Source: an uncultured Amylibacter sp. | GTDB lineage: Bacteria > Pseudomonadota > Alphaproteobacteria > Rhodobacterales > Rhodobacteraceae | Direction: 5' to 3' | Assembly: GCA_947497475.1 (NCBI GenBank) | Contig: CANMGS010000001.1 | Coordinates: 1,054,001-1,118,000, forward strand | DNA: 64,000 bases | Shown: piece after piece, positions 1 to 64,000 of the stretch | Position numbering within the stretch: position 1 is the stretch's first letter | Layout of the letters: the number at the start of each line of letters is the position of its first letter | The notes under the pieces: model-generated | Database searches by the model: none | What the model was told of the DNA's origin: nothing | What the model saw: only the letters and a program-made list of their open reading frames with translations | Position numbers and translations under genes: made by a program

Positions 1-39
1 CAACCAGATTTGACCATCGCGATCATCATAAGAACCCAT
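1..39 (-). CDS. ilvE: Branched-chain amino acid aminotransferase, N-terminus only
   Basis: Only the first 13 codons lie in the window, reading MGSYDDRDGQIWL on the minus strand. This matches the usual N-terminus of Rhodobacteraceae IlvE, where a YDDRDG-IW stretch precedes the first strand of the PLP fold type IV domain. A GGAAGG ribosome binding site lies ahead of the ATG. The enzyme transaminates valine, leucine and isoleucine. The assignment depends on this short match and on the neighbouring petP/petR pair, with which ilvE is commonly divergent in this family. Confidence 0.6.
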   Translation of the reverse strand, partial: MGSYDDRDGQIWL

Positions 40-91
40 CTGAACATCCTTCCATCGTAGGTAGAGTAATTTTATTACCCGAAAATAAAAA

Positions 92-112
92 CTTGCGTTA
101 CAAAGTTGCAAG
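92..112. promoter_or_regulatory. Inverted repeat CTTGC-N11-GCAAG in the ilvE-petP divergent promoter region
   Basis: The 167-bp divergent region between the ilvE start and petP holds an interrupted palindrome with five-base arms. MarR-family proteins usually bind palindromes of this size and often regulate their own promoter, so it is a candidate operator for the adjacent MarR-type gene. This is inference from position and symmetry only. Confidence 0.3.
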
Positions 113-206
113 AAACTTGGATTTCGCTATCATTTGATTCTTGGAAAGTCAATAATACTGACGTAAATTGAATAAACGGCGTAATATTCGTGAACGGATG
201 AAATAA

Positions 207-695
207 ATGGTAGACCTGACTAAAGCGGCGAAAGGGGAAAACTTACTTTTCCTGACAGATGATCAACTGCTGCAAGGTATCGAGTTAATGTTTTTTGCCT
301 ATAAAGGCTTCACGTCTGACCCTGATCAAATCTTGCAAAATTACGCTTCATATGGGCGCGCGCACCATCGCGCCTTGCATTTTATAAACCGAAACCCCAA
401 CATCACAGTAAATACGCTTCTGGATATTTTAGGCGTTACAAAACAATCGTTGAACCGAGTGCTTCGTCAATTGGTCGAAGATAATTTGGTGGAAAGCCAA
501 GTCGGAAAACGTGATCGTCGGGAGCGTAATTTGAAGTTAACCGAAGCAGGGCAAGAATTGGAACGCAGCCTGTCTGATGCGCAGCGTAAGCGCATGCGCT
601 CGGCTTACAAAGCGGCTGGACCTGATGCTGTGCAAGGCTTTCGCACTGTGTTACAAAATATTATGGATCCAAAGATGAAAAACCATCTAGAGTAG
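207..695 (+). CDS. petP: MarR-family transcriptional regulator, PetP-like
   Basis: A 162-residue winged-helix regulator of MarR type. The central part (about residues 55-110) contains the helix-turn-helix LLDILGVTKQSLNRVLRQL followed by a wing rich in charged residues (GKRDRRERNLKLT), the classic MarR pattern. It lies 18 bp before a response regulator gene, and the pair is divergent from ilvE. That arrangement matches petP-petR of Rhodobacter capsulatus, which are needed for photosynthetic and respiratory growth and sit near the cytochrome bc1 genes in that species. The symbol is given on family and context; the regulated genes here are unknown. The ATG is preceded by only a weak Shine-Dalgarno. 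Confidence 0.8.
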   Translation: MVDLTKAAKGENLLFLTDDQLLQGIELMFFAYKGFTSDPDQILQNYASYGRAHHRALHFINRNPNITVNTLLDILGVTKQSLNRVLRQLVEDNLVESQVGKRDRRERNLKLTEAGQELERSLSDAQRKRMRSAYKAAGPDAVQGFRTVLQNIMDPKMKNHLE

Positions 696-713
696 AATGA
701 CTGGGGGAATAGA

Positions 714-1424
714 ATGTCAGTACCAAATGTGAATGATGCCCATATTCTGATCGTTGATGATGATGAACGTATCCGTGGGTTGTTACAAAAGTTTTTGTCC
801 CGTCATGGATTTTGGGTCACAACCGCTCGCGATGCAGCTCATGCACGCAGGTTATTAGAGGGTTTGGATTTTGATCTGCTCGTACTGGATGTGATGATGC
901 CGGGCGAAGATGGTTTAACCCTGACGAAATCTTTGCGTGAAACTTTAGCGACACCAATCCTGTTATTGACAGCAAAAGCTGAAAGCGGTGAACGGATCAT
1001 GGGGTTGGAAGCGGGTGCAGATGATTATCTGACCAAACCGTTTGAACCGAAAGAATTGGTATTACGCATCAATGCAATATTGCGCCGCGTCCCTGCGGAT
1101 GCGCCAGCGAATGAGCCGCCAAAGACATTACAAATGGGCGATGTGCGCTATGATGTGACGCGAGGAGAGATGTGGCGCGGTAATGATCTGGTGCGTTTAA
1201 CGGCAACAGAAAGTGCTTTGATGCGTATTTTCTCTGCTGGAACACATACGCCTGTATCGCGTGCAAAACTGGTCGAAGATTTGGGGCGTGACAAAGGTCA
1301 AAGCCAAGAGCGCGCTGTTGATGTTCAGATTACACGTTTGCGTCGCAAGATCGAAGATGACCCAAAGAACCCACGTTACCTGCAAACCGTACGCGGTGCG
1401 GGTTATATGTTGGCGCCTGATTAA
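714..1424 (+). CDS. petR: OmpR-type response regulator, PetR-like
   Basis: A 236-residue two-domain response regulator. The receiver domain covers about residues 10-125, with the acidic pair D15/D16, the likely phospho-acceptor D59 in LLVLDVMMPGEDG, and the conserved lysine in DDYLTKPFEP. The C-terminal half is an OmpR/PhoB winged helix ending in RYLQTVRGAGYML. A GGGGGAA ribosome binding site precedes the ATG. It is probably cotranscribed with petP, and no sensor kinase is adjacent, so its phospho-donor is not visible. R. capsulatus PetR is reported as essential for respiratory and photosynthetic growth. Confidence 0.85.
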   Translation: MSVPNVNDAHILIVDDDERIRGLLQKFLSRHGFWVTTARDAAHARRLLEGLDFDLLVLDVMMPGEDGLTLTKSLRETLATPILLLTAKAESGERIMGLEAGADDYLTKPFEPKELVLRINAILRRVPADAPANEPPKTLQMGDVRYDVTRGEMWRGNDLVRLTATESALMRIFSAGTHTPVSRAKLVEDLGRDKGQSQERAVDVQITRLRRKIEDDPKNPRYLQTVRGAGYMLAPD

Positions 1425-1426
1425 AA

Positions 1427-2362
1427 ATGACCACAGCTTTTATTACGCATACTGACTGTTTAAAGCATGTCACACCTGATGGGCATCCCGAGCAAGTGGC
1501 GCGCTTGCAGGCAATTTTGAAACGGTTCGAAGCCTTAGAGTTTGACACTTTGGATCGGCATGAAGCACCATTAGCTGAAAAATCGCATATTCTACGGGTG
1601 CATCCAGAAGTATATTACGACAAGGTCGAAGCATCGGAACCTGCAACAGGTTGGGCGCAATTGGATGCAGATACGCATATGTCCAATGGGTCCTTTCGCG
1701 CTGGTTTACTGGCTGCGGGGGCAAATATAGAAGCGGTAGATTTGGTAGCTTCTGGTCAGGCAGATAACGCGTTTTGTGCGATCCGCCCACCGGGGCATCA
1801 CGCCGAAACATCTACCTCTATGGGATTTTGTTTGTTTGGCAGTGTTGTCGTCGGGGCAAAGCACGCTTTGGAAGAATATGGATATGACCGCGTAGCGATT
1901 GTGGATTTTGATGTGCATCACGGCAATGGCACCCAAGATTTGGTTTGGAATGACGATCGCATATTCTTTGCTTCTACCCATCAAATGCCATTGTACCCAG
2001 GAACGGGTGCAGCACATGAAACAGGTGCGTCTGGCAATGTGATGAACATTCCACTGCAAGCGCATGCAGATGGGGCGGCATTACAGGCTGCATTTAACAA
2101 TTCCATTTTACCCGCTTTGGATCATTTCAAGCCTGACATGATTTTCGTCTCTGCTGGTTTTGATGCGCATCATGCGGACCCATTGGCAAACCTGAATTTC
2201 ACCGAAGATGATTTCGTTTGGGCAACACATGCGCTAGCAAAAGCGGCAAAACGACTGTGTGGCGGTCGTCTGGTCTCGACTCTTGAAGGCGGATATGATC
2301 TTGAGGCTTTGGCTGCAAGTACTGCAGCACACGTGAAGGTTTTGATGGAGTATTCGGCATGA
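1427..2362 (+). CDS. Histone deacetylase-family (acetylpolyamine/AcuC-like) amidohydrolase
   Basis: A 311-residue zinc deacetylase of the arginase/deacetylase fold. Visible active-site motifs are RPPGHHAE with the catalytic His pair near 124-125, DFDVHHGNGTQ with zinc ligands D162 and H164, and SAGFDAHHADPL with the third zinc ligand D246. A late GGYD holds the transition-state tyrosine. The protein is cytoplasmic and the length is normal for bacterial members. Bacterial substrates vary (acetylpolyamines, acetylated acetyl-CoA synthetase, other acyl-amides), so the substrate is not assigned. The gene starts 2 bp after petR and overlaps xseB by 4 bp. Confidence 0.85.
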   Translation: MTTAFITHTDCLKHVTPDGHPEQVARLQAILKRFEALEFDTLDRHEAPLAEKSHILRVHPEVYYDKVEASEPATGWAQLDADTHMSNGSFRAGLLAAGANIEAVDLVASGQADNAFCAIRPPGHHAETSTSMGFCLFGSVVVGAKHALEEYGYDRVAIVDFDVHHGNGTQDLVWNDDRIFFASTHQMPLYPGTGAAHETGASGNVMNIPLQAHADGAALQAAFNNSILPALDHFKPDMIFVSAGFDAHHADPLANLNFTEDDFVWATHALAKAAKRLCGGRLVSTLEGGYDLEALAASTAAHVKVLMEYSA

Positions 2363-2598
2363 GCGACGCACCCGTGGCAGAGATGAGCTTTGAGCAAGCG
2401 ATGGCAGAATTAGAAACGGTGGTTTCTAAATTGGAAAGCAGCCAAGTGGCATTGGACGAGTCTATCAAGCTTTATGAGCGTGGCGCAGAGCTAAAAAAGC
2501 ACTGCGAAACCAAGTTAAAAGAGGCCGAAGAAAAAGTGGCACAAATCACATTAAGTCCAGATGGCACACCTGATGGTTTAAAGCCCGTAGAAGGCTAG
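2359..2598 (+). CDS. xseB: Exodeoxyribonuclease VII small subunit
   Basis: A 79-residue protein with the XseB signature MSFEQAMAELETVVSKLE followed by a helical segment with LDESIKLYERG. XseB binds the large nuclease subunit XseA, which is not in this window, to form exonuclease VII for single-strand DNA degradation. Its ATG overlaps the stop of the deacetylase gene (ATGA), indicating translational coupling, and ispA follows after 4 bp. The xseB-ispA-dxs order is common in alphaproteobacteria. Confidence 0.93.
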   Translation: MSDAPVAEMSFEQAMAELETVVSKLESSQVALDESIKLYERGAELKKHCETKLKEAEEKVAQITLSPDGTPDGLKPVEG

Positions 2599-2602
2599 TC
2601 CT

Positions 2603-3484
2603 ATGTCTCCAGAATTTAAGTCACAATTGACCAATGCTGTGGCATTGGTGGAAGCGAAGCTGAACACGCTATTGCCAACGGCAGATCAATCCTTGGTCGC
2701 AGATCCTATGCGCCATGCGGTGCTGAATGGTGGCAAACGGTTGCGCGCGTTTTTAGTGATGGAATCAGCGGCATTGTTTGATGTGCCAACATCACAATCT
2801 GTTTATGCCGCCAGTGCGATTGAATGTATTCATGCGTATTCTTTGGTGCATGATGATCTGCCCTGCATGGATGATGATGACCTGCGCCGTGGGTTGCCAA
2901 CGGTTCATGTGAAATGGGACGAAGCAACGGCCGTGTTGGTTGGTGATGCTTTACAAACCATCGCGTTTGAGATTTTGGCGGATCAAGCTGCGGCTGACAG
3001 TGATGCTATTCGTATTCAGTTGATTAGTAGTATTGCCAAGGCCGCTGGTGCGGATGGTATGGTTTTGGGCCAAGCCCAAGATATTGCAGCAGAAACTGCA
3101 GCTGTGCCACTGACATTAGAGCAAATCACAGACCTGCAAGCCAACAAAACGGGCGCGTTGATTAAGTGGTCTGCACAAGCAGGTGCACTGTTGGCGGGTC
3201 AATCAACAGATGCGCTGGGCGCGTATGCAACAGCGTTGGGTTTGGCGTTTCAAATCCAAGACGACGTGTTGGATATCGAAGGTGATCCAGAGGCGGCAGG
3301 CAAGCGTTTGCAAAAAGATGCAGATGCGGGCAAAGCCACCTTCGTTTCTATTCTGGGACTTGATGAGGCGAAACATCGCGCCAAGTTACTGGTAGAACAG
3401 GCAAATGATGTGTTATCACCATATGGTGCCAAAGCGGATGCATTGCGTGCTGTAGCCCAATACGTGATCGAACGCGATAAGTAG
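2603..3484 (+). CDS. ispA: Farnesyl (geranyl) diphosphate synthase
   Basis: A 293-residue all-helical prenyltransferase. It has the first aspartate-rich motif in HDDLPCMDDDDLRRG (about residues 90-103), the second in QIQDDVLDIEGD (about 217-228), and the early GGKRLRAFL substrate-binding segment. It condenses isopentenyl and dimethylallyl diphosphate into farnesyl diphosphate for quinones, undecaprenyl carrier and, where present, carotenoids. It sits directly before dxs, so precursor supply and chain elongation are probably coexpressed. The length is typical for the family. Confidence 0.92.
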   Translation: MSPEFKSQLTNAVALVEAKLNTLLPTADQSLVADPMRHAVLNGGKRLRAFLVMESAALFDVPTSQSVYAASAIECIHAYSLVHDDLPCMDDDDLRRGLPTVHVKWDEATAVLVGDALQTIAFEILADQAAADSDAIRIQLISSIAKAAGADGMVLGQAQDIAAETAAVPLTLEQITDLQANKTGALIKWSAQAGALLAGQSTDALGAYATALGLAFQIQDDVLDIEGDPEAAGKRLQKDADAGKATFVSILGLDEAKHRAKLLVEQANDVLSPYGAKADALRAVAQYVIERDK

Positions 3485-3500
3485 CGAAAGAGTTTAAACC

Positions 3501-5429
3501 GTGACGAATGACCGTCCAAATACACCGATGCTGGATAAAATATCCACGCCAGAGGATTTGAAACAACTGACTGATGCACAGTTGTGTCAGGTTGCGGATG
3601 AGTTGCGCGCGGAAACGATTTCGGCGGTATCCGAAACAGGTGGCCATTTGGGTGCAGGTTTGGGCGTTGTGGAGCTGACAACAGCCATTCATGCAGTTTT
3701 CGATACACCAAAGGATCGTTTGATCTGGGATGTCAGCCATCAATGTTATCCGCATAAGATTTTAACGGGTCGTCGTGACCGTATTCGCACATTACGCCAA
3801 GCAGATGGTTTGTCTGGTTTCACGAAACGATCTGAAAGTGCGTTTGACCCGTTTGGCGCGGCGCATAGTTCAACCTCTATTTCTGCAGCACTCGGTTTTG
3901 CAGTTGCCCGTGATTTGGGTGGTGCACCTGAACATGGTTTGGGTGATGCGATTGCTGTGATCGGCGATGGGTCTATGTCTGCGGGCATGGCTTATGAGGC
4001 GATGAACAATGCAGGGCATTTGAAAAAACGCCTGTTTGTGATTTTGAACGACAATGAAATGTCGATCGCCCCACCTGTAGGTGCGATGTCGTCTTATTTA
4101 TCCAAGCTTTATGCTGGCGAGCCGTTCCAAGAATTGAAAGCGGCTGCCAAGGGTGTTGTATCGCTTTTGCCTGACCCGTTCCAAGATGGTGCTAAACGCG
4201 CGCGCGATATGGTCAAACATATGACTGTGGGCGGCACGATGTTTGAGCAGCTTGGCTTTTCTTATGTTGGCCCGATTGACGGTCACGATATGGATCAGTT
4301 GTTGAGTGTTTTGCGGACGGTAAAAGATCGCTCCACTGGCCCGATGCTGATCCACGTGATTACGAAAAAAGGTAAAGGTTATGCCCCAGCAGAAGCCTCT
4401 GCTGATAAGTACCATGGTGTCAGCAAGTTTGATGTTGTGTCTGGCAAGCAGCACAAAGCGAAATCAAATGCGCCGAGCTATACAAAGGTATTCGCGGAAA
4501 GCTTGATCAAAGAAGCAGCGGATGATGACAAGATTGTTGCGGTCACAGCAGCCATGCCAGATGGCACAGGGCTTGATCTGTTTGCTGAACGGTTTCCAAG
4601 TCGTTGCTTTGATGTGGGCATTGCTGAACAGCACGGTGTCACGTTTTGTGCGGGTCTTGCTGCGGGTGGCATGAAGCCGTTTTGCACAATGTATTCCACA
4701 TTCCTGCAACGAGGCTATGACCAAGTTGTGCATGATGTTGCCCTGCAACGTTTGCCTGTTCGTTTCGCGATTGATCGCGCTGGGTTGGTTGGGGCTGATG
4801 GTGCCACACACGCTGGCAGCTTTGATGTAGCATACCTTGCGAACCTGCCAGATATGGTTGTGATGGCTGCAGCGGATGAAGCGGAATTGGTGCATATGGT
4901 TGCCACAGCTGCATCGATTGATGATCGTCCATCTGCATTCCGTTATCCACGTGGTGAAGGCGTTGGTGTAGATATTCCTGAAAAGGGTGAAGTGCTGGAA
5001 ATCGGCAAGGGTCGTATGATCCAAGAAGGATCAAAAGTTGCGATCCTGTCTTTTGGTACACGTTTGCAAGAAGTGATGAAAGCGTCTGAGGCATTATCTG
5101 CCAAAGGCATTACACCAACAGTAGCGGATGCACGATTTGCGAAACCTCTGGATGAAGATTTGATCCGTAAACTGGCTGAAACACACGAAGCAATCATCAC
5201 GATTGAAGAAGGTGCTGTTGGTGGTTTCGGCAGCCATGTTATGCATTTCATGGCAGAGGCTGGTTTGCTGGATACAGGACTAAAAGCCCGCTCAATGGTA
5301 TTGCCAGATATCTTTATCGATCAAAACTCCCCTGCAAAAATGTATGACGTTGCTGCGATGAATGCGGAACACATCGAAGCGAAAGTTTTGGATGTTATGG
5401 GCGTTGCCAGTATCGTGAAACGCGCCTGA
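3501..5429 (+). CDS. dxs: 1-deoxy-D-xylulose-5-phosphate synthase
   Basis: A 642-residue thiamine-diphosphate transketolase-type enzyme that makes DXP from pyruvate and glyceraldehyde 3-phosphate, the entry step of the MEP isoprenoid pathway. Visible features are the N-terminal [13 protein letters not shown] segment, the ThDP/metal motif [18 protein letters not shown] near residue 155, and the pyrimidine-domain glutamate region [16 protein letters not shown]. The start is a GTG at 3501; the resulting N-terminus resembles the usual family start and lies 16 bp after ispA. It appears to be the last gene of the petP-dxs cluster. Confidence 0.95.
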
Positions 5430-5490
5430 CGTAGGGTTTTCCTTTCCTATTACAGATTAATGAATAGCGTAATGCGCGGGAGGAATGACA

Positions 5491-6147
5491 ATGGAACAAT
5501 CAAAAGGTGTTATACGCTATCGTTGGGTCGTGTTTTTACTTGCGGCTTTCTATTTCACCTATGGTTTCATTGGTACTGACCACAATTTCGTCGGCTGGCA
5601 ATATCGATATCTCACAAATTGGGCGATGACGCTCAGCACAATATCTGCGTTCCTGATGTTACAACGATCATTGGGACGACGAGATCAGCGGCATGAGGTT
5701 TTGGCGTCTGCCACGATGGTTATCAACTTTATGGTCGTGTTGTTGTATTGGAAAATATACCTGTCCGACCCAACACAATTCTATGTGGATGGTGTGCGCA
5801 CGAGCCCTGCGTGGCAGGAATATTACCTGCATTTATTAGGCCCCGTTTTGCAGTGGATTGATGCACTGTTCTTTCTGGGCACCTTCCGACATATCAAGAA
5901 AACCATAGGTTTGGCCGTGGGTATTACAGTGATATATGTCGCTTGGATCGAAGGCATCGTTAGCCCATTTAATGCATCACCTGTTGGTAGCGTGACAACA
6001 GGTTTACCTTATCGGTTTTTGAACAACCTAGAGCTTGCAGATCGTGGAATGTTTTATGCCCAAAACATCGCTGTGGCGGTGATTATGGCATTGGTATTCT
6101 CGGCGTTATCTAGGGTTTTGCGGAAACTTAATCTCGCGCCAAAGTAA
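5491..6147 (+). CDS. FAR-17a/AIG1-like multi-pass membrane protein
   Basis: About 218 residues with roughly six hydrophobic segments. The region YLTNWAMTLSTI near residue 45 and the later YLHLLGPVLQWID resemble the two positions that carry the catalytic threonine and histidine in animal AIG1/ADTRP proteins, which are membrane hydrolases of fatty-acid esters of hydroxy fatty acids. A lipid hydrolase role is inference from this resemblance. A GGGAGG site lies 8 nt before the ATG at 5491 but only 1 nt before the alternative ATG at 5485, so the later start is preferred. The 3' end overlaps the convergent methyltransferase gene by 20 bp. Confidence 0.55.
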   Translation: MEQSKGVIRYRWVVFLLAAFYFTYGFIGTDHNFVGWQYRYLTNWAMTLSTISAFLMLQRSLGRRDQRHEVLASATMVINFMVVLLYWKIYLSDPTQFYVDGVRTSPAWQEYYLHLLGPVLQWIDALFFLGTFRHIKKTIGLAVGITVIYVAWIEGIVSPFNASPVGSVTTGLPYRFLNNLELADRGMFYAQNIAVAVIMALVFSALSRVLRKLNLAPK

Positions 6148-7363
6148 ATTGGGCGACCAATTCTACATGGGCTGACCAACGGAATTGATCTACGACTTGA
6201 ACCCAATCTAATGTGTATCCGCCATTAATTAGCGTCTTAGCATCCCGCGCAAAAGTAGCGGGGTTGCAAGACACGAATGAGATTTTGCCGATGTTAGATT
6301 GCGCCAAAATACGTGTTTGTTCCAACGCACCTGCACGTGGCGGGTCAATGACCACGCCATCAAATTTCTTTAGTTCATCCAATAAAAGCGGGCGATAAAA
6401 CAGATCGCGCACTTCTGCTGTAATGGCCTTTAGATCAGTTGCCTTACGCCAGCCATCACTTAACGCTTCCAACATTTCGGGAAGTGTTTCTACTGCATGA
6501 ACTTCGGCATGTTTTGCAATTGGCAGACTGAATGTTCCTGATCCACTAAACAGATCAATCACGCGTTTACATCCTTCCAAGGTTTCCAAGCTGGCAGAGA
6601 CCAAAGCCTCTTCGCCTTCTTTAGTAGCCTGCAGAAATGATCCGCTGGGTGGGATCACATGGGATGTTCCGAATTTTTGTGTTGGTGGTGTGATCTGTGC
6701 CAAAACCTCACCATTCCATGCGATGCGCGAAAATCCATTTTCAGCAGCAAAACGGGCAAGGCTTTCAGTTTGTTTCACTTCCAGCTCTTTGGCATCGACA
6801 ATGTCCACATCCAAACCGTTTTCGGTCACGGTAACACCAATGCGGATTTCGGTTTTGCGCGAACATCCAAGTTTGGCCAATTCGCGATAGGCATCAAACC
6901 TTGCCATAATAGCGGGATGCATCAGTGGACATTCTAACAGGTCAATAATGATGTCAGAGCCACGTTTGTGAAACCCAACTTCGGCAGATTTCTTTGTGCG
7001 TTTTGCGGAAAAAATTGCACGACGACGACTATGTGTCGGTGACACATGAATAGGGCGTAGTGTGGTATTGATGTGGTTCAGTGCAAGTGTGTCACTGACC
7101 ATTTTGGTTTTCCAGTCTGCCATCAAATCATCACTGGCATGCTGCATGACACAGCCACCACATTTTTTGAAATGACGGCAGGCTGGTTTCACGCGATCTG
7201 AAACAGGTTCAATAATGCGTGGTGCTTCGCAAGCACCGTGCTGAATATCACCCGTTACGATTTCACCAGGTAATGTGAACGGAAAAAACACGTCTTCATT
7301 GCGTACAGATGCAACACCATCACCATGCCAACGTAGGCGTTCTATTTCATATGTTTCAGTCAT
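6128..7363 (-). CDS. TrmA/RlmD-family RNA (uracil-5-)-methyltransferase
   Basis: A 411-residue class I SAM-dependent RNA methyltransferase. An N-terminal TRAM-like beta domain (residues 1-55) is followed by iron-sulfur cysteines C62, C68 and C71 (ACRHFKKCGGCVMQH) with a fourth candidate near 143. The SAM site is DLFSGSGTFSLPIA and the catalytic part contains DPPRAGALEQ and FVSCNPATFARDA with the nucleophilic cysteine. Family members make m5U in 23S rRNA or tRNA; the exact target is not decided by sequence. It starts just upstream of the LysE genes on the same strand. Confidence 0.85.
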   Translation of the reverse strand: MTETYEIERLRWHGDGVASVRNEDVFFPFTLPGEIVTGDIQHGACEAPRIIEPVSDRVKPACRHFKKCGGCVMQHASDDLMADWKTKMVSDTLALNHINTTLRPIHVSPTHSRRRAIFSAKRTKKSAEVGFHKRGSDIIIDLLECPLMHPAIMARFDAYRELAKLGCSRKTEIRIGVTVTENGLDVDIVDAKELEVKQTESLARFAAENGFSRIAWNGEVLAQITPPTQKFGTSHVIPPSGSFLQATKEGEEALVSASLETLEGCKRVIDLFSGSGTFSLPIAKHAEVHAVETLPEMLEALSDGWRKATDLKAITAEVRDLFYRPLLLDELKKFDGVVIDPPRAGALEQTRILAQSNIGKISFVSCNPATFARDAKTLINGGYTLDWVQVVDQFRWSAHVELVAQFTLARD

Positions 7364-7372
7364 GTGGGGGAT

Positions 7373-7960
7373 TTAACGGAAAATTAACAGCGCGGAAAGG
7401 GCAAGAAACACTGCCATCGTTCGACGAAAGATCAGCCATGCACGTTCTGTTTTTAAAAATCGAGAAATACCTTCGCCAAAGTAAGTCCAGAATGTACATA
7501 CGAAAAAGTTAATGCCCGTAAAACCCATAGCCAAACGCAAAGCTTCACTTTCAGGAGGTAAGCCCAGCGGATACCCTGCAGAAGCAGCCACTGCGACAGC
7601 CCAAATTTTCGGATTTACCCATTGGAATAATACCGCTTCGATGAAAGTAAATGGTTTATCTGCTGATCCCTTTTTCAAGCCACCGCTGGCAGAAAACAAA
7701 CTCCACGCCATCCAAAGTATCCAGGCAGCTGCAATGCATTTTAAGACAAAAGCAAGTTTAGGTTGCGCAATCAATAATGCACCAACCCCAAATCCAACAC
7801 ATGCACCGATAATACCAACACCAGCAGCGACACCAAGGATATGGGGCCATGTTGCACGCGCACCAAAGCGTGCGCCTGATGCGAGAAGCAGAATGACATT
7901 AGGGCCAGGGGAAAAGAGACCTGCAAAGATAAAGGCATAAACGGGATCAAATAGGCTCAT
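7373..7960 (-). CDS. LysE/RhtB-family translocator
   Basis: A membrane exporter of about 195 residues with six predicted transmembrane segments. The family signature is present as SPGPNVILLLASGARFG near residue 15 and FQWVNPKIW in the middle. LysE/RhtB proteins export amino acids or related small metabolites; the substrate is not assigned. The start at 7960 is chosen because its ATG overlaps the stop of the preceding LysE-like gene (ATGA); the open frame continues upstream but lacks family similarity. It is the second of two adjacent paralogues. Confidence 0.85.
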   Translation of the reverse strand: MSLFDPVYAFIFAGLFSPGPNVILLLASGARFGARATWPHILGVAAGVGIIGACVGFGVGALLIAQPKLAFVLKCIAAAWILWMAWSLFSASGGLKKGSADKPFTFIEAVLFQWVNPKIWAVAVAASAGYPLGLPPESEALRLAMGFTGINFFVCTFWTYFGEGISRFLKTERAWLIFRRTMAVFLALSALLIFR

Positions 7961-8562
7961 ACTAGATTTCCAAATGCAATTGCGATGACTGACAAAGCCA
8001 TTAGGCTGGCCATTGTTATATTGAACAACCGCAAACGGCCAGGTGATGTTAACCAACGGCTTGCGAATTTACCTAACAAAGCCCATCCCATTGGTGACGT
8101 AAAACCAACAAATATAAAAACGGCTCCTATAATCGAAATACTGGTTAATTGATTGCTTGGATCAACGAATTGGGCATTTATGCTAATGCAGTTCACCCAT
8201 GCTTTTGGATTAATCCATTGAAAGCCTACGGTTTGCCAGAATGTGAAAGGTTTGCCCTTTTTTGTTTCTGTTGCGTTTGTCGGCGCTGTCGCGATTTTAT
8301 AGGACAAGATTAGTAAAACAATTACTCCACCCCAACGAAGTGCTTCTCGCATAAAGGGGCTTTGCTCAAATATTGCGCCCAAACCAAGGGCGATCATTAC
8401 AGCCATAAAAGGAAAGCCAATACCAATACCTGCAATATGTGGTAGAGTTGCACGGATGCCGTAGCGTGCACCCGAGTTTGCTGCGATGGTATTGTTTGGG
8501 CCGGGTGTCCATGCGGCGGCATGTGCGATCCCTAACAAACTCAGGAAAACTTCAAATGTCAT
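7957..8562 (-). CDS. LysE/RhtB-family translocator
   Basis: A 201-residue multi-pass membrane protein with the LysE signature TPGPNNTIAANSGARYG near residue 20 and a central FQWINPKAWVN. It is a diverged paralogue of the next gene and is coupled to both neighbours by 4-bp ATGA overlaps (cca upstream, second LysE downstream). The tandem may indicate different substrates or a heteromeric exporter; the sequence does not decide. Confidence 0.85.
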   Translation of the reverse strand: MTFEVFLSLLGIAHAAAWTPGPNNTIAANSGARYGIRATLPHIAGIGIGFPFMAVMIALGLGAIFEQSPFMREALRWGGVIVLLILSYKIATAPTNATETKKGKPFTFWQTVGFQWINPKAWVNCISINAQFVDPSNQLTSISIIGAVFIFVGFTSPMGWALLGKFASRWLTSPGRLRLFNITMASLMALSVIAIAFGNLV

Positions 8563-9731
8563 TCACTTACCTCATCTGGCAAGGCAAGTAACTCTGCTTG
8601 TGTCATGCAAAGATTGGAGTTAATCCACGCGGCGTTTAATTGTTTTAAACGTTTACCCAAATGTGGCCCTTTATAGCTGTCTGGTATGTCTGCGGATGTA
8701 ATTGGGAAAACTGCATCGACTCCTGTTTGCAGCTCTTGGTCTAAGGTTTCTGAAACGGGTGTTGCCATATGTGCTGCAAGCACCAACATGGCATCGCGCC
8801 CGGCCTCTAAGCCTAATAAATGACCAGCAACTTTTGGGGACATAGCCTCTGTAACAACGTTTTTCATCTGTGCTAAAAGATGTGCTTCTTTCTTACTAAG
8901 ACGCAAAGCATCTTTCACATCTTCCCCACCTAAAGCCAGCAGGCGGCGCATCCAATTTGGGTTAATGCCTGTTGTGCTTTCTAAATGTACAAGTGGAGCG
9001 ATAGAGGCGGTATTTGCACCAGCGATAACATGCATCAAGACCCCTGATTGAGACATGGATGCAAGGCTTGGCGCAGGATCATCTGCAGCCAAAAGTTTGC
9101 GCATTTCATGCCCTATCCGTTCTTTAGAAAGACTTTCGATCCCGTCCAGATTGCTGGCACAAGCATCCAAGGCATCGGCATCAATACCGCCAGCTGGGTC
9201 GCCATAGATCGCATGAAACCGAAAGAACCGAAGAATACGCAGATAATCCTCTTTGATACGTTGATGTGCATCTTGTATGAAACGTACATGGCGGTTTTTT
9301 AGATCATTCAAACCACCCAATGGATCATAAACGGTTCCATAAATATCAGCATACAGCGCGTTCATTGTGAAATCGCGACGCAATGCATCCTCTTTAATGT
9401 CTTTGGAAAATGCCACTACGGCACGACGTCCATCTGTCTCAACGTCCTTGCGAAACGTAGTGATTTCAAAAGGCTCGTTGTTCACTATGATAGTGACTGT
9501 ACCGTGCTCAATACCCGTTGGAATAGCACGCAACTGGGCATCTTTCGCGACCTTTAAAACTTTCTCGGGCAACGCATCTGTTGCAATATCTATATCGCTG
9601 GCAGGAGCACCTAGCAAAGCATTGCGCACACAACCGCCGACGAAATAAACTTTATAGCCAGCATCACCAAGGGCAGCGCAAATGGCTTTTGCTCCATTAT
9701 TTTGCAGCCAATCCGCTTTAACCTGCATCAT
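8559..9731 (-). CDS. cca: CCA tRNA nucleotidyltransferase
   Basis: A 390-residue class II nucleotidyltransferase that adds or repairs the 3' CCA of tRNAs. The N-terminus has VYFVGGCVRNALLGAPASDID, the Pol-beta palm with the DID metal site, then RDFTMNAL and LRILRFFRFHA, typical of the bacterial/eukaryotic CCA family. The C-terminal part is helical with no HD phosphohydrolase motif seen. The start lies inside the end of the Nudix gene (14-bp overlap), and the 3' end overlaps the LysE gene, so cca sits mid-operon. Confidence 0.92.
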   Translation of the reverse strand: MMQVKADWLQNNGAKAICAALGDAGYKVYFVGGCVRNALLGAPASDIDIATDALPEKVLKVAKDAQLRAIPTGIEHGTVTIIVNNEPFEITTFRKDVETDGRRAVVAFSKDIKEDALRRDFTMNALYADIYGTVYDPLGGLNDLKNRHVRFIQDAHQRIKEDYLRILRFFRFHAIYGDPAGGIDADALDACASNLDGIESLSKERIGHEMRKLLAADDPAPSLASMSQSGVLMHVIAGANTASIAPLVHLESTTGINPNWMRRLLALGGEDVKDALRLSKKEAHLLAQMKNVVTEAMSPKVAGHLLGLEAGRDAMLVLAAHMATPVSETLDQELQTGVDAVFPITSADIPDSYKGPHLGKRLKQLNAAWINSNLCMTQAELLALPDEVSE

Positions 9732-10341
9732 GTTGCTCCATGATTTCGGTAAACATGCGCATCATGCGTGCTGTGGCACCCCAAATGTAATAGGGGCCAT
9801 AAGGTACTGAAAAATAACGACGCGCTTGGCCTTGCCATATGCGCCCCTCTATTTGGTAGTTTTTCGGATTAAGCAAATGATCTAATGGTGCAGAAAACAC
9901 TTCGGCAACTTCACCCGTCAACGCCGTTGGTCTTGCATCTTCTGGAACTAGGCCAACATAGGGGTGCACCAAAAATGATGTAACTGTTTCATGTTTGGGT
10001 AGCGCGCCGATAATTTCTATACAGTCAGGCTCTAACCCGATTTCTTCATGTGTTTCACGCAAGGCAGTGAATTTTGTGGATGTATCGCTGACATCTGCCT
10101 TACCGCCTGGAAATGAAATTTGCCCAGGATGGTGGCGCATCTTTTGTGATCGTTTTGTAAAGATCACTTCAAGCCCAAGTGGGCCTTTGGTGATCGGGAT
10201 CAACACAGCCGCATTTGTTAGATTGTGTGAACTGACTTTCCCATAATCATGGTTCAGATCAAAATCTGATGATGGTGCGATATGATCTACCGCTGACAAT
10301 GCGGCTTCGATACGATTTAACTGCGGGCGAAAATTTTCCAT
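9718..10341 (-). CDS. CoA-pyrophosphatase-type Nudix hydrolase
   Basis: About 207 residues, resembling the NudL/YeaB group that hydrolyses CoA and its derivatives. The Nudix box runs from FPGGKADVSD through LRETHEEIGL near residue 80, and a TKRSQKMRHHPGQISFPGG segment precedes it, as in the CoA-specific group. The open frame begins with a TTG six codons earlier; the ATG at 10341 is preferred, although neither start has a strong ribosome binding site. It probably shares a transcript with cca. Confidence 0.8.
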   Translation of the reverse strand: MENFRPQLNRIEAALSAVDHIAPSSDFDLNHDYGKVSSHNLTNAAVLIPITKGPLGLEVIFTKRSQKMRHHPGQISFPGGKADVSDTSTKFTALRETHEEIGLEPDCIEIIGALPKHETVTSFLVHPYVGLVPEDARPTALTGEVAEVFSAPLDHLLNPKNYQIEGRIWQGQARRYFSVPYGPYYIWGATARMMRMFTEIMEQHDAG

Positions 10342-10389
10342 AGCACTTTCATGGCGCAAGGATGCTTTGCCTGCAAGCCTCGTTCGAAA

Positions 10390-11379
10390 TTATGATTTGG
10401 CGTCAAAGCCTAAAGTTTTAGGGTCTAACTCATAATGGCTGCCACAAAACTGGCAATCTGCTGTGACCATTCCGTTTTCTGCTGTCATCTTTGCAATGTC
10501 TTTTTGCGAATACATGGACATTGTGAATTCCACTTTTTCAGGGCTGCAAGAACAACCAAATTCAGCAGGTTGTGCATCAAACACGCGTGGCTGATCTTCG
10601 TGAAATAAGCGCATTAACAAAGTTGTTGGCGACACATAAGGTCCAACCAATTCAGTTTCTTCAACAGTTTTCAGGTGCATCGTGGCGCGGTTCCAGCCAT
10701 CGTCATATTCGCCTAAATCAAGATCGCTGGCTTGCATGACATCGGGCACGTCGCCTTCTGCATCTTTGGCTGCAAATGGGGATGCTTGTGGCATCAATTG
10801 AACCATCACACCACCAGCGCGCCATTCGTTTTTCTCATCTGCGGTGGATGATTGGCCGACAGAAAGTTCGAATTCTGTTGGTAATTGTTCGGACTGCGCA
10901 AAATATGTGCTGGCACAAGCTGCTAATGAACCGCCAGCAAGTGGTGTCATGCCTTGATATGGTTTCATATCTGGGCCCTGATCAATCAAAACACCAAAAA
11001 TACCTTTGCCGATCTTTTCAAATGGCGTGCCTTGTTCCGTTTTCAAACGCTCTTCATCAAAGCTGGCATAAGCGCGAATGCGCGCAGGCTCACCTTCATT
11101 TTGCGGGCCGTAGTAATCTGTTGCCAGAATGCGGATTGGTCCGCTTCCACGAATTTGCAAAGATAGTTTCCAACGCAACTTAACAGTTGGACCGATCAAT
11201 GCAGTCAACACAACGGCTTCTGCTAAAATCGCAGAAACTTCTAATGGATAATTGTGTTGTTCCAAAATAGTGTTCAACAGGCCGTCTAAACGCGCTACGC
11301 GCCCGCGCACGTCCGATTTGTCCAGTTGGAACGGTAGGATTGTATCATCCCATTCGATTTTTGCTTGGTTAGTAGACAT
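10390..11379 (-). CDS. hslO: Redox-regulated chaperone Hsp33
   Basis: A 329-residue Hsp33 that becomes an active holdase when oxidised. The C-terminal zinc/redox switch is visible as CSC in EFGCSCSPEKVEF and CQFC in ADCQFCGSHYELD, giving the four zinc cysteines. The N-terminal domain has the usual LPFQLD start and a FAEP-like GSLAACASTYFAQSEQLPT segment. The start at 11379 has a good AAGGTG ribosome binding site 5 nt upstream; the upstream extension of the frame is not part of the family. It is divergent from a small Nudix gene. Confidence 0.93.
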   Translation of the reverse strand: MSTNQAKIEWDDTILPFQLDKSDVRGRVARLDGLLNTILEQHNYPLEVSAILAEAVVLTALIGPTVKLRWKLSLQIRGSGPIRILATDYYGPQNEGEPARIRAYASFDEERLKTEQGTPFEKIGKGIFGVLIDQGPDMKPYQGMTPLAGGSLAACASTYFAQSEQLPTEFELSVGQSSTADEKNEWRAGGVMVQLMPQASPFAAKDAEGDVPDVMQASDLDLGEYDDGWNRATMHLKTVEETELVGPYVSPTTLLMRLFHEDQPRVFDAQPAEFGCSCSPEKVEFTMSMYSQKDIAKMTAENGMVTADCQFCGSHYELDPKTLGFDAKS

Positions 11380-11472
11380 AATGCACCTTGGCTTTTTTGC
11401 CCCAATAAGATGTTTTCTGCCGAAGAGCAATTCCCCGCTGTTATTTCGTTCATTTTGAGTTATGTCAGCGGT

Positions 11473-11913
11473 ATGAGACGTTACGGCCAATCTGTTCAAA
11501 CTAATATTGCTTATAAACACCGACCTAGTGTTTATGGGGTGATTCTACATGGGAATGAGATTTTGCTCACTCATCAAGCTATGCCTGAATCAGAAGTTCA
11601 ACTGCCAGGCGGCGGAATTGATGCAGGGGAATCTGCATTACAGGCCCTTCACCGAGAGTGTTTGGAAGAAACCGGTTGGAAGGTTCAGGTGGACCGCCGT
11701 CTCGGAGCTTATCAGCGGTTTACGTATATGTTGGATTATGAATTCTGGGCGCAAAAGATTTGCCATATTTATCTATGCCGCCCTATTTATAAACTACAAG
11801 AGCCAATAGAGCCGTTTCATACAACGGTATGGACAGACACTGCAGATGCATTGGATTTGATCAGCAACGAAGGTGATCGTGACTTTTTGCAGGCGGCTTT
11901 ATCGTTTAGGTGA
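11473..11913 (+). CDS. Nudix hydrolase
   Basis: A 146-residue Nudix protein with a complete box: GGGIDAGESALQALHREC continuing into LEETGW, about residues 48-70. The domain fills nearly the whole protein. The substrate is not predictable. The ATG at 11473 is chosen because upstream sequence belongs to the hslO promoter region. The 3' end overlaps the convergent CsgG-like gene by 15 bp. Confidence 0.8.
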   Translation: MRRYGQSVQTNIAYKHRPSVYGVILHGNEILLTHQAMPESEVQLPGGGIDAGESALQALHRECLEETGWKVQVDRRLGAYQRFTYMLDYEFWAQKICHIYLCRPIYKLQEPIEPFHTTVWTDTADALDLISNEGDRDFLQAALSFR

Positions 11914-13425
11914 TGCGCTGCGGCTGATGATTGCCCAATCCTTTAGGTTTTCTAATTCCGTAATATCTGTGATTTCTTTAATTGGTAAAGTTATGAATGT
12001 TTTATGGGTATCTGTTGATGGCGGCCGTGCTTTGGCGCTGATATCTTGAAGCGTGCATAATACTTTTTCTATTTTGCGATCCTTTTCAAATTCAAGTTTG
12101 AAACTATCTTTGGCGTTAGGTAATTTACGTTGGAAATTTTTTGAGACCTGTAGCTTCAAATCAGAACGGAGCGGCAATATTTGTGTAACAGGTCCCGATC
12201 CAGACTGGTGAAAGCAACTTAAGTATCCATCACTATGCGTTCTTATATCGATGATAAAAGGGTCGCCTGTACGATTGGTATTCTTGGATGACAGGCTTAT
12301 ATGAGTGCTACGTGATCTTCCTTCTGACTTTGGTTTTGAATTCAAAATATGACCATTTACAGGATATCCGCGAAAGGCCTGCTGTAATTTTGCATAGGTG
12401 TCATAATTCAGCTCACCAGTTGCGATGAGACGTTTATCAGATTGAAACTGTGATAAGGCAGCATAAGTGGCTTTGTCAGCAGTTCCTGTTGGTGTTACGC
12501 GGGAATACCCTAGCTTTTGCAACATGCGTTGTGCTTCAATAATTGAAATGACGTTTGGCGTCGCCTTATAAGCTGTGCGGTTACTGTTCTGCTTTTTCTC
12601 ATTGGTGGGTTCTATATTAAGACATTCCCAATATGGCACACCAGCATGGCGTCCTAATAATTCGATAACACCAAGCTCAACCAGATTACGCACGGCTTGT
12701 CCGATGCTTTCAATACGATTGAAGGATAGCGAGAGATTATAGCCTGTTAATTTTATCAAGCCAGTGCTGCCTGTTCCAAAGGTTTTGTTTGTTACAACCA
12801 TTGAATTGGCGACAGAGCCACCTGGTAATACGGTTTTCTCTGGATAAGATACCAAATGTAGATCAACAGATACGATTGATGCGCCACGGCTTAAGCTGGG
12901 AGATATATTCCCTAATGCGCCACCTTTGATTGTCAAAGGGTGCGGTGCATTGGTTAAATCAAGCTGAATATTCCCTCTGTCGCTTACAGTGTTGGTATCA
13001 ACTTGAGTGATTGCACCTCTGAAATATAGCTTTGGGTTTTGGCGTTCATTATCCTTTGTTAAGAGCTGAATTTGACCATCTTTACGTTCTAATGACTGAT
13101 CCAAAAAAATATACCGATGGCTGCGAACATTCATGTGATTGATCGCGTTTACTAACATTTCATCGGCACCAACAGAAATCCTTCTTGAAAGGTCTGTTAT
13201 GCCCGTCGATGATATTAATATCCTTGGATGCTTATGTTTTGCTAAAAGTCGATCCATGCATTGCAGTGATGTTGTAAAAGATGTGAAATTACGAACGGGA
13301 CGTTGGTTCGGCTGCGCAATATTTTTCACAGTAGGCGCATGAAATGTTGCGCATGACGCCATACCAATTGCGCAAAGGCTCGCGGCGATAATCCGAAAGA
13401 TGTGCTTATAAATTATGTGTATCAC
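11899..13425 (-). CDS. CsgG/HfaB-like outer-membrane lipoprotein with peptidoglycan-binding domain
   Basis: A 508-residue predicted lipoprotein: a hydrophobic signal ends in the lipobox GMASC near residue 25. Residues about 40-260 resemble CsgG-type secretion lipoproteins (a RILISSTGI-like strand, YIFLDQ, then paired strands ending in LVELGVIELLGRHAG). Residues about 295-350 form a PG_binding_1-like repeat (IIEAQRMLQKLGYSRVTPTG to TYAALSQFQ). The C-terminal part (FIIDIRTHSDGYLSCFHQ) resembles DUF4384-type domains. The start is a GTG, needed to include the signal. Beside a glycosyltransferase locus, a pore or anchor for exopolysaccharide or adhesin is plausible; this is inference. Confidence 0.6.
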   Translation of the reverse strand: MIHIIYKHIFRIIAASLCAIGMASCATFHAPTVKNIAQPNQRPVRNFTSFTTSLQCMDRLLAKHKHPRILISSTGITDLSRRISVGADEMLVNAINHMNVRSHRYIFLDQSLERKDGQIQLLTKDNERQNPKLYFRGAITQVDTNTVSDRGNIQLDLTNAPHPLTIKGGALGNISPSLSRGASIVSVDLHLVSYPEKTVLPGGSVANSMVVTNKTFGTGSTGLIKLTGYNLSLSFNRIESIGQAVRNLVELGVIELLGRHAGVPYWECLNIEPTNEKKQNSNRTAYKATPNVISIIEAQRMLQKLGYSRVTPTGTADKATYAALSQFQSDKRLIATGELNYDTYAKLQQAFRGYPVNGHILNSKPKSEGRSRSTHISLSSKNTNRTGDPFIIDIRTHSDGYLSCFHQSGSGPVTQILPLRSDLKLQVSKNFQRKLPNAKDSFKLEFEKDRKIEKVLCTLQDISAKARPPSTDTHKTFITLPIKEITDITELENLKDWAIISRSASPKR

Positions 13426-13488
13426 GCATAGCCCCAGTTTTTTCTTAGATTAAATGGGCCCAGTTGAAAGAATGTAAATTTTACCGTT

Positions 13489-14799
13489 CTATTGATGAAC
13501 CTTTCCAGAAAATTCAAATAAAATTGCGGATAAATCGTCATAGAATGGCACGCCATTCGCGAACTGGCTTAAATCCCACAAAAGCGTATTCAGATATTCC
13601 AAACCTGAACTATCTATATGGTTGGAAAGGGTCTCTAACATTTTATCATCGTCATAAAGCTCGTCTTTTGCATTTTGGCATTCGGTAATTCCATCCGAAT
13701 ACAAAAGTAGCTTGTCGCCATGATTTAAGTGTAGAGTTTCGGTTCGATATTCAACGCCTTCAACCAACCCGATAGGGGGGCCACCATTCCCTGCTAATTC
13801 GGATACTCCATCTTGGCGAACAATAGCTGGATGCGGATGCCCCGCCTGTACAAAATCTACCTGACCTGTATCCAGATGAATATCTGCAAATGCCATTGTG
13901 AAATAATGCTCTGTTTCCATATCCGCGAGCAATTCGTTGTTTAAAGCTTTTGCAATTTCTGCTGGGGAACGCTGGATAAACCGCCCTTTTTTGTCGCGCA
14001 CAAATGCAATGTTTTGAGCTTTGTTATTACGGCTTAAATATCCCGCTAGGCGCGCAGTTACTAAAGCTGATGAAATGCCGTGGCCAGATACATCAATTGA
14101 ATACATGCCCAATCGATTACTTGAAAATTTGAAAAACCCAACGAGATCACCACCAACATGACCACATGATTTAAACAATATCGAAATATCACCTGTATCT
14201 AATTTTTGATGGTGTTCTGGTATCAAGGACAACTGTAATTTTTCTGCAGCAAGTAAGTCTTTGCGTATTTCATCATTTAATGCTTGGACCTTAGCTAAGG
14301 TCTCTGAGATGTGTTTGTTCTTTTCCTGTAGGCTTTGCTCCATTTTTATAATGCGTCCACCTGCCTGAAGGCGCCCGAACAATTCTTCTGGGTTAACAGG
14401 CTTAGATAAAAAATCATCTGCGCCGCTCGATAGACCCTCAGCGATTTCTTCTTTTGCGGATTTAGATGTTAACAAAATGAAGTAGCCATAACTATCTCGT
14501 TCCATGGCTTTAAAGGTTTGACAAAATTCCAAACCATTCATATCGGGCATCATCCAATCACTGATCACAAGGTCAAAATTACGAACCTGACAATGCTCTA
14601 AAGCTTCTTTTGCGCTAAGACATTGAACAGGTTTTAACCCCCACTTTTTCAAATACGAAGAGACGATTTTTAATTGCAACTTACTATCATCAACCACAAG
14701 TACGTTTAACAAATCTCCGTTTTCAATAGTTGGGTCGGGAAGTTTTTTTTGTAGATTATCCAATTTGACCTCATTGGGTGTGTTCGTATGTCTTATCAA
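13489..14799 (-). CDS. Response regulator-PP2C (SpoIIE-type) phosphatase
   Basis: A 436-residue fusion. The receiver domain (about 32-150) has the acidic pair in VVDDSK, the likely phospho-acceptor D81 in VISDWMMPDMNG and the lysine in FLSKPVNP. A coiled-coil linker (about 155-200) leads to a SpoIIE/PP2C-like serine phosphatase with metal-binding motifs GGDLVGFF, DVSGHG, SDGITE and DDLSAILF. The longest frame begins with TTG at 14799 with no ribosome binding site; a TTG at 14763 preceded by GAGG is an alternative. The Hpt protein at 18097-18435 is a likely partner in controlling the adjacent glycosyltransferase; that link is inference from context. Confidence 0.85.
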   Translation of the reverse strand: MIRHTNTPNEVKLDNLQKKLPDPTIENGDLLNVLVVDDSKLQLKIVSSYLKKWGLKPVQCLSAKEALEHCQVRNFDLVISDWMMPDMNGLEFCQTFKAMERDSYGYFILLTSKSAKEEIAEGLSSGADDFLSKPVNPEELFGRLQAGGRIIKMEQSLQEKNKHISETLAKVQALNDEIRKDLLAAEKLQLSLIPEHHQKLDTGDISILFKSCGHVGGDLVGFFKFSSNRLGMYSIDVSGHGISSALVTARLAGYLSRNNKAQNIAFVRDKKGRFIQRSPAEIAKALNNELLADMETEHYFTMAFADIHLDTGQVDFVQAGHPHPAIVRQDGVSELAGNGGPPIGLVEGVEYRTETLHLNHGDKLLLYSDGITECQNAKDELYDDDKMLETLSNHIDSSGLEYLNTLLWDLSQFANGVPFYDDLSAILFEFSGKVHQ

Positions 14800-14910
14800 G
14801 GATGAGGATTAAAAACTGGTGAAGCACCCGATACATTTTTTTCGATAATTGTAACGCTTCATTAGGAAGATTTTGCGAAATACAAAGTATGCGAATTAAA
14901 GAGGATGCTT

Positions 14911-16767
14911 ATGGCAGATCTAAAAAAGTTCTACTTTTCAGATTACGAAGATAGGGTTCCTGAGCCTCCGTTGCCACACTCTCTGGCGATCGAAACAGTT
15001 TGGCAATGCCTTGCAATGTGTACAATCGGATTGGGTGTTTGGTATTTAAGTTGGCGTTGGATGCATTCATTTAATATGGATGCTATTTGGTTTTCGGCCA
15101 TTGTATTTGCAGCAGAGCTTTGTGCGTTTATTGGGCTGATGTTGTACGTCCATAATCTTTGGTCTGTTAATGATACTCCTCAGGTCGCAGCGCCAGAGTT
15201 CTCGAAGGACGTCATATCGGATGGGGGTAATAAAACACCTATAAGTGTTGATGTGTTTCTGCCAACATATAACGAAGATCCAGAAATGACGCGGTATTCT
15301 ATAAGGGATGCTAAAGCCATAAAGTATCCATACTCTTTGGATTTACGCATTCATGTACTGGATGATGGTAACCGTACTGAGATGCAAAAAGTTGCCGACG
15401 AAGAGGGGGTTAATTACATTACGCGCCCAGATAATGTTGGGTATAAGGCAGGTAATCTGCGCAATGGTATGTCCCTTACACAAGGCGACTTTATTGTAAT
15501 TCTTGATTCTGACACACGTCCTTTCCCAACGATATTAGAAAATACGCTTGGGTATTTTCGCGACAAAAAGGTTGCTTGGGTGCAAACCCCACAATGGTTT
15601 TATGACATTCCAAAGGGCCGTAGTTTGGTTTGGGAATGGACAAAAAGATATGGCCGCATAGGTGGGTTGTTTGCAAAGAGCCTTGAGCGTTTTATGGGCC
15701 CAATCACAGTGGGGCGCGACCCTTTTATAAATGATGCAAAACTGTTTTATGATGTAATCCAACGCAGACGAAATGGAATGAATATTTCTTTTTGTTGTGG
15801 CGCTGGGTCAATTCACAGGCGAGAAGCTGTGATGGAGGCTGCATTAAAAAGCTACGCCCAATCGATTAAAGAAGATGTAGATAAATTTGTATCATATTCT
15901 AAACCAGAAAACGATGTGCAGAATTTGCGACAAGCGGTACATCGAGAATTGTCAATTTCCACACGACTGACACCTTATAAATTTCATGTCTCTGAAGATA
16001 TATATACGTCCATTTTATTGCACAGTGATCGGGCAAGGCAATGGAAATCAGTTTATCATCCATATGTAGAGAGTAAGATGCTTTCTCCTTTGGATATCCA
16101 AAGCTGGGCGATGCAACGTTTTAAATATGCCGGCGGAAGCTTGGATATTTTGATTAATGATTTTCCGTTGTTTCAGAATGGGTTGAATTTTCGAAAAAGC
16201 TTGATGTATGCAGCAACCTTTTGGTCTTATTTAACACCCTTATGGATTGTTGTTTTTATCACTGCTCCATTGATTGCATTGTTCACAGGGCTGTCCCCAA
16301 TCAATGCGTATTCGATTGATTTCTTCGCGCATCTTTTACCATTTTTAATAATTCATGAAGCCGCTGCCGTATTTGCAACGTGGGGCATTGATAATCGGCA
16401 AGGTAAAATGCTGAATGTGGCCTTCTTTTCACTAAACCTTGCGGCCCTATGGTCTGTATTACGAGGTAAAGAAATCAAATTCCATGTCACACCAAAGCAA
16501 CGAAATGATCAGCGACACATACGTTTAGTTGCACCTCAAATTGCAGTTGTTTACTTTACGATAATTGCAATTGTTTTTGCGTTAACTCAGGCGTGGTATG
16601 TGCCTGAAAGTACTGATCTTGGTTTGTTAACGGTTAATATTTTTTGGGCAATGTATAATGCGAATTGTATGACAGTTCTTATTAATGCGGCCCTCTGGAC
16701 ACCTGACAAAGAAAAGGAACATGCTCTAGATGTAAAAAACCGCCTAAAGAAATGGGCGACGGTATGA
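14911..16767 (+). CDS. Cellulose-synthase-like family 2 glycosyltransferase
   Basis: A 618-residue inner-membrane processive glycosyltransferase: two N-terminal membrane helices, a GT2 domain and about five C-terminal helices. Catalytic motifs are FLPTYNED, VLDDGNR, ILDSDTR and VSEDIY. The acceptor motif reads QRFKY instead of the QxxRW of cellulose synthases. No PilZ domain is present, so direct c-di-GMP control as in BcsA is not evident. The second ATG at 14911 is chosen because GAGG sits 6 nt ahead, whereas it abuts the ATG at 14905. It overlaps the DUF3131 gene by 4 bp. The polysaccharide made is unknown. Confidence 0.8.
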   Translation: MADLKKFYFSDYEDRVPEPPLPHSLAIETVWQCLAMCTIGLGVWYLSWRWMHSFNMDAIWFSAIVFAAELCAFIGLMLYVHNLWSVNDTPQVAAPEFSKDVISDGGNKTPISVDVFLPTYNEDPEMTRYSIRDAKAIKYPYSLDLRIHVLDDGNRTEMQKVADEEGVNYITRPDNVGYKAGNLRNGMSLTQGDFIVILDSDTRPFPTILENTLGYFRDKKVAWVQTPQWFYDIPKGRSLVWEWTKRYGRIGGLFAKSLERFMGPITVGRDPFINDAKLFYDVIQRRRNGMNISFCCGAGSIHRREAVMEAALKSYAQSIKEDVDKFVSYSKPENDVQNLRQAVHRELSISTRLTPYKFHVSEDIYTSILLHSDRARQWKSVYHPYVESKMLSPLDIQSWAMQRFKYAGGSLDILINDFPLFQNGLNFRKSLMYAATFWSYLTPLWIVVFITAPLIALFTGLSPINAYSIDFFAHLLPFLIIHEAAAVFATWGIDNRQGKMLNVAFFSLNLAALWSVLRGKEIKFHVTPKQRNDQRHIRLVAPQIAVVYFTIIAIVFALTQAWYVPESTDLGLLTVNIFWAMYNANCMTVLINAALWTPDKEKEHALDVKNRLKKWATV

Positions 16768-18095
16768 ATAATATTTTAAAAGCCAGAAGTCATATTGTAT
16801 TTATCATCGGGCTTATATGTGCGGCAGGCATTGCGGTATCCATGGATAAGGCTGTGCGTTATTCAAGTTTTTCAAATAATTCACAGAGTGCCATTACAAT
16901 CAGTATTGACCAAACGGCCATAGCAAAGCGTGGCGAGTTGAGCCTGCAAGACAAAGAGCGCGCTGAAATTGCATGGCGTTATTTTGAACGTAACTATAAT
17001 GTTGAAACGGGCCTTGTAAATTCGGTGGATGGGTTTCCTTCGACGACAATGTGGGATCAGTCATCCTACTTATTGGGGATGATCTCGGCGCTGAAGCTGG
17101 GTGTATTAGACCAGTCTGCTTTTGATCAACGTATGTCAAAGGCATTACAAACGCTGGCACATCTTCCTTTGTTTTTTGATCAATTGCCAAATAAAGTATA
17201 TCACGCACAGAATTTGGATATGACGACGTATGATAATTCGGTATCTAAGACCGGCATTGGTTGGTCTGCATTGGATGTTGCGCGCATCGTCGTGCCGCTA
17301 AATATTTTGGTCTATGACTACCCTATACATTCCGAAGCAGCTACTCGGGTTCTTGCGCATTGGAATTTTGACAGTTTAACGGATAGTGGCGTCATGATGG
17401 GTGCACGCATACACAAAGAAACAGGCCTGCCCGAGCGAATTCAAGAAGGGCGTTTAGGTTATGAAGAATACGGTGCGCGTGCAATTAGCCTGTTAGGTTT
17501 GGATGCTTCAAATGCTCTAAAATACGATGATTTCCTAACAATTGAGAATGTTGAAGGGCAATCCATCCCTGTTGATAGTCGTGATATTTCTTTGTTCGAT
17601 GCACCGAATTATGTGGTGAGTGAGCCGTATATTTTGATGGCGATTGAATTTGGATTAGACAATCAAGCCAAAGAGTTGGCGCATCGCATCTACAAAGCTC
17701 AAGAAAATCGTTTTAAAAACACCGGCCAACTGACAGCCGTTAGTGAAGATAATATCAATCAAGAGCCTTACTTTATTTATAATACCGTTTTCGCAAACGA
17801 CACTGCTTGGAATGCTGTTTCAGAAGACGGTGAAATGTTCCCTGAGCTGCGTACAATTAGTACAAAAGCCGCTTTTGGATGGGATGCTTTATACCAAACG
17901 AATTATACTAAACAGCTTATGTCAGAAATAGAGAAAACTCGGACACAAGATCGTGGTTGGGTTTCAGGCATTTATGAAAAAGATGGTCGTTTGAATGATG
18001 TGGCAACCGCAAACACTAATGGCATTATTTTAGAAATAATAAATTACAAAGTGAACGGGCCACTGCTTTCAGCAAGATTCAAAAAGGAGGATTGA
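16764..18095 (+). CDS. DUF3131-type protein coupled to the glycosyltransferase
   Basis: About 443 residues with one N-terminal membrane anchor (HIVFIIGLICAAGIAVSM) and a large extracytoplasmic helical domain. It has the DUF3131-like start IAWRYFERNYNVETGLVNS and conserved-looking segments SEPYILMAIEFGL and SEDNINQEPYFIYNT. DUF3131 proteins are repeatedly encoded beside cellulose-synthase-like enzymes; their activity is not established to my knowledge, and a glycan-modifying role is inference. The ATG at 16764 overlaps the glycosyltransferase stop (ATGA), so the two are translationally coupled. Confidence 0.7.
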   Translation: MNNILKARSHIVFIIGLICAAGIAVSMDKAVRYSSFSNNSQSAITISIDQTAIAKRGELSLQDKERAEIAWRYFERNYNVETGLVNSVDGFPSTTMWDQSSYLLGMISALKLGVLDQSAFDQRMSKALQTLAHLPLFFDQLPNKVYHAQNLDMTTYDNSVSKTGIGWSALDVARIVVPLNILVYDYPIHSEAATRVLAHWNFDSLTDSGVMMGARIHKETGLPERIQEGRLGYEEYGARAISLLGLDASNALKYDDFLTIENVEGQSIPVDSRDISLFDAPNYVVSEPYILMAIEFGLDNQAKELAHRIYKAQENRFKNTGQLTAVSEDNINQEPYFIYNTVFANDTAWNAVSEDGEMFPELRTISTKAAFGWDALYQTNYTKQLMSEIEKTRTQDRGWVSGIYEKDGRLNDVATANTNGIILEIINYKVNGPLLSARFKKED

Positions 18096-18096
18096 T

Positions 18097-18435
18097 ATGA
18101 TTGATTGGGCACAAGTACGCCAATTACAAGATGATGTTGGCGCAGAAGATATGGATGAAGTGGTCGAATTGTTTCTGGATGAAGTAGACGAAGCCATGGG
18201 TACGCTGGAAACTGATTATACAACGATGGGGCCTGATGCTCGGTCAGCGGCATTCCATTTTTTAAAAGGGTGCGCTTCTAATCTAGGGTTTAATGTATTT
18301 GCAATGCACTGTGGCAAGGGTGAAAATATTACGAAAACAGGTGGTGAGCCTGATTTTGAAATCGCAGAATTGATGCAAATCTATACGGCGTCAAAAACAG
18401 AATTTATGGTTGGAAAAACGACAGAATTGAATTAG
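18097..18435 (+). CDS. Hpt (histidine phosphotransfer) domain protein
   Basis: A 112-residue single-domain protein. The phosphotransfer motif is AAFHFLKGCASNLGF with the likely phospho-acceptor H54, flanked by amphipathic helices typical of four-helix Hpt proteins. It begins 1 bp after the DUF3131 stop, so it shares that operon, and a likely partner is the receiver-phosphatase at 13489-14799. No sensor kinase is encoded nearby. The 3' end overlaps the convergent hydrolase by 4 bp. Confidence 0.82.
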   Translation: MIDWAQVRQLQDDVGAEDMDEVVELFLDEVDEAMGTLETDYTTMGPDARSAAFHFLKGCASNLGFNVFAMHCGKGENITKTGGEPDFEIAELMQIYTASKTEFMVGKTTELN

Positions 18436-19211
18436 GCACTCTTGTCCAAAAAGGCCGCAACAACGTCTATAAACGCGCGAGGGTTTTCTGCGTGAACCCA
18501 ATGTGCCGCATTTGGAATTTCAACCAATTCTGAATGTGGGAAAAGTGTATTAATTGTATCCATGTGAGCAGGCTGAATATAATCAGATGCCCCTCCTTTT
18601 ATAAACAGAGTTTGCTTTTGGCATTGTCCTGTAACATCTGGGAAACCAACAATGTGGTCCATGTTATTTGCAAGTGCGTCTAAATTTAATGTCCAACGAT
18701 TGCCATTTTCTGCGAATTCTAAGCTCTGCAATAAAAATGCACGCGAAGCAGCTTCTGGTAATTGCTCTTTTAGTAAAACATCTGCTTCTGAGCGGCGCGT
18801 GATAGCGGATAAATCAACGCTACGCATGATATCGATATTAGATATTTGAGAGTGCGAATAAGCAATCGGGGCAATATCAGCAACCAATAAGCGATTTAAG
18901 TTTGCAGGATTGCGTAAAGCCATAACCATTGCTGCTTTGCCGCCCATCGAATGCCCAAGAACATCAACAGGCCCATTTGAAGTGGTAAGGGTGTTTTCCA
19001 GATCATCTGCGAGAGCGTCATAAGTATGAACATCATTCCAAAAGCTACCAGCGTGATTGCGCATATCAACTGTAATCACTTGACGATCAGAACTGAAACG
19101 GCGGGCAATAGCACGCCAATTGCGTCCAGATCCAAACAGTCCATGCGCGATCAAAAGGCTAGGTTTCTCAGAAGGTTCTCCGAATGTCTGGGTGTTCAAA
19201 AGTTGTGTCAT
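18432..19211 (-). CDS. Alpha/beta-hydrolase (YbfF-like esterase)
   Basis: A 259-residue cytoplasmic alpha/beta hydrolase. The oxyanion region is HGLFGSGRNW, the nucleophile serine lies in LGHSMGGK near residue 88, and the catalytic His is in the C-terminal NAAHWVHAENP. The overall pattern matches the YbfF group of short-chain acyl esterases. The ATG overlaps the ilvA stop (ATGA). The physiological substrate is unknown. Confidence 0.8.
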   Translation of the reverse strand: MTQLLNTQTFGEPSEKPSLLIAHGLFGSGRNWRAIARRFSSDRQVITVDMRNHAGSFWNDVHTYDALADDLENTLTTSNGPVDVLGHSMGGKAAMVMALRNPANLNRLLVADIAPIAYSHSQISNIDIMRSVDLSAITRRSEADVLLKEQLPEAASRAFLLQSLEFAENGNRWTLNLDALANNMDHIVGFPDVTGQCQKQTLFIKGGASDYIQPAHMDTINTLFPHSELVEIPNAAHWVHAENPRAFIDVVAAFLDKSA

Positions 19212-20455
19212 ACTAAAAACTCTGCCAATGTTTCATCGTCTGTAATATCACGGAATGAAAAGCCTGCTGCGGTTATGCGTGCAAATAAATTCTCGAAACC
19301 GCCAGTGGCTTTGGTTTCAATCCCGATCAAGACTGATCCAAAGTTTCGCGCTGACTTTTTCAAGTATTCAAAACGGGCAATGTCATCCTCTGGACCAAGT
19401 AAATTCAAGAAATCTTTCAATGCCCCCGGTCGTTGAGGTAATCGCAAGATGAGGTATTTTTTCAACCCTTCAAATCGCAAAGCACGTTCTTTCACATCCG
19501 GCAGGCGCTCAAAATCAAAGTTGCCTCCAGATGTTACACACACAACGCGCTTACCTGCGATTTCATCGCCCATGTCTTTCAATGCATCAACAGTCAGCGC
19601 ACCAGCAGGTTCCAATACGATACCTTCGATATTCAACAGTTCTAAAATCGTAGCGCATATACGGTTCTCATTTATGCCCAAAACTTTATCAGCAGGTACG
19701 TTCTTTAGGATGTCGAAATTATTATCCCCAATACGCGCCACTGCTGCACCGTCTACAAAGTTATCGACCACGGGTAATGTGACCAGACCACCATTTTCAA
19801 TAGCTGTATGCAAACTGCGCCCACCCATAGGCTCAGTTAAGCGAAAGTCTGGCCGATCAGAACAGTTAGCGTAGTATTTCAGTAATCCTGATGACAAGCC
19901 GCCGCCGCCAACTGGGACAACCATATAATCGATAGGCAACGTAAGTTGTTCACGAATTTCATGTGCGACAGATGCTTGCCCTTCGATCACATCTACAGAG
20001 TCATACGGTGGTAAAAATGCGCCACCTGCTGTTTTTGCGTATTTTTGAGCAGCAACTAAAGTTTCATCAAAATAGTCACCCTCTAAACGGATTTCTATAA
20101 ACTTCCCGCCAAACGCAGCAGTTTTGTTAATCTTTTGACCTGGCGTTGTAACGGGCATAAAAACCACACCCTTTACGCCGAAATGCTTACAGGCAAATGC
20201 GATACCTTGAGCGTGATTGCCAGCAGAGGCACAAACGAAAACCTTTGGCTTTTGGCCACTAGCCAATGCTTTGCTCATGGCATTAAACGCACCGCGAATT
20301 TTATAGGACCGAACAGGAGATAGATCTTCACGCTTTAGATATATTTCGGCGCTGTATTTATCCGACAGATACTCGTTCTTTTGCAAAGGCGTTTGCGGAA
20401 ACAGTGCGCGCATTGCTTTGGTTGCATGCGCAACATCGTCTATAAAATGTGTCAT
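19208..20455 (-). CDS. ilvA: Threonine ammonia-lyase
   Basis: A 415-residue PLP enzyme converting threonine to 2-oxobutanoate. The Schiff-base lysine is in SYKIRGAFNAM near residue 53; ASAGNHAQGIAF and the glycine-rich VPVGGGGLSSG phosphate loop are intact. The C-terminal 80 residues form one ACT-like regulatory domain (YLILRLPQRPGALKDFL). This is the shorter biosynthetic form with a single regulatory module, so isoleucine feedback is likely but not certain. It is followed by the coupled esterase-like gene. Confidence 0.9.
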   Translation of the reverse strand: MTHFIDDVAHATKAMRALFPQTPLQKNEYLSDKYSAEIYLKREDLSPVRSYKIRGAFNAMSKALASGQKPKVFVCASAGNHAQGIAFACKHFGVKGVVFMPVTTPGQKINKTAAFGGKFIEIRLEGDYFDETLVAAQKYAKTAGGAFLPPYDSVDVIEGQASVAHEIREQLTLPIDYMVVPVGGGGLSSGLLKYYANCSDRPDFRLTEPMGGRSLHTAIENGGLVTLPVVDNFVDGAAVARIGDNNFDILKNVPADKVLGINENRICATILELLNIEGIVLEPAGALTVDALKDMGDEIAGKRVVCVTSGGNFDFERLPDVKERALRFEGLKKYLILRLPQRPGALKDFLNLLGPEDDIARFEYLKKSARNFGSVLIGIETKATGGFENLFARITAAGFSFRDITDDETLAEFLV

Positions 20456-20645
20456 ATCACCTGTGTCCGTGTCATTCTTTATAATCAGTTCATAAACCGT
20501 TTCTTATCTTACCAAAAGCCACAATCATATATGTAGGCAAACACGACAGTATTCTATCATGATTGAAACGACGCTGCCCCTTGCTCGTTTGGTGAAAACC
20601 CAATAAACCCCGCTAAACAGAATCCATTATTTCGGAGCTTTATCC

Positions 20646-21869
20646 ATGTCTGCACCTAAAAAAGTTGTCCTAGCCTATTCTGGCGGTCTTGATACATCGA
20701 TCATCTTGAAGTGGTTGCAAACAGAATATGGTTGCGAAGTTGTAACGTTTACGGCCGATTTAGGCCAAGGCGAAGAATTAGAACCAGCACGCAAAAAAGC
20801 AGAACTTTTGGGCATCAAACCTGAAAACATCCATATCGAAGATGTGCGTGAAGAATTTGTACGTGACTTTGTATTCCCAATGTTCCGCGCAAATGCAGTT
20901 TATGAAGGGCTTTATTTGTTGGGTACATCTATTGCACGCCCATTGATTTCAAAGCGCCTTGTTGAAATTGCTGCAGATTGCGGTGCGGATGCAGTATCAC
21001 ATGGTGCGACAGGTAAAGGTAATGACCAAGTACGTTTCGAATTGTCAGCTTACGCGTTAAACCCAGAAATCCAAGTAATCGCACCATGGCGCGAATGGGA
21101 TTTGTCTAGCCGTACGAAACTATTGGAATTTGCAGAGGAGCACCAAATCCCAATCGCTAAAGACAAACGCGGCGAAGCACCGTTTTCTGTAGATGCAAAT
21201 CTGTTGCACACATCATCAGAAGGTAAAGTTCTAGAAGACCCGGCTATTGCAGCCCCAGATTATGTTTACCAACGTACGGTGAACCCAGAGGATGCACCTG
21301 AAACACCTGAGTTTGTAGAAATTACATATGCAAAAGGTGACCCAGTTGCATTGGAGGGCAAAGCGCTAACACCAGCAGAGATGTTAACAGCATTGAACGA
21401 GCTTGGTGGTAAGCATGGTGTTGGCCGTTTAGATTTGGTTGAAGGTCGTTATGTTGGCATGAAATCACGCGGTATCTACGAAACACCTGGTGGTACAATC
21501 ATGCTAGAGGCACACCGTGGTATTGAATCTATCACGTTGGATCGTGGCGCGGCTCACTTAAAAGATGAATTGATGCCGAAATATGCGGAATTAATCTATA
21601 ACGGTTACTGGTTCAGCCCAGAGCGTGAGATGTTACAAGCATTGATCGATGCAAGCCAAGAACATGTAAATGGCACGGTTCGTGTGAAACTTTACAAAGG
21701 TTCTGTTACAACTGTAGGTCGTTGGTCAGATGATACATTGTACTCAGAAGAGCATGTGACATTTGAAGATGATGCAGGTGCATATGATCAAAAAGATGCA
21801 GCTGGCTTTATCAAAATCAATGCATTGCGTCTTAAGTTGCTCGCTGCCAGAGATAAACGCTCAAAATAA
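20646..21869 (+). CDS. argG: Argininosuccinate synthase
   Basis: A 407-residue enzyme joining citrulline and aspartate with ATP in arginine synthesis. The N-terminal ATP pyrophosphatase motif is [16 protein letters not shown]. Later [15 protein letters not shown] and [12 protein letters not shown] are classic ArgG segments. GGAG lies 9 nt before the ATG. It stands alone between a divergent ilvA and a hairpin downstream. Codon use looks more biased than in neighbouring genes, consistent with high expression. Confidence 0.96.
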
Positions 21870-21900
21870 ACAGCCGATATCTTAACAAGTCTCTGAATTT

Positions 21901-21926
21901 GCATCTTTTACTGTTTGAAAAGATGC
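21901..21926. terminator. Nine-bp perfect hairpin downstream of argG
   Basis: GCATCTTTT and AAAAGATGC form a perfect 9-bp stem with an 8-nt loop, 31 nt after the argG stop. No T-run follows, so it may be a factor-dependent terminator or an RNA-stabilising stem rather than a standard intrinsic terminator. The rest of the 277-bp gap to the next gene shows no other recognisable feature. Confidence 0.4.
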
Positions 21927-22146
21927 GTCTTCACTGATTGACGGATTCTGCAAACCCGCCTAGTATGCGCCTATATAAAAATGGGCCAAAAGGTCTGGGG
22001 GAACGCGGCAGAAAATTTCTGACGCATATTCAGAGGTTACGCATTTTCCCAAGATAAAGCACCAAGGGGTGTGCAGGGGAGCGGATTTTAGTGAGTAACA
22101 GTGTGACGCGAGTGTATTCGCACCAAATTTTTCAGGTGCGTTCATA

Positions 22147-23778
22147 ATGTCAAAACCAGATAGTAATCTGCAATTTGGACAACCACAAAAGTCTTCGGGT
22201 TTGATCCGCGGAGCTATTATTGGTGCTGTTCTATTACTTGCTGTTCTTGGGTTGCTTGCTGTTTTCAGCAAGATCGATTTTTCGAGTGACACAGTTGCTG
22301 AAGCTCCTACCGTTTCAAAAGAAGACGAAGAAAAGGTATTTGCTCGCCTAACATCCGATTGGTCATCAGCGCGCAATGGACTGCAAGATGCAGTTACTTT
22401 GGAAAAAAATATCAAAGCACGTATCGCTGATGCACGCGCAAAAGGCGCGGCACAAGAAGCGATTTTAAAAGAAGTTGAAACGTCTTTTGCGCGCGCAGTG
22501 GAGCGTGTGGCAAATGCAAAATCTAAAGTAGACGAAACTGAAAACGATATGGCGCGTTTTCTAGATGACAGTCTGGAAAAGAAAGTAGCAACGGCTGTCG
22601 GAACCGTTGAAACATATTCGCAAACACGTGAACGTGCCGAGCAAGCGGAGCTGGCTGCCTTTCAAGAGGCAGAGCGGATTAAATCTGCTGTTGTGCAATT
22701 AAGATTAGCTTCCAATGCAGCAAAGGCTGCAGCAGAAGCAACAGCGACTGTGGCAAATGCTGCTGATGCTGCCCAAATAGTTGTGGACCAAAACGAAGAT
22801 GTTGTCCCAGATGCGGACGGTTCAACATTGTTGAATTTACGAAATGACTTTTTCAATGAAGCGAAAGCACAAGCAGATTCTGCCGAGCGGTCTGCACAAG
22901 CCGCAGAACGCGCAATGAAAGCCAGCGCTGAAAAATTGGTAGAGGCAGAGAAACGCGTTAAAGATAAAAAAGAAGCTGTGATTGTCGCCCGATCCGATGA
23001 AAGCCAAGCAAAAACAGAATTGGAAACATTAGCCACACAGTTAGAGAGCCTCCAAAAAGAGCGGACATCATCGCGTAAAATAGCAGCAATTGCAAAAGAG
23101 CGTCTTTTGGCAGAAGAGGCTGGTCTGGAAAAACGCAAAGGCGATCTGACACGAGAAACGTTGAAGAACGAGGATTTGAAGGCATCCTATGAAGAGTTGC
23201 AAAACGAACGCAATACGGTCGAAGCGAAATTAGGTGCAGCACAGCAAATTTATGATGATGCCGAGGCACGTTTACGGGATGCACAAAAACTGCGCGCCAA
23301 ACGTGTCGCTTCAGAGGTTGCGGCAGTTAATTCAGAGATGCATGATAATTTACGCGCCAAACTCGGTAATCTACGTATCGAAAACCCAGACCATGATCGA
23401 TTTATTGTGCCATCAGAATCTTTGTTCGAATCTGGTTCTGCCAAACTTGGTGAAGCGGGTAAAATTCTGATTACGGATATGACAAATGTTATTATATCTG
23501 TGACGGATAAATTGCCAAAAGATGCCGATTGGATTTTACGTGTTGATGGTCATACAGATAACACACCGTTCAAAGGTACGGGACGTTTCCGCGACAATTG
23601 GGAATTAAGCCAAGCCCGTGCATTAGCTGTTGTTAAATACATTGTTTCATTGGGTGAAATTCCACCAGAACGTTTAGCGGCGAATGGTTTGGGCGAGTAT
23701 CAGCCATTGAAAGCAGGGGATTCAGCCAAAGATAAGGCCGAGAACCGACGCATCGAATTGGCGCTTGTTCCACGTTAA
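22147..23778 (+). CDS. OmpA-family protein with long coiled coil and N-terminal membrane anchor
   Basis: A 543-residue protein: one membrane helix (about residues 20-40), a long alanine-rich coiled coil (about 60-400) and a C-terminal OmpA/MotB peptidoglycan-binding domain with VDGHTDNTPF, NWELSQARALAVVKYI and ENRRIELAL. It would span the periplasm from the inner membrane to the wall. This layout resembles the proteins annotated as MotB-like or peptidoglycan-binding in Rhodobacteraceae, but there is no MotA partner here, so a motor role is not supported. Confidence 0.8.
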   Translation: MSKPDSNLQFGQPQKSSGLIRGAIIGAVLLLAVLGLLAVFSKIDFSSDTVAEAPTVSKEDEEKVFARLTSDWSSARNGLQDAVTLEKNIKARIADARAKGAAQEAILKEVETSFARAVERVANAKSKVDETENDMARFLDDSLEKKVATAVGTVETYSQTRERAEQAELAAFQEAERIKSAVVQLRLASNAAKAAAEATATVANAADAAQIVVDQNEDVVPDADGSTLLNLRNDFFNEAKAQADSAERSAQAAERAMKASAEKLVEAEKRVKDKKEAVIVARSDESQAKTELETLATQLESLQKERTSSRKIAAIAKERLLAEEAGLEKRKGDLTRETLKNEDLKASYEELQNERNTVEAKLGAAQQIYDDAEARLRDAQKLRAKRVASEVAAVNSEMHDNLRAKLGNLRIENPDHDRFIVPSESLFESGSAKLGEAGKILITDMTNVIISVTDKLPKDADWILRVDGHTDNTPFKGTGRFRDNWELSQARALAVVKYIVSLGEIPPERLAANGLGEYQPLKAGDSAKDKAENRRIELALVPR

Positions 23779-23884
23779 TGTTTCAGTAAAACACAAGATG
23801 TTCACGATTTTCTCAAGCATAGTTTAATTGCGGTTTTGCTCTAACGGGGCGAAAAGACATGTAACTTAACAAAGCGTGAGATAC

Positions 23885-24523
23885 ATGATCAATTTAAAGA
23901 CATCCCTTGTTGCCCTATCCCTCTTATCCACGGCATCTGCTGCGTATGCGGCGCAAGAAACAGCAATCGTTGCAGGTGGTTGTTTTTGGTGTGTGGAATC
24001 TGATTTTGAAGCTGTAAAAGGCGTTTCAAATGTTGTGACAGGCTACATCGGTGGTTCCGCTGAAACCGCAACCTATAAACGTATAGGTAAAGGTGGCACT
24101 GGCCATTATGAAGCCGCAAAGATCACATTTGATTCAAGTGTGATCAGCTATAAACAAATTTTGGATATATTTTGGCGTTCTGTTGATGCGACAGATGCAG
24201 GCGGTCAATTTTGTGACCGCGGCCCAAGCTACCGAACAGGTATCTTTGCGTTGAATGATGTACAGTTAAAGGCCGCACAAAAATCCAAGGCAGCATTGGA
24301 TGCAAGCGGCCGTTTGCCAAAACCTGTAGTGACGGAAATCAAAAAAGCCAGCCCATTTTACTTGGCTGAAGAATACCACCAAGATTACTATAAAAAATCG
24401 GATTTAGTAATCACACGGTTCGGCCCAATTTCCAAAGCAAAGGCTTACAAAAAATATCGCAATGCTTGTGGGCGTGACCAACGCGTCAAGCAGCTATGGG
24501 GTAAGGATGCTTACACCCACTAA
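23885..24523 (+). CDS. msrA: Periplasmic peptide-methionine (S)-S-oxide reductase
   Basis: About 212 residues with an N-terminal signal (SLVALSLLSTASAAYAA) and an MsrA domain. The catalytic cysteine is in VAGGCFWCVESDF and the conserved GTGHYEAAKI follows. It repairs methionine-S-sulfoxide in exported proteins. A GTG at 23876 is an alternative start; the ATG gives a more usual signal peptide. A strong intrinsic terminator follows. Confidence 0.9.
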   Translation: MINLKTSLVALSLLSTASAAYAAQETAIVAGGCFWCVESDFEAVKGVSNVVTGYIGGSAETATYKRIGKGGTGHYEAAKITFDSSVISYKQILDIFWRSVDATDAGGQFCDRGPSYRTGIFALNDVQLKAAQKSKAALDASGRLPKPVVTEIKKASPFYLAEEYHQDYYKKSDLVITRFGPISKAKAYKKYRNACGRDQRVKQLWGKDAYTH

Positions 24524-24567
24524 ATTACAGGCTGAAATAAATCCCCTCTTTCACCCGTAATATTCCT

Positions 24568-24594
24568 GGCCCGCGTGTAACGCGGGCCTTTTTT
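24568..24594 (+). terminator. Intrinsic terminator after msrA
   Basis: An 8-bp GC-rich stem (GGCCCGCG / CGCGGGCC) with a 5-nt loop is followed by six T residues. It sits at the convergent junction with the yggT-like gene. Confidence 0.88.
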
Positions 24595-24874
24595 AATAGA
24601 GAAAGTTGTTTGTGATGATCACACGCAATGCATAAATTCCGATGAATGCAACAATAGGTGTAAAATCAATGCCGCCTGTCGATGGAATAAAGCGACGGAT
24701 CGGGGCATAAATAGGTTCTAGCAAACGGTTAATACCGTACCAAATTTGGGCGACCAACGGCTGATGTAAATTCAGAACCTGAAAGTTAATCAACCAACTC
24801 ATAATAATATGAATGATTAGAATTGTGTAAGCGATGTCTAAAACAAACAACAGAATTTGTGCGATCGATGTCAT
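24593..24874 (-). CDS. YggT-family membrane protein
   Basis: A 93-residue protein with two hydrophobic segments and the YggT pattern: an N-terminal helix, then LNLHQPLVAQIWYGINRLLEPIYAPIRRFIPS-like sequence and a second helix. Family members are small inner-membrane proteins linked to osmotic stress and cell-division contexts. GGGA precedes the ATG at 24874. Its stop lies inside the T-run of the convergent terminator. Confidence 0.85.
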   Translation of the reverse strand: MTSIAQILLFVLDIAYTILIIHIIMSWLINFQVLNLHQPLVAQIWYGINRLLEPIYAPIRRFIPSTGGIDFTPIVAFIGIYALRVIITNNFLY

Positions 24875-25003
24875 GCGTAGTCCCTTTTTTACAGTGCATT
24901 AGACTTATGGTGCGTTTTGCTGTTTGGCAAGGCTTGGTGTGACCCGACGTCGCCGTTGCACTTGTGCTTTGTTTTGATAGCGTTTTTGCAAAGGAGATCT
25001 CCC

Positions 25004-25534
25004 ATGTTCCCATTTATGCGCCTTGGTAAAGAACTTATTAAGTTCAGGAATGCACCAGCTTTGACATTGGATGAAACCCATGTTTCAACCCATATCTGTT
25101 GGCCAATTGATATTGATTTCTATGGCGAACTTAATAATGGTCGTACATTGTCGCTATATGATTTGGGGCGTATTGCTATGGGGCAGCGCGTAGGTTTGTT
25201 GAAAGCTTTACGTACCCATAAATGGGGTTTGACGATGGCGGGTTCGTCGGTGCGGTACCGCCGCCGTATAACAACATTCCAAAAATTCACGATGAAAACG
25301 CGCCCTGTTGGGCGCGATGATCGGTTTTTGTACATTGAACAATCAATGTGGCGTAATGGCGAAGCAACATCATCGGTTTTATACCGTTCAGCAGTTGTAG
25401 ATAAAAACGGTATCGTTCCCACACAGCGCGTAGCAGAAGCTTTGGGGTATCCTGAATGGAATCCAGTTATGCCAGAATGGGTGCAAAACTGGATAACTGC
25501 AGAAGGTACGCGTGTTTGGCCACCTGAAACCTGA
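25004..25534 (+). CDS. Hotdog-fold thioesterase
   Basis: About 176 residues. The segment WPIDIDFYGELNNGRTLSLY corresponds to the 4HBT active-site region (an aspartate followed by a G-x-x-N-N helix start) of acyl-CoA thioesterases. The ATG at 25004 has AAGGAGA at 24991, a strong ribosome binding site; the longer upstream frame has no such support. The substrate is unknown. Confidence 0.75.
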   Translation: MFPFMRLGKELIKFRNAPALTLDETHVSTHICWPIDIDFYGELNNGRTLSLYDLGRIAMGQRVGLLKALRTHKWGLTMAGSSVRYRRRITTFQKFTMKTRPVGRDDRFLYIEQSMWRNGEATSSVLYRSAVVDKNGIVPTQRVAEALGYPEWNPVMPEWVQNWITAEGTRVWPPET

Positions 25535-25596
25535 AAAAACTTGCCAGACACCCTATAAAAATGCTCCATTAAAAAGAAAAAATTCAGGGGACATCC

Positions 25597-26931
25597 ATGT
25601 CATCAAAAGTTAGTAAAAAAGCGATCTGGAGCTGGATGTCATACGACTGGGCCGCGCAACCCTATCACACTTTATTGGTGACCTTTATCTTTGCTCCGTA
25701 TTTCACATCTGCCGTTGTGGGTGATGGAACGCAGGGGCAAATTATGTGGGGCACCATGATGACGATTGTTGGCGTCATCTTAGCGGTCAGTGCGCCGATT
25801 TTGGGCGCTATTGCAGATACGACAGGCCCGCGAAAACCGTGGATTATGATGTTTTCAATCCTTTTCGTTATGGGCGCTTTCCCACTTTGGCTTGCGACAC
25901 CAGGCATGGACAACCCAACGAAAATCTTGATGTTTTTTGCGCTCGGTTTTATTGGCGTGGAAATGTCTCAAATTTTTGTCAGCGCTATGTTGCCCGATCT
26001 GGGCGACCGCTCTGAAATAGGTAAGATTTCTGGCAGTGGCTGGGGGTTTGGTTATCTCGGTGGTGTCTTAACTCTATTCATCATGCTTTTACTGCTTGCT
26101 GAGAATGATAAGGGTGTCACTCTGCTTGGCAATGCGCCGTTGTTTGGGCTTGATCCAGAAACACGCGAAGGGACACGGTCCGTTGGCCCACTGACGGGAC
26201 TTTGGTATATTGTATTTATGATTCCATTTTTCCTTTGGGTTCCAGATGTAAAGCGCAAACCAAAAGTCGTAAATGCGGTTTCCAGCTCAATCAAGGAACT
26301 GTTCAGCACAATCAAGAAATTGCCACAAGATGTCAGTCTTTTCACGTATCTTGGCTCATCCATGTTTTACCGCGATGCCCTAAATGGACTGTATGCATTT
26401 GGCGGTATTTATGCAGCGGGTGTTTTGGGTTGGTCTATTGTACAGATCGGCATCTTTGGAATTATTGCTGCTATTACAGCAGCATTAGCATCATGGATTG
26501 GTGGATTTATGGATCGCGCATATGGCCCCAAAAAAGTGATTGTTTTTTGTATCCTTGTTTTAATCGTGGTGTGTATTCTATTGGTAGGTACATCACGTGA
26601 AACTTTCTTTGCTGCACCATTGGCTGCGGATTCTACATTGCCTGATAAAATGATGATGATCTGTGGCGCTTTAATCGGTGGCGCAGGCGGAGCCATTCAA
26701 GCGTCATCTAGAACCATGATGGTGTTCCAAGCGAATGAAGAGCGCATGACAGAAGCCTTTGGTCTTTATGCGTTGTCAGGACGTGCAACTGCATTTTTGG
26801 CTCCAGGGTTAATTGCGTTATTTACGGACTTAACACAAAGCCAAAGATTGGGTATTCTACCAGTAGCAGTTTTATTTTTAATTGGCTTGGTTCTTTTGGT
26901 ATGGGTTCGCCCAGGTGAGGAGTATGAGTGA
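25597..26931 (+). CDS. MFS transporter, UMF1/Atg22-like
   Basis: A 444-residue transporter with about 12 membrane segments. The N-terminal SWMSYDWAAQPYHTLL and GPRKPWIMMFS loop are typical of the UMF1 family of the major facilitator superfamily, whose yeast members export amino acids from the vacuole. The bacterial substrate is not assigned. GGGGA precedes the ATG. The stop overlaps the GTG start of mepA. Confidence 0.85.
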   Translation: MSSKVSKKAIWSWMSYDWAAQPYHTLLVTFIFAPYFTSAVVGDGTQGQIMWGTMMTIVGVILAVSAPILGAIADTTGPRKPWIMMFSILFVMGAFPLWLATPGMDNPTKILMFFALGFIGVEMSQIFVSAMLPDLGDRSEIGKISGSGWGFGYLGGVLTLFIMLLLLAENDKGVTLLGNAPLFGLDPETREGTRSVGPLTGLWYIVFMIPFFLWVPDVKRKPKVVNAVSSSIKELFSTIKKLPQDVSLFTYLGSSMFYRDALNGLYAFGGIYAAGVLGWSIVQIGIFGIIAAITAALASWIGGFMDRAYGPKKVIVFCILVLIVVCILLVGTSRETFFAAPLAADSTLPDKMMMICGALIGGAGGAIQASSRTMMVFQANEERMTEAFGLYALSGRATAFLAPGLIALFTDLTQSQRLGILPVAVLFLIGLVLLVWVRPGEEYE

Positions 26932-27848
26932 TTTTTAAACATTATATTCTAAAAGCATTTTGTTTCTCAGCATCCATTATTATAGGGACGTCATTTATAG
27001 TGGGTGAAAGTTTTGCTCAAACCAAAGCGAATAAATTGTTCGGCGCAAAACGCGCGCCATCACAACAATCTGCAAGTGCATTTGGCAGTTATGCCAAGGG
27101 TTGTCTGGCCGGCGCTACTCAATTGCCAGAGACAGGTCCAACATGGCAAGCAATGCGCCTAAGCCGCAATCGTAATTGGGGTCATCCAGATACAATTGAT
27201 TTTCTAAAACGGCTATCCGCACAGGTTGCAGCAGAAACCAGTTGGGCAGGCTTATATATAGGTGACATTTCTCAGCCACGTGGTGGCCCAATGTTATCAG
27301 GCCATCAGTCGCATCAATTAGGCTTGGATGCAGATATCTGGTTATTACCACCCAAGAGACTGAATTTAAGTCGTAAGGAACGTGAAAATCTGTCGTCTCA
27401 ATCTGTACGAGCCAAAAGCCATCGCACAGTTAATAACAACTGGACGCATGATCATATGAAGGTGATCAAAGCTGCTGCAAGCGATCCCGCCGTAGACCGT
27501 ATTTTTATCACGGCACCTGCGAAAGTCTGGATGTGTAAAAATGCACGTGGCAACAAGAAGTGGTTACAAAAAGTGCGCCCATTTTGGGGCCATCATTACC
27601 ATTTTCATGTTCGCATGAAGTGTCCAGCAGGATCGACGGGGTGTAAGACACAAACACCTACAGTGAAGCAATTATCAAAAAACGCTACAGGGTGTGATAG
27701 CGATTTGAACTGGTGGGTGACTACAGCGTTAGAGCCACCTGATCCGAATGCGCCAAAACCAAAGCCAAGACCGAAAAAACGCGGTGCGCGGGATTACGTC
27801 ATGGCTGACTTGCCAAATCAGTGCGGAGCTGTTTTGAAGTCTCAATGA
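26928..27848 (+). CDS. mepA: Penicillin-insensitive murein endopeptidase
   Basis: A 306-residue M74 peptidase with a signal sequence. Zinc and catalytic motifs are GHQSHQLGLDADIW near residue 125, HDHMKVIKAA and WGHHYHFHVRMKCP near 220. MepA cleaves D-Ala-meso-DAP crosslinks in the periplasm. Several cysteines suggest disulfides. The start is GTG in a GTGA overlap with the transporter stop, and the next gene overlaps by ATGA, so three genes are coupled. Confidence 0.9.
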   Translation: MIFKHYILKAFCFSASIIIGTSFIVGESFAQTKANKLFGAKRAPSQQSASAFGSYAKGCLAGATQLPETGPTWQAMRLSRNRNWGHPDTIDFLKRLSAQVAAETSWAGLYIGDISQPRGGPMLSGHQSHQLGLDADIWLLPPKRLNLSRKERENLSSQSVRAKSHRTVNNNWTHDHMKVIKAAASDPAVDRIFITAPAKVWMCKNARGNKKWLQKVRPFWGHHYHFHVRMKCPAGSTGCKTQTPTVKQLSKNATGCDSDLNWWVTTALEPPDPNAPKPKPRPKKRGARDYVMADLPNQCGAVLKSQ

Positions 27849-28711
27849 TCAAATGGGCACTGATATTTTGTTGCATTGCAAAGATTGCAATGGCTAACGA
27901 TGCACGGCTGTTGTCATCTTACGCATGGAGCAATGCAGACGATAATTTCGGCGGCTTTTCATCTCTTCACTTATATGAAGATGGCAAAACATTTTTAATG
28001 ACGACTGATCAAGGATTGTTTTTCAGCGGTGTAATCAAACGCAGAGGGTCTGAAATTATTGGTGTTGGTCAGCAAAAACTAACACAGATAAAAGACACCA
28101 AAGGCAGACCTGTTAACGGAAAAAAACTGAGTGACAGTGAAGGTATCGCAATAAGATCTAATGGACGTATCTATGTATCTTTTGAGCGATATCACCGCGT
28201 ATGGACATATCGCGACACAACCTCTGAAGCCGCATGGTTGCCACGCCATCCAGATTTTAAAAAGCTACAAAACAATTCATCCTTAGAAGCTTTGGCAATA
28301 GATGCAAAAGGGCGTCTATATGCGCTTCCAGAACGGTCTGGAGCACTAAGCAAACCATTCCCCGTTTATCGATATAACGGTAAGGAATGGGATAAAAGTC
28401 TGTCTATTCCGCGCCGTGGTGAATTTTTAGTTGTAGGTGCTGATTTTGGTCCTGATGGAAAGTTTTATGTATTAGAACGACATTTTAAAAAACCGATCGG
28501 TGTGTACTCGCGTGTACGTCGGTTTAGCTTAACCAGTTCTGGGTTCACGGAAGAAGAGACAATTATTGCATCTTCATTGAACCAACATGATAATTTAGAG
28601 GGTATTTCGGTCTGGCGGGATGATCAGGATAAAATCCGGATCACCCTTGTGTCAGATGACAATTTCAACTTTATCCAGCGCACTGAATTGGTCGAATATA
28701 TTATCGATTAA
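27845..28711 (+). CDS. Esterase-like activity of phytase family protein
   Basis: About 288 residues with an N-terminal signal (LIFCCIAKIAMA) and a beta-propeller-like body. The segments DSEGIAIRSNGRIYVSFERY and LEALAIDAKGRLYALPE match the phytase-like esterase family (PF13449 type). Periplasmic location is predicted. Activity has been described for few members, so the substrate is open. The ATG overlaps the mepA stop. Confidence 0.75.
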   Translation: MIKWALIFCCIAKIAMANDARLLSSYAWSNADDNFGGFSSLHLYEDGKTFLMTTDQGLFFSGVIKRRGSEIIGVGQQKLTQIKDTKGRPVNGKKLSDSEGIAIRSNGRIYVSFERYHRVWTYRDTTSEAAWLPRHPDFKKLQNNSSLEALAIDAKGRLYALPERSGALSKPFPVYRYNGKEWDKSLSIPRRGEFLVVGADFGPDGKFYVLERHFKKPIGVYSRVRRFSLTSSGFTEEETIIASSLNQHDNLEGISVWRDDQDKIRITLVSDDNFNFIQRTELVEYIID

Positions 28712-29529
28712 GCTGGATTTTCAGCGTCCCACTTATCCATGATTGCCAATGCTTCATCAGCAGTTTCAACAAAATGGAACAGATCTAAATCCTCATCAGA
28801 AATAGTGCCCGCATCGGCAAGGTTTTCCCAGTTCACGATTGAACGCCAAAACTTCTCACCAAACAAAATCACTGGCACATTCCGCATACGACCTGTTTGG
28901 ATCAACGTCAGCGTTTCGAACAACTCATCCAATGTACCAAAGCCACCTGGGAATGCTGTGACTGTTTTTGCACGCATTAGGAAATGAATTTTACGTGTCG
29001 CGAAGTAGTGAAAGTTAAAGCATAATTCTGGTGTGCAATACTCATTCGGTGCTTGTTCGAACGGCAACACAATATTCAACGCAATTGATGCACCACCTGC
29101 ATCCACAGCACCACGGTTGCCCGCTTCCATCACACCTGGGCCACCGCCAGTGACGACAACGTTTTCTTTACCATAGCTTTTCATGCTGCGTTCGGTGACA
29201 ACACGTGCGAATGTGCGCGCTTCATCATAATAATGCGACAGGTCAGACAATGTTTTTGTGCGCGCCTTATTCTTAAACTCTGGGTCAGGAATGCGCGCAC
29301 CACCAAACATCACGACAGTGCTTTCAATGCCGCGTTCTGCCAAAATCAATTCTGGCTTCATCATTTCCAGCTGAATACGTGTTGCACGTAATTCATCGCG
29401 GCACAAAAAATCATCATCTGCAAATGCTAGACGGTAGGCTGGTGCCCGTGTTTGCGGTGTGTCTGGTGATTTCTCAATACGCTCCAGATCGGTTTCAGCG
29501 TTTGGAAAACTGTCTTGTTTACGTCCCAT
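28708..29529 (-). CDS. LOG-family / TIGR00730 Rossmann-fold protein
   Basis: A 273-residue protein with the lysine-decarboxylase-like (LOG) motifs [14 protein letters not shown] and [15 protein letters not shown] enzymes release ribose 5-phosphate from nucleoside monophosphates and in plants activate cytokinins; bacterial members are generally nucleotide phosphoribohydrolases. The extended N-terminus (about 70 residues before the Rossmann start) matches the longer bacterial subgroup. It is divergent from dapD and convergent with the phytase-like esterase. Confidence 0.85.
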
Positions 29530-29628
29530 GTCGAATATTCCTTCGTAAATGTCGCCGTGGATTGCACACGGCCTTATTACAATCTATATGCATCACAAAA
29601 ATCTATCCAGACACGAATTGGAGATTCC

Positions 29629-30456
29629 ATGTCAAATGAACAGTTAGAAGTAGCAATTGAAGCTGCTTGGGAAGCCCGCGACACGATTACGCCAGCAACA
29701 ACAGGCGAAACACGTGAAGCGATCGAAGATACGCTAAACGCATTGGACAGCGGCAAACTACGTGTTGCTGAACCACGCGAAGATGGGTCTTGGCATGTAA
29801 ATCAATGGGCAAAGAAAGCTGTTCTATTGTCTTTCCGCCTAAATGACATGGCAATCATCGAAGGTGGCCCAGACAACGCTGGTTGGTGGGATAAAGTGCC
29901 ATCCAAATTCGACGGTTGGGGCGAAAACCAATGGACAGACGCTGGTTTCCGCGCTGTTCCAGGATCAATCGTACGCCGTTCCGCATTTATCGCCAAAGGC
30001 GTGGTTTTGATGCCATCATTCGTAAACATTGGTGCTTACGTTGATGAAGGTTCCATGGTTGATGGTTGGGCAACTGTAGGCTCATGCGCACAAATCGGTA
30101 AAAACGTTCACCTATCAGGCGGCGTTGGCATCGGTGGTGTTCTTGAGCCAATGCAAGCAGGCCCAACAATCATCGAAGACAATTGTTTCATCGGCGCACG
30201 TTCCGAAGTTGTTGAAGGCTGTATCGTGCGCGAAGGTTCTGTTTTGGGCATGGGTGTATTCATCGGCCAATCTACAAAAATCGTAGACCGCGAAACAGGC
30301 GAAGTGATGTACGGCGAAGTGCCATCAGGTTCTGTTGTGGTTGCAGGTTCTATGCCATCTAAAAATGGTGTGAACCTATACTGCGCAGTAATCGTGAAAA
30401 AAGTAGACGCGAAAACACGCTCAAAAACTTCTATCAACGAGTTGCTACGCGACTGA
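29629..30456 (+). CDS. dapD: Tetrahydrodipicolinate N-succinyltransferase
   Basis: A 275-residue left-handed beta-helix enzyme in the succinylase branch of lysine/DAP synthesis. Hexapeptide repeats run through [35 protein letters not shown] and [16 protein letters not shown]. The ATG at 29629 gives the usual family length and has GGAG 5 nt upstream; the longer frame covers the promoter. Codon use is strongly biased, suggesting high expression. An intrinsic terminator follows. Confidence 0.95.
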
Positions 30457-30464
30457 TAAAAATG

Positions 30465-30497
30465 CAGCCTCACATGACGGGTGTGAGGCTGTTTATT
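30465..30497 (+). terminator. Intrinsic terminator after dapD
   Basis: A 10-bp stem (CAGCCTCACA / TGTGAGGCTG) with a 7-nt loop is followed by TTTATTT, immediately downstream of the dapD stop. Confidence 0.85.
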
Positions 30498-30508
30498 TAA
30501 GGTGTGTC

Positions 30509-31063
30509 ATGGCGAATTCCACAATTGAAATAACTGATCATTCTGGAATTAAAGACTGGCTAACACCAAAGGGCGTTATCACAATACCTTCCTTTATTGG
30601 CCGCGCTCTTGCGGCCATTGTTATTATGATCGGGCCAACCTTTTCGCTGGCATCTTTAGCAGCGATTATCGATCCAAGCAGTACAAATGGCGTGGTAAAC
30701 GCTACTGTTGGTGTTGTTGCGGTCACGTCATTTCTGTTGGGTCTGTGGATTTTATTGGCGACGTTTACAAAGCACTACCGCACCAAAGGCATGTCCGCCC
30801 CATTCTTTTTTGCACTCTTCACACCGGTGATGCCACTTATGCTGGTTGTAACGTGGATATTTTCATCCAAAGAACGCAGGCTATACAATGAGCATCTTGC
30901 AAATCAACAAGCTGTTTTGCGCAAGATGGCAAAACAAAACCGTAAAACGAAGTCCATTGATGAGAGCCTAGAACCGCGTTATGGGAGACAATCAAGGACG
31001 GCCAAAAAACAAGAGCCAACCTTTCGGGATAATGATGCGCCAACCGTGCGCAGGCGGAGATAA
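30509..31063 (+). CDS. Unrecognised membrane protein with basic C-terminal tail
   Basis: A 184-residue protein not assigned to a family. It has about three hydrophobic segments (about residues 30-55, 65-85, 95-115), then a long basic cytoplasmic tail rich in Lys/Arg ending in APTVRRRR. AAGGTG precedes the ATG. It starts just after the dapD terminator and is followed 2 bp later by a small conserved-looking gene, suggesting an operon with that gene and the HAD phosphatase. Confidence 0.7.
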   Translation: MANSTIEITDHSGIKDWLTPKGVITIPSFIGRALAAIVIMIGPTFSLASLAAIIDPSSTNGVVNATVGVVAVTSFLLGLWILLATFTKHYRTKGMSAPFFFALFTPVMPLMLVVTWIFSSKERRLYNEHLANQQAVLRKMAKQNRKTKSIDESLEPRYGRQSRTAKKQEPTFRDNDAPTVRRRR

Positions 31064-31065
31064 AC

Positions 31066-31398
31066 ATGGCGACTGAGAAAAAAGAAAAACGCGCGCAACA
31101 GGTTTACACATTGTTGGTGCAAGTTGGTCGTAATGATAATGATGGCTTGCCAAAAAATGCAACGGGCGGTGCCATGATGTGTTTCGCCAGCGGTGTGGAT
31201 GAGGCCGAAGCTGTGCGTGAAACGGTTGCTTTGCTGAAACGTGCGGATCTGGCCCCTTTGGATGTGACAGGTTACGGCACATTAGCCGAGCGTCTTGAAG
31301 AAGGGCACGATATCAACCAAGAAGAACGCGATTTGATGCAGCAAGCTTTGGATGAAAATTCCGTGGTCGTGTATCAATTGACCCCGTTTTACGACTGA
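31066..31398 (+). CDS. Small cytoplasmic protein of unknown function
   Basis: A 110-residue acidic protein with mixed alpha/beta pattern: a strand YTLLVQVGR, then DEAEAVRETVALLKRADLA and a terminal ENSVVVYQLTPFYD. No family is recognised. GGAGA precedes the ATG and the gene follows the membrane protein after 2 bp. The sequence looks like a genuine gene (good codon use, clear ribosome binding site), but no function is proposed. Confidence 0.7.
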   Translation: MATEKKEKRAQQVYTLLVQVGRNDNDGLPKNATGGAMMCFASGVDEAEAVRETVALLKRADLAPLDVTGYGTLAERLEEGHDINQEERDLMQQALDENSVVVYQLTPFYD

Positions 31399-31482
31399 GC
31401 GCGCGCCGTTTTAAATCTGACAAACTGCCATACGTGTGCCATACACATGCCATACGCTTTCCATACAAGGGTTTTTGGGTAA

Positions 31483-32142
31483 ATGCTGACCATATTCTTT
31501 GATCTTGATGGTACATTATTAGACAGCCAGCCGGGCATTATTTCATCCATCCAACACGCCATGACAGAGCTGGGTGGTGAAGAACCAAGTGCAGATGAAC
31601 TGCGTGGTTTGATTGGTATGCCACTGCCTTATATCTTCACCAGCTTGATGGGTGAGTATGCTGATGTTGGCGAAGCGGTTGACCTGTACCGCGATCATTA
31701 CACCGAAGAAGCCATGTATGATGCCGAACCATATGATGGTATCGGCGAGATGTTTGATGAACTGCACACTGTGGATGCAAAGCTGTTCATTGCTACAGCA
31801 AAACCACAGATTTATGCCCAACAGATTGTCGAACATTTTGGTATTCATGCCCATGTTGAGCGTGTGTTCGGATCAGAGTTGGATGGCACTAATTCCGACA
31901 AAACGGCGCTGTTGCAATTCGTGCTGGATGAAACGGGTGAAGACCCTGCAAAATCTATTATGGTGGGCGATCGCCAGATGGATATTTTTGGCGCAAAGAA
32001 CAATGATATCCTGAACATCGGTGCGATGTGGGGCTATGCGGACGATGGTGAATTGCATATGGCCGAGGCGGATATGTTGGCCGGTGCCCCAGAAGAAATC
32101 CCAGAGATTTCATTTGATCTGTTGGGTATCGAGACAGACTGA
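31483..32142 (+). CDS. HAD-family hydrolase, phosphoglycolate-phosphatase-like
   Basis: A 219-residue HAD phosphatase. The nucleophile motif is FFDLDGTLLDSQPG with D7 and D9, motif II is IATAKPQ, and motif IV is MVGDRQMDIFGAKNN. A helical cap lies between motifs I and II, as in the Gph/PGP subgroup. The substrate is not certain. The stop shares a base with the start of the FAD protein (TGATG). Confidence 0.85.
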   Translation: MLTIFFDLDGTLLDSQPGIISSIQHAMTELGGEEPSADELRGLIGMPLPYIFTSLMGEYADVGEAVDLYRDHYTEEAMYDAEPYDGIGEMFDELHTVDAKLFIATAKPQIYAQQIVEHFGIHAHVERVFGSELDGTNSDKTALLQFVLDETGEDPAKSIMVGDRQMDIFGAKNNDILNIGAMWGYADDGELHMAEADMLAGAPEEIPEISFDLLGIETD

Positions 32143-33305
32143 TGAAAACCTGTGATGTTCTGATTGTTGGGGGCGGGCCTGCGGGGTTATCTGTGGCCTC
32201 ATCCTTGGGCAACAACATCAGTTCTATAGTCGTACATCAGGATATGGAAATCGGCAAACCTGTGCGCACCAGCGGTGGCAGCTTTTTAAAGGATATAGAA
32301 CGACTGTGTCCCAATCAGGACATTTATCAAGTAATTGATAAGTTAGACTATTTTTCAGACAATGCTGAGGCACGGTTTGACATTGAGACCGATAAAATGG
32401 TCATTTTAGATGTCACGAAACTCTACAAACATCTGGCCTCTTTATCGGATGATAAACCGCGTGAACTGCTGCTGGGAACAAAGTACATTAGCACGGTTAA
32501 AGAGGATGGTTTTTACACCTCAACGCTGCGTTTGCGCGATGGTGAAAAACAGCAAGTGAAATCCAAATATATCATCGATGCATCAGGCTGGCATTGTGCG
32601 GTCACAGCTCCGCTTGGTTTGGTGGAAAAACCTGAACGTTTGGGCATTGGTACAGAATATGAGTTCGTCCAAAAAGATTACCCAATGAACCGCGCGATCC
32701 TGTTTGTTGGATCGCATGTTTTGTCAGGATATGGTTGGGTTTTCCCCACCAATTACGGCACCGTGCGTTTGGGCGTGGGTGTGATTAAGCCCGACACAGA
32801 CGACAGCCCGCGCGATGTGATGCAATCACTTTTGGACAGTGGTTTTTTGGATAAGCTGGGTGTGAAAGTGCCAGAGGATTATGAGGTAAATTCGGGCATT
32901 TTACCGTCTGAACCGTTCGACCAAAACGTGGTGTTTGGCAATATTATCCGCGTAGGAGATTCCGCTAATTGTGCAACCCCTGTTGCTGGCGAGGGTATTC
33001 GCATTGCGATTGAACAAGGGCGTTCATTGGGTGCGTTATTATCCAAAGCGATTGAGATAAACAGCGATCGTCCACTGGATTATTATGAAAAAGCCTATGC
33101 TGCAAAATATGCTCGTGATTACCGTATCGGGTTTTGGGCGAACCAGCGCATTGCACGTTATACCCCTGCGGATTGGGACAAATCGGTGAAACGTTTGGCC
33201 AAGATGGATGAGGTGCAAATGACTGAACTCTTACGCAGCAGGTTCAGTTTGAAATCCATTTTACGCACTGTGATTTTACACCTGAAGCGTAAGCTATTCG
33301 GATAG
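32142..33305 (+). CDS. FAD-dependent oxidoreductase, geranylgeranyl-reductase-like
   Basis: A 387-residue flavoprotein. The N-terminal FAD motif is VLIVGGGPAGLSVASSLG and the second is GDSANCATPVAGEGIRIAIEQG near residue 275. The pattern fits the geranylgeranyl reductase / digeranylgeranylglycerophospholipid reductase group, whose members saturate isoprenoid chains; other flavin monooxygenases share it. The substrate is not assigned. It is the last gene before a bidirectional terminator. Confidence 0.75.
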   Translation: MKTCDVLIVGGGPAGLSVASSLGNNISSIVVHQDMEIGKPVRTSGGSFLKDIERLCPNQDIYQVIDKLDYFSDNAEARFDIETDKMVILDVTKLYKHLASLSDDKPRELLLGTKYISTVKEDGFYTSTLRLRDGEKQQVKSKYIIDASGWHCAVTAPLGLVEKPERLGIGTEYEFVQKDYPMNRAILFVGSHVLSGYGWVFPTNYGTVRLGVGVIKPDTDDSPRDVMQSLLDSGFLDKLGVKVPEDYEVNSGILPSEPFDQNVVFGNIIRVGDSANCATPVAGEGIRIAIEQGRSLGALLSKAIEINSDRPLDYYEKAYAAKYARDYRIGFWANQRIARYTPADWDKSVKRLAKMDEVQMTELLRSRFSLKSILRTVILHLKRKLFG

Positions 33306-33306
33306 A

Positions 33307-33334
33307 AAAAGGGCACCCAAATGGATGCCCTTTT
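33307..33334. terminator. Bidirectional intrinsic terminator between the FAD oxidoreductase and serA
   Basis: AAAAGGGCA and TGCCCTTTT form a stem with an inner CCA/TGG pairing and one-base bulges. A-tract and T-tract flank it on either side, so it can serve both convergent genes. Confidence 0.85.
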
Positions 33335-33340
33335 CTGATA

Positions 33341-34930
33341 TTACATATCGAATTCTAATGGATGCACAGAGGCGAACAAACCTGTGGTTTTTAGCTGGTG
33401 CAACACATCTGCATTTGGCGCATCATCCAAGTATAGAAGCGCGATTGCATCCTTGCCAACATCACTTCGACCCAATGTAAAGTTCGCAATGTTTACGCCA
33501 TTCGCACCCATCGTTTGACCCAAAGCACCGATGATACCTGGTACGTCATTGTTGGTTGTGTAAAGCATGTGGCGGCCAACTTCAGCATCGATATTGATAC
33601 CTTTGATCTGAATGAAACGAGGCTTGCCATCAGAGAATACTGTACCACCGATAGAGCGTTCGCGATCGTCAGTAATAACCGTCACGCGGATATAACCATC
33701 AAATGCGCCAGCTTTGTCTTGGCTGGTTGTGCTGATCTTAATGCCGCGCTCTTTGGCGATCACTGGGGCGGAAACCAAGTTCACATCAGGGTTCGCTTTT
33801 TTCATGATACCCGCAACCACAGCACAGTTCAGTGCGTCTAGGTTCATGTCAGATGCACACCCATCGTATAGAATGTTGATCGCTTTGATCGGCTCTTCGG
33901 TCATTTGACCAGCAAAGCTGCCCAAGTGATCAGCAAGCTTGATCCATGGACCCATGACCTTTGCCTCTTCAGCTGTCACAGACGGCATGTTCAATGCGTT
34001 TGTTACAGCACCTGTCAGCAAGTAATCAGACATTTGTTCTGCTACTTGCAAAGCCACGTTTTCTTGTGCCTCTGTTGTTGCAGCGCCCAAGTGTGGGGTA
34101 CACACAACGTTTGGCAAGTTGAACAATGCGTTTTCTTTGGCAGGTTCTTCTGCGAACACATCAAAGGCTGCGCCAGCAACATGGCCAGATTTTAGCAACT
34201 CTGCCAAGGCTTCTTCGTCTACCAAACCACCACGGGCACAGTTGATGATACGAACGCCTTTTTTGGTTTTTGCCAAGTTTTCAGCAGACAGAATATTGCG
34301 TGTTTGGTCTGTTAATGGCACGTGCAAAGTGATGAATTCAGCGCGTTCCAGCAGTTCATCCAGCTCAACTTTTTCAACACCCATTTTGTCAGCTTTTTCG
34401 GTTGATAAGAATGGATCGTAAGCGATCACTTTCATTTTCAAACCACGGGCACGGTCGCAAACGATACCACCGATGTTACCTGCGCCAATGACGCCCAGAA
34501 CTTTGTTTGTCAGTTCTACACCCATGAATTTCGACTTTTCCCATTTGCCCGCATGTGTTGATGCTGATGCTTCTGGGATTTGGCGTGCTACTGCGAACAT
34601 CATTGCAATTGCGTGTTCCGCTGTTGTGATCATGTTGCCGAATGGTGTGTTCATAACGATCACGCCTTTTTTCGATGCAGCAACTTTGTCTACGTTATCG
34701 GTTCCGATACCAGCACGTGCAACGACTTTTAGGTTTGTTGCAGCGTTTAGGATTTTCTCGGTGACTTTTGTGGCGGAACGGATTGCAAGACCGTCATAAT
34801 CGCCAACCTTAGCGGCAAGTGCGTCTTTGTCTTTACCCAGATCAGGTTCGAAGTCTACTTCGATACCGCGATCACGGAAGATTTGAACGGCGGTTTCAGA
34901 CAGTTTATCAGATACAAGTACTTTAGGCAT
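33341..34930 (-). CDS. serA: D-3-phosphoglycerate dehydrogenase
   Basis: A 529-residue long-form enzyme, first step of serine synthesis. The NAD site is VIGAGNIGGIVCDRARG, and the catalytic region includes INCARGGLVDEEAL and PHLGAATTEAQENVA. After residue 315 come an intervening domain and a C-terminal ACT domain (NDVPGIIGALGQTMG), as in the 530-residue bacterial type. GGAGG lies 6 nt before the ATG at 34930. It is downstream of serC on the same strand, with a hairpin in the 58-bp gap. Confidence 0.95.
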   Translation of the reverse strand: MPKVLVSDKLSETAVQIFRDRGIEVDFEPDLGKDKDALAAKVGDYDGLAIRSATKVTEKILNAATNLKVVARAGIGTDNVDKVAASKKGVIVMNTPFGNMITTAEHAIAMMFAVARQIPEASASTHAGKWEKSKFMGVELTNKVLGVIGAGNIGGIVCDRARGLKMKVIAYDPFLSTEKADKMGVEKVELDELLERAEFITLHVPLTDQTRNILSAENLAKTKKGVRIINCARGGLVDEEALAELLKSGHVAGAAFDVFAEEPAKENALFNLPNVVCTPHLGAATTEAQENVALQVAEQMSDYLLTGAVTNALNMPSVTAEEAKVMGPWIKLADHLGSFAGQMTEEPIKAINILYDGCASDMNLDALNCAVVAGIMKKANPDVNLVSAPVIAKERGIKISTTSQDKAGAFDGYIRVTVITDDRERSIGGTVFSDGKPRFIQIKGINIDAEVGRHMLYTTNNDVPGIIGALGQTMGANGVNIANFTLGRSDVGKDAIALLYLDDAPNADVLHQLKTTGLFASVHPLEFDM

Positions 34931-34960
34931 AATAGCCTCCATTAGAATATGTTTGGGAGG

Positions 34961-34980
34961 TTGGCCCGTCAGTGGGCCAA
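34961..34980 (-). promoter_or_regulatory. Hairpin in the serC-serA gap
   Basis: TTGGCCC and GGGCCAA form a 7-bp stem with a 6-nt loop between serC and serA. No T-run follows in the direction of transcription, so it is more likely an RNA-processing or stability element than a terminator. Confidence 0.4.
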
Positions 34981-34988
34981 CGATAAAA

Positions 34989-36149
34989 TTAAAGCGTGGC
35001 GATTTGTGTTTCAAATGCCCAATTCAACCACGGTGTCAAAGCTTCTAGATCAGCTTGTTCAACTGTGCCGCCTGTCCAGATGCGCAGACCTGCTGGGGCA
35101 TCACGATAAGCACCGATGTCATAGGCAACGCCTTCGTCATCCAGCAGTTTGGCCAAACCTTTTGCGAATGCGGCTTGGGCATCTGCATTGAGGGCAACCA
35201 CACGCGGGTCTGTGATTTTCAAACAAACGGATGTGTTGGATAGGGTTGCTGCATCTTCTGCTAGGAAGTCGATCCAATCATTGGCTGCAACGAAATCGGC
35301 CAGCACTTTCATGTTGGCGTCTGCCTTTGCGATCAGGCCATCTTTGTTGCCTTGGGCTTTGGCCCAATCCAATGCGAACAGGTAATCTTCGACAGCCAAC
35401 ATGGATGGCGTGTTGATTGTAGCACCTTTGAAAATGCCGTCGATCAATTTGCCGGCTTTGGTTAGGCGGAAGATTTTTGGGAGTGGCCATGCTGGCGTGT
35501 AGTTTTCCAAACGTTCAACAGCACGTGGGGATAGAATCAGCATGCCGTGGGCTGCTTCACCGCCCAGTACTTTTTGCCAGCTGAACGTTGTGACATCCAA
35601 TTTGTCCCAAGCAAGATCTTGGGCGAATGCTGCAGAGGTTGCATCACAGATTGTCAGACCATCGCGGTCAGCGGGAATGAAATCACCGTTTGGAACCTTC
35701 ACGCCAGAAGTCGTGCCGTTCCATGTGAAAACGACATCGTTGTCGAAATTCACTTTCGCTAGGTCTGGTAGCTTGCCGTAATCCGCATCATGGTGATTTA
35801 CGTTTTCAAGCTTAAGCTGTTTTACAACATCGCTGACCCAGCCAGCGCCAAAGCTTTCCCATGACAGCATGTCTACGCCGCGCGCGCCCAGCAATGACCA
35901 TAGTGCCATTTCAACAGCGCCAGTGTCGGATGCAGGAACGATGCCGACTTTATAATCGGCAGGAATGCCCAACACTTCGCGTGTGGTTTCGATAGCTGCT
36001 AGTAATTTGTTTTTCCCAATTGCGGCGCGGTGTGAGCGGCCGAGGGCGGCATCGTTCAATGCATCCAGCGACCATGTGGTCGGTTTGGTGCAGGGGCCAG
36101 AAGAGAATTGGGGATTGTTCGGACGAATGTCCGGTCGTGGTAGTGTCAT
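34989..36149 (-). CDS. serC: Phosphoserine aminotransferase
   Basis: A 386-residue PLP aminotransferase, second step of serine synthesis. The N-terminus [15 protein letters not shown] and the lysine region [18 protein letters not shown] match the alphaproteobacterial SerC type. The start at 36149 follows a structured leader; the upstream frame extension reads through that leader and is not protein. It forms an operon with serA and is divergent from serB. Confidence 0.93.
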
Positions 36150-36151
36150 AA

Positions 36152-36233
36152 TGTGTATCCTCACAGATATAATGCCCTTCGTTGGGGAAGGGTGTCCCAC
36201 GTACTTGGATATGGACACTTGCTGGGATACACA
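36152..36233 (-). ncRNA. Structured 5' leader of serC (candidate serC-motif regulatory RNA)
   Basis: On the minus strand TGTGTATCC (36233-36225) can pair perfectly over 9 bp with GGATACACA (36160-36152). Inside are a GTGTCC/GGACAC stem (36218-36213 with 36197-36192) and a CCTTC/GAAGG hairpin (36191-36187 with 36180-36176). The outer stem includes the GG of the serC Shine-Dalgarno (GAGG at 36162-36159), so folding would hide the ribosome binding site. A serC RNA motif has been described upstream of serC in alphaproteobacteria; identity with it is likely but unproven from this sequence alone. A TATAAT-like box lies at 36286-36281. Confidence 0.6.
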
Positions 36234-36316
36234 ATAGGAGTTGCGTGATTTTGTGACGTTTTCGAATGATAAGATGTCGCATTATAGTGAATAAATTTAC
36301 GATAGGAAAACATTGT

Positions 36317-37219
36317 ATGTATGCGGCAACTTTGATCGCCAACCCGAAATCAGCGAATTTAACGGCTGAGATCGTGACAGAAACTGCAACCAAACTTGGG
36401 GTGCAAGATATTGATTGGCTTCATGAAAATGTGGCCTGCGATATATTTTTACCTAATGAACGTCACCCAGTTGAGTTAGATGTGATCAGGGATGCTTTGC
36501 GCAAAAACGAGATAGATTTCGTTATTCAACCGATTGAAGGTCGTCGCAAAAAGGTTTTGTTGGCGGATATGGACAGCACAATGATTCAACAAGAATGCAT
36601 TGATGAGTTGGCGGCAGAGGCTGGTGTGGGCGAACATGTGGCGGGAATCACTACACGTGCGATGAATGGAGAATTGGATTTCGAAGAGGCTTTGCGCGAA
36701 CGTGTTGGCTTGCTGAAAGGTCTGGATGTTTCGGTTATCCAAAAGGTGATCGCATCGCGGATTACATTGATGCCAGGTGGTACAGAGCTGTTGGCAACCA
36801 TGAAAGCAAATGATGCTTATGCGGCTTTGGTATCTGGTGGCTTTACGGATTTCACCCAAGCGATTGCTGATAAGTTGGGGTTTGATGAGAACCGTGCGAA
36901 TACGTTGATGCAAGAAGGTGGCAAGCTTACAGGCGAAGTTGCAATACCGATTCTAGGACGTGAGGCTAAGGTTGAAGCTTTAGAAGATATTATACATCAA
37001 AAAAGGTTATCCGCATCGGATGTCATTGCAGTGGGTGATGGAGCGAATGATTTAGGCATGTTGGGCCGTGCTGGTACGGGTGTTGCTCTGCATGCTAAGC
37101 CTGTTGTGGCGGCACAAAGTGATTCCCAACTGAATTTTGCGGATTTATCTGGGCTGCTATATCTACAAGGATATAAATCCATTGATTTCGTTTTCCCGAA
37201 ACTACCTTCGGAATCTTAG
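36317..37219 (+). CDS. serB: Phosphoserine phosphatase
   Basis: A 300-residue HAD phosphatase, third step of serine synthesis. An N-terminal domain of about 75 residues precedes the nucleophile motif LADMDSTMIQQECIDELA; VSGGFTDFTQAIADKLG and VGDGANDLGMLGRAG supply motifs II and IV. The ATG at 36317 gives the usual N-terminus. It is divergent from serC-serA, so all three serine enzymes sit together. Confidence 0.93.
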   Translation: MYAATLIANPKSANLTAEIVTETATKLGVQDIDWLHENVACDIFLPNERHPVELDVIRDALRKNEIDFVIQPIEGRRKKVLLADMDSTMIQQECIDELAAEAGVGEHVAGITTRAMNGELDFEEALRERVGLLKGLDVSVIQKVIASRITLMPGGTELLATMKANDAYAALVSGGFTDFTQAIADKLGFDENRANTLMQEGGKLTGEVAIPILGREAKVEALEDIIHQKRLSASDVIAVGDGANDLGMLGRAGTGVALHAKPVVAAQSDSQLNFADLSGLLYLQGYKSIDFVFPKLPSES

Positions 37220-37326
37220 AACGGAACCCTTAAATTTTAGAATCTATAGACGCGGTGTAACTGGGTGAAGTAAATCCAGTGCAGATTTTAACGAACCGTT
37301 CTGCGGTTACTTTGGGAGTAGATCTT

Positions 37327-39105
37327 ATGAAAATGACTACAGAAGAAGCATTTGTAAAAGTTTTACAAATGCACGGCATCGACAATGCTTTTGGGATTAT
37401 CGGATCGGCTATGATGCCGATTTCTGACCTTTTCCCTGCAGCAGGCATCAAGTTTTACGACTGTGCTCACGAGTGTAACGCAGGCATGATGGCTGACGGT
37501 TACACACGTGCGACTGGTAAAATGTCTATGATGGTTGCACAAAACGGCCCTGGCATTACATCTTTGGTAACGCCAATTAAAACGGCTTACTGGAACCACA
37601 CACCATTGTTGATCGTAACTCCACAAGCTGCGAACAAAACAATCGGTCAAGGCGGCTTCCAAGAAGTTGAGCAAATGGCTCTATTGGAAGATATGGTTGC
37701 TTACCAAGAAGAAGTTCGTGACCCATCACGTATGGCTGAAACTTTGAACCGTGTGATCTTGCAAGCGAAACGCGCTTCTGCACCAGCTCAAATCAACATC
37801 CCTCGTGACTTCTGGACACAAGTAATCGACATCGACCTACCAGCTGTTGTTGAATTTGAACGCCCACAAGGTGGCGCAGACGCAGTTAAAGCTGCTGCTG
37901 ATCTTCTTTCAAACGCTAAGAACCCAGTGATCCTAAACGGTGCTGGTGTTGTTTTGGCTGATGCTATTGGCGACTCTGCAAAATTGGCTGAACGTCTAGA
38001 CGCTCCTGTATGTGTTGGCTACCAGCACAACGACGCGTTCCCAGGCTCACACCCATTGTTTGCAGGTCCTTTGGGCTACAACGGTTCAAAAGCTGGCATG
38101 GAGTTGATTTCAAAAGCTGACGTTGTTCTATGTCTTGGTACACGTTTGAACCCATTCTCAACGCTACCTGGTTACGGCATTGATTACTGGCCACGTGACG
38201 CGAAAATCATTCAAGTTGACATCAACCCTGACCGTATTGGCCTAACGAAGCCAGTAACTGTTGGTATCGTTGGCGATGCGAAAAAAGTTGCAAACGGCAT
38301 TTTGGAGCAATTGTCAGATACAGCGGGTGACGCAGGTCGTGAAGAACGCCGTACAGTGATTGCAAAAACAAAATCTGCATGGGCTCAAGAGCTTACATCA
38401 ATGGACCACGAAGACGACGATCCAGGCACAACTTGGAACGAACGTGCACGTGACCGTGAGCCAGGCAAAATGTCTCCTCGTATGGCTTGGCGTGCAATTC
38501 AAGCAGCATTGCCAAAAGAAGCTATCATTTCTTCTGACATCGGCAACAACTGTGCGATTGGTAACGCTTACCCATCATTCGAAGAAGGTCGTAAATACCT
38601 AGCACCTGGCCTATTCGGTCCTTGTGGTTACGGTTTCCCAGCGATCTGTGGCGCAAAAGCTGGTCGTCCAGACGTTCCAGTGGTTGGTTTCGCTGGTGAT
38701 GGCGCATTCGGTATTTCAATGAACGAAATGGTTTCTGTGAACCGTGATGATTGGCCTGCTGTAACTATGGTTATCTTCCGCAACTACCAATGGGGCGCTG
38801 AGAAGCGTAACACAACATTGTGGTTCGACGACAACTTCGTTGGTACAGAGCTTGCAACTGAAGTAAGCTACGCTGGCATCGCAAAAGCATGTGGTGTTGA
38901 AGGTGTTGCAGTATCTTCTATGGAAGAGCTAACAGACGAGTTGAACAAAGCTGTTAAGCGTCAGATGAATGATAACAAAACAACATTCATCGAGATCCTA
39001 TTGAACCAAGAACTAGGTGAGCCATTCCGTCGTGACGCAATGAAGAAACCAGTTTCTGTTGCTGGTATCGATGCTGCGGATATGAAGGCACAAGCTGGTG
39101 CATAA
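37327..39105 (+). CDS. xsc: Sulfoacetaldehyde acetyltransferase
   Basis: A 592-residue ThDP enzyme converting sulfoacetaldehyde and phosphate to acetyl phosphate and sulfite in taurine and related sulfonate breakdown. Visible are the N-terminal EEAFVKVLQMHGIDNAFGI with the catalytic glutamate region HECNAGMMADGYTRATG, and the ThDP motif GDGAFGISMNEMVSVNRDDW near 455, with an ending like that of Xsc. Codons are strikingly uniform (GGT, CGT, AAC, CTA/TTG), pointing to very high expression. No pta gene, transporter or regulator is adjacent. GGGAG precedes the ATG; a small AACCG/CGGTT hairpin lies at 37294-37308. Confidence 0.93.
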   Translation: MKMTTEEAFVKVLQMHGIDNAFGIIGSAMMPISDLFPAAGIKFYDCAHECNAGMMADGYTRATGKMSMMVAQNGPGITSLVTPIKTAYWNHTPLLIVTPQAANKTIGQGGFQEVEQMALLEDMVAYQEEVRDPSRMAETLNRVILQAKRASAPAQINIPRDFWTQVIDIDLPAVVEFERPQGGADAVKAAADLLSNAKNPVILNGAGVVLADAIGDSAKLAERLDAPVCVGYQHNDAFPGSHPLFAGPLGYNGSKAGMELISKADVVLCLGTRLNPFSTLPGYGIDYWPRDAKIIQVDINPDRIGLTKPVTVGIVGDAKKVANGILEQLSDTAGDAGREERRTVIAKTKSAWAQELTSMDHEDDDPGTTWNERARDREPGKMSPRMAWRAIQAALPKEAIISSDIGNNCAIGNAYPSFEEGRKYLAPGLFGPCGYGFPAICGAKAGRPDVPVVGFAGDGAFGISMNEMVSVNRDDWPAVTMVIFRNYQWGAEKRNTTLWFDDNFVGTELATEVSYAGIAKACGVEGVAVSSMEELTDELNKAVKRQMNDNKTTFIEILLNQELGEPFRRDAMKKPVSVAGIDAADMKAQAGA

Positions 39106-39134
39106 GTTTTAAAAACTTATTGCTAAGACTTAAG

Positions 39135-39169
39135 AGCGGCGCTGGTGAAAATCAGCGCCGCTTTTGTTT
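39135..39169 (+). terminator. Intrinsic terminator after xsc
   Basis: A 10-bp GC-rich stem (AGCGGCGCTG / CAGCGCCGCT) with an 8-nt loop is followed by TTTGTTT, 30 nt after the xsc stop. Confidence 0.9.
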
Positions 39170-39253
39170 GTTGATATATGAACACCACCAATGCACTTAC
39201 ATGATAAAATGTGAGTGAAAGATTGCGGAGCGTTTCGTTCACACAGCTTATAA

Positions 39254-40522
39254 TTAGGTAGAGTTTTCGGCTTTATAAAGATGCAAAGAAATCGTGAATA
39301 GAATGATGAAAAGCATCATCGGCTGATAATGATAAAGCACACCATCATAGAGTGATTGGGTTAGAAATACGGTTACTCCTGCGGTGCTCGATACAAACGG
39401 AATGGACGTGCTTTTACGCAGATGCCACATTGTTTTTATCCAATAAATAGCCAGCCATAATATTAATGCAGCTGCCCCGATGATACCAATTGAATGGGCT
39501 TTGCTGAGTATAACGTTATGCGGATGTCCAATAGGCCATTCCTTTTTGAGTGCGTGTTCTGAAAATCCATCGATACCATATCCCACGACTGGATGCTTTT
39601 TGATGTTTTCAATTGTGTAAGACCAAATGAGTGTGCGTTTGCTGGAAAAGTCTTTAGCACTTTCTGCCTCAAAGGTCTTTTTATACATACGCTCTAACCC
39701 CATACCAAATTGTGGTTGAGGGTAGGCAAATGTTAATGCGATGCCTGCTGCCAGAGGGACAATTAAGGTTGCTAAAAAATACCCCTTGAGTTGTTTGAGA
39801 GTTATGCGAATTAAAATAAAACCAAACAACGCTGCCAAAACGCCCCCTCTTGAACCAGACCACAATAAGAGGCTCCAGATAAGAGAGAGCACTGTAAGCC
39901 CTATTAAGGTGTGCAATACTGAGCGCGTCTTTTGGTTTGCGCCATAGAAGAAAACGCCAGCTATAAGTATTGCTGGTAAAATTTGGCCTATGACGCGAAT
40001 GTTTCCATATCCTGGGAAAAGACGAAAAGTGCTTTCAAGTTCAGGTTGCTCATATATGCCAAACGAAACGACGCATAAGAAGAAAGCTGCATAAAATGCG
40101 TGATAGCCAATGATGATAATTAAAATATTTCTTGAGGTTTTGGAATGAGAATTTGCCAAGACGAGCGCTAAACATGGCCCCGCTGCAACAAGTAATATGT
40201 TGATAAGAAGACGTATAGCGTTCCCGGTAAAATGATCCTGTAATAGAATGAAGGGTAGAACAGAGAAAGTTAAAACTATAGCCCAAGCAAATAGTGAGCC
40301 TGTATTATTTTCTACAAAGGAATGTTCGGATTTAGGTACCTTCAGGGCTATTACGAAAGCAGTCAGCAATAAGAAACACGAAAAGAGTACGACATCTAAT
40401 CCCAGAACCAAAATAGCTTTAGATATGTCGAACCCTAATACTGTAAATATTGCTCCACTAAAGAGCGATAAGGCTAATAAAATATATAATGAATAAGGGT
40501 GCCTGCCCTTTGAATAGTTCAT
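39254..40522 (-). CDS. O-antigen ligase / polymerase family membrane protein
   Basis: A 422-residue protein with about eleven membrane segments. The large periplasmic loop before the last helices contains HPVVGYGIDGFSEHALKKEW and GHPHNVILSKAHSIG, the Wzy_C/WaaL pattern with the conserved PHN histidine. Members join or polymerise surface sugar units. There are no other sugar-polymer genes adjacent, so the partner pathway is unclear; the EPS locus at 12-18 kb is a possible but unproven partner. Confidence 0.8.
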   Translation of the reverse strand: MNYSKGRHPYSLYILLALSLFSGAIFTVLGFDISKAILVLGLDVVLFSCFLLLTAFVIALKVPKSEHSFVENNTGSLFAWAIVLTFSVLPFILLQDHFTGNAIRLLINILLVAAGPCLALVLANSHSKTSRNILIIIIGYHAFYAAFFLCVVSFGIYEQPELESTFRLFPGYGNIRVIGQILPAILIAGVFFYGANQKTRSVLHTLIGLTVLSLIWSLLLWSGSRGGVLAALFGFILIRITLKQLKGYFLATLIVPLAAGIALTFAYPQPQFGMGLERMYKKTFEAESAKDFSSKRTLIWSYTIENIKKHPVVGYGIDGFSEHALKKEWPIGHPHNVILSKAHSIGIIGAAALILWLAIYWIKTMWHLRKSTSIPFVSSTAGVTVFLTQSLYDGVLYHYQPMMLFIILFTISLHLYKAENST

Positions 40523-40677
40523 GACTGCTCTTTCATTTTTATTATTAGAATAACCATAATCGAAAGAGGCTATAATTCAATGAAATAGCTTGTTGGTGAA
40601 AGCTAGCCCATTTTTCTCGATATTTTATCACGGCGAATTGATTGGTCGGCTTTCAAAAGCATAGATAATCATAATGA

Positions 40678-41049
40678 ATGCGCTACGCCCTTTTAATGAT
40701 TGCTTTGTTCGCTTTTCCTGCCGTTGCTGAAGAACGCGAGATTTTTTATGGAACATGGGGGACACCAAAACAATGTGCCCGCGAACCGATAAAGGCTGGT
40801 GGAACAGTTTTAGCGGAACCTTTTGAAATAAGTTCTGATTGGTTGAAACAAGGCCAACTTTGGTGCCGTCTGAATTGGTTTCCGATTGAGGTTCGCAAAG
40901 ATGGCTTGTTCTCTGGCGCGCAGGCGCAATGCGGCGAAGATTCTGTGCGTGATTATTTATTGGGGATGAGATTATCCAACGATAAATTGACACTGCGTTG
41001 GGGTTTCCCGCTGTCAAATGGTCCTTTAAAACGCTGTCCGGCTTCATGA
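40678..41049 (+). CDS. Small periplasmic protein of unknown function
   Basis: A 123-residue protein with a clear signal peptide (LLMIALFAFPAVAEE) and four cysteines in the mature part, which could form two disulfides. No family is recognised. The ribosome binding site is weak. It is the last gene before the tRNA-flanked accessory region. Confidence 0.65.
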   Translation: MRYALLMIALFAFPAVAEEREIFYGTWGTPKQCAREPIKAGGTVLAEPFEISSDWLKQGQLWCRLNWFPIEVRKDGLFSGAQAQCGEDSVRDYLLGMRLSNDKLTLRWGFPLSNGPLKRCPAS

Positions 41050-41115
41050 GTTGAAAATCATGCAAGAACTGTTGGGATTGTTTGAAAAACTAATGAGTTG
41101 AACTCAAAAAAGCGC

Positions 41116-41144
41116 TTGTTTTTCCTAAGGCTAATCCATAAACA
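41116..41144 (+). promoter_or_regulatory. Promoter of the truncated tRNA-Ser copy
   Basis: TTGTTT at 41116-41121 and TAAACA at 41139-41144 are 17 bp apart and positioned to start transcription just before the tRNA 5' end. The same spacing and hexamers (TTGTTT / TAAATA) precede the intact tRNA at 43314, so the promoter is preserved although the flanking bases have diverged. Confidence 0.55.
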
Positions 41145-41147
41145 CGT

Positions 41148-41192
41148 CCGTGGAGACGTGGCCGAGTGGTCGAAGGCGCTCCCCTGCTAAGG
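41148..41192 (+). repeat. 45-bp direct repeat, left copy (tRNA-Ser 5' half)
   Basis: Identical to 43310-43354. The identity begins 4 bp before the tRNA and ends just inside the 3' strand of the anticodon stem; upstream promoter sequence is similar but not identical. Such repeats mark tyrosine-recombinase attachment sites in anticodon stem-loops. The two copies bound 2,162 bp (41193-43354). Confidence 0.8.
41152..41192 (+). pseudogene. Truncated tRNA-Ser(GCT), 5' half only
   Basis: Sequence equals the acceptor 5' strand, D arm and anticodon loop of the intact tRNA-Ser(GCT) at 43314, then diverges after GCTAAGG. The variable arm, T arm and 3' acceptor strand are missing. The promoter is kept, so a truncated transcript could be made. 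Confidence 0.85.
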
Positions 41193-41203
41193 ACAGCGCT
41201 GTC
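41192..41203. repeat. 12-bp perfect palindrome at the tRNA break point
   Basis: GACAGCGCTGTC begins on the last base shared by the two tRNA copies. It may be part of the recombination junction of the inserted segment, or chance. The following sequence to 41298 is AT-rich with no gene seen. Confidence 0.4.
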
Positions 41204-41298
41204 AAGTATTTTCTTTTATTATCAGGTAGTTAAGGGGCGATTTTCTGCGTGCTGTGTAAGGCTTGTGTCAATTTTTAAGTTCGGCTAAGTCTTTGATT

Positions 41299-41724
41299 TT
41301 AAATGATTTCTACATCATGGATTTGTACATACCATTCTGCTGCTGCAATGAGGCCACGCTTTTGAGAATTTGAAAATTTATTTGGTCGACCGCCAGCCCC
41401 CCAAACCTCACCATGATGGGGGTTCCCATCAACAGGATTGTAACCGACCATCAAATCTAAATCTCGGATGCTTTGCGCAGTAAATGCCACAGAACCTATA
41501 TATTTTGGCGTCGTTACATATTCCTCGGGGTCGTTACCGCTATCGACTATAAGCTTTTCAATATCTACAGACATTCCTCCATTCTCCCCTGATGACGGAG
41601 AGAATGCTTTTGATGAAATCCTATTACAATTGCGATTTTGATCAGGAACAATGTGATGTTTTGGATCAATTCTTCGAATTATCTTTTCGTTAGATTGAAT
41701 TTCTTCTTCATCGTAAGGTTGCAT
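41299..41724 (-). CDS. Unknown small protein, third gene of the cassette
   Basis: A 141-residue protein of no family I recognise. The segments RIDPKHHIVPDQN, RISSKAFSPSSGENGGMSVD and NPHHGEVWGAGGRPNKF are dense in His, Gly and polar residues and look like conserved enzyme or binding motifs. The start follows the previous gene after 11 bp, so it is part of a three-gene operon. An enzymatic or toxin-like role is possible but purely inferred. Confidence 0.65.
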   Translation of the reverse strand: MQPYDEEEIQSNEKIIRRIDPKHHIVPDQNRNCNRISSKAFSPSSGENGGMSVDIEKLIVDSGNDPEEYVTTPKYIGSVAFTAQSIRDLDLMVGYNPVDGNPHHGEVWGAGGRPNKFSNSQKRGLIAAAEWYVQIHDVEII

Positions 41725-41735
41725 TTTAGTCGATG

Positions 41736-42242
41736 TTATGCAGTTAGCGCGTTTTCAAAATCACGCTGTTTCCCTAAATCAGAAACCCAGCGTGCTAATA
41801 TTGAAAAATCGCTTTGTAATTCAAACTCTTCGTCTTCCCGTGAGATATGATCAAATCTATTCACTGTAACTTCGTAAGGTGCGATGATATCTATTTCGAT
41901 ATCGTATCGGTTCATATGCCATTCAATTTGTAAGGTGCCGTCACTTCCAGGAACGATGCTAGGCGCAGGTACACGCGCTGAATAAAGACTTTCAAGAAGT
42001 CGTGCTGCAAATGTGGCGCAAGTCCAAGATACAGGCTTGCCATCATATCCATCCCAATCATATTGAAGTTCAGCTAGTTCATCAAAACGCTGCTCAAGTT
42101 CTATGACCCAATTTGATCTGAAAGTTGGCACTCTAACACTATTGTTAGAAAAAAAACTGTTAGATGATGAAGCGTCGGAAGAGTTAAGATAACTCACAGA
42201 CCCACGTTGGAAAGCGGTGTTTTTTCTTACTGCTAAGTTCAT
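41736..42242 (-). CDS. Unknown protein, second gene of the cassette
   Basis: A 168-residue protein. The core contains LAELQYDWDGYDGKPVSW and PSIVPGSDGTLQIEWHMN followed by a strand DIEIDIIAPYEV, a pattern I have a general impression of seeing in proteins encoded beside TIGR04255 genes; no function is known to me. The ATG at 42242 overlaps the stop of the TIGR04255-like gene (ATGA), so the two proteins are made together. Confidence 0.65.
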   Translation of the reverse strand: MNLAVRKNTAFQRGSVSYLNSSDASSSNSFFSNNSVRVPTFRSNWVIELEQRFDELAELQYDWDGYDGKPVSWTCATFAARLLESLYSARVPAPSIVPGSDGTLQIEWHMNRYDIEIDIIAPYEVTVNRFDHISREDEEFELQSDFSILARWVSDLGKQRDFENALTA

Positions 42243-43039
42243 GATAATCTCTTCCATAATCTATGTGCGGATTCTGTAGTTATTTCACTGAACCGCGATA
42301 CAATTTTTTCGCGACCAACTTTAATAAAGTCCATTGCTGCGTCGATATCATTACCTTCAGGTTTTCCTCTAAAGGTAAGTGCCAATCTTATAGCTTTGCT
42401 TTCTCCATCGGGAGACAGAATAGATTGTATTTCACAAATCAACCTTGCAAATGGTTTGTCATTTTCATTTTTTACAATTTCACCAAAATTCACAATAACA
42501 CCTTCAATGTCTAAGTTATTGCCATTCCATACAGTTAACCATTGTTCCGCTTCTTGAAAACTCTCCACGGGAATAATATTTATATATGCAATCTCTGCTT
42601 GATTTACATCCATCTCATAAGAGAAGTCTTTTTTTAAGTGACGTGATAGTGATTGCAAATTTGCATCAAAAGCATCTGCGATACTTTCAAAACGCGGATA
42701 GGGATTTTGAGTAGGGCTTTTTCTCCAATTTGTTATCAGGCGGTCTGATTGAAATTGAAGTAGGTGGTTTTCGTCTTCTGATGAAAAGAAGAACCGACTC
42801 CCAATAGGTGATGGGCCAAATTGTATCATTGGGCGTTGTTGTTGACTGCCTCCAAAAGTTTCAAACTTTGGTTCTAAAAGGGGTTGTTCGGCGGCATTTG
42901 GAAATTCTTCCCTGAAAATATCCCATACAGGATGAGAATGTATGGAAGAATAGTTTGCAACAGGGGCAAACTGTACCCCAAGCACAACCTCATCAAGAGG
43001 CGGTTCTGCAAAATCTGGTAAATGTTGTGGTCTGTCCAT
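42239..43039 (-). CDS. TIGR04255-like sporadically distributed protein
   Basis: A 266-residue protein. The N-terminal FAEPPLDEVVLGVQFAP, the central LLQFQSDRLITNWRKSP and the YPRFESIADAFDANL segment fit the TIGR04255 family, which is defined by patchy distribution and unknown function. It is the first gene of a coupled trio; AGGA precedes the ATG at 43039. Its position between two tRNA copies agrees with mobile cargo. Confidence 0.7.
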   Translation of the reverse strand: MDRPQHLPDFAEPPLDEVVLGVQFAPVANYSSIHSHPVWDIFREEFPNAAEQPLLEPKFETFGGSQQQRPMIQFGPSPIGSRFFFSSEDENHLLQFQSDRLITNWRKSPTQNPYPRFESIADAFDANLQSLSRHLKKDFSYEMDVNQAEIAYINIIPVESFQEAEQWLTVWNGNNLDIEGVIVNFGEIVKNENDKPFARLICEIQSILSPDGESKAIRLALTFRGKPEGNDIDAAMDFIKVGREKIVSRFSEITTESAHRLWKRLS

Positions 43040-43181
43040 AAATCCTGCCCTTTATTTTGTTCTAACGATGTCGATTCGAGCACGCAAGCATCTATTTTTT
43101 ATAGCTAAGTCTATAAATTTAAGAAAAGCTGGCACTTATGCTTCTCATGGGTAGAACAAAACATGACTAAGGCTGTGTAAA

Positions 43182-43206
43182 TTTTGTGTCACAAAGTGAC
43201 ACAAAA
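43182..43206. repeat. 11-bp inverted repeat upstream of the cassette
   Basis: TTTTGTGTCAC and GTGACACAAAA are perfect complements separated by AAA, 143 bp upstream of the TIGR04255-like start and near the right end of the insert. It could be an operator, a recombinase arm site or a terminator; nothing in the sequence decides. Confidence 0.5.
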
Positions 43207-43210
43207 CCGC

Positions 43211-43237
43211 TGAAAACCAACGAAAACCAACGAAAAC
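43211..43237 (+). repeat. Short 10-bp direct repeats beside the insert end
   Basis: Units TGAAAACCAA, CGAAAACCAA and CGAAAAC follow one another with no spacer, directly after the inverted repeat and about 75 bp before the tRNA. Clustered direct repeats near attachment sites are often integrase arm-binding sites. Confidence 0.5.
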
Positions 43238-43277
43238 AGGGATTTAGCAGATTTACTATTTGAGATTAAAAAAGTGG

Positions 43278-43306
43278 TTGTTTTTCCTAGACTTAATCCA
43301 TAAATA
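43278..43306 (+). promoter_or_regulatory. Promoter of intact tRNA-Ser(GCT)
   Basis: TTGTTT at 43278-43283 and TAAATA at 43301-43306 with a 17-bp spacer place the start about 43312, 2 nt before the mature tRNA. Confidence 0.6.
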
Positions 43307-43309
43307 CGA

Positions 43310-43354
43310 CCGTGGAGACGTGGCCGAGTGGTCGAAGGCGCTCCCCTGCTAAGG
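43310..43354 (+). repeat. 45-bp direct repeat, right copy
   Basis: Partner of 41148-41192, here continuing into a complete tRNA gene. Confidence 0.8.
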
Positions 43355-43406
43355 GAGTAGGCGGTTTGTAGCTGTCTCGAGGGTTCGAATCCCTTCGTCT
43401 CCGCCA
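43314..43406 (+). tRNA. tRNA-Ser(GCT)
   Basis: Acceptor stem GGAGACG pairs with CGTCTCC (43396-43402), discriminator G at 43403 and an encoded CCA at 43404-43406. The anticodon stem-loop CTCCC-CTGCTAA-GGGAG gives anticodon GCT, reading AGC/AGT serine codons. A long variable arm and the T arm GAGGG-TTCGAAT-CCCTT confirm a class II serine tRNA. Its 5' half is duplicated at 41152, and an integrase gene starts 166 bp downstream. Confidence 0.97.
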
Positions 43407-43529
43407 CTATACCATTTTACTAGATATTTATGAATTGCTTTGAGTGGCGATTTAGCCTTATTTATATGGCTATAGTACGGTTTTAGTATTTCACTGGATT
43501 TCTTTCGATTACGCCTGTATATTTTCACT

Positions 43530-43550
43530 GTGTGGTATGAAGTGTGGTAT
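43530..43550 (+). repeat. Two GTGTGGTAT repeats 12 bp apart before the integrase
   Basis: GTGTGGTAT occurs at 43530-43538 and 43542-43550, 22 bp ahead of the integrase start, in the attachment-side leader. Likely arm-type integrase sites or an operator for the integrase promoter. Confidence 0.45.
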
Positions 43551-43571
43551 AAATAAGCAGGAAATCGAACT

Positions 43572-44768
43572 GTGGCTCTTTCTGGCAAGTTAACAAAGAA
43601 ACTGGTGGATAACCTTGGCGCTGGGCGCCATGGGGATGGCAATGGCTTATATCTGGTTGTGGATGCATCTGGCGCACGCCGTTGGATTGTGCGAGTCGTT
43701 GTGAAAGGTCAGAAGAATAAGAAGGGCGCGCCCCTACGGACAGACTTTGGCTTAGGGGGCGCTGATGTGGTGACACTCAATCAAGCCCGTGAGCGTGCCT
43801 TAGAATACCGCCGTATGGCAAAGCAGGGGTTGAACCCAAGGTTTAATGCCCAACGTGAGATACCAACCTTTCAAGAGATCGCACAGCAAGTGCATATAGA
43901 ACGTATGCCCACATGGAAGAATGCCAAGCATGGGCAGCAGTGGATTAATACATTACGAGATTATGCGTTTCCTAAGATAGGGCGTATGCCTGTAGACAGT
44001 ATAGACCAACCTGAGGTGTTGATGTGTCTCTCTCCTATATGGACAGAGAAGCATGAGACAGCCAAGCGATTGTCCCAACGTATTAAGACTGTCTTAGACG
44101 TGGCAAAGTCAAAAGGCTTTAGATCAGGGGAGAACCCTGTCACAGCTATTAAAGATGCGGGTGTCCTGCCCAAGGTAAAAGCCAAGCCCAAACACCATAA
44201 GGCTATGGCTTGGCAAGATGTACCCGCTTTCTATGCAGACCTGAAGACACGTAATGCTATGGCTGCTAAAGCCTTGATGTTCACCTGTTTGACTGGAGCA
44301 CGTACCAATGAGGTTTTAGGGATGCGCTGGGATGAGGTGGATTTAGAAGCACGTCTGTGGACATGTCCTGCAAAGCGCATGAAGACAGATACAGACCACC
44401 GTGTGCCGCTCACAGAGGAAATGCTGGCGATTATAGAGCCATTACAAGCGCTAGCCTCAGAAGTGGTCTTTGAGGGGCAGAAGCGTCATACGCCATTGTC
44501 CAATATGTCTATGCTGATGCTGCTCCGCCGTATGAAGATAGAAGGGGTCACAGTGCATGGATTCCGCTCTACCTTCAGGGACTGGGCGTCTGAAGTTGCT
44601 AATGCCCCGCGTGAGGTGGCTGAGATGAGCTTAGCTCACAAGGTTGGATCTGATGTGGAGCGCGCCTATGCAAGGTCTGATCTTCTAGATCGCCGCCGTG
44701 TCTTGATGGGACGCTGGGCGCATTTTGTGGACGGTGGTACCGCTAAAGTGGTAAAACTGCGTAAGTAA
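43572..44768 (+). CDS. Tyrosine recombinase, P4-type integrase
   Basis: A 398-residue integrase with an N-terminal DUF4102-type arm-binding domain (HGDGNGLYLVVDASGARRW), a core-binding domain (about 100-190) and the catalytic domain. Catalytic residues are R244 (TGARTNEVL), K271, H329 and R332 (HGFR), H356 and the nucleophile Y366 (YARSD), so it looks intact. The start is GTG at 43572, giving a MALSGKLTKKLVDN-like start typical of the family. Orientation away from the tRNA matches element-borne integrases. Confidence 0.92.
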   Translation: MALSGKLTKKLVDNLGAGRHGDGNGLYLVVDASGARRWIVRVVVKGQKNKKGAPLRTDFGLGGADVVTLNQARERALEYRRMAKQGLNPRFNAQREIPTFQEIAQQVHIERMPTWKNAKHGQQWINTLRDYAFPKIGRMPVDSIDQPEVLMCLSPIWTEKHETAKRLSQRIKTVLDVAKSKGFRSGENPVTAIKDAGVLPKVKAKPKHHKAMAWQDVPAFYADLKTRNAMAAKALMFTCLTGARTNEVLGMRWDEVDLEARLWTCPAKRMKTDTDHRVPLTEEMLAIIEPLQALASEVVFEGQKRHTPLSNMSMLMLLRRMKIEGVTVHGFRSTFRDWASEVANAPREVAEMSLAHKVGSDVERAYARSDLLDRRRVLMGRWAHFVDGGTAKVVKLRK

Positions 44769-44980
44769 AAAACTCCCACTTGTTATGTAGACAGATATGG
44801 TTTCCAATTGGTGCCAATTCAAACAAATCCCATTTGATTCTTTGGGATGAAACTGAACTAAACCCAATCCATTTTTCTAAGATCAATCGCACGATTTATG
44901 CAGGTTTAGGCCTCTTAAGCCAGTGCCGAGTACTATGGAGTGTTGGGGGTAATTAATACAAAAGTAGGGAGGATAGTGTC

Positions 44981-45796
44981 ATGCCAGATATAAAGTTAGA
45001 GATAAAATCAATACACCAGCTAGGTTTGTCCCAGCAACAAAAGCCTTTATGCCATGTATGGTATAAGGTTGGAATGACTGAAGACTTAGTAATTGTAGAA
45101 GGTATAAAGTCTGAATTAGAGGTAAATAATGGCTTAGGTGATATATTATTAAACCTAAAACTCGATATTACTGCGGCCGCAGATTATTATTTTCAACGCG
45201 GAAACGATAGTAATGCTTATGCACATTTTAAATCAATTCTTGTCCTCGAAGGTCTATGGGAAAAACTATATGATCCGCTAAGTGAAGAGCAAGAAATGTA
45301 TGCTAAGAGAGCTAAAAAAATAACAGCGAGAACAGTAAATATAGGAGAAAACATTAACCTGTTGTGGGAGTATATTAATAAAAACTATCCTCTATATTCA
45401 GAACCTTTCTACGCAACATTATTCATGTACCATTTTTATGTCACCAAAGATGAGTTCAAGCTTGGGCATTTGTTTGCTGACTGGTGGGCAAAATATTATG
45501 TAGGTGATGTATATGGAAATTATAATCGTAAGGAAGCAGCCATTGCTGGATCTAGGAAAGCTATTTCCTCAAGGCAAAAGGAACGGCTTGATAGCTTTAT
45601 GACTGAGATCGAAAAAATATATTATGCAAGCCCAGAGTTCCAAAACAACAAGAAAATAATCTTACAAACAGCATTTGAAAAGACCTTTCCTAAAGGCACG
45701 TATGCTTCTGGACGATTCGATGAATACAGGAAAAAGATATCCCGCGATGAGCCATATTTGTCACGGATGAAACTGTTGTTTGGTGAAGTTACTTAA
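44981..45796 (+). CDS. Unknown element-borne protein
   Basis: A 271-residue, mostly helical protein, rich in Lys, Tyr and Asn, with no recognised domain. Aromatic-rich stretches LWEYINKNYPLYSEPFYATL and HLFADWWAKYYVGDVYGN stand out. GGGAGG precedes the ATG. Its stop codon lies within the first of three palindromes that continue upstream of the AlpA-like gene. The AT-rich codon use suggests transfer. Cargo or element regulation are both possible. Confidence 0.65.
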   Translation: MPDIKLEIKSIHQLGLSQQQKPLCHVWYKVGMTEDLVIVEGIKSELEVNNGLGDILLNLKLDITAAADYYFQRGNDSNAYAHFKSILVLEGLWEKLYDPLSEEQEMYAKRAKKITARTVNIGENINLLWEYINKNYPLYSEPFYATLFMYHFYVTKDEFKLGHLFADWWAKYYVGDVYGNYNRKEAAIAGSRKAISSRQKERLDSFMTEIEKIYYASPEFQNNKKIILQTAFEKTFPKGTYASGRFDEYRKKISRDEPYLSRMKLLFGEVT

Positions 45797-45843
45797 GTAA
45801 CTCCTGAAATATACCCAAGTTACTTAAGTAATATAACTTAAGT
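45787..45843. promoter_or_regulatory. Three ACTTAAGT-centred palindromes upstream of the AlpA-like gene
   Basis: AGTTACTTAAGTAACT (45787-45802) is a perfect 16-bp palindrome; AGTTACTTAAGTAAT (45818-45832) and TAACTTAAGTGA (around 45834-45845) are related copies. Centres are 31 and 14 bp apart. Clustered symmetric sites ahead of a regulator gene look like operators for a dimeric DNA-binding protein encoded by the element. Confidence 0.6.
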
Positions 45844-45904
45844 GATACAAAATCAAAAATATCAATTGTATTTGAAACTGAAGTTAAACAAACGGAGGTA
45901 AACC

Positions 45905-46126
45905 ATGACACAATTATTCGATGATGACCGTCACTATCAAACTACTGACCCAGAGATAATTGCCCTCTTGGGCAGTAAAGATAAGCAAGCTCAAATGCGC
46001 CATTATAAGCGTTCGCCAGCTTACTTTCGTCTGGGACGGAAGATTATTTATCACGGTGCAGATCTTAACTCTTGGGCTGATGCCCAGCGCGTTGATACCT
46101 GCGTAAATGATATCAATAATATTTAA
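45905..46126 (+). CDS. AlpA/excisionase-like DNA-binding protein
   Basis: A 73-residue protein. The segment RSPAYFRLGRKIIYHGADLNSW matches the end of the MerR-like HTH_17/AlpA fold in which a helix-turn-helix is followed by a wing with YxxxDLxxW. Such proteins act as excisionases or control integrase expression. GGAGG lies 4 nt before the ATG. It sits next to the triple palindrome and before the HUH gene. Confidence 0.75.
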   Translation: MTQLFDDDRHYQTTDPEIIALLGSKDKQAQMRHYKRSPAYFRLGRKIIYHGADLNSWADAQRVDTCVNDINNI

Positions 46127-46280
46127 GCGTTTCGTACTGTCGCTGAGCATGGTGCTTTTTTGAATATAAACAGACCATCATAAAATCTGACTAAGTCAGA
46201 CACTCTCATAATTTTAAATCAAACGATCCCTCAATCCTAAAAGGCATTGAGTGGAATGGTGTAACTATGGAGAATTGAAT

Positions 46281-47060
46281 ATGAAGACCACTGATATTCC
46301 TGAAACGGGTGATTTACGACCGCAGCTCGCGCACGCGGTTTATAACTCTCGCGGAGTCCTTAGCAAGTATGCGCCGCCTACAAGAGCTGCTAAGCCCGTC
46401 AAAAAGAAGAGCTCTGATGATTTGCCAATTGGCACTCAACAACTCTTCATTGATACAATAGCATACACGTATTCGCTTGGAGCTGGGATTAACACATTGC
46501 TAACAGTGGATTGGGACCGCTTGTTTAGTGATAATGCTCCCCACAAATTACGTACTATCAAATATGAGAACCGCATTCCTTATGTCGTCGAATGTATTCG
46601 CAAATGGGTTAAGCGCCGTATTGATGTGTTCTATTATATTTGGGTGCGTGAAGTTGCATCAGATGTTGGAGAGCACTGGCATTTAGTCATGTATCTTCCA
46701 GCGCGGTATCATGCGGAGTTTGCCGTTTATTGTGAAAAGCTCTTTGAGGAAGTGCAGGGCTCCAAAACACGCCCTCTATATTCTAAGCAATCACTGGGTG
46801 AAACAGCAGTGTCTGAATACGGCAGCTGGCAACTGGCGCAAGATATCAATCCTGATTGTCGAGGTTATTACCTTGGGGCCTACCTTGGTAAAGGAGAGCT
46901 ATCTGAGCGAGTGTTTCGAGGTAAGCTTATTCCGAATGATAGAAAGCCAGTAAAGCACGTTGAGGGTAGGGCCGATTATGATGCCTCACAAGGTCATATT
47001 CTGGGCTCAGAACACCGTATACAGCGGTTTGATATGTCTCGCGAGTTGAAGAGAGTGTGA
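46281..47060 (+). CDS. HUH-type replication initiator-like protein
   Basis: About 259 residues. The three HUH Rep motifs can be seen in order: a strand NTLLTVDW near 71-78 (motif I), HWH at 132-134 in EHWHLVMYLP (motif II), and GYYLGAYLGKG with Y197/Y201 and K204 (motif III, Y-x-x-K). This resembles inovirus gp2-like and rolling-circle initiators. The ATG at 46281 has GGAGA upstream; the frame extends 10 codons further. It implies a replicative or mobilisable phase of the element. The catalytic assignment is inferred from motif order. Confidence 0.6.
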   Translation: MKTTDIPETGDLRPQLAHAVYNSRGVLSKYAPPTRAAKPVKKKSSDDLPIGTQQLFIDTIAYTYSLGAGINTLLTVDWDRLFSDNAPHKLRTIKYENRIPYVVECIRKWVKRRIDVFYYIWVREVASDVGEHWHLVMYLPARYHAEFAVYCEKLFEEVQGSKTRPLYSKQSLGETAVSEYGSWQLAQDINPDCRGYYLGAYLGKGELSERVFRGKLIPNDRKPVKHVEGRADYDASQGHILGSEHRIQRFDMSRELKRV

Positions 47061-47187
47061 TGCTTTATTTATAACTAGTGCATGCTATGGCTTTACTTGG
47101 CACCAGTCGGATAGATTTGACTTCTTGATGGTAATTAAGCTTTGCCAAAATGCTTGACTGTAACAGTTTTTAGGAAAACTCAATCTT

Positions 47188-47269
47188 TGCACGAGGAAGT
47201 TAGATCAGCTTTTTTAGGCTGGAGTAAATCGGGATTAGGCCGCACTACGTTCGCACTGCCTCTCGCGTA
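47188..47269 (+). ncRNA. Structured 82-nt repeat, copy 1
   Basis: Predicted fold: outer stem TGCACGAG with CTCGCGTA (one mismatch, one G-U), hairpin CAGC/GCTG, and hairpin CGG-GATTAGG-CCG. Conserved unpaired parts shared with copy 2 are GTTAG, ATTAG and the 3' stretch CGTTCGCACTGCC. TTGACT lies about 30 nt upstream as a possible -35. It could act as RNA or as a folded single-strand DNA site for the HUH protein. Strand is assigned tentatively from the upstream promoter-like boxes. Confidence 0.5.
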
Positions 47270-47567
47270 AGTTCTTCACTAATAATAGTTTGTTCTATTT
47301 TTATATAATATCGTTGTGTATTCTGGTTGCATAACGCTTTGATAGGTCGTGCGGAAACAGATGAGCTTATGTCATTTTATGCACTTAGGAGACTCATGTA
47401 TAACTAAGGCTTGTTCTGAGATTGTACTTCTTATTAATATCACATATTATATTCATTGGTTGAGCTAATTGAAGGCAGGTAAGCTGAATTATTCGGTTCC
47501 TGAGTTAACCTTTTAGCTCAATCAGCTTTTGCTGAATAATGTTAGATTTGATAACTAAGAGTGCTTT

Positions 47568-47649
47568 TGCGCGGGAAAGTTAGGTCAGCCCTTTGTGGTT
47601 GGAGAAAGCCAGTATTAGACTGGTAGTCGTTCGCACTGCCCCTCGCGCA
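47568..47649 (+). ncRNA. Structured 82-nt repeat, copy 2
   Basis: Aligns to copy 1 without gaps (59 of 82 identical), offset 380 bp. Outer stem TGCGCG/CGCGCA, hairpin CAGCC/GGTTG and hairpin CCAG-TATTAGA-CTGG. The third hairpin has a true compensatory change relative to copy 1 (G-C to A-T), and the second has G-C to G-T and T-G to C-G changes that keep pairing. A TTGCTG/GATAAC promoter-like pair lies just upstream. Confidence 0.5.
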
Positions 47650-47750
47650 TTTCTTATACCCCGTATCAGCTTTAAGTTTCCACAAGGCCTAATCTTTGTT
47701 GGAAAAGCGGACATTCTGAAAACATAGTCAATGCCTAGAAGGGCTCATAA

Positions 47751-47777
47751 CAGACATTGGCGCTATCGGCCCAAAGC
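47751..47777 (+). repeat. 27-bp dispersed repeat, copy 1
   Basis: Identical to 53196-53222, and preceded in both places by GGGCTC-like sequence. It lies among units of the type CGGACATTC. Such sequence looks like a genome-wide intergenic repeat of this lineage rather than a pair of attachment sites; that reading is inference. Confidence 0.6.
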
Positions 47778-47913
47778 GGGCATTGGAAGGGTGCAATGGG
47801 CTACAGATATCTTAATGTCAGCAATGGGGGACATATCGGACATTCAGTGGCGTCATAAAATTGCTTAACTTTAAATAAATTAAATGGTGATATTTATACC
47901 TAAAGGTTTTTTT

Positions 47914-48030
47914 ATGTCAGAGATTAAAAGGATACTTTCCAGTAAGAAAAAAAATGGAATCTCAAGTATATTGATTGTCGCTACCGTTTATATACAATTT
48001 ACTGTCTGGGCCTCGATGACATCAAGGTAA
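47914..48030 (+). CDS. Possible 38-residue membrane peptide
   Basis: An ATG with AAAGG 7 nt upstream opens a frame of 38 codons: a basic N-terminus (MSEIKRILSSKKKN) and a hydrophobic stretch ISSILIVATVYIQFTVWA. The 3' third crosses into the GC-richer segment, so the frame may be a chance fusion at the element boundary. Confidence 0.25.
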   Translation: MSEIKRILSSKKKNGISSILIVATVYIQFTVWASMTSR

Positions 48031-48149
48031 TACTTCGCGATGTCGAAAATCTCAACAAGACCGTCGCGCGCGCCGATCACGCGGGAATAACGATCACGAA
48101 ACACACAGGTGGCACGACCCTGCATGATCCTTGGGGCACGGCCATCACA
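47988..48149 (-). pseudogene. Fragment of an unrecognised gene at the element boundary
   Basis: On the minus strand 48149-48001 reads as protein-like sequence including CVFRDRYSRVIGARDG and LVEIFDIAKYYLDVIEAQ, with GC-richer codons than the surroundings, then runs into AT-rich sequence and a stop at 47988-47990. There is no plausible start upstream because the GST gene begins there. It looks like a remnant cut on one side; the parent family is not recognised. Confidence 0.45.
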
Positions 48150-48171
48150 CTTAGCACTTAAGGAGACAGCA

Positions 48172-49128
48172 ATGCTTGTAAATGGAAAATGGACGACTGA
48201 CTGGCAACCAGTTCAGGCCAAGGATGAAAAAGGTGGTTTTGTGCGTCAAACATCGAGCTTTCGAAATTGGGTTACCCCTGATGGCAGCGCAGGCCCGACA
48301 GGTGAAAGCGACTTTAAAGCAGAAGCAGATCGCTATCACCTATACGTCGCACTAATTTGCCCTTGGGCATCGCGCACATTGATGGGGCGTAAGTTCAAAA
48401 ATCTTGAAGACGTGATATCAATTTCTGTGGTCGAGCCCATGCTAACGGATCAGGGTTGGCGCTTTGGTGACTACCCAGGCGCTAACCATGACACTCTGAA
48501 CGGTGCTACATACATGCATGAACTTTATACCAACGCTGACCCTGTATTCAGCGGTCGCGCGACTGTACCAGTGCTATGGGACAAACAACGAAACACAATC
48601 GTCAGCAACGAATCCGCTGACATTCTGCGGATGATGAACACAGGTTTCGGAGACCTCGCAGATACAGGCATTGACTTATACCCCAGCGAGCACAGAGATA
48701 AAATTGACGCTCTGAACGCTCGTATCTATTCCGAGCTGAACAACGGGGTTTATCGTGCAGGATTTGCAACAACTCAAGTGGCTTATGAAGAAGCGTTCGC
48801 GGAGATCTTCGCTATGTTGGACGAATTGGAAGCGCGGTTAGGTGACGGACGCAGCTATCTCCTAGGCGATAGCTTTACCGAGGCGGATATCCGCCTTTTC
48901 GTAACGTTAATTCGCTTTGATTTAGCCTATCATGGCCTATTCAAGACCAATCTACGCCGCATTGCAGACTATCCTAGCCTAAGTACTTATCAAGCGCGCA
49001 TTCTGGCGCTCCCAGGAGTTCAAGAAACAGTTAGTATAGACCACATCAAGCAAGGTTACTACTCGGTCAAGGCGTTGAATCCGACTGGCATCGTGCCGGT
49101 AGGGCCCGAACTCCAAATAGATCGTTAA
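48172..49128 (+). CDS. Glutathionyl-hydroquinone reductase-like glutathione S-transferase
   Basis: A 318-residue xi-class GST. The active-site motif is LICPWASRTLMGRK near residue 64, and WRFGDYPGANHDTLNGATYMHELY matches the family insert that follows. The C-terminal helical domain has SYLLGDSFTEADIRLFVTLIRFD. These enzymes reduce glutathionyl-hydroquinones. AAGGAGA precedes the ATG at 48172, which is preferred over the longer frame beginning in the gene fragment. It stands alone. Confidence 0.9.
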   Translation: MLVNGKWTTDWQPVQAKDEKGGFVRQTSSFRNWVTPDGSAGPTGESDFKAEADRYHLYVALICPWASRTLMGRKFKNLEDVISISVVEPMLTDQGWRFGDYPGANHDTLNGATYMHELYTNADPVFSGRATVPVLWDKQRNTIVSNESADILRMMNTGFGDLADTGIDLYPSEHRDKIDALNARIYSELNNGVYRAGFATTQVAYEEAFAEIFAMLDELEARLGDGRSYLLGDSFTEADIRLFVTLIRFDLAYHGLFKTNLRRIADYPSLSTYQARILALPGVQETVSIDHIKQGYYSVKALNPTGIVPVGPELQIDR

Positions 49129-49165
49129 TAATGCAAAAAACAGGGAGTTCATATTTCAAGGTGTT

Positions 49166-49190
49166 GTACTGCAACGGGCAATTGCAGTAC
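49166..49190. terminator. Nine-bp hairpin downstream of the GST gene
   Basis: GTACTGCAA and TTGCAGTAC form a perfect 9-bp stem with a 7-nt loop, 37 nt after the GST stop. No T-run follows, so an intrinsic terminator is not assured. The rest of the 198-bp gap holds nothing recognisable. Confidence 0.4.
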
Positions 49191-49326
49191 CAATGGCCGC
49201 AAAGGGCCCTGAATGCTATTTGATGTTGCAAGTATTGTAAGCTGAATAAAGTTCTACGTGGAACTCATGATGGGCTATAAGTTTTAAAGACATACTTGCT
49301 AAGCTGCGTAAGGCGATGAGAATAGG

Positions 49327-50553
49327 TCAATCATTTCGACGTGCCACCAATTCGATATTTAAATCAACTGCAAATGCTAGAGTGTCTTCATTTTTGATAC
49401 TTTGTCCGATATTAAAGTCTAAGCGATTCAGCTTTACCTTGCCCTTCATTTTCGCTCGATTACCATTAATTTCCAAATCGAAAGGCAGGTTTACTGGTAC
49501 ATCCCGGTCGCGGATCGTCAGTATTCCATTTGCTTGATATCCTTCTGCTGTTTTTTCAATCTCTGCCTTGAAGCGTGCGGTTGGAAATTGAGAACTATTA
49601 AAGAAGTCTTGGCTCATTGCTTGTTTACTAACAGAACCAAGGCTGAGTGAATTAATAGATATCATCACGTCAACACTTCCAGCAGTGCCAGTCGATGGTG
49701 GCTCTTTAAATTTAATCGACGCAGTCCAGTCTAAGAATTCACCAGTAATAAGGCTACCTACCTGAGTAACAGCAATGGCAAGTGTTCCAGTCTGAACTTC
49801 CCAGTCGGAGCTGACTTTAATTAGTTTTGTTGACGCTACCCCAATAGTTTTTGAGTGCTTGAAGTTTCCAACCGCGACTGCTGCAAAAATAACGACTACC
49901 CATACCCCAAGAGCTAGAAAAGCAGGAATCGCGCTGAAGCGTTTTTCTGGTAAACTATTGGAACTTTCAAAACCAGGAAGCATTCGACGAAGAGTACTAT
50001 CTTGGTCGATAATATGATGTTTTAAAGCGCCCACAATATGAAATCCCAAAGCAATACACATAACCCAAACGAATAATCTGTGCAGTATAGCAAATACTTC
50101 GGCCACGCTCTCAGATTTTGGTATGAGAGGTAAATTTTGGGCAAATGGCCAATATATCGGCGCATACCCAACTGTGGCTGCGTGATGAATCCAACCAGTC
50201 ATTGGGACTAGAATGAGCGAGCTATATAGTATCAAGTGTACAGTTTCAGCTGCCAGTACCTCCACTTTCCGTTCTGGGTGAAGCAAACTCGGCTTCATTT
50301 GAGTAATAGCCCAAACAATGCGAAACGCAGCCACGAAAAAGGTCGTTAATCCTAGCGTTTTATGAACTGAAAACAAGACAACAGCTCGGTCAATTGTAAC
50401 CTGCGAACCATCAAAGTTGGATGAAGAAATCTGCTCAGAGAATTCATTGGCCAAATACCCCAGCGTGAAAGTGCTGATAATCAACAGAGCGGTTAGCCAG
50501 TGAAATGCCTTGGTAACACTACCATAATTGGAAGATGTATTGCTTAGCCCCAT
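49327..50553 (-). CDS. Cytochrome b561-YceI fusion protein
   Basis: About 408 residues. The N-terminal half is a cytochrome b561-type four-helix membrane domain (YGSVTKAFHWLTALLIIST with a heme histidine, VHKTLGLTTFF, HRLFVWVMCIALGFHIVGALKHH). After a further membrane segment (about 225-245) the C-terminal half is a YceI lipocalin-like domain (DWTASIKFKEP, NSSQFPTARFKAEI, ILTIRDRDVPVNLPF). The fusion suggests electron transfer to or from a bound isoprenoid quinone; inference. GGGGAGA precedes the ATG at 50553. Confidence 0.88.
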   Translation of the reverse strand: MGLSNTSSNYGSVTKAFHWLTALLIISTFTLGYLANEFSEQISSSNFDGSQVTIDRAVVLFSVHKTLGLTTFFVAAFRIVWAITQMKPSLLHPERKVEVLAAETVHLILYSSLILVPMTGWIHHAATVGYAPIYWPFAQNLPLIPKSESVAEVFAILHRLFVWVMCIALGFHIVGALKHHIIDQDSTLRRMLPGFESSNSLPEKRFSAIPAFLALGVWVVVIFAAVAVGNFKHSKTIGVASTKLIKVSSDWEVQTGTLAIAVTQVGSLITGEFLDWTASIKFKEPPSTGTAGSVDVMISINSLSLGSVSKQAMSQDFFNSSQFPTARFKAEIEKTAEGYQANGILTIRDRDVPVNLPFDLEINGNRAKMKGKVKLNRLDFNIGQSIKNEDTLAFAVDLNIELVARRND

Positions 50554-50763
50554 ATCTTCTCCCCTCAGGAAAATCATCTAGTTCTTGTCCACCAAAGACG
50601 ACGCGTATCATATGTATAAATCTCCACGCTTTCTTGACTGTCAAAATGCGAGGAAGCTTGCGCGATGAATTAAGCTTATTGGCCATAACATTTGCTTTCA
50701 TGCAAAAGGTGTCCGGAGTAGTGTTATGTGTGCACCATGCCGAACACCAAACCAAATTTAGCT

Positions 50764-51363
50764 TTATTTAGCTTTCGCAGCTTCGACTGAAATAACCACT
50801 TTAATTTCATCACTAACTGCAGGTGCAAACATACCCAAGTTATATTCTGATCTTATAACAGTTCCTGTCGCGTGAAAGCCCATGGTTGGCGTTCCCTCTT
50901 TAGGGCCAAATGGATATGGACTAGCTTGCGTCAGTTCTGCATCCAAAGTGATTGGTTTTGTTATGCCGTTCATTGATAAATCGCCTGTTATTTTTGCAGT
51001 CTTTTCACCTGTCACTTCGATGGCAGTCGATTTAAACTCTGCAAGGTCGCCTTCTTTTGCGCCAAAGAAGTCTTCAGACATAAAATGTTGTAATCGCGCT
51101 TCCCAGCCAGTGAACATGGACATAACAGGCATTGAAACAGAGACTGATGACTTTGCTGGATCTTCTGCATTGTAATCAATTTCACCATTAAAACCAGCGA
51201 ACATTCCATATGTCGTTGAATATCCAAGGTGTTCAAAACTAAATAGAACCTGACTATGCCCCGGATCAAGTTTAAAGAGCTCGGTTTTTCCTTCAGCGAA
51301 AGCGGCCGAGCCGAAAGCCAAGAATGAAGCTGCTGCCGCGGGAAGAATATGACTTTTATACAT
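50764..51363 (-). CDS. YceI-family periplasmic isoprenoid-binding protein
   Basis: A 199-residue protein with signal peptide (AAAASFLAFGSAAFA) and a complete YceI beta-barrel: DPGHSQVLFSFEHLGYS, MSEDFFGAKEGDLAEFKST and GDLSMNGITKPITLDAEL. YceI proteins bind polyisoprenoid tails such as ubiquinone. AGGAG lies 7 nt before the ATG. It is upstream of the b561-YceI gene, separated by a 210-bp gap with no recognised gene, and divergent from a TetR regulator. Confidence 0.9.
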   Translation of the reverse strand: MYKSHILPAAAASFLAFGSAAFAEGKTELFKLDPGHSQVLFSFEHLGYSTTYGMFAGFNGEIDYNAEDPAKSSVSVSMPVMSMFTGWEARLQHFMSEDFFGAKEGDLAEFKSTAIEVTGEKTAKITGDLSMNGITKPITLDAELTQASPYPFGPKEGTPTMGFHATGTVIRSEYNLGMFAPAVSDEIKVVISVEAAKAK

Positions 51364-51447
51364 TTTTTTAACTCCTGTTTGATTTGGTGTTGCACATTCG
51401 ATATTTTGAAAGAATGGCTATGCACTACTTGATGCAAAAATATTTAT

Positions 51448-51462
51448 AGTACATAATGTACT
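51448..51462. promoter_or_regulatory. Palindrome AGTACAT-A-ATGTACT between yceI and tetR
   Basis: A perfect 7-1-7 inverted repeat 35 bp before the TetR-family start, in the 133-bp divergent promoter region. Size, symmetry and position suit a TetR-type operator controlling both genes. Confidence 0.6.
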
Positions 51463-51496
51463 GCTATACAACACATTGTTCTAAAGAAGAGATGTA

Positions 51497-52084
51497 ATGA
51501 CAAAACCTGAAGACCCTCGACTAACTGCAACACGTGACTATGCACTTGAGAATTCGTTAGAAATCTTAATGTCTGATGGGCTTTTGGCAGTTACTCACAA
51601 TGCTGTGAGCAAAGCAACAAGCATTTCACGCAGTACTTTATACCGCCATTGGCCTGAAGTTTCAGACTTACGAAATGCAACATTCAAAAAGGCCACCACT
51701 CCACCAGGGCCGACTGAATCGCAAACAAATGGACCATTGCATGCTGATCTCACCTGGTTGTTGAATTTTCTTGTAATAGCATTAAACGATACTCCTTGGG
51801 GCCAAGTTGCGCCACAGATAGTCGCCTCAGCTGCCACTGACTGCGACGCTCAGGAGGTGCTGGCCGGTTTCATTGGCGACCGCCTAAGTCGCGTAGAAGA
51901 AGTTTTTCATGCTGCTGTCAATCGCAACGAGATCCCAACTTCGACTCCAATTTCAGACTTGGCGACTATGGCTGTCTCGGTGCCCTATTTTCGTAAACTA
52001 ATCGCTGGCCTTGATATTGACGCAAAATGGTTAGATTCTCATGTTTCTCTTTTATGCAAACTAGCTAATTCAACAAAGAATTAA
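51497..52084 (+). CDS. TetR/AcrR-family transcriptional regulator
   Basis: A 195-residue regulator. The N-terminal helix-turn-helix is AVTHNAVSKATSISRSTLYRH, ending with the YRHWP motif of the family; the ligand-binding helical domain follows. It probably represses yceI and the downstream b561-YceI gene through the palindrome at 51448-51462. The inducer is unknown. Confidence 0.85.
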   Translation: MTKPEDPRLTATRDYALENSLEILMSDGLLAVTHNAVSKATSISRSTLYRHWPEVSDLRNATFKKATTPPGPTESQTNGPLHADLTWLLNFLVIALNDTPWGQVAPQIVASAATDCDAQEVLAGFIGDRLSRVEEVFHAAVNRNEIPTSTPISDLATMAVSVPYFRKLIAGLDIDAKWLDSHVSLLCKLANSTKN

Positions 52085-52139
52085 GGTTCCAATCATTGTA
52101 TTTTTCGATAACCCCCTGTCCAATGTTGTTTCGATATCT

Positions 52140-52727
52140 ATGATACGTGCTTTAAGGTCTATAAATGTTTTGCGGAAATTTGCAGTTACAGGACTTCTTT
52201 GTAGCATCCTTTCTCCGGCACTGGCTCAAACATCATGGTTAGAAAACGCAACTCAACTCAAATTGGTTGATGAGCTTGATATGCCAGGCGAAGGCTATTG
52301 CATCGACATTGTTGGGGCTGGCACAACAATGCGATTTGACATGCCGTTGATTGCGTACAATTGCGTACTAGGGTTATTCCCTGATAGAACTGTCACCATG
52401 CGAAATGATGGAACGTTGTTCTTTCCTGCATTTGACGGCTGCGTGACCGTGATGGGGTTGAACGAACGAGCATTGCCAGGGACGTCAGTTATGATCAAAC
52501 CCTGTGGTCAAGACACTCCTTTTCTTGAAGCGCGGAAATTCCAAAAGTTTGAAAAATTTGCTGATGGTCGTTTGTCATTGATGGGGTCTGAACTTTGTCT
52601 CTCAGCGGGCCCAGACAGTCATGCGACCTATAGTCAAACACACCGCTGGCGTATTTTGTCCGTTGAGAAATGTAACCTTTTACCTGACGAGTTGTCCATT
52701 TGGGAACAGAAAACTGTTGAAAATTGA
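52140..52727 (+). CDS. Secreted ricin-B-like (beta-trefoil) protein
   Basis: A 195-residue protein with a signal peptide (VTGLLCSILSPALAQ). The body has repeated short strands with GYCIDIVG, DGTLFFPAF and GSELCLSAGP followed by HRWRILSVEKC, a pattern of ricin-type beta-trefoil modules, though QxW motifs are not clear. Six cysteines in the mature part suggest disulfides. No catalytic domain is attached. The ligand and role are unknown. Confidence 0.55.
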   Translation: MIRALRSINVLRKFAVTGLLCSILSPALAQTSWLENATQLKLVDELDMPGEGYCIDIVGAGTTMRFDMPLIAYNCVLGLFPDRTVTMRNDGTLFFPAFDGCVTVMGLNERALPGTSVMIKPCGQDTPFLEARKFQKFEKFADGRLSLMGSELCLSAGPDSHATYSQTHRWRILSVEKCNLLPDELSIWEQKTVEN

Positions 52728-53530
52728 ATGCGTAAATGAGTCGATAAAGATTGCAAAACTTAGAGTTTGTGTTGGTGATAAAAAGATCATTTCCATTAAT
52801 GCACTAAAACAATAATTGAGATCAACAAAGTGAAAATTAAAATTTAATCAAATCTGCTGACATTGATAGTAAGTAAGCTTCCGGAAAGTAGAATGTCTGC
52901 ATTTTGGAATACAGAATTAAATTTGCAACACTTGTTGAATGACAGCTGTTGGCTGTTTGCACCTGAGAAAATGATGTTGCATTCGCTAACGTTGTTTTGA
53001 AGACATCGTCACTTTGGGCTTATTCTGTTGAAAAAGTCGGGTATCTATAACAGTCGCGAAGTTTCATAGAATTTGATTTCTAAAATTGTAAAGACGTAGA
53101 GTTGGTTTCTTCTGTCGTGCAAAAATAGGAATGCGTTTCTAAAAATTTCATTCAAAAATCACACAAGCGGCTTTTTTAACAGATTGGGCTCTTAGCAGAC
53201 ATTGGCGCTATCGGCCCAAAGCTGTCGTTCGTTATCATCAATACGCTGCATTGCCATGTTGCCGAAAGCAGACGTTGAGTGCAAATACATCTAAGACGGG
53301 TCCAAATACGGTGTGCGTATCAGATTGGCTCGCTAGATATGCTTCATCGAACAACTGCCCTGTTGGCATTAGGAAATATGGGAAGCTGAGCTTTGTTGTG
53401 ATGAGTAATGATCAATGCTAGGCAGAGTTCCCATGGTTTTTATGAGGAATGATAATGCGTGTAACAAGGCGACGATTGTTTCAACTATAAGTCGGTTAAC
53501 ATAAAACCACTTTAAGCGATGTTTATAGGT
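52728..53530. other. 0.8-kb stretch without recognised gene
   Basis: No frame with a credible start, ribosome binding site or protein-like composition was seen. The only marked feature is the second copy of the dispersed repeat at 53196-53222 with similar flanks. The stretch looks like eroded intergenic DNA between accessory and core regions. Confidence 0.6.
53196..53222 (+). repeat. 27-bp dispersed repeat, copy 2
   Basis: Identical to 47751-47777. Both copies are in gene-free DNA on either side of the 48-52.7 kb gene group. Confidence 0.6.
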
Positions 53531-54430
53531 TTAAGCTTCGCCTTCAAATCGTGCAATGAGCTTCTCAGCAAACTTTTGCGCTGCAATTGACATCATGTTC
53601 TGTGAGGCTGATACAAGGGTCACATAGCCTATTGTTAATTCTTTAGACGCCATTGGAACCAATTTATATCCCCTGACAGAATACTCTTCAAAATCGTCAG
53701 GGAAAGGCAAGCAAAATGCAACGCGGGATTTATGTGTTGCGCTTAAATGCGGCAGTGGATCGGCGCATTCCATTTTCGTGCGCAACGTTATCCCCAATTT
53801 TTCACAGGCGGCATCTATTTTCATTCGCAGATGTGTATTTTGCGCAGGCAGCAATGCGGACTGATCGATCAGTTCATATAGCATCAATGCGTCTTTATTT
53901 TTTACTGGGGCACCATTTGGCAAAACTGCATGGATATGGGCCTCGATTGCGTGGATCACTTGTAATGTGCGGCCCAGCATAGGCTGGTAAAATAGTGCCA
54001 TATCAATTTGATTGGTTGTTAAATCTGTTTCCAAAGTATCTTGTGTAACAGTCCGAACTTCAAAGGAAACTTCAGGATGATCGTATTGGTATTCTGCAAT
54101 TTGAGCGTGAATGAATTTTTGGCTTAAGTCTGCGCCAATTCCCAAACGAACAACACCGGTTCGAAGCCCCTTAATATCGTTGATTTGCGATTGCAGCTGT
54201 TCAAATCCAGCCAATTGCCGCAAAGCAAATTGATAGAATAATTCCCCTTCGGTCGACAGTCGTACACCTTTGGTCAAGCGTTCAAATACCTGTATGCCCA
54301 GATCAAGTTCCAAGGTTTGAATATGGCGGTTTAATGCGGATGGAGAGATCGTCAGGCTTTCCGCAGCACCCCGAATAGAGCCTGCTTCTGCAATTATTTT
54401 TACGTATTTGAATGACTGTAGATGTCGCAT
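53531..54430 (-). CDS. LysR-family transcriptional regulator
   Basis: A 299-residue LysR regulator. The winged helix is at the N-terminus (FKYVKIIAEAGSIRGAAESL then ALNRHIQTLELDLGIQVFERL) and the effector-binding domain follows. The ATG at 54430 has GAAGGG 5 nt upstream; the frame extends further without support. It is divergent from urtA and is a likely regulator of urea uptake or of a nearby nitrogen function; the effector is unknown. Confidence 0.85.
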   Translation of the reverse strand: MRHLQSFKYVKIIAEAGSIRGAAESLTISPSALNRHIQTLELDLGIQVFERLTKGVRLSTEGELFYQFALRQLAGFEQLQSQINDIKGLRTGVVRLGIGADLSQKFIHAQIAEYQYDHPEVSFEVRTVTQDTLETDLTTNQIDMALFYQPMLGRTLQVIHAIEAHIHAVLPNGAPVKNKDALMLYELIDQSALLPAQNTHLRMKIDAACEKLGITLRTKMECADPLPHLSATHKSRVAFCLPFPDDFEEYSVRGYKLVPMASKELTIGYVTLVSASQNMMSIAAQKFAEKLIARFEGEA

Positions 54431-54581
54431 TTGCCCTTCTTTCATTGGGGTTTTGCCCAAGTGGTGCAAAAAACGCAACATATATCTGATTATTTTGATG
54501 CAGACTGCACCTATTTCAAAACCATAACGTATAGTCAGAATCACTTACCTTGTTGGGCAGGTGGTTAACGAAAACACGTAT

Positions 54582-54597
54582 GCGCAGCCTCCTGCGC
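54582..54597 (+). promoter_or_regulatory. Leader hairpin before urtA
   Basis: GCGCAG and CTGCGC form a 6-bp stem with a 4-nt loop, ending about 10 nt before the AGG ribosome binding site of urtA. It may affect translation or stability of the leader. Confidence 0.4.
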
Positions 54598-54619
54598 TTT
54601 AATGAACAGGGAAAAACAC

Positions 54620-55882
54620 ATGAAAAAACTTTTGCTCGCAACTGCTATGACTGCCGTGTCTGCATCTGGCGCTATGGCTGACATCAAAGTCGGCATTCTG
54701 CACTCATTGTCAGGTACAATGGCAATTTCCGAGACAACGCTAAAAGACACGATGTTGATGTTGATCGAACAGCAAAATGCTAAGGGTGGCATCAATGGTG
54801 AAAAGCTTGTGCCAGTGGTTGTTGACCCAGCATCAGATTGGCCATTGTTTGCAGAAAAAGCACGCGAATTGCTGACAGTTGAAAACGTTGATGTGATTTT
54901 CGGCAACTGGACATCTGTATCACGCAAATCCGTTTTACCAGTGATCGAAGAATTGAACGGCTTGCTGTTCTACCCAGTACAATACGAGGGCGAAGAAAGC
55001 TCTAAAAACGTATTCTACACAGGTGCCGCACCGAACCAACAAGCGATCCCAGCAACAGATTACTATCTGGAAGAATTGGGCATCGAAAAATTCGCTTTGT
55101 TGGGCACAGACTATGTGTATCCACGCACAACAAACAAAATCCTTGAGCAATACCTAAAAGATAAAGGCATCGCGCAGGACGATATTTTCGTGAACTACAC
55201 ACCATTTGGTCACTCTGATTGGTCAAAAATTGTGGCTGACGTTGTTGCCTTGGGCGCAGACGGTAAAAAGGTTGGTGTGATTTCCACAATCAACGGTGAC
55301 GCAAACATTGGCTTCTACAAAGAACTTGCAGCGGCAGGTGTATCAGCGGATGATCTTCCAGTTGTTGCCTTCTCAGTTGGTGAAGAAGAATTGGCTGGTT
55401 TGGATACAACAAACCTTGTTGGTCACTTGGCTGCATGGAACTACTTCCAGTCCGCAGAAGGCGAAGCCAATGTTGAGTTCATCAAAACATGGAAAGCCAC
55501 AATGGGTGATGAGCGCGTGACAAACGACCCAATGGAAGCACATTATATCGGTTTCAACATGTGGGTGAATGCTGTCAAAGAAGCAGGTACTGCTGATGTG
55601 GATGCGGTTCGTGAAAAAATGTACGGTCAAAAATTCCCGAACCTTACAGGCGGTGTGGCTGAAATGTTGCCAAACCACCACTTGGCGAAACCTGTTTTGA
55701 TCGGTGAAATTCAAGAAGACGGTCAGTTCGATATCATCAGCCAAACAGCAGAAGTGCCAGGCGATGCATGGACAGACTTCTTGGCTGAATCAGCGGTTCT
55801 GAAATCGGATTGGAAAGACTTAGGTTGCGGTATGTACAATACTGAAACAAAGACCTGCGTTCAGATCAAATCTAACTACTAA
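54620..55882 (+). CDS. urtA: Urea ABC transporter substrate-binding protein
   Basis: A 420-residue periplasmic binding protein. A signal peptide ends near AMADIKVG and the body has the Leu/Ile/Val-binding-like fold with the UrtA-typical GILHSLSGTMAISETTLKD and the FYPVQYEGEESSKNVFYTGA segment. It delivers urea to UrtBC. The ATG at 54620 is preferred over the one 6 codons upstream for spacing and signal-peptide length. It is the first gene of the urea operon and is followed by two stable hairpins. Confidence 0.95.
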   Translation: MKKLLLATAMTAVSASGAMADIKVGILHSLSGTMAISETTLKDTMLMLIEQQNAKGGINGEKLVPVVVDPASDWPLFAEKARELLTVENVDVIFGNWTSVSRKSVLPVIEELNGLLFYPVQYEGEESSKNVFYTGAAPNQQAIPATDYYLEELGIEKFALLGTDYVYPRTTNKILEQYLKDKGIAQDDIFVNYTPFGHSDWSKIVADVVALGADGKKVGVISTINGDANIGFYKELAAAGVSADDLPVVAFSVGEEELAGLDTTNLVGHLAAWNYFQSAEGEANVEFIKTWKATMGDERVTNDPMEAHYIGFNMWVNAVKEAGTADVDAVREKMYGQKFPNLTGGVAEMLPNHHLAKPVLIGEIQEDGQFDIISQTAEVPGDAWTDFLAESAVLKSDWKDLGCGMYNTETKTCVQIKSNY

Positions 55883-55929
55883 TCACATTTTTAATGTGAC
55901 GTATGCGAGGGCTATAGCGCCCTCGCATA
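55883..55929 (+). promoter_or_regulatory. Double hairpin between urtA and urtB
   Basis: TCACAT/ATGTGA (55883-55899) and an 11-bp perfect stem TATGCGAGGGC/GCCCTCGCATA (55902-55929) follow the urtA stop directly. No T-run follows. Such stems commonly stabilise the upstream binding-protein mRNA or reduce read-through, giving more UrtA than permease. Confidence 0.6.
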
Positions 55930-55944
55930 TATGAAAGACCCTTT

Positions 55945-57900
55945 ATGATCCGTATCATCGCTGCTTTTTTTATTGCTTTTTTCATGCTCGTGCTCCCTGT
56001 GTCCGCGCAATCGTCGTTTCAGGATGTAGCGCAATCGCATTTCCCGAACATTAAGCGGGGTTCTGTGAAAACAGCCCCTCCTGTTATCGCGGATATTCAA
56101 AGCTATGGCGGGGATGTTGCCAGCCGTTTCTTACAAAACTGGCAATCAAAAAACATCTGGTACCGTAAATCTGACGAGCGATTGGTGACGGTTCAACAGC
56201 TTGAAAACAAAAGCTACAGGCTTTTCGATCTGGAAACCGAACAAGCCATAGGTGAAGCCGCAAAATCTGATATCAAACAAGTCAAACCAAACTCTGGTTT
56301 GCGTGGCCTTTTGGGGTCTGCCTTGGTGGCCTCACAACTCATCAGCGATGATCTTTCTGTGCGTAAAGCAAGCTTGGATAGCCTGACACGCAATCCAAAA
56401 CCAAATCATCTGGAACCGTTGCGCACAGCCATTGCAAAGGAAAAAAACGCTGATTTGAAATCCCGAATGTCCCGTTTGGAACGGTTGTTAACGATGCAAT
56501 TCGATACAAACACACAGGTGCGTGTCAAAGCGATTGAAAGCTTCACAGATGATCTTGGGCTGGATGTTCGTGCAAGGTTAAACCCCATGTTAAACGCAAC
56601 ACTAAAAGTGTCCCAAACAGAACCAACCGATCAGAATATGGCACGCATAATAACACCGTCTGAAACGGGTGAGCTGCCGATAGATAAAGCCTATTCCATG
56701 ATCGTGTCACAAGGTTGGGCACCTGCCTCTGTTTCCAAAGACGCAAAACAAAAAGCTTTGGTCGAACACATACAAGAGAGCAAAGTGGGCGGTATTCTTG
56801 TCAGCGACCTGAATACACTTGCAAACAGAGAAACCGCATACACCAAACTTGCCGACGCAGGGTTGGCTCTCCAAAATGTCTCTGAGGTTCAAATTCAAGA
56901 AGCACTCAGCAAAGTCTATTTCTACGAAGTCTACACCGAACAATCGCCCGAAGTGGTCAAAGCTGCCAAAACCACATTGGACAGCATTAACAAAAAAGTG
57001 GCCTTTTCACAGGCTATTGACCTGTTCCTGGATGGCCTGTCTCTGGCCTCAATCTTTTTCCTTGCCGCAATCGGCCTTGCCATCACCTTTGGTGTGATGC
57101 GCGTGATCAATATGGCACACGGCGAATTTATCATGATGGGCGCCTACACAGGTTATGTCGTTCAGCAATTCGTGACCAACTACACATTGTCAATCATCAT
57201 CGCGATCCCCGCCGCGTTCATGGTGACTTTTGCGGCGGGTGTCGCCATGGAGCGCCTTGTCATTCGCCACCTCTATCACCGTCCATTGGAAACGCTTTTG
57301 GCCACTTTTGGGGTTTCAATTGCTCTGCAGCAGTTGGCGAAAAACATATTTGGCACACAGGCACGTCCCTTAACATCTCCAGACTGGCTGGGCGGTGCGT
57401 GGGAAATCAATGATGTGATCTCCATAAGTTGGATCCGCGTTGCTATCTTTGGCCTCTCTATTCTGTTTTTCCTGATGCTGTGGTTCACGCTCAATAAAAC
57501 CCGCCTCGGGCTTGAAACGCGTGCGGTCACACAAAACCCGCGTATGGCGGCATCGATGGGGATCAACCCCGATAAAATCAACATGCTCACCTTTGGCCTT
57601 GGATCAGGCATCGCTGGCATTGCGGGCATCGCCATTGGCCTGTTTGCAAAAGTCACCTCAGAACTGGGCAGCGATTATATCGTACAAAGCTTTATGACTG
57701 TGGTTGTGGGCGGCGTCGGAAACATCTGGGGCACTTTTGCGGGGGCGACAATGATCGGTTTCCTGCAAAAAGGCATCGAATGGTTCAACCCATCCAACAC
57801 TTTGGCAGCACAAACATTTATGATCATTTTCATCATCATATTTATCCAATTCAGACCCAGAGGCATTATTGCTCTCAAAGGTCGGGCAGCGGGGGATTAA
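55945..57900 (+). CDS. urtB: Urea ABC transporter permease UrtB
   Basis: A 651-residue permease. A signal-like helix (residues 1-21) and an extracytoplasmic region of about 330 residues precede a LivH-type membrane domain starting near 355 (LASIFFLAAIGLAITFGVMR, then INMAHGEFIMMGAYTGY). The long N-terminal part is a feature of UrtB. It pairs with UrtC in the inner membrane. Confidence 0.92.
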   Translation: MIRIIAAFFIAFFMLVLPVSAQSSFQDVAQSHFPNIKRGSVKTAPPVIADIQSYGGDVASRFLQNWQSKNIWYRKSDERLVTVQQLENKSYRLFDLETEQAIGEAAKSDIKQVKPNSGLRGLLGSALVASQLISDDLSVRKASLDSLTRNPKPNHLEPLRTAIAKEKNADLKSRMSRLERLLTMQFDTNTQVRVKAIESFTDDLGLDVRARLNPMLNATLKVSQTEPTDQNMARIITPSETGELPIDKAYSMIVSQGWAPASVSKDAKQKALVEHIQESKVGGILVSDLNTLANRETAYTKLADAGLALQNVSEVQIQEALSKVYFYEVYTEQSPEVVKAAKTTLDSINKKVAFSQAIDLFLDGLSLASIFFLAAIGLAITFGVMRVINMAHGEFIMMGAYTGYVVQQFVTNYTLSIIIAIPAAFMVTFAAGVAMERLVIRHLYHRPLETLLATFGVSIALQQLAKNIFGTQARPLTSPDWLGGAWEINDVISISWIRVAIFGLSILFFLMLWFTLNKTRLGLETRAVTQNPRMAASMGINPDKINMLTFGLGSGIAGIAGIAIGLFAKVTSELGSDYIVQSFMTVVVGGVGNIWGTFAGATMIGFLQKGIEWFNPSNTLAAQTFMIIFIIIFIQFRPRGIIALKGRAAGD

Positions 57901-57903
57901 ACC

Positions 57904-59082
57904 ATGAACGGACCGCTCACAAAATTTTTGCTGAACCATCCAAGTGTTTTGGCCTTCCTCAGCGCACTTGCCCTGTTTACCGTGTTTGTGACCATTGGTA
58001 GTGAGGCGTTTGGCTACGGCTTTGTCTCCACATCCTTCGTCAAAACACTCGGCAAAACACTGTGCTTTTGTCTGATCGCAATCGCTATGGATCTGGTTTG
58101 GGGCTATTGCGGTATCCTCAGCCTTGGGCATTTTGCATTCTTCGGTTTGGGAGGGTACATGATCGGCATGTGGTTGATGTACGAACGCACGCGTTTGATT
58201 GTGGTAGAGGCTACACAAAACGCCCAGATCCCAATGACCAACCAAGAAATCCAAGATGCGATCGGCACGCAAATCTTCGGTGTTGTTGGCGGCTCTGAAT
58301 TCCCAGCCATCTGGATATTCTCGCATTCGCTATGGATACAACTTGCCCTTGTCGTTCTGGTTCCAGGGCTATTGGCGCTGGTCTTTGGTTGGCTGGCGTT
58401 CAGATCACGCGTGACAGGCGTTTACCTATCCATTCTGACACAAGCCATGACATTGGCCTTGGCATTGTACCTTTTCCAAAATGACAGTGGCTTGCGCGGC
58501 AACAACGGTTTGTCGGGTTTGCAAAATTTACCAAATTTAGAGGAAACACCACAATCCGTTATCTCCATGTGGTTCTTCTGGGCATCTGCACTTGCATTGG
58601 GGTTGGGCTACCTGATTGTAAAACTGATCGTGGAAAGCAAACTTGGGAATGTCATCCGCGGCATTCGGGATGACGAAGCACGGGTACGCTTCCTTGGTTA
58701 TAACGTGGAAATCTATAAGCTGTTTGTTTTCACTTTAACGGCCGTCATCGCCGCTATTGCAGGCGCGCTTTACTATCCGCAAGCGGGCATCATCAACCCA
58801 GCCGAAATTGCACCGATTGCTTCAATCTACCTTGCCGTATGGGTCGCCATCGGTGGGCGTGGGCGTTTGTATGGCGCTGTGATTGGCGCGGCTGTTGTAT
58901 CCCTTTTATCAAGCTGGTTCACCGGTGGTCAGGCACCCGATATTTCCTTGGGCTTTTACACAGTGAAATGGGTTGATTGGTGGTTGGTGCTCTTGGGCAT
59001 AAGCTTTGTGGCTGTCACATTATATGCCCCCAAAGGCATTGGTGGTTTGTTTGATAAATTCAGCAAAGGGGACAACCAATGA
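57904..59082 (+). CDS. urtC: Urea ABC transporter permease UrtC
   Basis: A 392-residue LivM-type permease with about ten membrane segments; LVWGYCGILSLGHFAFFGLG and the cytoplasmic EAA-like RGIRDDEARVRFLGYN are typical. It begins 3 bp after urtB and overlaps urtD by 4 bp. Confidence 0.93.
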   Translation: MNGPLTKFLLNHPSVLAFLSALALFTVFVTIGSEAFGYGFVSTSFVKTLGKTLCFCLIAIAMDLVWGYCGILSLGHFAFFGLGGYMIGMWLMYERTRLIVVEATQNAQIPMTNQEIQDAIGTQIFGVVGGSEFPAIWIFSHSLWIQLALVVLVPGLLALVFGWLAFRSRVTGVYLSILTQAMTLALALYLFQNDSGLRGNNGLSGLQNLPNLEETPQSVISMWFFWASALALGLGYLIVKLIVESKLGNVIRGIRDDEARVRFLGYNVEIYKLFVFTLTAVIAAIAGALYYPQAGIINPAEIAPIASIYLAVWVAIGGRGRLYGAVIGAAVVSLLSSWFTGGQAPDISLGFYTVKWVDWWLVLLGISFVAVTLYAPKGIGGLFDKFSKGDNQ

Positions 59083-59822
59083 GCGGCGCGCTTTTGGAAG
59101 TAAACGGTATTTCTGTTTCATTTGATGGCTTCAAGGCCATCAACAACCTGTCCTTTAACATCAACACTGGTGAGCTGCGTGCGATCATCGGGCCAAATGG
59201 GGCTGGTAAAACAACCTTTATGGATATCATCACGGGGAAAACCCGCCCAGATTTAGGGGATGTGATTTGGGGCGACGAAAATGTCAGTCTGATCCGTAAA
59301 TCTGAAAGCGATATTGCCCGCATGGGTATTGGGCGCAAATTCCAAAAACCAACAGTGTTTGAAGATCAATCTGTGGCCGATAACCTAACAATGGCCTTAA
59401 AAAACAAACGCGGGCCATGGTCGGTTTTGCTTTACAAAAGCAATACATCCGATCAGGCAAAAGTGAACCAGATTGCAGCAGATATTGGCTTATCGGATCA
59501 TTTGGACATACGTGCAGGTGACCTCAGTCACGGTCAAAAACAATGGCTTGAAATCGGTATGCTACTTGCACAAGAACCAAGACTTTTGTTGGTGGATGAA
59601 CCTGCCGCAGGCATGACGGTTGATGAACGTAATCATACAGTTGCATTGTTACGCGAAGCGGCCAAAACCCGCGCTGTTGTTGTCGTGGAACACGACATGG
59701 AGTTCATCCGCAATCTGGATTGTAAAGTGACCGTATTGCACGAAGGGTCTGTTCTGGCAGAGGGGAATTTGGATCATGTTGTCAAAGATCAAAACGTTAT
59801 CGACGTGTATTTGGGGCGTTAG
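59079..59822 (+). CDS. urtD: Urea ABC transporter ATPase UrtD
   Basis: A 247-residue ABC ATPase with Walker A GPNGAGKTT, signature LSHGQKQWLEIGM, Walker B LLLVDEPAAGM and the switch histidine in VVEHDMEF. It is LivG-type. The ATG overlaps the urtC stop (ATGA). Confidence 0.94.
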   Translation: MSGALLEVNGISVSFDGFKAINNLSFNINTGELRAIIGPNGAGKTTFMDIITGKTRPDLGDVIWGDENVSLIRKSESDIARMGIGRKFQKPTVFEDQSVADNLTMALKNKRGPWSVLLYKSNTSDQAKVNQIAADIGLSDHLDIRAGDLSHGQKQWLEIGMLLAQEPRLLLVDEPAAGMTVDERNHTVALLREAAKTRAVVVVEHDMEFIRNLDCKVTVLHEGSVLAEGNLDHVVKDQNVIDVYLGR

Positions 59823-59825
59823 AAT

Positions 59826-60521
59826 ATGTTAGATTTAAAAGACATCACATTGCACTACGGTCAAAGCCAAATCCTGCATGGCATCGATCTGACCGCTGAA
59901 AAAGGGCAAATCACCTGTTTGATGGGTACAAATGGTGTGGGCAAAACCAGTCTCTTGAAAGTCATTTCAGGTACCCACAGTCATTCTGGTGGCACCTATA
60001 GGCTGGATGGTCAGGATCAAGGTAGAGCCGCTGCTGATGTATTGGCAAAACGTGGTGTTGGGTATGTCCCGCAAGGGCGCGATATTTTTCCACTGATGAC
60101 AGTGCGTGAAAACATGGAAATCGGATTTGCTTGCCTGCCCAAAGACGAACGTAAACTGCCCGAAGAAATGTTCGAACTTTTCCCCGTTCTTAAAGAAATG
60201 CAAAACCGCCGCAGCGGGGATTTATCAGGGGGGCAACAGCAACAACTGGCTATCGCACGTGCTTTGATCACCAAACCCAAACTGCTTTTACTGGATGAAC
60301 CAACAGAGGGCATTCAGCCCAATATCATTCAACAAATCGGCCGTGTGATTTCATTCCTGAAAGATCAGGGCAATATGGCGATCCTGTTGGTCGAACAGTA
60401 TTTCGAATTTGCATATGGTTTGGCAGATGAATTTTACTCCATGCGCCGTGGCGAAATAATCCTGCAAGGCCCGAAATCGAAGTTGAAAAAGTCAGACGTG
60501 CTTGCAACACTCAGTGTATAA
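59826..60521 (+). CDS. urtE: Urea ABC transporter ATPase UrtE
   Basis: A 231-residue LivF-type ABC ATPase with Walker A GTNGVGKTS, signature LSGGQQQQLAIARAL, Walker B LLLLDEPTEGI and the family GYVPQGRDIFPLMTV loop. It completes the five-gene urea transporter and is followed 12 bp later by ureD. Confidence 0.94.
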   Translation: MLDLKDITLHYGQSQILHGIDLTAEKGQITCLMGTNGVGKTSLLKVISGTHSHSGGTYRLDGQDQGRAAADVLAKRGVGYVPQGRDIFPLMTVRENMEIGFACLPKDERKLPEEMFELFPVLKEMQNRRSGDLSGGQQQQLAIARALITKPKLLLLDEPTEGIQPNIIQQIGRVISFLKDQGNMAILLVEQYFEFAYGLADEFYSMRRGEIILQGPKSKLKKSDVLATLSV

Positions 60522-60533
60522 TCTGGGGAGCTT

Positions 60534-61352
60534 ATGTTAGATCAGACACCATCTCAAAAATTGCAACGGGCCCGAGGGCGCGCCCATTTAGGATTTGCGA
60601 TGCAGAATGGGCGCACAAAGCTCACGGATTTGCATCAATCGGGTTGTGTCAAAGCATTGCTGCCGCGCAATCATGCGGATCGCATTGATGCGGTGCTGAT
60701 CAACACCGCAGGTGGTGTGACAGGCCATGACCATTTGCAATACTCCACCAGTCTGGACGAAGGTGCCAGTCTGTGTCTCACAACCCAAACAGCAGAACGC
60801 ATTTACAAAAGCCCAGAGGGTGCAGGGAAAATCGAAACCCAGTTCCAAATCGCACCAAACGCAGAACTTGACTGGCTCCCCCAAGAAACCATCCTCTTCG
60901 ATGAAAGCGCTCTAAGCCGCAAAATGACCGTCAAAATTTCCGCGTCATCCAGCGTTTTGTTGCTAGAACCAATTGTTCTGGGGCGCAAAGCCATGGGTGA
61001 AACCCTCACACAAACCCAGCTTTCCGATCAATGGCGCATCTACCGCGATAACAAACTCGCTTATGCTGATGCCTTACGTATCACCGACCCAACTGCACTC
61101 CAAAGCGCTGCAACCCTGAACGGCAACCGCGCTTTTGCCACTTTGGTCTACATCGCCCCCGATGCAGAAGCCCGCCGCGACCAAATCCACAGCTTTTTAA
61201 ATTTTGACGCTGTCACAGCCGCCACAAGCGCATGGAATGGCTGCCTTGTTACCCGTTTTATAGCGCCAGATGCGCAGCCCTTGCGCGCAGCCCTCATCAG
61301 CACTCTCACCCAATTTCGCGCACATCCCTTGCCGCGCGTTTGGCACATGTAA
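60534..61352 (+). CDS. ureD: Urease accessory protein UreD
   Basis: A 272-residue accessory protein with the UreD segments INTAGGVTGHDHLQYS, LTTQTAERIYKS and LPQETILFDESALSR. It binds apo-urease and helps UreF/UreG and UreE in nickel insertion. GGGAG precedes the ATG. UreF and UreG are not in the window and would be expected after ureE. Confidence 0.92.
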   Translation: MLDQTPSQKLQRARGRAHLGFAMQNGRTKLTDLHQSGCVKALLPRNHADRIDAVLINTAGGVTGHDHLQYSTSLDEGASLCLTTQTAERIYKSPEGAGKIETQFQIAPNAELDWLPQETILFDESALSRKMTVKISASSSVLLLEPIVLGRKAMGETLTQTQLSDQWRIYRDNKLAYADALRITDPTALQSAATLNGNRAFATLVYIAPDAEARRDQIHSFLNFDAVTAATSAWNGCLVTRFIAPDAQPLRAALISTLTQFRAHPLPRVWHM

Positions 61353-61361
61353 GGATCACAA

Positions 61362-61664
61362 ATGCAATTGACCCCCCGAGAAAAAGACAAACTGCTTATC
61401 AGCCTTGCCGCCATGGTGGCACGCGGCCGTCTGGAACGCGGTGTAAAACTCAATCACCCAGAGGCCATCGCGATCATCACCGACTTCGTGGTCGAAGGGG
61501 CGCGTGATGGTAAATCCGTCGCACAACTGATGGAAGAGGGCGGTAAAGTCATCACTGCCGATCAATGCATGGATGGCATCGCTGAAATGATCCATGACGT
61601 ACAGGTCGAAGCCACCTTTCCAGATGGCACCAAACTTGTCACAGTCCACCACCCCATTCGATAG
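61362..61664 (+). CDS. ureA: Urease gamma subunit
   Basis: A 100-residue subunit with the family start [20 protein letters not shown] and [15 protein letters not shown]. It is separate from UreB, as in most proteobacteria. AAGGA precedes the ATG. Confidence 0.96.
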
Positions 61665-61673
61665 GAGCCTCAT

Positions 61674-61979
61674 ATGATACCAGGCGAAGTATTCACATCA
61701 AACGATGACATTACCCTGAATGAGGGGGCATCCTCTATCTCACTTACTATTGCCAACACAGGCGATCGTCCCGTGCAGGTGGGCAGCCACTATCATTTTG
61801 CCGAAACGAATGTGGCATTGGATTTCGACCGCAACGCCGCACATGGCATGCGTTTGGACATTGCCGCAGGCACCGCTGTGCGTTTCGAGCCGGGGCAAAC
61901 ACGCGACGTAACACTCGTGCCTTTATCTGGGGATCGCAAAGTCTTTGGTTTCAATCAAAAAGTAATGGGGGACTTGTAA
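61674..61979 (+). CDS. ureB: Urease beta subunit
   Basis: A 101-residue subunit with the start [18 protein letters not shown] and [17 protein letters not shown], then [17 protein letters not shown] precedes the ATG, and its stop overlaps the ureC start (TAATG). Confidence 0.96.
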
Positions 61980-63688
61980 TGCCTACGAAAATTTCCCGCG
62001 CCGCCTATGCCGATATGTATGGACCTACAACGGGTGATAAAATCCGTCTTGCCGATACCGATCTGATTATCGAGGTTGAGCACGACCTGACCACATATGG
62101 TGAAGAGGTCAAATTTGGTGGCGGCAAAGTCATCCGCGATGGCATGGGCCAATCCCAAGTCACCCGCGCAGGTGGTGCCGCGGATACGGTCATCACCAAT
62201 GCACTGATTGTGGACACCACAGGGATTTACAAAGCGGATGTTGGTCTGCGCGATGGGCAAATCCTGAAAACCGGCAAAGCGGGCAATCCAGATACACAAC
62301 CCAATGTTGATATCATCATCGGCCCAAGCACAGAAATCATTGCGGGTGAAGGTAAAATCCTAACAGCGGGTGGGTTTGACAGCCACATCCACTTTATCTG
62401 TCCCCAACAAATGGAAGATGCGCTGCATTCAGGCATGACAACCATGTTGGGCGGCGGCACAGGGCCCGCACACGGCACTTTGGCCACCACCTGCACACCT
62501 GGCCCTTGGCACATTGGACGCATGTTGCAATCCATGGATGACGTTCCCATGAACATTGGCCTGTCGGGCAAAGGCAACGCCAGCAAACCCGCCGCCATTG
62601 AAGAAATGGTCAAAGCAGGCGCATGTGCGCTGAAATTGCATGAAGATTGGGGCACAACACCCGCTGCCATCGATTGCTGCCTGTCCGTTGCAGATGACAT
62701 GGATGTCCAGGTGATGATCCACACCGATACATTGAACGAAAGCGGCTTTGTTGAAAACACAGTCGCGGCTATGAAAGGCCGCACAATCCATGCCTTCCAC
62801 ACCGAAGGCGCAGGGGGTGGTCACGCACCAGACATCATCAAAGTCTGCGGCGAAGATTTTGTGATCCCAAGTTCCACAAATCCAACACGGCCCTATACGG
62901 TGAACACGTTAGAAGAGCATTTGGATATGCTTATGGTGTGTCACCATCTTGATAAATCCATCCCTGAAGATGTGGCCTTTGCTGAAAGCCGCATTCGCAA
63001 AGAAACCATAGCCGCAGAGGATATCCTGCACGATATGGGTGCCTTCAGCATCATCGCATCCGACAGCCAAGCCATGGGGCGTGTCGGTGAAGTTGCCATC
63101 CGAACATGGCAAACCGCACATAAGATGAAAGTTCAACGCGGACGTCTACCTGAGGAAACAGGCGACAATGATAATGTCCGTGTAAAACGTTACATCGCAA
63201 AATATACGATCAACCCTGCGATTGCCCACGGCATCAGCCAACATATCGGCAGCGTAACCGAAGGCAAACGCGCCGACCTTGTTCTATGGTCGCCAGCCTT
63301 CTTTGGCGTGAAGCCTGAAATGGTTCTGTTGGGCGGTTCAATCGTTGTGGCGCAAATGGGTGACCCAAACGCATCAATTCCAACACCACAACCAGTTTAC
63401 ACGCGCCCTATGTTTGGCGCGATGGGGCGCGCTGTTCAGGCCTCTTCTGTATGCTTTGTGTCTCAAGCAGCCCATGCGGATAACATCGCAGGGCAACTCG
63501 GATTGGCGAAATCCACGCTGCCTGTGAAAAACACCCGCAACATTGGCAAAGATGACATGGTGATGAACAGCGCAAAGCCTGAAATCGAAGTGCACCCCGA
63601 AACCTACGAAGTGCGCGCAAACGGAGAGCTTCTCACCTGTGAACCCGCAACCGAGCTGCCCATGACGCAGCGCTACTTTATGTTCTGA
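61979..63688 (+). CDS. ureC: Urease alpha subunit
   Basis: A 569-residue catalytic subunit hydrolysing urea to ammonia and carbamate. The nickel-binding HxH is in [14 protein letters not shown], the carbamylated lysine in [11 protein letters not shown], and the mobile-flap cysteine and histidine in [17 protein letters not shown]. All look intact and the length is normal, so the enzyme should be active once nickel is loaded. Confidence 0.97.
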
Positions 63689-63689
63689 T

Positions 63690-64000
63690 ATGATACGTGC
63701 GACCTCAACAACCCATTCCCATTCTGAACCAGCGGGTATTGTGACACTCGATTATGATGATCGCTATCGCCGCCGCATTGCGCTGACCTGCGATAATGGT
63801 CTGGAATTTCTACTGGATTTGCCCAAGGTCATTGAACTGCGTGACGGAGATGATCTGCTCTTGGAAGACGGGCGTCATGTGCGTGTGCGGGCAGCACCAG
63901 AACTCTTAATGAAAGCAACGGCAACGGACCCTCATCATTTGATCCGAACCGCATGGCATGTGGGCAACCGTCATTTGCCCTGTGAAATTCACGCAGATCA
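63690..64000 (+). CDS. ureE: Urease accessory protein UreE, cut by the window end
   Basis: The first 103 codons of UreE: a start with THSHSEP, then LDYDDRYRRRIALTCDNG, the DLPKVIELRDGD segment and WHVGNRHLPCEI. UreE is the nickel-delivery metallochaperone. The ATG lies one base after the ureC stop. The C-terminal His-rich tail, if any, is beyond the window. Confidence 0.9.
   Translation, partial: MIRATSTTHSHSEPAGIVTLDYDDRYRRRIALTCDNGLEFLLDLPKVIELRDGDDLLLEDGRHVRVRAAPELLMKATATDPHHLIRTAWHVGNRHLPCEIHAD

Follow-up and report, generated by a model that had tools for sequence, protein, structure and literature searches.

Two diverged 82-nt repeats beside an HUH initiator-like gene in a small integrative element of an uncultured Amylibacter sp.

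The window (the whole stretch of 64,000 nucleotides analysed here, positions 1,054,001 to 1,118,000 of contig CANMGS010000001.1 from assembly GCA_947497475.1) carries a small integrative element of an uncultured Amylibacter sp. in which two diverged copies of an 82-nt repeat lie downstream of a gene for an HUH replication initiator-like protein. The similarity of the two copies is far above chance. Our tentative interpretation is that they are cis-acting DNA sites specific to this element, with HUH-driven replication as their most likely role; a single-strand DNA site, one of the readings offered by the first-pass annotation of this DNA, is sensible beside such a gene. According to this explanation, the right arm of the element, which is untranslated, would carry one cis-acting DNA site in two diverged copies. 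We infer excision, rolling-circle replication and any contact between the Rep and the repeats: a circular form of the element would be released by the integrase together with the helix-turn-helix (HTH) protein and copied by the HUH Rep in the rolling-circle mode, and the repeats would be used as single-stranded or extruded hairpins, serving as Rep binding/nicking sites or as second-strand start sites. Here we present the features of the element and of the repeat pair, together with the comparisons that bear on this and on other explanations.

The host element and the repeat pair

The element is arranged in the order tRNA-Ser, integrase, ORF271, HTH protein and HUH Rep-like protein, with the repeats 3' of the HUH gene (Table 1). 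Its description as a small integrase-bearing element is upheld by the tyrosine integrase, which matched Arm-DNA-bind_3, Phage_int_M and PF00589, all above the Pfam cut-off, as well as PHROG 1 (integrase; E 7e-45). ORF271 yielded matches in two of the 295 genomes of the family, its own included; in genome G019, the neighbourhood of which was read by eye, a relative of ORF271 lies between integrase-like and HTH-like genes. The match of the 73-aa protein to HTH_17 (E 0.042) is below the cut-off, and in the related locus L018 the gene in the same position matched Phage_AlpA above the cut-off. A related integrase occupies the same tRNA-Ser place in the same-genus genome G120, where a 287-aa ORF, genes for HTH-like proteins and another recombinase-like gene come after it, as judged by eye. 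This G120 element yielded neither an HUH match nor a match to the repeat model described below (best 9.6 bits), and this joint absence speaks for the explanation by HUH-driven replication.

Table 1. Features of the element and of the repeat pair (positions are those of the window)
Feature	Position	Strand	Basis
tRNA-Ser (GCT), presumed integration target	43314..43406	+	related integrase beside the same tRNA in G120
Tyrosine integrase, 398 aa	43572..44768	+	Pfam and PHROG matches
ORF271	44981..45796	+	no family above cut-off
Helix-turn-helix-like protein, 73 aa, AlpA-like by position	45905..46126	+	weak HTH_17 match
HUH replication initiator-like protein, 259 aa	46281..47060	+	PF23343 match, motifs
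Repeat copy 1	47188..47269	+	ungapped alignment with copy 2
Spacer between the repeat copies	47270..47567	.	no plausible gene
Repeat copy 2	47568..47649	+	ungapped alignment with copy 1

No exact 10-mer was common to positions 43314-43560 and 44771-48400, and in the absence of such a direct repeat of the tRNA region to the right (attR) the right end of the element is not fixed. An open frame without a 5' part at about 48018-48160, which by eye resembles the 3' end of a truncated gene, adjoins a possible right end. Positions 47741-47848 are a dispersed repeat with three partial copies in the genome (C1:250927, 1107186 and 1119743) and a shorter match in genome G599. Upstream of the element, a partial second copy of the 5' half of tRNA-Ser, with its upstream DNA, is found at 41138-41192 and ends just past the anticodon; between it and the intact tRNA-Ser are some 2.1 kb in which three longer ORFs run on the minus strand, an arrangement that suggests another insertion. 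Elsewhere in the window, positions 62131-62420 of the minus strand gave a strong Rfam match to 5_ureB_sRNA (112 bits, E 1.2e-28), a family known from Helicobacter; the match may simply reflect conservation of an underlying gene.

The two 82-nt copies were borne out at the coordinates first given for them, with a spacing of 380 nt and 59 of 82 positions identical without a gap. The best ungapped 82-nt self-match within positions 47061-48020 was 60, as compared with a maximum of 47 among 200 sequences generated by a first-order Markov model trained on the same region, and the similarity is therefore not regarded as a product of chance. It is limited to the 82 nt, the flanks being dissimilar. Copy 1 starts 127 nt after the stop codon of the HUH gene, in a 3' arm with a GC content of 39%. 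The longest ORF overlapping the repeats has at most 47 aa, and the ORFs of at least 35 aa in the spacer are one inside it (39 aa) and one overlapping its right end (47 aa, minus strand).

Fold, covariation and searches for homologues

The fold drawn for the repeats consists of an 8-pair outer stem, a 6-pair hairpin and a 5-pair hairpin. As the first-pass annotation had stated, it can be drawn for both copies (19 of 19 pairs in copy 2, 16 of 19 in copy 1), one pair shows a G-C to A-T exchange between the copies, and four pairs are kept with G-T in one copy. The accompanying claim, that the stems change and the loops stay constant, did not hold: the copies differ in 11 of 38 paired and in 12 of 44 unpaired columns of the 82 nt, and change is thus not concentrated in the stems. 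When the observed substitutions were placed randomly, compensatory change was at chance level (P 0.51 and 0.36 for the two directions), a double change arising in 36-51% of the trials as against one such pair observed. Regarding the retained pairs, at least 16 were kept in 16% of the random trials from copy 2 to copy 1 (P 0.16); from copy 1 to copy 2 the observed 19 were rare (P 5e-5), a direction that is biased because the structure is largely that of copy 2 itself. By a count of pairs on the two sequences, 225 of 500 shuffles were equally good, so that covariance was not better than for shuffled alignments. Pairing reached 92.1%, against at most 44.7% with slid partners, a difference that is to be expected since the structure was derived from these very sequences. 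The longest identical run between the copies is 13 nt (permutation P 0.21).

The folding energies of the repeats are ordinary. The z-scores of the two copies were +0.53 and -1.32 (RNA) and +0.95 and -1.06 (DNA) on the plus strand, and -1.40 and -0.91 (RNA) and +0.82 and -1.04 (DNA) on the minus strand. Covariation had been put forward as the mark of a selected structure; with one compensated pair, which is chance level, and shuffles that score as well, it cannot serve as proof. Two sequences can neither prove nor exclude a structure, and the case for a selected one, as it was made, fails; this also counts against the explanation by HUH-driven replication, as selection on structure is not demonstrated. 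The claim of a structured RNA should not be carried forward on the present evidence.

These results bear directly on the possibility that each repeat specifies a structured small RNA, or a regulatory leader, carried by the element. The three-stem fold common to both copies speaks for it, and a small RNA is reported to be needed for SGI1 mobilisation in the part of PMC9299015 considered here; nevertheless, we hold it to be quite improbable, because neither the fold energies nor covariation distinguish the repeats from shuffled sequences, promoter- and terminator-like sites are near background with none at the repeats, and Rfam yielded no match over the repeats at the gathering score or at E 10. 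The last result agrees with the initial impression that they belong to no known RNA family.

A covariance model (R1) built from both window copies was compared with the genomes of 33 members of the genus, 295 of the family, 390 of the order and 385 of the class (overlapping sets) at E limits of 1, 0.1, 0.1 and 0.01, respectively; the family, order and class searches used stricter filters, by which weak matches are lost. The two window copies were the only convincing matches in these sets. Matches of 23.6 and 23.3 bits in the order set and of 20.2 and 18.7 bits in the genus set were rejected, as they lie inside ORFs that look like normal genes on inspection by eye. The one nearest to a homologue was that of 18.7 bits (E 0.45) in the same-genus genome G590 (L071, 605-713), where the conserved block is matched in 12 of its 13 letters, as is a large part of the outer stem; it is taken as a chance match because of its E value and its position within a 131-aa frame, where it encodes DFRTAYRAM.

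Searches of other collections gave a similar picture. The best E values in blastn comparisons of the two copies with 72,556 plasmids were 0.7 and 8, which is unconvincing, and positions 47061-48020 had no match at E 1 among 50,697 phage records. Exact patterns yielded a single match in viral contigs, situated inside a gene, and none with a stricter pattern; one exact three-block pattern was not found in a genome collection of 84,980 species. Integron attC sites have the consensus RYYYAAC ... GTTRRRY. No such pair with a start-to-start distance of 36-149 nt was present on either strand of positions 47001-47760, and GTTRRRY alone occurs in both repeat copies; the repeats are therefore not taken for attC sites. 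The first-pass annotation had named a lack of homologues beyond the locus as a result that would refute its proposal, and each set searched gave this result, the larger genome searches having been run with the stricter filters.

That no relative in the sets searched has kept the repeats, and that paired positions have changed no less often than the rest, would also be consistent with a decayed tandem duplication without present function. To this explanation we assign a low probability; the similarity stops at 82 nt, as it would for a unit kept for use, which is a weak argument against it. The lack of homologues fits best with a site belonging to a rather isolated Rep.

The HUH protein family and the sequences beside it

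The presence of an HUH initiator-like gene just upstream of the repeats was confirmed by a match that is weak but family-wide. The protein matched PF23343 (REP_ORF2-G2P) with an E value of 1.2e-5 and 26.0 bits, the curated cut-off being 27.8, and 11 of 12 aligned members of its family matched PF23343 at E 0.05. It resembles the G2P/ORF2-type HUH initiators of PF23343 in two motifs, which we take to be the HWH motif and the tyrosine motif Y..Y..GK, and differs from those members of PF23343 that score above the curated cut-off in falling just below it. The structure model is poor (mean pLDDT 55.8), and a fold search with this low-confidence model gave no significant match; the match of the best probability was SIRV1 protein ORF119 (probability 0.77, E 0.13), presumably a Rep. 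No relative of solved structure was found by sequence.

The identity of the HUH protein to its nearest relatives does not exceed 45% over most of its length, apart from one 73-residue match at 47%. From a site specific for such a Rep one would expect the same uniqueness, and this is what the repeats show. Matches were found in five of the 295 family genomes (its own included), in six of 72,556 plasmid records and at 11 loci in genome contigs; there were none in phages, and in viral contigs none with the single protein and one with the alignment.

The relatives occur in two settings, integrative and plasmid. The integrative locus of Gemmobacter aquaticus (L018) combines an integrase-like ORF with a gene for a 264-aa protein, a match to AlpA and the HUH gene. 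In the locus of Rhodobacter aestuarii (L025), which also contains an integrase-like ORF, the HUH gene is directly followed by a terminase small subunit (7777-8514; PF03592, E 2.7e-31); it is probably a phage satellite, and the terminase suggests that part of the HUH family lives as phage satellites. Another possible role of the window repeats is that of pac/cos packaging sites which a phage satellite has taken over from its helper phage. This is distinctly unlikely: although the R. aestuarii locus speaks for it, as does the order of integrase, unknown gene, AlpA-like gene and replication gene, which is that of the minimalist satellites in the parts of PMC10803314 drawn on, the phage records gave no match, the only match in viral contigs lies inside a gene, and none of the four genes of the element is a recognised packaging gene.

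The plasmid setting comprises six Rhodobacterales plasmids of 5-48 kb. Within the stretches shown, a separate annotated replication initiator is present in four of the six (L008, L009, L011 and L013), an annotated HTH gene precedes the HUH gene in four (L008-L010 and L012), and the same 612-bp hypothetical gene follows it in four (L009-L012).

The HUH relatives yielded no R1-like site (best 14.8 bits, E 0.1), and no comparable repeat pair was found around the HUH genes of L018, L024-L027, L003, L004 and L008-L012; both results count against HUH-driven replication as the function of the repeats. Longer repeat families around the HUH genes of L024, L009 and L012 are unrelated arrays. That of L024, a Tabrizicola contig, consists of 13 copies of a 53-nt unit, 65-69 nt apart (9470-10323).

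A further point against the same explanation is a possible origin elsewhere. Of 15 relatives examined, 11 (L008-L010, L012, L017-L019, L021-L023 and L027) have the motif TATATA near the start of the HUH frame (5' end), always at one coding position, and in L009 and L023 it is part of a perfect palindrome of 22 nt; it is lacking at this position in L013, L024, L025 and L026, and the window has TTTATAA at 46341. The origin of the HUH family may lie at this motif. TATATA falls in the codons of a partly conserved I-Y pair, and a reason in the protein is thus possible as well. If the origin were truly within the 5' end of the HUH gene, this would speak against the repeats as the nick site.

Two other kinds of sequence, here called type A and type B, accompany the HUH module in a group of ten plasmid-like loci (L009-L012, L017 and L019-L023), type A being found downstream of the HUH gene in eight and type B in five of them. 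The loci without type A are L021, which ends soon after the module, and L011, which has only its beginning. One or more of these short sequences, which are homologous to DNA beside relaxase genes, are carried by L009, L010, L012, L017, L019, L020, L022 and L023, and the Leisingera plasmid L030 has such a sequence too. The gene neighbourhoods inspected were those of the four large plasmids L031, L032, L033 and L035 and of the relaxase locus L046. On the conjugative plasmids L032 and L033, type A is situated just before a small gene, which is followed by a gene for a VirD2-like MOBP relaxase; a stretch of 91 nt that includes it is shared by 159 plasmids, of which 150 are typed as conjugative and 9 as non-mobilizable. 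Type B is situated upstream of an HTH gene and of another MOBP relaxase gene on plasmids L031 and L035, and a stretch of 101 nt that includes it is shared by 43 plasmids (37 typed as mobilizable, 4 as non-mobilizable and 2 as conjugative); type B is also found in a relaxase locus of the same-genus genome G600 (L046). Both types contain TGGCAGGA, which is similar to T-DNA borders and to the nic region of RP4. As a covarying hairpin, type A (14 copies) was no better than shuffles, 328 of 500 being equally paired, so that its assignment as an oriT is based on homology and position. Types A and B are probably borrowed oriT sites of two MOBP systems, as judged from sequence. Outside the group of ten loci, a match with two mismatches on the minus strand of L024 and one with a single mismatch at position 32721 of the window are taken as chance.

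By their position, types A and B suggest that the repeats of the window could be transfer sites, i.e., oriT-like sites at which a helper relaxase would nick the excised element, so that the element, though lacking its own relaxase, would be mobilised by conjugation (iOriT). The frequency of these relaxase-adjacent sequences downstream of related HUH modules speaks in favour, and we consider this explanation, the main rival to HUH-driven replication, rather unlikely, since a cognate would be expected in plasmids or genomes and none was found: the plasmid comparison was unconvincing, the repeat model scored no higher than 12.4 bits when 14 relaxase loci of the genus were compared together with flanks of 1.5 kb, and outside the ten loci the type A and B patterns gave nothing but the two matches taken as chance. 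On the minus strand, the repeats read GGCAGTGCG and have no more than the five letters GGCAG in common with the two types. The genome that contains the window has genes for a MobC-like protein, a relaxase (PF03432) and a VirD4-like protein in a row (L045/L057, at about 358 kb of C2); no full transfer system was seen by eye among the ORFs of at least 150 aa in a 20-kb stretch, which ends about 5.6 kb past the relaxase.

Relation to known systems

Among known systems, the element may be compared with the PICMIs of Vibrionaceae, which, in the passages of PMC10803314 drawn on, excise, replicate (reportedly by rolling circle) and are packaged as concatemers; rolling-circle replication is reported there for PICMI115, a minimal int-alpA element. 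Both are very small integrative elements with large non-coding regions, and they resemble each other in gene order: an integrase, a gene of unknown function, AlpA (in the element, a gene that is AlpA-like by position and whose HTH_17 match is below the cut-off) and then a replication gene. The element differs from PICMIs in its HUH Rep-like protein, in place of a DUF3987/DUF5906 primase, to which none of its four proteins had a match, and in its place beside tRNA-Ser instead of fis; because primase and fis site are missing, it is not a PICMI by definition. Furthermore, its relatives are in Rhodobacterales, and no helper is known.

With oriT mimics (iOriT/pOriT), as characterised in the parts of PMC8136818 and PMC11389934 consulted, the element shares short repeated sites, a non-coding arm, the look of helper dependence, and HUH-module relatives that carry oriT-like sites; it differs from them in that no cognate conjugative system was found for its repeats, which showed no convincing homology to an oriT among the 72,556 plasmids and the 14 relaxase loci of the genus. 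The portion of PMC12324425 considered, on marine Charybdis elements, deals with unrelated elements, and the oriT passages of PMC3832669 (Paracoccus plasmids) contain none that matches the repeats. Among the top matches listed from open-access PMC, no description of such an element type was found.

The element appears minimal and presumably helper-dependent, with an HUH initiator-like gene. A broader reading, which we regard as unlikely, is that there is a family of very small alphaproteobacterial satellites that replicate with a G2P-like HUH initiator in place of a primase. The present member would have a doubled multi-hairpin site of single-stranded DNA, by means of which a single helper or the element's own Rep would both copy and move it, and other members would have exchanged this arm for sites or genes suited to different helpers, such as the relaxase sites on plasmids and the terminase subunit in R. 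aestuarii.

If the repeats are sites for the Rep or for a relaxase, they would explain the persistence and spread of an element with just four genes. The comparison of the family suggests that one HUH module has been joined to different transfer signals, relaxase-adjacent sequences in some loci and a terminase subunit in another, and helper switching is therefore directly testable.
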